Under the pieces are notes generated by a model. That model was given only the letters and a program-made list of their open reading frames with translations. It was not told where the DNA came from and ran no database searches. From Candidatus Fermentibacterota bacterium (GTDB lineage: Bacteria; JAFGKV01), in the NCBI GenBank assembly GCA_016928395.1, contig JAFGKV010000118.1, positions 1 through 12,169 of the forward strand: a DNA stretch of 12,169 nucleotides. The letters are read 5' to 3'. A program made the translations under genes and the position numbers. Each line of letters opens with the position of its first letter. Position 1 is the first letter of the stretch. Below are positions 1 through 12,169 of this stretch, one piece after another.

Positions 1-252
1 GTCTCCACCGTGTCAAAACACCTTTCGATCCTCAAGGCCGCCGGTATCGTTCGTGACGACAAGCGCGGAAGCCAGGTCTTCTACTCGCTCCGTCTCCCCT
101 GCGTCCTGGCCTTCTTCTCGTGCGTCGAGTCGATTCTCGCCGGTGAGCTCCAAGGGCAGGCAGAGCAGACCGGCTGCGGCCTATCCAACGTGACTGTGAA
201 CCAACCACCGGCGCTGTGCAACACGCGGAGGCCCCATGAACTGGAAGGATGA
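1..252 (+). CDS. ArsR/SmtB-family repressor, C-terminal part (5' end outside window)
   Basis: This is the C-terminal 83 residues of a winged helix-turn-helix metal/metalloid repressor; the gene enters from the left edge in frame 1. The visible start, VSTVSKHLSILKAAGIV, is the DNA-recognition helix typical of ArsR/SmtB proteins. It is followed by the beta-wing (DDKRGSQVFYSL). Cysteines lie at visible residues 34, 41 and 59 and could contribute to metalloid sensing, but the classic N-terminal site would be off-window. The stop (TGA, 250-252) lies 17 nt inside the permease gene, so the two are translationally coupled. By family, such proteins repress their own operon until the inducer binds. The promoter is not in the window, so regulation is inferred. 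Family assignment is firm; the inducer is unknown, with an arsenical suggested by the downstream genes. Confidence 0.9.
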   Translation, partial: VSTVSKHLSILKAAGIVRDDKRGSQVFYSLRLPCVLAFFSCVESILAGELQGQAEQTGCGLSNVTVNQPPALCNTRRPHELEG

Positions 253-1540
253 ATGGAAGAAGCTGGCGCTCATCGTCGGCGTGTTTCTCGTGTGCTTCTA
301 CCTGCCCGTGGGGAAGGCGCGCTTCGACAACGCCGTAATGGAATCGCTCCACCTGGTGAAGTGGTACGCGCAGGAACACGTGCTCCTCTGCCTCGTACCA
401 GCCTTCTTCATCGCCGGCGCCATCTCGGTGTTCGTAAGCCAGGCGTCGGTCATGAAGTACCTGGGCGCCAAAGCCAACAAGGTGCTGGCCTACGGCGTCG
501 CCTCGGTGTCGGGAACGATCCTGGCGGTGTGCTCCTGCACCGTGCTGCCACTCTTCGCAGGCATCTATCGCATGGGCGCCGGCCTGGGGCCTGCCACCGC
601 GTTTCTCTACTCCGGCCCGGCCATCAATGTTCTGGCCATTGCTTTGACGGCCCGCGTCTTGGGGCTGAAGCTGGGCATAGCTCGGGCCCTCGGCGCCATC
701 CTGTTCAGTGTCGTCATCGGGTTGCTCATGCACCTCTTCTTCCGCAAGGAAGAGGAGGCAAAGGCCGCGGCCCAGCTCTCGGCGCCGGAGCCCGAGGTAA
801 CCCGTCCACTCTGGAAGAATGCTGTCTACTTCTTTTCCATGGTCGCCATTCTGGTGTTCGCCAACTGGGGCAGGCCGGTACAGGACACCGGGCTATGGCA
901 CGCGATCCACAGCGTCAAGTGGGTCATCACCTCGATCTTCGCCGTTGCTTTGGGCGTGATCCTCGTCGCCTGGTTCAATGTTCGCTGGCAGAAGCTGCTT
1001 CCCGCGGCGATCCCCGCCATGATCCTCGCGCTGCTCCTCCCCGGCGCTCCCATGCTGCCGTTCGCGGCGGCGGTGATAGGACTCTCGGTCGTGATCAGTA
1101 CGGACAAGGGAGAGACCGGCGAGTGGTTCTCCTCATCCTGGGGCTTCGCCAAGCAGATCCTTCCGCTCCTATTCGGCGGCGTGATCGTGGCCGGGCTCCT
1201 GCTGGGAAGCCCCGAAGGGACGCAGGAGGGCCTGATCCCCTCGAAGTGGGTCTCGGGCCTGGTGGGGGGTAACTCCCTGTTTTCCAATCTCTTCGCCTCA
1301 GTCATCGGCGCCTTCATGTACTTCGCGACGCTGACCGAAGTACCCATACTGAAGGGGCTCATCGGCAACGGCATGGGTCAGGGGCCTGCCTTGGCGCTGC
1401 TACTGGCCGGCCCGGCATTGAGCCTTCCCAATATGCTCGTCATCCGCAGCATCATGGGCACGAAGAAGACGATCGTGTTCGTACTCCTCGTTGTGGTGAT
1501 GGCAACGGTGAGCGGCATGGTGTTTGGAATCATGGAATGA
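236..1540 (+). CDS. ArsP-like DUF318 (PF03773) permease
   Basis: This is a 434-residue multi-pass inner-membrane permease of the DUF318/YraQ/ArsP type. Members of this family export trivalent organoarsenicals (ArsP) or other toxic metal species. The hydrophobic segments form two halves (residues about 10-165 and 195-430) joined by a charged linker (KEEEAKAAAQ, about 171-180). The first half carries the family's conserved CSC pair (C99, C101), followed by a motif rich in Gly/Pro (GPATAFLYSGPAIN). The second half repeats the pattern (AGPALSLPNM, about 391-400). The start is fixed by GGAGG at 227-231, four bases before the ATG. The gene overlaps the repressor by 17 nt. The last codons and the TGA stop (1538-1540) lie inside the first octamers of the repeat array that begins at 1525, so the native C-terminus may have been slightly altered. 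Substrate is inferred from the neighbourhood only. Confidence 0.85.
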   Translation: MNWKDEWKKLALIVGVFLVCFYLPVGKARFDNAVMESLHLVKWYAQEHVLLCLVPAFFIAGAISVFVSQASVMKYLGAKANKVLAYGVASVSGTILAVCSCTVLPLFAGIYRMGAGLGPATAFLYSGPAINVLAIALTARVLGLKLGIARALGAILFSVVIGLLMHLFFRKEEEAKAAAQLSAPEPEVTRPLWKNAVYFFSMVAILVFANWGRPVQDTGLWHAIHSVKWVITSIFAVALGVILVAWFNVRWQKLLPAAIPAMILALLLPGAPMLPFAAAVIGLSVVISTDKGETGEWFSSSWGFAKQILPLLFGGVIVAGLLLGSPEGTQEGLIPSKWVSGLVGGNSLFSNLFASVIGAFMYFATLTEVPILKGLIGNGMGQGPALALLLAGPALSLPNMLVIRSIMGTKKTIVFVLLVVVMATVSGMVFGIME

Positions 1541-1634
1541 TGGAAGAATGGAATGGTGGAATGGAGCGAGGACGGATGGATGAATGGATGATCAAACCAT
1601 GGAATGTTGGAATACTGGAATGATGGAATGGTGG
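1525..1634 (+). repeat. Left array of 8-bp repeats (TGGAATNN)
   Basis: Octamers beginning TGGAAT or a close variant start at 1525, 1533, 1541, 1549 and 1557. After a 35-bp interruption rich in GATG/GGAT they resume at 1600, 1608, 1616 and 1624, with a degenerate start at 1632. The phase of 8 bp is kept exactly within each block. The last two bases of each unit vary. The array begins inside the end of the permease gene and stops just before the four-helix-bundle gene. The same motif in the opposite orientation follows that gene. Confidence 0.85.
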
Positions 1635-1660
1635 CGGCAGAACCGGGGAAGGGCAGGATC

Positions 1661-2095
1661 ATGAATGAGAGAAAGAACATCAATCGGGGATACATGCGGC
1701 TGACGGTGTGGCAGGACGCATCCGACTACTACGTGGCGAGTTGCCAGATCTTCAGAGCCCTGTCCTATGACCTGAAGCGAGTATCCTCTCAGCAAGTCGC
1801 TTCAGTCGACTCGATACACAGGGATATCGCCGAAGGATACTGCCGTCGGACCATCAGGGAATACCTGCAGTACCTTAACATCGCTCTCGCATCGGCAGGC
1901 GAGTCAGTATCCGGTCTGCGCGTCTGTCTGAAGGCAGACCAAATCGATGGGGAGCAGTTCGAGTCGCTCGACCGGATGGCGTTCAAGCTGGAGAACGGAT
2001 TGATCAAGCTGATTGAGAGCCTTCAGAAGAGGCAACTGGATGGCTCGTGGGATGACAGCTTCGTGGTACGGGAGTCAAATGCCGCCTATGCGTGA
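1661..2095 (+). CDS. S23/IVP-type four-helix-bundle protein
   Basis: This is a 144-residue, nearly all-helical protein of the 23S-rRNA intervening-sequence (S23) family, which forms four-helix bundles. The hallmark is clear: an L-x-VWQDA first helix (about 14-20), then S-I-x-x-DIAEGY (51-60), RR (62-63), EYLQYLNIALASAGE (67-81) and a fourth amphipathic helix (about 97-124). The tail of about 20 residues after it (DGSWDDSF and following) is longer than usual. The molecular role of the family is not settled; related folds include the Avd accessory protein of diversity-generating retroelements. The ATG at 1661 was chosen because an earlier in-frame ATG (1604) lies in the octamer array and would add only repeat-encoded residues. 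The ribosome site is weak (GGCAGGA). The gene is unrelated to arsenical resistance and looks inserted into the operon. Confidence 0.85.
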   Translation: MNERKNINRGYMRLTVWQDASDYYVASCQIFRALSYDLKRVSSQQVASVDSIHRDIAEGYCRRTIREYLQYLNIALASAGESVSGLRVCLKADQIDGEQFESLDRMAFKLENGLIKLIESLQKRQLDGSWDDSFVVRESNAAYA

Positions 2096-2140
2096 GAGGT
2101 CGATGGATGACTGCAGGCACCCAAGATCCCCGAATCCCCA

Positions 2141-2228
2141 TCATTCCAGCGTTCCATCGTACCATTGCTCCATCATTCCACTATTCCACCCTTCCATCAT
2201 TCCATCGTTCCATTGTTCCATCATTCCG
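2141..2228 (-). repeat. Right array of 8-bp repeats (NNATTCCA, inverted relative to left array)
   Basis: Eleven consecutive octamers in exact 8-bp phase start at 2141. The last six bases read ATTCCA or a one- to two-base variant (GTTCCA, GTACCA, GCTCCA, CTTCCA), and the final unit ends in G. A decayed unit may precede it (2133-2140). On the minus strand these read TGGAAT, the same motif as the left array, so the two arrays form a long imperfect inverted repeat around the four-helix-bundle gene. Confidence 0.85.
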
Positions 2229-2252
2229 CTGTTTCCCTTCCCGGAGGTTTTC

Positions 2253-2486
2253 ATGACAACCATTCAGATCCTGGGCACGGGGTGCCCGAAATGCAAGAAG
2301 CTTGCCGAGAATGCCGAGTCCGCGGCCAAAGAGCTGGGCATCGAGTATCAACTCGTGAAGGTGACCGACATCAACCAGATCATGAGCTTCGGCATCATGA
2401 TGACGCCTGGTCTCGCCGTAAACGGCGAGGTCAAGAGCGTCGGCAAGGTGCCGTCGGTGTCCGATATCAAGAAGCTGCTTCAGTAG
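2253..2486 (+). CDS. Small redox-active thioredoxin-like protein, ArsE-like (TM0996/MTH895 type)
   Basis: This is a 77-residue cytoplasmic mini-thioredoxin. The redox motif CPKC (C11-C14) lies after the first strand (IQILGTG). The cis-proline segment (MMTPGLAVNG) follows, as in the TM0996/MTH895 family of glutaredoxin-sized proteins. The start is fixed by GGAGG at 2243-2247, five bases upstream of the ATG; the longer open frame upstream runs through the octamer array and is not credible. Such proteins often accompany DUF318 permeases. In the arsEFG gene set described from Shewanella, a small protein of this kind (ArsE) acts with ArsF and ArsG against nitroaromatic arsenicals. The presence of ArsG- and ArsF-family genes downstream makes the ArsE role plausible but not proven. 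Its partner could equally be the permease or the DGC protein. Confidence 0.85.
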   Translation: MTTIQILGTGCPKCKKLAENAESAAKELGIEYQLVKVTDINQIMSFGIMMTPGLAVNGEVKSVGKVPSVSDIKKLLQ

Positions 2487-2536
2487 TCGAAGTCATCATT
2501 CAACGAGAATTGTCTCGATATCCACAAGGAGAAGCT

Positions 2537-2989
2537 ATGGCCTCAGATCGTTGTTCATGCCAGGGAGGCACGACGTTGGTATTCGCCTGTTCCGGAGGCG
2601 CCGACGTCGGGGAGATTTCCGACCGCGCCGCCCGGCTTCTTGATGAACGGGATGTGGGCAGCATGTATTGCCTGGCCGGAGTCGGCGGCCGCGTGAGCGG
2701 CATCGTCAAGAGCACCGAGGCCGCTGACCGGGTCATCATGATCGACGGGTGCCCCCTCGATTGTGGGCGTCGTACGTTGGAGGAGGCGTCTATCCGTGGG
2801 TTCACCCATCTTCGGGTGACGGACCTCGGGTTCACGAAGGGCGACTCCCCGCCAACCAGCGACACCATCGAGTGCGTCGCCCAGGCGGCGTGCGCGGTCG
2901 TGGGCAGTGTGTGTGATTCTCCCGGCGCATCGGGGCCGGCTCAGGCGACGGCGCCTGTGTGTGTCGGCTCGCAGTGCTGCGGAGGTTGA
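2537..2989 (+). CDS. DGC-domain putative zinc-binding protein
   Basis: This is a 150-residue cysteine-rich soluble protein of the DGC family (PF08859), annotated as putative zinc-binding. The motif is seen as D70-G71-C72-P73-L74-D75-C76. Other conserved features are FACSGGADVGE (C18) and MYCLAGVGG (C45). The N-terminus carries a C-x-C (C6, C8), and the C-terminal tail adds C126, C142 and a terminal CC pair (C147-C148), giving many thiols for metal or metalloid binding. The ATG at 2537 is preceded by AAGGAG, eight bases upstream. The stop is one base short of the next gene's ATG (2991). DGC proteins are recurrent neighbours of small thioredoxins and DUF318 permeases. A role in binding or handing over the toxic metalloid is inference; no enzymatic activity is established. 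Confidence 0.8.
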   Translation: MASDRCSCQGGTTLVFACSGGADVGEISDRAARLLDERDVGSMYCLAGVGGRVSGIVKSTEAADRVIMIDGCPLDCGRRTLEEASIRGFTHLRVTDLGFTKGDSPPTSDTIECVAQAACAVVGSVCDSPGASGPAQATAPVCVGSQCCGG

Positions 2990-2990
2990 G

Positions 2991-3584
2991 ATGACACTCG
3001 CAACCCGAAGCGTACTCGCGCTGATCGCTACCCTGGGATTGGCCGCCCTCTTCCTTTCATGCGGGCCCCGCGATCACTCTGGAAACCCCGGGACGGTCGC
3101 CGCAGCCCACCGTGATCCACCCCCCGCGCCGACTCCTCCAACCCCACCGGCTGCCGATACTGTCGAGGCAGATTCGGGCACGACCGTCCCCGCGGCTGCA
3201 GCCGTGGATGTTCCCCCGCGGCAGATCGCGGCGCCGGCACATCCGGCGGTCCCAAGCCCGCCTGCTCCGTCGCACTCACCGAAGCCGGCCGCCCTTCCAC
3301 GCCTCGTCGATTTGGGGGCCGACAAGTGTGTCCCTTGCAAGATGATGGCGCCGATTTTGGGTGAGCTGAAGCGCGACTACGCCGACCAGTTCGGTGTAGA
3401 GGTCATCGACGTCTGGAAGGATTCCGCGCCCGGCAGAGCCTACGGCATCAGGGTTATCCCCACGCAGATCTTCTTTGACGCCTCGGGCAAGGAGCTGTGG
3501 CGGCACGAAGGATTCATGGGCAAGGAGGATATCCTGAAAAAATGGGCGGAGCTGGGAGTAACCCTTAGACCGCCCAGAGGGTAG
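2991..3584 (+). CDS. Exported lipoprotein thioredoxin with Pro/Ala-rich linker
   Basis: This is a 197-residue thioredoxin-fold protein predicted to lie outside the cytoplasmic membrane. Residues 1-24 form a hydrophobic signal ending in FLSC, a near-consensus lipobox with C24 as the lipidated residue. Residues about 40-103 are a low-complexity Pro/Ala/Ser linker. The thioredoxin domain follows (about 104-190) with CVPC (C113-C116), cis-Pro157 (VIPTQIFF) and the usual C-terminal helix. The ATG at 2991 follows GGAGG (2981-2985) and the upstream stop directly; the frame extends further upstream, but that stretch overlaps the previous gene. It ends four bases before the next gene, a CcdA-like transporter. 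CcdA/DsbD-type proteins pass electrons to exported thioredoxins, so this is a likely partner of that permease. Substrate is unknown. Confidence 0.85.
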   Translation: MTLATRSVLALIATLGLAALFLSCGPRDHSGNPGTVAAAHRDPPPAPTPPTPPAADTVEADSGTTVPAAAAVDVPPRQIAAPAHPAVPSPPAPSHSPKPAALPRLVDLGADKCVPCKMMAPILGELKRDYADQFGVEVIDVWKDSAPGRAYGIRVIPTQIFFDASGKELWRHEGFMGKEDILKKWAELGVTLRPPRG

Positions 3585-3588
3585 CCCG

Positions 3589-4290
3589 ATGCTTGAGACC
3601 ATCTTCGTCACCCTGTCTCAAGCGGTGGAAGGGAGTGTCGCGGTTGCCCTCGCAGCCTCAGTAGCCTGGGGCATCTTGAGCATCATCTTGAGCCCCTGTC
3701 ATCTGGCGAGCATCCCGCTCATAGTCGGGTTCATCGACACGCAGGGCAGAATCTCGACGAAGCGAGCGTTCACGATCTCACTTGTCTTCTCCCTTGGCAT
3801 CCTGTTGACCATCGCGGCCATCGGTGCGGTAACCGCCGCGGCGGGTCGCATGATGGGCGATATCGGACGAACGGGGAACTACCTTGTGGCCATCGTCTTC
3901 TTCATCGTGGGGCTGCACCTGATCGGCATCATCCCACTGCCGTGGTCAGGCCCAAGCCCGGTGGGCACGAAGCGGCGAGGCATGATGGCCGCCTTCCTGC
4001 TCGGTCTCGTCTTCGGCGTTGCCCTGGGGCCGTGCACCTTCGCCTACATGGCGCCCATGCTTGCCGTGGCCTTCCGTATCGCCGCCACCAAGACCGTGTA
4101 CGGCATCGCCCTGTTGGCCATGTACGGCGTGGGGCACTGCTCGGTGATCGTGCTTGCGGGCACCTTCACCGAGGCTGTCCAGCACTACCTGAACTGGAAC
4201 GAGCGTTCCAAGGGTGCGCTTATCCTGCGGAAGGTCTGCGGCGTGCTGGTGATGCTGGGCGGCGTGTACCTGATCTACACGGCGAGATAG
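3589..4290 (+). CDS. arsG: CcdA/DsbD-like membrane protein, ArsG-family transporter
   Basis: This is a 233-residue polytopic membrane protein with six hydrophobic segments, arranged as an internal duplication typical of the CcdA/DsbD transmembrane domain. The two repeat signatures are LSPCHLASIPL (C37) and LGPCTFAYMAPML (C149). In CcdA proteins these paired cysteines carry electrons across the membrane. The subfamily linked to ArsF-type proteins is known as ArsG, proposed to export aromatic aminoarsenicals made by nitro-group reduction. The call rests on the CcdA-like signatures plus the ArsF-family gene 14 bases downstream and the ArsE-like protein upstream. The alternative is a plain thiol-electron conduit feeding the lipoprotein thioredoxin just before it. 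The ATG at 3589 starts four bases after the upstream stop, so translational coupling is likely. Confidence 0.75.
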   Translation: MLETIFVTLSQAVEGSVAVALAASVAWGILSIILSPCHLASIPLIVGFIDTQGRISTKRAFTISLVFSLGILLTIAAIGAVTAAAGRMMGDIGRTGNYLVAIVFFIVGLHLIGIIPLPWSGPSPVGTKRRGMMAAFLLGLVFGVALGPCTFAYMAPMLAVAFRIAATKTVYGIALLAMYGVGHCSVIVLAGTFTEAVQHYLNWNERSKGALILRKVCGVLVMLGGVYLIYTAR

Positions 4291-4304
4291 GCAGGAGGAG
4301 GACC

Positions 4305-4802
4305 GTGGAGGCGTTTGCCAGTTTCGTCTGCATGATGGCGCTCTGCCTTGGCTCGTCCTATGCGACGCCTCCCGCGGATTGTTCCGAGGCCTCGGGCTCG
4401 GCTGTAATGGACTCGGCACCTACGGAGAGTGCCGGGGCTGACTCCACCGCGACAGACCATGGAAGTGGTTGCGTGGTTGTGTACTACTTCCACAGGACGG
4501 TGCGATGTGTGGAGTGCCTTGAGATGGAGGCATTGACCGTCAAAGCGCTGGCGAGATTCGCGCACGAGCAGGAACGAGGAACACTTGTGCTCAGGGTGCT
4601 CAACGTCGACGAGCCCGATACCGAACATTTCGTTGACGACTTCGCCGTCTACTTCAATACGATCATTCTGGCGCGTGAGGAACAGGGCACGCGAACGGCG
4701 TGGAAAGACATCGGCGTGCGTGCCTGGGAGCTGGTCCCCAACCCCGATGAGTTCATCGCATTCCTCCAGAAGGAGGTCGCCGACTGCCTGGCCGCAACGT
4801 AG
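4305..4802 (+). CDS. arsF: ArsF-family exported CxxC protein
   Basis: This is a 165-residue protein starting at a GTG with a strong GGAGGAG site (4294-4300) directly before it. The N-terminus is a short hydrophobic segment ending in SSYA (about residue 20), read as a signal peptide although it lacks a basic n-region. A polar Ala/Ser/Asp linker follows (about 22-53). The core begins VVVYYFHRTVRCVECLEME with a C68-x-x-C71 pair, matching the YYFH-x-T-x-RC-x-x-C signature of ArsF-type proteins annotated as nitrophenyl-compound nitroreductase subunits. The rest resembles a thioredoxin-like fold. It is the last gene of the operon. In the arsEFG model it works with ArsE and ArsG on nitroaromatic arsenicals. 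That assignment comes from family knowledge and was not derived from a flavin site here, which I do not see. Confidence 0.75.
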   Translation: MEAFASFVCMMALCLGSSYATPPADCSEASGSAVMDSAPTESAGADSTATDHGSGCVVVYYFHRTVRCVECLEMEALTVKALARFAHEQERGTLVLRVLNVDEPDTEHFVDDFAVYFNTIILAREEQGTRTAWKDIGVRAWELVPNPDEFIAFLQKEVADCLAAT

Positions 4803-4900
4803 CCGCCAGAGGGCTTGAGAACGTGACCTGGGCCCGCGCTTGCACCAAAGGGCTCTGCAAACTCAGACAGGAGCTTCGGGGGCGATCCGCGGAAGCACAA

Positions 4901-4944
4901 ATGCATATAGGACTCGTCCTATAATGGACGAGTCCTATATGCAT
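4901..4944. terminator. Perfect 19-bp inverted repeat with TATAAT loop, possible bidirectional terminator
   Basis: Arms 4901-4919 (ATGCATATAGGACTCGTCC) and 4926-4944 are perfect reverse complements around a six-base loop, TATAAT. The repeat lies between the convergent ends of the ars-type operon (4802) and the selenoprotein candidate (5019). A terminator role is inferred from position. No T-tract follows on either strand, so it is not a textbook intrinsic terminator. The outer part of the arms (ATGCATATA) is itself AT-rich, unlike the region around it. Confidence 0.5.
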
Positions 4945-5018
4945 CTCGTCCGACCGGTTGCTCCTCAGTCCCATGGGATGGGCGAGAGCCGGTGCGGGCT
5001 CCGCGGAATCGCCCGGTC

Positions 5019-6014
5019 TCAGGGAACGTCAGTGCTGAAGTCGAACTCGCCCACGCGCCCCGACATGGTCAACACGTCGGCAGAGCCATCGACTGCGACG
5101 ACCAGGTAGGTCCAGTTTGAGTTCGGGTCTCCAATGCCATTAGGGCTCGACCAGGTCGTTGTCCCCGCGGGAAGGGTCGCCAGCAGATTGGCCGGAGCCG
5201 GTTTGAAGTACGGGTTGTTCAGCACGCCATGCACGCGGTATTGTGCGGCACCGGAGATGCCCGGCCAATCCAGAACGAGTTGACCCGCCTGCAGGTCTGG
5301 GAACAAGCCGAGCACCACTTCATGCAAGATGACGGCCTGGAGCACCTCTTTGGTGTCGTCACGCTGGGCGAATCCCACGATAGTGCAAGGCTTGTTACGC
5401 CAGCCTGTCGGGATCTGAAACTGCTGAGTCGTCTCGAATGTCTCTCCCGGATTGAGGGATGCGGCGATGCCTGTCGCATTCGGGAATACGTGCAATGCGG
5501 TGTGCGAGAGGTAGCTGAACCCGCCCCAGGTTCCCACGGTGTCATCGCCCGCCGCAACGAAACGCAGATTGAAGAATAGTGAGGAAGCGCTGGTGTTGTG
5601 GACGACCGCGCGCACGTACCCGGTGCCCGTGGCGGTGCTGTAGTCGACGAGGACCAGCTGCATGACAAACGGACTCGCAATAACCTTGCGTTGATCAAAC
5701 CGCAGGCGATACTGAGCATACGTGTCGCTCACGTTCACATACACCCCATCGATGCAGACGTTCGGAACGCCGGTGTAGCCGTAGTAGTTGCGTCGGTCGA
5801 TGTTCCCCGGGACGGTAAACGAATCACTTATGTGGTAGGCAATGATGGCCAGCGAGTCGCCGACTTCTGAGGAGAGCTGATCAAGCGCAGACTGCGCGTT
5901 GGGGCAACTCCCTCACCATGTACCGACGAAGTCTTCGGCGAGCACGGTTCGCTGCACGGCCCAGGCAGGCGTGCAGAATCCACTCAAGAGCACAAGTCCA
6001 AGCACAAGTCTCAT
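5019..6014 (-). CDS. Candidate selenoprotein: exported thioredoxin-like (Omp28-like) with UGSC motif
   Basis: Read through one in-frame UGA (5915-5913), this is a 331-residue protein. The start ATG at 6014 has a strong GGAGGG site. Residues 1-19 are a signal peptide (cut likely after AWA). The thioredoxin-like domain (about 20-100) contains EDFVGTW-UGA-GSCPNAQ: the UGA is codon 34, exactly where CxxC thioredoxins have their first cysteine, with C37 as the resolving cysteine. The cis-proline loop is present (GYTGVPNVCIDG). After the UGA the frame is open for 297 codons. Residues about 100-331 look like beta-rich, Fn3/Ig-type domains (for example the segment QAGQLVLDWPGISGAAQYRV). The N-terminus resembles Omp28-related proteins. 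The true terminator is also TGA (5021-5019). The alternative is a nonsense mutation or a base-call error, but the exact position and the hairpin behind it favour selenocysteine. Confidence 0.75.
5871..5912 (-). promoter_or_regulatory. SECIS-like hairpin directly after the in-frame UGA
   Basis: On the minus strand the bases after the UGA fold into one hairpin. GG (5912-5911) pairs with CC (5872-5871), with one bulged U. GAGUUG (5910-5905) pairs with CAGCUC (5879-5874). After an internal loop (CCC/AU), CAA (5901-5899) pairs with UUG (5884-5882). Past a bulged C (5898), GCGCA (5897-5893) pairs with UGCGC (5889-5885). The apical loop is GUC (5892-5890). It begins 21 nt after the UGA and starts with G, which fits the known bacterial SECIS pattern of loop distance about 16-37 nt and a G in the first two loop bases. 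Folding was done by eye. Confidence 0.6.
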
Positions 6015-6140
6015 GGCTCCCTCCTCGATGGGGAAAAAAGGAGTGCATCTGTGCGGATGCTCCAGAATATGGTGCTTCGTCTGCGGTGGTCAACCGCGCC
6101 CTCCAGGGGGAGACGCGAAGGTCGTGGAAGGATACGAGGG

Positions 6141-6238
6141 TGTCGGGCCTGAAGGCCCTCCTACAGTGCCGGCAGCTTCCCTTTGTACGAGCGGCTTCAG
6201 CCGCGACCCTGCCCGCGCATCCGTGTCGGGCCTGAAGG
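6141..6238. repeat. REP-like palindromic repeat cluster
   Basis: Two half-elements of the family seen again at 10840-11102 occur here. GTCGGGCCTGAAGGCCCTCC with flanking bases spans 6141-6165. TTGTACGAGCGGCTTCAGCC and the bases after it span 6183-6208. A truncated third copy (TGTCGGGCCTGAAGG, 6224-6238) runs up to the serpin stop. Each half holds a small hairpin: GGGCCT-GA-AGGCCC and GCGGCT-TC-AGCCGC. The cluster fills most of the gap between the serpin and the selenoprotein candidate. It may act as an mRNA stabiliser or transcription barrier; that is inference. Confidence 0.75.
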
Positions 6239-6243
6239 TTTTC

Positions 6244-7497
6244 CTACTCCGCCGTCGGATCCGCCACCCTTCCGAGGAAGAGGATACTGCCGGTCACATT
6301 GTCGCGGATGTAGAACAGGAAGGGATGGTCGGCCTTGAAGAACGGCGGGATGCCGGTGTACCCCATGTCGACTTCCGTCGCGGCGGCAGCTTCGGTTCCC
6401 TCCTCATTCACCTGGACAAAGGCCTTGTGACGAACGTGATCGATGAAGAGGTCATAGCGTCCGTCCATCCCGGAGAAGTCGGCGAGGAGCGGGCTGAAAG
6501 CAGACGGCATCCCCAAGCCCGAGAGGGCAGCCTCGAGGTCGAATGAGGAGGTGACGGTCCAGCGGGGGAGGAGCACCTCGGTCAGGTCACATTCACGGAT
6601 GAGCCCATACCAGTGGTCAATCTGGTCGACAGTGAGGGCCGCCTCGAGTTCATCCAGGCCATCATCGTCCTCAGGCAGTAGGATCACCATGGAAAGGTCC
6701 TCGCCTGCGTACGGCAGCTCGAGGAGCCTGACGTCGCATGGAGGCCCGTATGCATGGCCGTAGCGCTGAGTCGTGGACTTCATGCTCATGAACTGCGCTG
6801 GAACCGAGACGCCGGGCGTAACCCAGAAGGCACCCTCCTTCGTCAAGCGGGGGTCGAACTGGTTGAGCCATGTCCCCTTGAAGTAGATCGCGTTCACGAG
6901 AACAAGCCGTGTGATATCACTGATGCCGCCGGGTGGAATGAGGTCCTCGATCCGCCCATTGGTCTGCTCCTCCACCCACTGGTTGATGGCCTGGCGAGCC
7001 GCCTCATAGTCTGCTATGAAATCGACCCACTCCATCGGGGCCTTGTACGTGTCGCGCAACAACGATAGAAACGCCGCGAGGTAGTCCCAGCCCGTCTGCC
7101 CCCAGAGACGGTTGGCGATGGACAGCTCGTAGCCGCCCAGATCAATCCCGCGATTCAGGCTCTCCAGGAGCGCCCCCGATGCCTCGTGCCACTGGGGTGC
7201 GCTGCCCGGAATGTGGAGCACCTGCGCCATCTCCTGTGCCGTGTTACCCGCCGCCCCCGCATACGTCATGCTGAGGGCAGTGGCGATGCTGTAGGGCGAC
7301 ATGAACAGGTTGCCGGGCGTATCGCAGACCGCGCGGTACAGGTCGCACCCGAACTCGTTATTCGCGGCCACAACCTCATCGGCCGCCCCTCTGAGCTCCT
7401 CCGGGATCGCCCGCTCCGCGAATGGATCAGGTTCGGTAGCGTTGTCGCACGCGAGGATGAGAAGCAAGAACGCGAGAAGCAGACGTGTGGGAACCAT
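6244..7497 (-). CDS. Lipoprotein serpin (serine/cysteine protease inhibitor)
   Basis: This is a 417-residue serpin, full length for the family, with a lipoprotein signal (LLLILAC, lipidated C17). The fold markers are present: LFMSPYSIATALSMTYAGA (helix B/C), LVLVNAIYFKGTW (strand 3A), PFLFYIRDNVTGSILFLGRV (strands 4B/5B at the C-terminus). The reactive-centre hinge EEGTEAAAATEV is inhibitory in type: small residues from P12 to P9 and Thr at P14. Counting as in alpha-1-antitrypsin puts P1-P1' at T381-G382, so the target is not a trypsin-like enzyme; an elastase-, subtilisin- or papain-like target is possible. The start ATG at 7497 has GGGAGG just upstream; the upstream extension of the frame is repeat-derived. 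Likely role: protection of the cell envelope from own or foreign proteases. Asp follows the lipid cysteine. Confidence 0.93.
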   Translation of the reverse strand: MVPTRLLLAFLLLILACDNATEPDPFAERAIPEELRGAADEVVAANNEFGCDLYRAVCDTPGNLFMSPYSIATALSMTYAGAAGNTAQEMAQVLHIPGSAPQWHEASGALLESLNRGIDLGGYELSIANRLWGQTGWDYLAAFLSLLRDTYKAPMEWVDFIADYEAARQAINQWVEEQTNGRIEDLIPPGGISDITRLVLVNAIYFKGTWLNQFDPRLTKEGAFWVTPGVSVPAQFMSMKSTTQRYGHAYGPPCDVRLLELPYAGEDLSMVILLPEDDDGLDELEAALTVDQIDHWYGLIRECDLTEVLLPRWTVTSSFDLEAALSGLGMPSAFSPLLADFSGMDGRYDLFIDHVRHKAFVQVNEEGTEAAAATEVDMGYTGIPPFFKADHPFLFYIRDNVTGSILFLGRVADPTAE

Positions 7498-7534
7498 ATG
7501 CCCTCCCAGTCGTGGCCTTCTCAGGCCGTGCAAG

Positions 7535-7575
7535 CGGAGTCCTGTACATGCGCTCCAATATACACGAGGACTCCG
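7535..7575. promoter_or_regulatory. Inverted repeat upstream of the serpin, possible operator
   Basis: CGGAGTCCT (7535-7543) and AGGACTCCG (7567-7575) are perfect 9-bp inverted arms 23 bases apart. They lie 38-78 bases upstream of the serpin start. On the minus strand the interval contains TATATT (7562-7557), a fair -10 box, though I see no good -35 at the right distance. The arrangement would suit a dimeric regulator covering a promoter, but this is weakly supported. Confidence 0.3.
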
Positions 7576-7673
7576 CCGGCGGTTGCGGGCAAGACACACG
7601 CAGACGGGCAGATCTGGGGGGCGCGATGCCGGCCGCCCGACCTGAGTATGGTCCGCACTATCGGACCACGTTT

Positions 7674-7746
7674 CTCTGGAGGGCCGCGGTCCCCGCGGCC
7701 GGCGTGAACCACGATGCACGGACGCGACGAAGCGCGTCCCTCCATT
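7674..7746. repeat. Dispersed palindromic repeat, copy 1 (about 74 bp)
   Basis: This sequence matches 10697-10770 almost base for base. Its ends are complementary (GGAGGG near the left end, CCCTCC near the right). It contains the inner dyads CCGCGG/CCGCGG and GGACGCG/CGCGTCC. It lies between the divergent serpin and vapBC genes. No coding capacity or transposase is evident, so it behaves like a REP/MITE-class element. The rest of 7498-7794 shows no gene. Confidence 0.75.
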
Positions 7747-7794
7747 GTTCACGAGGGAGCATGGCTGCGCGCTGCCGACCTATGTAGATCAGGG

Positions 7795-7829
7795 TTGACA
7801 TGATGGGTCACGATGGTAATACTAATACC
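7795..7829 (+). promoter_or_regulatory. vapBC promoter with overlapping palindromic operator
   Basis: TTGACA (7795-7800) is a perfect -35 box. TAATAC (7817-7822) is a good -10 with a 16-base spacer. GGTAATACTAATACC (7815-7829) covers the -10 and is an imperfect palindrome, matching its own reverse complement at 12 of 15 positions. AbrB-type antitoxins bind such palindromes and repress their own promoters together with the toxin, so autoregulation is expected. The antitoxin ATG follows 27 bases later. Confidence 0.65.
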
Positions 7830-7855
7830 GGTAAGAATCATGACTGGAGAATGTA

Positions 7856-8083
7856 ATGAGAGTCACTACCAAAGGTCAGGTCACTATTCCGCAGGACATC
7901 CGGGAGCGGCTCGGCATTGAGCCAGGGACCGAAGTTGAGTTCCGACTCGAAGGCACAACTGTCACGCTAGTACCGGCAGGAAGAAACAGCACAAGGGGGA
8001 AGCGAATCGTTGGGCGTCTGCGCGGCCGCGCAACGGTCAGGATGAGCACCGACCAAATCATGGCGTTGACGCGCGGTGGCTGA
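7856..8083 (+). CDS. vapB: AbrB/SpoVT-type antitoxin (VapB-like)
   Basis: This is a 75-residue antitoxin. The first 42 residues form a swapped-hairpin AbrB/MazE DNA-binding domain (RVTTKGQVTIPQDIRERLGI, then PGTEVEFRLEGTTVTLVP). The basic C-terminal part (about 43-75, GKRIVGRLRGRATVRMSTDQ) is the toxin-wrapping segment; this -GRLRG- plus -STDQIMALTR- pattern is common in VapB proteins paired with PIN toxins. GGAG at 7846-7849 precedes the ATG. The stop TGA shares its last base with the ATG of the toxin (8083), a coupling that helps keep the antitoxin in excess. Identity as an antitoxin is well supported by the domain and the partner. Confidence 0.92.
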   Translation: MRVTTKGQVTIPQDIRERLGIEPGTEVEFRLEGTTVTLVPAGRNSTRGKRIVGRLRGRATVRMSTDQIMALTRGG

Positions 8084-8493
8084 TGATCGGAACATTGGTC
8101 GACAGCAACGTCATTCTGGACATCCTGACTGAGGATCCAGTGTGGTTCGCTAGGTCGTCCGATGCCGTCGAGCGTTGCGCCAACACCGGCCCGCTTTTCA
8201 TCAATGTGGTCATCTACGCGGAGGTCTCGGTTGGCTTCCAACGCATCGAAGACCTCGAAGAGGCTCTCCCCGCCTCCGACTTCCCACGGCTGCACATCCC
8301 TCTCGAGGCCGGCTTCCTTGCTGCCAAAGCGTACCAGGCCTACAGCCAAAGGGGAGGAGCCAAGACTTCGCCGCTTCCCGATTTCCTCATCGGAGCGCAT
8401 GCGGCCGTGGCGGGTCTCCAGCTGCTGACGCGCGACGCGGGCAGATACCGCACCTACTTCCCGAACGTACACATCATTGCGCCGAGCGGGTAA
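8083..8493 (+). CDS. vapC: VapC-type PIN-domain ribonuclease toxin
   Basis: This is a 136-residue PIN-domain protein, normal length for VapC. The acidic residues that bind the metal are in place: D7 (LVDSNVILD), E47 (VIYAEVSVG), D100 (SPLPDFLIGAHA) and D118 (LLTRDAGRYRTYFP). VapC toxins are Mg2+/Mn2+-dependent RNases that cut tRNA or rRNA and stop translation when the antitoxin is lost. The gene starts at the base that ends the antitoxin stop codon and has no independent ribosome site of note. The catalytic set is complete, so the toxin appears functional. The RNA target cannot be read from the sequence. Confidence 0.93.
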   Translation: MIGTLVDSNVILDILTEDPVWFARSSDAVERCANTGPLFINVVIYAEVSVGFQRIEDLEEALPASDFPRLHIPLEAGFLAAKAYQAYSQRGGAKTSPLPDFLIGAHAAVAGLQLLTRDAGRYRTYFPNVHIIAPSG

Positions 8494-8742
8494 AACCGCC
8501 GGTGTGTTCCTGGGATCACAGGTTGGGCGATGACACGTCACACAACGCCTGCCTGCCATGGAAGTTGACGCCTTACCACAGCGCGGCTATCATTAAGACG
8601 TCGTTTCGGAGGGGCCATTCCATCGGATCATTCCCTCTGAATCACTCCTCATCCCCACGAAGGAGGTGATTGGGCGACACCTCGTCTATCTGCTTGGCGG
8701 CTCATTTCCATCACGGCGGTCAGTTTCTCAAGGAGGCATTCC

Positions 8743-9222
8743 ATGCGAGGGTTCATAGTCAGCGTAGTGGTGCTTGTGGTGTGCGGCATGGTGGACGTGG
8801 CGAGTTGCCAGCCGATGCTGGCCATTGAGTCGCCGGTTTCGTACTCGACCGGCCATTTCGGCTGGTGCGTCTCCGGGGGGGGCGATGTGGATGGTGACGG
8901 GTTCCTGGATCTGGTGGTCGGGGCGCCGAACCAGACGATCTCCCCGAACACACACGGAAGCGTGTATGTCCTGCGAGGACGGGACGGCAGCGTGCTCCAC
9001 GTCGTCCAGAGCCAGGGAACCGGCTACATAAACCACTACACAGGTCACGTAGCATCGTTCGCGGGCGACCCAAGCATCGATGGGTTCAGCGACTTCGCGA
9101 CCGACTTGACCTGGGCCGATGAGACGCCATCCGATCCAGGCCCGTGGGGATTTGCGATGCACGCCTATAGTGGGGAAACCGGACAGATGCTCTGGGGGGT
9201 GCGGGCTACGTTCGTGCGATAG
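8743..9222 (+). CDS. FG-GAP repeat exported protein, N-terminal part (frame broken at about 9200)
   Basis: AGGAGG at 8731-8736 precedes the ATG. Residues 1-22 are a hydrophobic signal ending in VASC-Q, either a lipobox or a normal cleavage site. The first FG-GAP repeat follows (about 38-62) with a calcium-binding-type loop DVDGDGFLD and then LVVGAP; a second, weaker one ends near residue 120. The frame runs into a TAG (9220-9222) just after a run of six G (9195-9200). One base further on the reading continues sensibly in another frame (GYVRAIGPVGDVNGDG). So this is the front end of one long gene whose rest is at 9275-10666. The indel is either an assembly error or a real mutation. FG-GAP proteins form beta-propellers on the cell surface or are secreted. 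Confidence 0.8.
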   Translation: MRGFIVSVVVLVVCGMVDVASCQPMLAIESPVSYSTGHFGWCVSGGGDVDGDGFLDLVVGAPNQTISPNTHGSVYVLRGRDGSVLHVVQSQGTGYINHYTGHVASFAGDPSIDGFSDFATDLTWADETPSDPGPWGFAMHAYSGETGQMLWGVRATFVR

Positions 9223-9340
9223 GGCCAGTGGGCGACGTCAATGGAGACGGGTGCAACGACCTCCTAAGCTGTAACTTCCCGCCGCGGCACCGGAAGTTGC
9301 ACCACGTATCGTCCGGGCGGGCCCGGGGCCCCCACTCGTT
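9195..9340 (+). pseudogene. Frameshifted middle of the FG-GAP gene (two apparent indels)
   Basis: Coding passes from frame 1 to frame 3 near the G6 run at 9195-9200. From about 9200 the third frame reads an intact FG-GAP segment (VGDVNGDGCNDLLSCN). It then passes to frame 2 within the G/C-rich run at about 9322-9336, where GPPLVGGDGVAKVGSG resumes. Each step equals one missing base. Both breakpoints coincide with homopolymer runs, which favours base-calling errors, but true decay or slippage cannot be excluded. Confidence 0.65.
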
Positions 9341-9352
9341 GGAGGCGATGGG

Positions 9353-10666
9353 GTGGCTAAGGTCGGCAGTGGGACAAGCGGCGACTCTCTTCTCACGTTC
9401 TTTGGTGCTCATCCGGGTTTTGGGAAGTCGGTTTCGATTGCGGCAGACGCAAACGAGGATGGTCTGGAAGACCTGCTCGTGGGCGCCGGGGGATTGTACA
9501 CGGGATGCGCGGTGACGGGCGAAGCCTATGTGCTTAGCGCCTCAGACGGAGCAGTGCTTCTCACCCTGGCTTCGGCGAACCCCGAAAGCGCCGGCACGTT
9601 CGGGTATTCAGTCTCTGGAGAAGCGAATGCTGACGGGAGTGGGCCCCCCGATATTCTTGTGGGTGCCCCTCGGGAAGATGGCGGAGCTGTAGATGCCGGC
9701 AGAGTCTACCTGTTCAGCGGGAGCGACGCGAGCCTCGTGAACACGCTGCTGTCACCAACGTCGGAAGCCGGAGGCCAATTCGGGTTCTGCCTGGCATCCA
9801 TCGGCGACGTCAATGGGGACGGACTCGACGACATCCTGATCGGTGCACCGTACGAGGATGGCGGCGCCGTTGATGCGGGCCGAGCCTACGTGTTCAGCGG
9901 TACAGGGGCACTGCTCGCCACCCTCGAGTCCCCCGATCCCGAACCCGACGGCCTATTCGGGTACTCGCTCGATGGGCTCGGCGATACCAACGGCGACGGG
10001 AGCCCTGATTTCGCGATCGGCGCTCCGTACGAAGATGGCGGCGCTGTCGATGCAGGCAGGGTCTATGTCTACAGCGGGGGCACCGTACCGGTGGAACTGG
10101 CGGGCTTTGCGGCAGTGGCTCGCAACGGCCAGGTCTTGTTTGCCTGGTCGACGCTCTCCGAGACCGAGACCTTCGGGTTCCATGTGTATCGGGCAGGCAC
10201 CGCGACCCAGGACTACGCCCGGATCACGGCATCCATCATTCCCGGTGCCGGCACGAATTCCGTCCGGCACGACTACTCGTACACCGATGCGACTGTCCAG
10301 CCCGGGACCTGCCTCTACAAGCTGGCGGATGTGGACTTCGGCGGAACCCAGACCATGCACGGGCCGGTGAGCGTGACCGTGCTGCCGACGAGCTTCAGCT
10401 TGCTGGGCGCACATCCGAACCCGTTCAGCGAAACGACGACCCTGCGGCTCAACCTGCCGCAATCCGGCCACCTCTACGTCGTCATCCATAACATGGCCGG
10501 CGAGCTGGTGCGGAAGTTGGCAGACGGAGAGATGGGTGCGGGAGTGCAGGAGATCTCGTGGGACGGTCGAGGTGATGCAGGCAAGTCAGTAGCTCCGGGA
10601 ACGTACACCTGCCGAGCAGAGTCGGATGGCAGAATGCAGACCGCCAAGGTGGTGGTCACGAAATAG
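9353..10666 (+). CDS. FG-GAP repeat protein with FlgD/T9SS-like C-terminal domain, C-terminal part
   Basis: These 437 residues are the main part of the FG-GAP gene that begins at 8743. The GTG at 9353 is only the first possible start in this frame; the frame is open from 9275. Four FG-GAP blades are seen (about 24-45, 83-105, 143-165, 202-224) with calcium-type loops such as DVNGDGLDD and DTNGDGSPD, each followed by IGAP or VGAP. Between blades, the segment EDGGAVDAGR is repeated three times, nearly identical. Next comes an Fn3-like module (about 246-345, starting VPVELAGFAA). Last is a FlgD-Ig-type domain (about 350-437) opening with GAHPNPFSETT and ending APGTYTCRAE, as in T9SS-type or related C-terminal sorting domains of FCB-group bacteria. 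Likely surface-attached or secreted; ligand unknown. Confidence 0.85.
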   Translation: MAKVGSGTSGDSLLTFFGAHPGFGKSVSIAADANEDGLEDLLVGAGGLYTGCAVTGEAYVLSASDGAVLLTLASANPESAGTFGYSVSGEANADGSGPPDILVGAPREDGGAVDAGRVYLFSGSDASLVNTLLSPTSEAGGQFGFCLASIGDVNGDGLDDILIGAPYEDGGAVDAGRAYVFSGTGALLATLESPDPEPDGLFGYSLDGLGDTNGDGSPDFAIGAPYEDGGAVDAGRVYVYSGGTVPVELAGFAAVARNGQVLFAWSTLSETETFGFHVYRAGTATQDYARITASIIPGAGTNSVRHDYSYTDATVQPGTCLYKLADVDFGGTQTMHGPVSVTVLPTSFSLLGAHPNPFSETTTLRLNLPQSGHLYVVIHNMAGELVRKLADGEMGAGVQEISWDGRGDAGKSVAPGTYTCRAESDGRMQTAKVVVTK

Positions 10667-10696
10667 GCTGAGCTATGTACAACGGGAGGGCCGCAT

Positions 10697-10770
10697 CTCT
10701 GGAGGGCTGCGGTCCTCCGCGGCCGGCGTGAGCCACGATGCACGGACGCGACGAAGCGCGTCCCTCCATG
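10697..10770. repeat. Dispersed palindromic repeat, copy 2 (about 74 bp)
   Basis: This is nearly identical to 7674-7746 and in the same orientation. Differences are a few substitutions and one extra base in the left half, around the GGTCC that follows the first GGAGGG. The right half, with its GGACGCG-ACGAAG-CGCGTCC hairpin, is identical. It follows the FG-GAP stop by 30 bases and could end or stabilise that transcript. Confidence 0.75.
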
Positions 10771-10839
10771 GCCCCCAAGATCACGGAGGACGAGACACCG
10801 CCGGGGAGTTGAGGGGGCACTCCTGTAGGAGCAGCTTGG

Positions 10840-11102
10840 CATTGTACAAGCGGCTTCAGCCGCGACCTCATGTCGGGCCTAAAGGCCCTCCTACACCGTG
10901 AGCGCGTGCAGCACCGCACGAGCGCTCTCTCATTGTACGAACGGCTTCAGCCGCGACCGCATGTCGAGCCGCATGTCGGGCCTGAAGGCCCTCCTACATC
11001 ATCGAATGCGTGCAATACCGCCCGAGCGCTCTCTCATTGTACGAGCGGCTTCAGCCGCGACCGCATGTCGAGCCGCATGTCGGGCCTGAAGGCCCTCCTA
11101 CA
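10840..11102. repeat. Three REP-like units, partly in a 104-bp tandem
   Basis: Units lie at 10840-10895, 10931-10998 and 11035-11102. Each starts with CATTGTAC, carries the hairpin GCGGCT-TC-AGCCGC, then the hairpin GGGCCT-GA-AGGCCC (one base changed in unit 1), and ends CTCCTACA. Units 2 and 3 also share an extra GCATGTCGAGCC insert and have the same period of 104 bp. The spacers of about 35 bp before them are alike too (both end in GAGCGCTCTCT). The block fills the gap between the convergent FG-GAP and dodecin genes and may serve as a transcription barrier. No gene is seen in 10667-11129. Confidence 0.85.
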
Positions 11103-11129
11103 GCACAATCACAGCTCCGCGGAGTCGAA

Positions 11130-11333
11130 TCAGTCGTCCAGGACGAAGCTGACCTTCATGAAGACGCGGTACTCGACGATCTTGCCATCCTCGACGGTGA
11201 TCTTCTGGTCCTTAATCCAGGCGCCCTTCACATGGCGCAAGGTCTTGTTGGCCCGATCGACGCCAATGCGGACGGCATCCTCGAAGCTCTTCGTCGATGT
11301 CGCGCTGATCTCAGTGATTCTTGCGACTGCCAT
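11130..11333 (-). CDS. Dodecin (flavin-binding dodecamer subunit)
   Basis: This is a 67-residue protein matching dodecins along its whole length: ARITEISATSTKSFEDAV (strand 1 and helix), IGVDRANKTLRHVKGAWI, then KDQKITVEDGKIVEYRVFMKV. Dodecins assemble into hollow dodecamers that bind flavins or coenzyme A in the cytoplasm and buffer free flavin. W39 is at the position of the tryptophan that stacks on the isoalloxazine ring, and Q43 follows in the conserved WIKDQ segment. The ATG at 11333 has AAGGAGGG shortly before it, which fixes the start; a longer frame upstream has no coding character. It stands alone, convergent with the FG-GAP gene. Confidence 0.93.
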   Translation of the reverse strand: MAVARITEISATSTKSFEDAVRIGVDRANKTLRHVKGAWIKDQKITVEDGKIVEYRVFMKVSFVLDD

Positions 11334-11693
11334 GGATTCCCTCCTTCTGAGAGATAGATTCGCACCCGACACCTCGGGCACGGTGCACGCAAACTGGGGC
11401 AGTGCGTCACGAGTATGACGTCTCTCCCCCAAGCATCCCACGGGAGATGCCGATGGAGAACCCCGGATAGTGTCCATAATAGGCATTGAACGCCTCATGT
11501 GCAAACTCCGGCCCCGGCCAGTCGCTCCTTTTGTGCCGCGACGGGCCGAGCTACATTGACGACGGGTCATGCATCGCGTACGGCAGTGTGCCCCTCGGGT
11601 GCGACCCCCGGATGGATCTCGAAGACCCTGAGTAACTCGTGCGTCTAGGCACGTCACGCTCTGCATGGAGAGTCAGTGCACAGGGAGGATAGC
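11334..11693. other. Gap between divergent dodecin and phosphoesterase genes
   Basis: This 360-base stretch must hold the promoters of both divergent genes, but I see no convincing -35/-10 pair. On the minus strand, 11550-11407 is open for 47 codons with a protein-like composition (for example EAFNAYYGHYPGFSIGIS) but has no start codon or ribosome site, so it may be a relic of a gene. Nothing else is recognised. Confidence 0.3.
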
Positions 11694-12169
11694 ATGGCGC
11701 AAGAGAGGAAACTGACTCGACAGCGGCTGTCCGAACTCTGGGCGCGGGAGGATATTCCGATCCTGCCGCTGGCCGGGCGGCCCCTGGCCGTCCTCAGCGA
11801 CTTTCACTTGGGAAACGGCCACTGGGCCGATGACTTCCGCCACAATGAAGAGACCCTGTCCGCGGCCCTTACGCAGTACCAGCAGGACGGCTACTCGCTT
11901 ATCCTCCTAGGTGACATCGAGGAACTATGGCAGTTCGGCCTGACGGATGTTCTTGGCAGGTATGGGGAGACTATCTACGAACGACTCCGGGAATTTGGAC
12001 AGTTACGCATCCATCGCGTGTTCGGGAACCACGATATCGATTTGGCCTGGATGTCGGATCCTCTCTGGGAAACGACCGACCGACGACCTGCGCCCGAGGC
12101 CGTCAAACTGTCCGACGAGAAGGGAGTGCCGAGAATCCTGCTCGCCCACGGCCATCAAGGCAGTTTCGA
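11694..12169 (+). CDS. Metallophosphoesterase, UDP-2,3-diacylglucosamine hydrolase-like (3' end outside window)
   Basis: The first 158 residues of a calcineurin-type phosphoesterase are present; the gene runs off the right edge. The metal-binding blocks occur in order: SDFHLGNG (D36, H38), LGDIEELW (D74), GNHDID (N112, H113) and AHGHQGS (H152, H154). The GDIEELW form is close to the LpxH-type and related phosphoesterases that act on UDP-diacylglucosamine or other sugar-nucleotide/phospholipid substrates. An N-terminal extension of about 30 residues precedes the first block. GGGAGG (11683-11688) lies six bases before the ATG at 11694. Whether it is a true LpxH or a broader relative cannot be decided without the C-terminal half. 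Confidence 0.88.
   Translation, partial: MAQERKLTRQRLSELWAREDIPILPLAGRPLAVLSDFHLGNGHWADDFRHNEETLSAALTQYQQDGYSLILLGDIEELWQFGLTDVLGRYGETIYERLREFGQLRIHRVFGNHDIDLAWMSDPLWETTDRRPAPEAVKLSDEKGVPRILLAHGHQGSF

Follow-up and report, generated by a model that had tools for sequence, protein, structure and literature searches.

The minus-strand gene at 5019–6014 of the window (the whole stretch of DNA analyzed, 12,169 nt) very probably encodes an exported Omp28/HBP35-type thioredoxin-fold oxidoreductase in which the UGA at codon 34 is translated as selenocysteine (Sec). An earlier note on this DNA had proposed a UxxC selenoprotein, and this reading was supported by the column of homologous residues at the UGA, by selection, by a conserved SECIS-like hairpin and by the Sec machinery. 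The frame was as that note had described it, with correct coordinates: codons 1–33 comprise a signal-peptide-like start and AEDFVGTW, a single TGA follows as codon 34, GSCPNAQSALDQL comes directly after it, and 297 codons (35–331) remain open up to the TGA stop at 5021–5019. In translation, the active-site motif around the UGA is TW-U-G-S-C-P. The program-made list of reading frames contained, 3' of the UGA, only a 241-aa frame with a GTG start. The following features were assigned (basis in brackets).

6017..6026, minus: Shine-Dalgarno-like GAGGAGGGAG, ahead of the ATG at 6014–6012 (sequence)
5019..6014, minus: predicted exported Omp28-like selenoprotein gene, complete, 331 residues, TGA stop at 5019–5021 (frame open when TGA is translated as U, homologues, dN/dS)
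5958..6014, minus: putative signal peptide, residues 1–19, MRLVLGLVLLSGFCTPAWA (sequence character only: hydrophobic core and AxA-like end)
5913..5915, minus: in-frame UGA, codon 34, first residue of UGSC, read as selenocysteine (homologue column)
5904..5906, minus: codon 37 (TGC), predicted resolving cysteine of the UxxC motif (Cys in 48/48 homologues)
5882..5901, minus: SECIS-like apical hairpin CAACGCGCAGUCUGCGCUUG, GUC loop at 5890–5892, 20 nt after the UGA (folding, orthologue identity, SECIS model rules)
5868..5915, minus: longer stem-loop from the UGA around the apical hairpin, -22.7 kcal/mol (48 nt), z -3.4 (folding)
5679..5954, minus: predicted thioredoxin-fold domain, residues about 21–112 (AlphaFold2 model; HBP35 match)
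5310..5678, minus: predicted beta-sandwich (Omp28-like) domain, residues about 113–235 (model; HBP35 and P. gingivalis Omp28 2r2c; weak Pfam match)
5040..5309, minus: predicted C-terminal beta domain, residues about 236–325, common to many proteins of the lineage (model)

The window lies in a draft genome (G000; 4.79 Mb, 94% complete, 343 contigs), which was compared with a genome of the same genus (G001) and one of the same family (G002). In a translated search, G001 gave an orthologue (77% identity, one TGA); paralogues and numerous distant homologues were recovered as well. For the genome scan, an initial alignment (A1) proved too heterogeneous and was exchanged for a second one (A2). Of 48 aligned Omp28-like homologues, 14 had UGA in the codon 34 column and the other 34 had Cys. 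The UGA thus stands at the first redox-cysteine position, with Cys or Sec in 48/48 rows, and the earlier note had named Cys in homologues at this codon as support for Sec. Cys37 was present in all 48 and no second internal UGA was seen; UGAs close to the ends of two homologues (L037 and L108) were rejected as internal codons, being terminators included in the match. Within G000 itself at least three Sec genes of the Omp28-like type (on contigs C153, C196 and C331) were found beside Cys paralogues (on C150 and C26), and the additional UGA paralogue on C331 reads GEMITNSGUSSCP and has its own hairpin. A quickly built tree implied at least 4 changes of Sec/Cys state when only well-supported branches were counted, and 8 by parsimony over the whole tree. 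Two close sister Omp28-like proteins from one further genome (L021 and L030, both G032) have Sec in one and Cys in the other at the same position, forming a natural Sec/Cys pair.

The stem of the apical hairpin is CAACGCGCA...UGCGCUUG, with 8 pairs and one bulge. In the bacterial SECIS model the loop has 3–9 nt with a G in its first two positions and lies 16–37 nt from the UGA, the upper stem has 4–16 bp, and the hairpin has an energy of -7.5 kcal/mol or lower (PMC13188914). The GUC loop, the 20-nt spacing and the 8 pairs agree with the loop, spacing, stem and G rules; the apical stem alone folds at -6.7 kcal/mol, just short of the energy limit, and the entire 48-nt segment at -22.7 kcal/mol. 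The apical hairpin is identical in the G001 orthologue and lies inside codons 37–44, an 8-codon stretch longer than any other with identical codons in the gene. The outer stem (z -3.4) was dropped as a signal because it is not conserved in that orthologue, which leaves the apical hairpin as the proposed element. In G000, G001 and G002, the selD gene that encodes Sec contains GCGCAGGUCCUGCGC, which closely resembles GCGCAGUCUGCGC of the Omp28-like gene. For comparison across the family, the best rule-obeying hairpin of each homologue was taken from 14 Sec and 34 Cys genes. Hairpins were stronger in the Sec homologues (median -8.0 vs -1.0 kcal/mol; Mann-Whitney p 6.7e-6, indicative only since the rows are related), and the mean codon-shuffle fraction for the best hairpin was 0.12 in Sec genes and 0.59 in Cys genes. 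An Rfam scan of the window and a search with RF00031 gave no match; RF00031 was silent in controls too and is hence uninformative on bacterial SECIS elements.

Profile searches of G000 returned a full-length selB (342 bits); a tRNA-Sec gene (selC) with anticodon TCA (UCA) was also found, as were two selD genes, one of them with a UGA at its catalytic position. The Sec-type selD (G000:C22:4999-5931, L065) reads AAGUAAK and has a strong conserved hairpin, GGCGCAGGUCCUGCGCC, as do L064, L066 and L067; the second selD of G000 is Cys-type and lies within a 783-aa frame (L062). The earlier note had proposed looking for selA, selB, selC and selD in the genome. The last three were present, and selA gave no match in the 94%-complete G000 assembly with two models but was strong in the closest relatives, the same-genus G001 and the same-family G002. 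The gene adjoining selA in G001 likewise had no close orthologue in G000 (best match 35% identity). Since selA occurs in both relatives and its G001 neighbor has no close match in G000, an assembly gap likely accounts for the missing selA, judging from gene content. Across genomes, SelA scored above its cut-off in 11/11 for which a UGA-bearing homologue was listed and in 11/22 with none listed (hypergeometric 0.0036, on rows that are not fully independent). In one genome that retains a UGA-bearing Omp28-like gene, a SelA match runs through 2 TGA and 1 TAG codons (G106:C83:7374-8537), perhaps a decayed or frameshifted selA.

It is very unlikely that the UGA is instead read through without Sec, whether by general recoding or by near-cognate decoding (e.g., as Trp). 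Such readthrough would likewise keep the frame open after the UGA, but TGA terminates other genes of the window (e.g., ArsP_1, DGC and MazE), and the earlier note had excluded general recoding on that ground. Homologues, moreover, have Cys and not Trp in the UGA column, and tRNA-Sec, selB and selD are present together with a conserved SECIS-like hairpin.

Between the G000 and G001 orthologues, dN/dS (NG86) was ~0.15 before the UGA and ~0.13 over codons 35–331, with dS ~1.3 on both sides; these ratios show purifying selection before and after the UGA. Because 14 homologues share one alignment column and selection is purifying on both sides, the UGA is placed beyond chance, and because the orthologue retains TGA at dS ~1.3 with low dN/dS, a neutral or erroneous UGA would not have persisted. 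The TGA-N6-TGYCC motif alone was left out of the evidence, being no rarer than expected by chance (~1 random match in the window). If TGC or TGT had been misread or misassembled in the gene of an ordinary Cys protein, this would suit an assembly in 343 draft contigs and a column in which Cys is the commoner residue, but such an error is even less probable than non-Sec readthrough: TGA also occupies this codon in the separately assembled G001, despite this synonymous divergence, random errors would not pick one column in G000 paralogues and in homologues from many other genomes, and SelA was found in 11/11 further tested genomes with UGA-bearing homologues. That the gene is a pseudogene, truncated after 33 residues by a nonsense mutation, is scarcely credible given dN/dS ~0.13 downstream of the UGA, the large synonymous divergence and the same UGA in the orthologue, even though conventional annotation would begin the gene after the UGA or label it disrupted.

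The structure of the window protein was predicted with AlphaFold2 (mean pLDDT 87.9), and the UxxC motif was placed just ahead of the first helix in the predicted thioredoxin domain. A structure search with the model returned HBP35 (5y1a) over residues 19–235 (Z 24.9, rmsd 2.2, 215 residues, 14% identity), and a weak Pfam Omp28 (PF11551) match was obtained at residues 170–228 (18.9 vs a cut-off of 34.9). Residues 235–331 gave many matches in G000, G001 and G002 by translated search, and residues 234–326 matched structurally the N-terminal domain of the pectate lyases PelI/Pel3. Transglutaminase and glycoside-hydrolase structural matches were not taken as function; they match the beta domains.

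By the established bacterial mechanism, SelB with Sec-tRNA(UCA) would bind the hairpin and bring Sec to the UGA, and insertion would yield the full protein in place of a 33-residue fragment. After export, the U34-G-S-C37 pair of the modeled thioredoxin domain would carry out thiol/selenol-disulfide exchange at the cell surface or within the envelope; Sec would presumably attack and Cys37 resolve. More speculatively, electrons might arrive via the adjoining DsbD-type transmembrane protein (3589–4290) and exported thioredoxin (2985–3584), whose genes adjoin the selenoprotein gene.

The DsbD-type gene, a small CxxC protein gene and a serpin gene keep their positions in G001. On the plus strand of the window, the run at 236–4802 encodes an ArsP_1 permease, a Thioredoxin_3 protein, a DGC-domain protein, the exported thioredoxin, a DsbD_TM protein and a small protein, and resembles a metalloid/redox cluster; the small protein is without a Pfam match, shares 48% identity with its G001 counterpart and contains a conserved RCxxC motif. 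The serpin gene (6244–7752, minus; Pfam E 1.8e-111) lies directly upstream of the selenoprotein gene on the same strand and also adjoins it in G001. Elsewhere in the window, a MazE-like antitoxin gene followed by a PIN-domain protein gene at 7856–8493 is likely a VapBC-type pair, and an FG-GAP repeat protein with a FlgD_ig domain at its end is encoded at 9353–10666 (plus). Intergenic sequences at 6150–6260 and about 10870–11100 are similar around GTCGGGCCTGAAGG and GAGCGGCTTCAGCCGCGACC and contain spurious similar frames (by eye).

Standard annotation would truncate or mis-start this gene and its relatives; the latter are likely to be mis-annotated in the same way because they fall far below the only model now available for Omp28-like proteins with Sec. 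A single genome here contains both Sec and Cys paralogues of one exported thioredoxin, which makes the long-standing question of what Sec contributes beyond Cys testable inside one family. With this gene, Candidatus Eisenbacteria would gain a predicted envelope selenoprotein; the host was assigned to this group in the present analysis, and the papers on the group that were examined make no mention of selenocysteine. A wider proposal, about as likely as not, is that exported thioredoxins of the Omp28/HBP35 type make up a large and poorly annotated superfamily with repeated Sec/Cys exchange in poorly known phyla, well beyond NF045500, and that this lineage, which keeps three or more Sec copies alongside Cys copies, may have a selenium-dependent cell-surface redox system.

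The protein was compared with four known systems. Like Sec-containing thioredoxins (UxxC Trx), it has Sec in place of the first active-site Cys, but those are small stand-alone proteins, whereas the window protein is predicted to be exported and multi-domain. It shares a beta-sandwich with the Omp28 family outer membrane lipoproteins (NF033782, PF11551, 2r2c; NF033782 E 1.1e-12), yet it scores below the curated cut-offs of NF033782 (47.7 vs 150) and PF11551 (18.9 vs 34.9). HBP35 of Porphyromonas gingivalis contains Cys rather than Sec and has a Por/type IX secretion domain at its C-terminus. In the predicted structure the window protein resembles HBP35 in having a thioredoxin domain followed by a beta-sandwich, and differs from it in its Sec and in its C-terminal beta domain. 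HBP35 is an exported thioredoxin for which thioredoxin activity has been reported (PMC2907840).

The earlier note knew of no UxxC selenoprotein with an exported Omp28-like architecture, but this class of architecture is not new, Sec-containing Omp28-like proteins having already been described: NF045500, 'Omp28-related selenoprotein', is GOS_C, found in Global Ocean Sampling data in 2008 (PMC2398784) and listed with UxxC in a 2026 review (PMC13188914). A literature search linking Omp28 with selenoprotein or selenocysteine returned nothing relevant, although the family exists as GOS_C. No NF045500 match above the cut-off was found in the 386 genomes sampled, though many of these have UGA-bearing relatives. 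The window protein is Omp28-related like NF045500, shares with it a thioredoxin-like fold (predicted here) and UxxC (here UGSC), and is similar to it over residues 21–229 (E 9.4e-10). It differs in scoring 38.4 bits where the curated cut-off is 200, as a distant relative, and in having a C-terminal domain of its own. On these sequence comparisons, the window protein is a divergent new member of the known Sec-containing Omp28-like proteins, within a wider under-annotated group.
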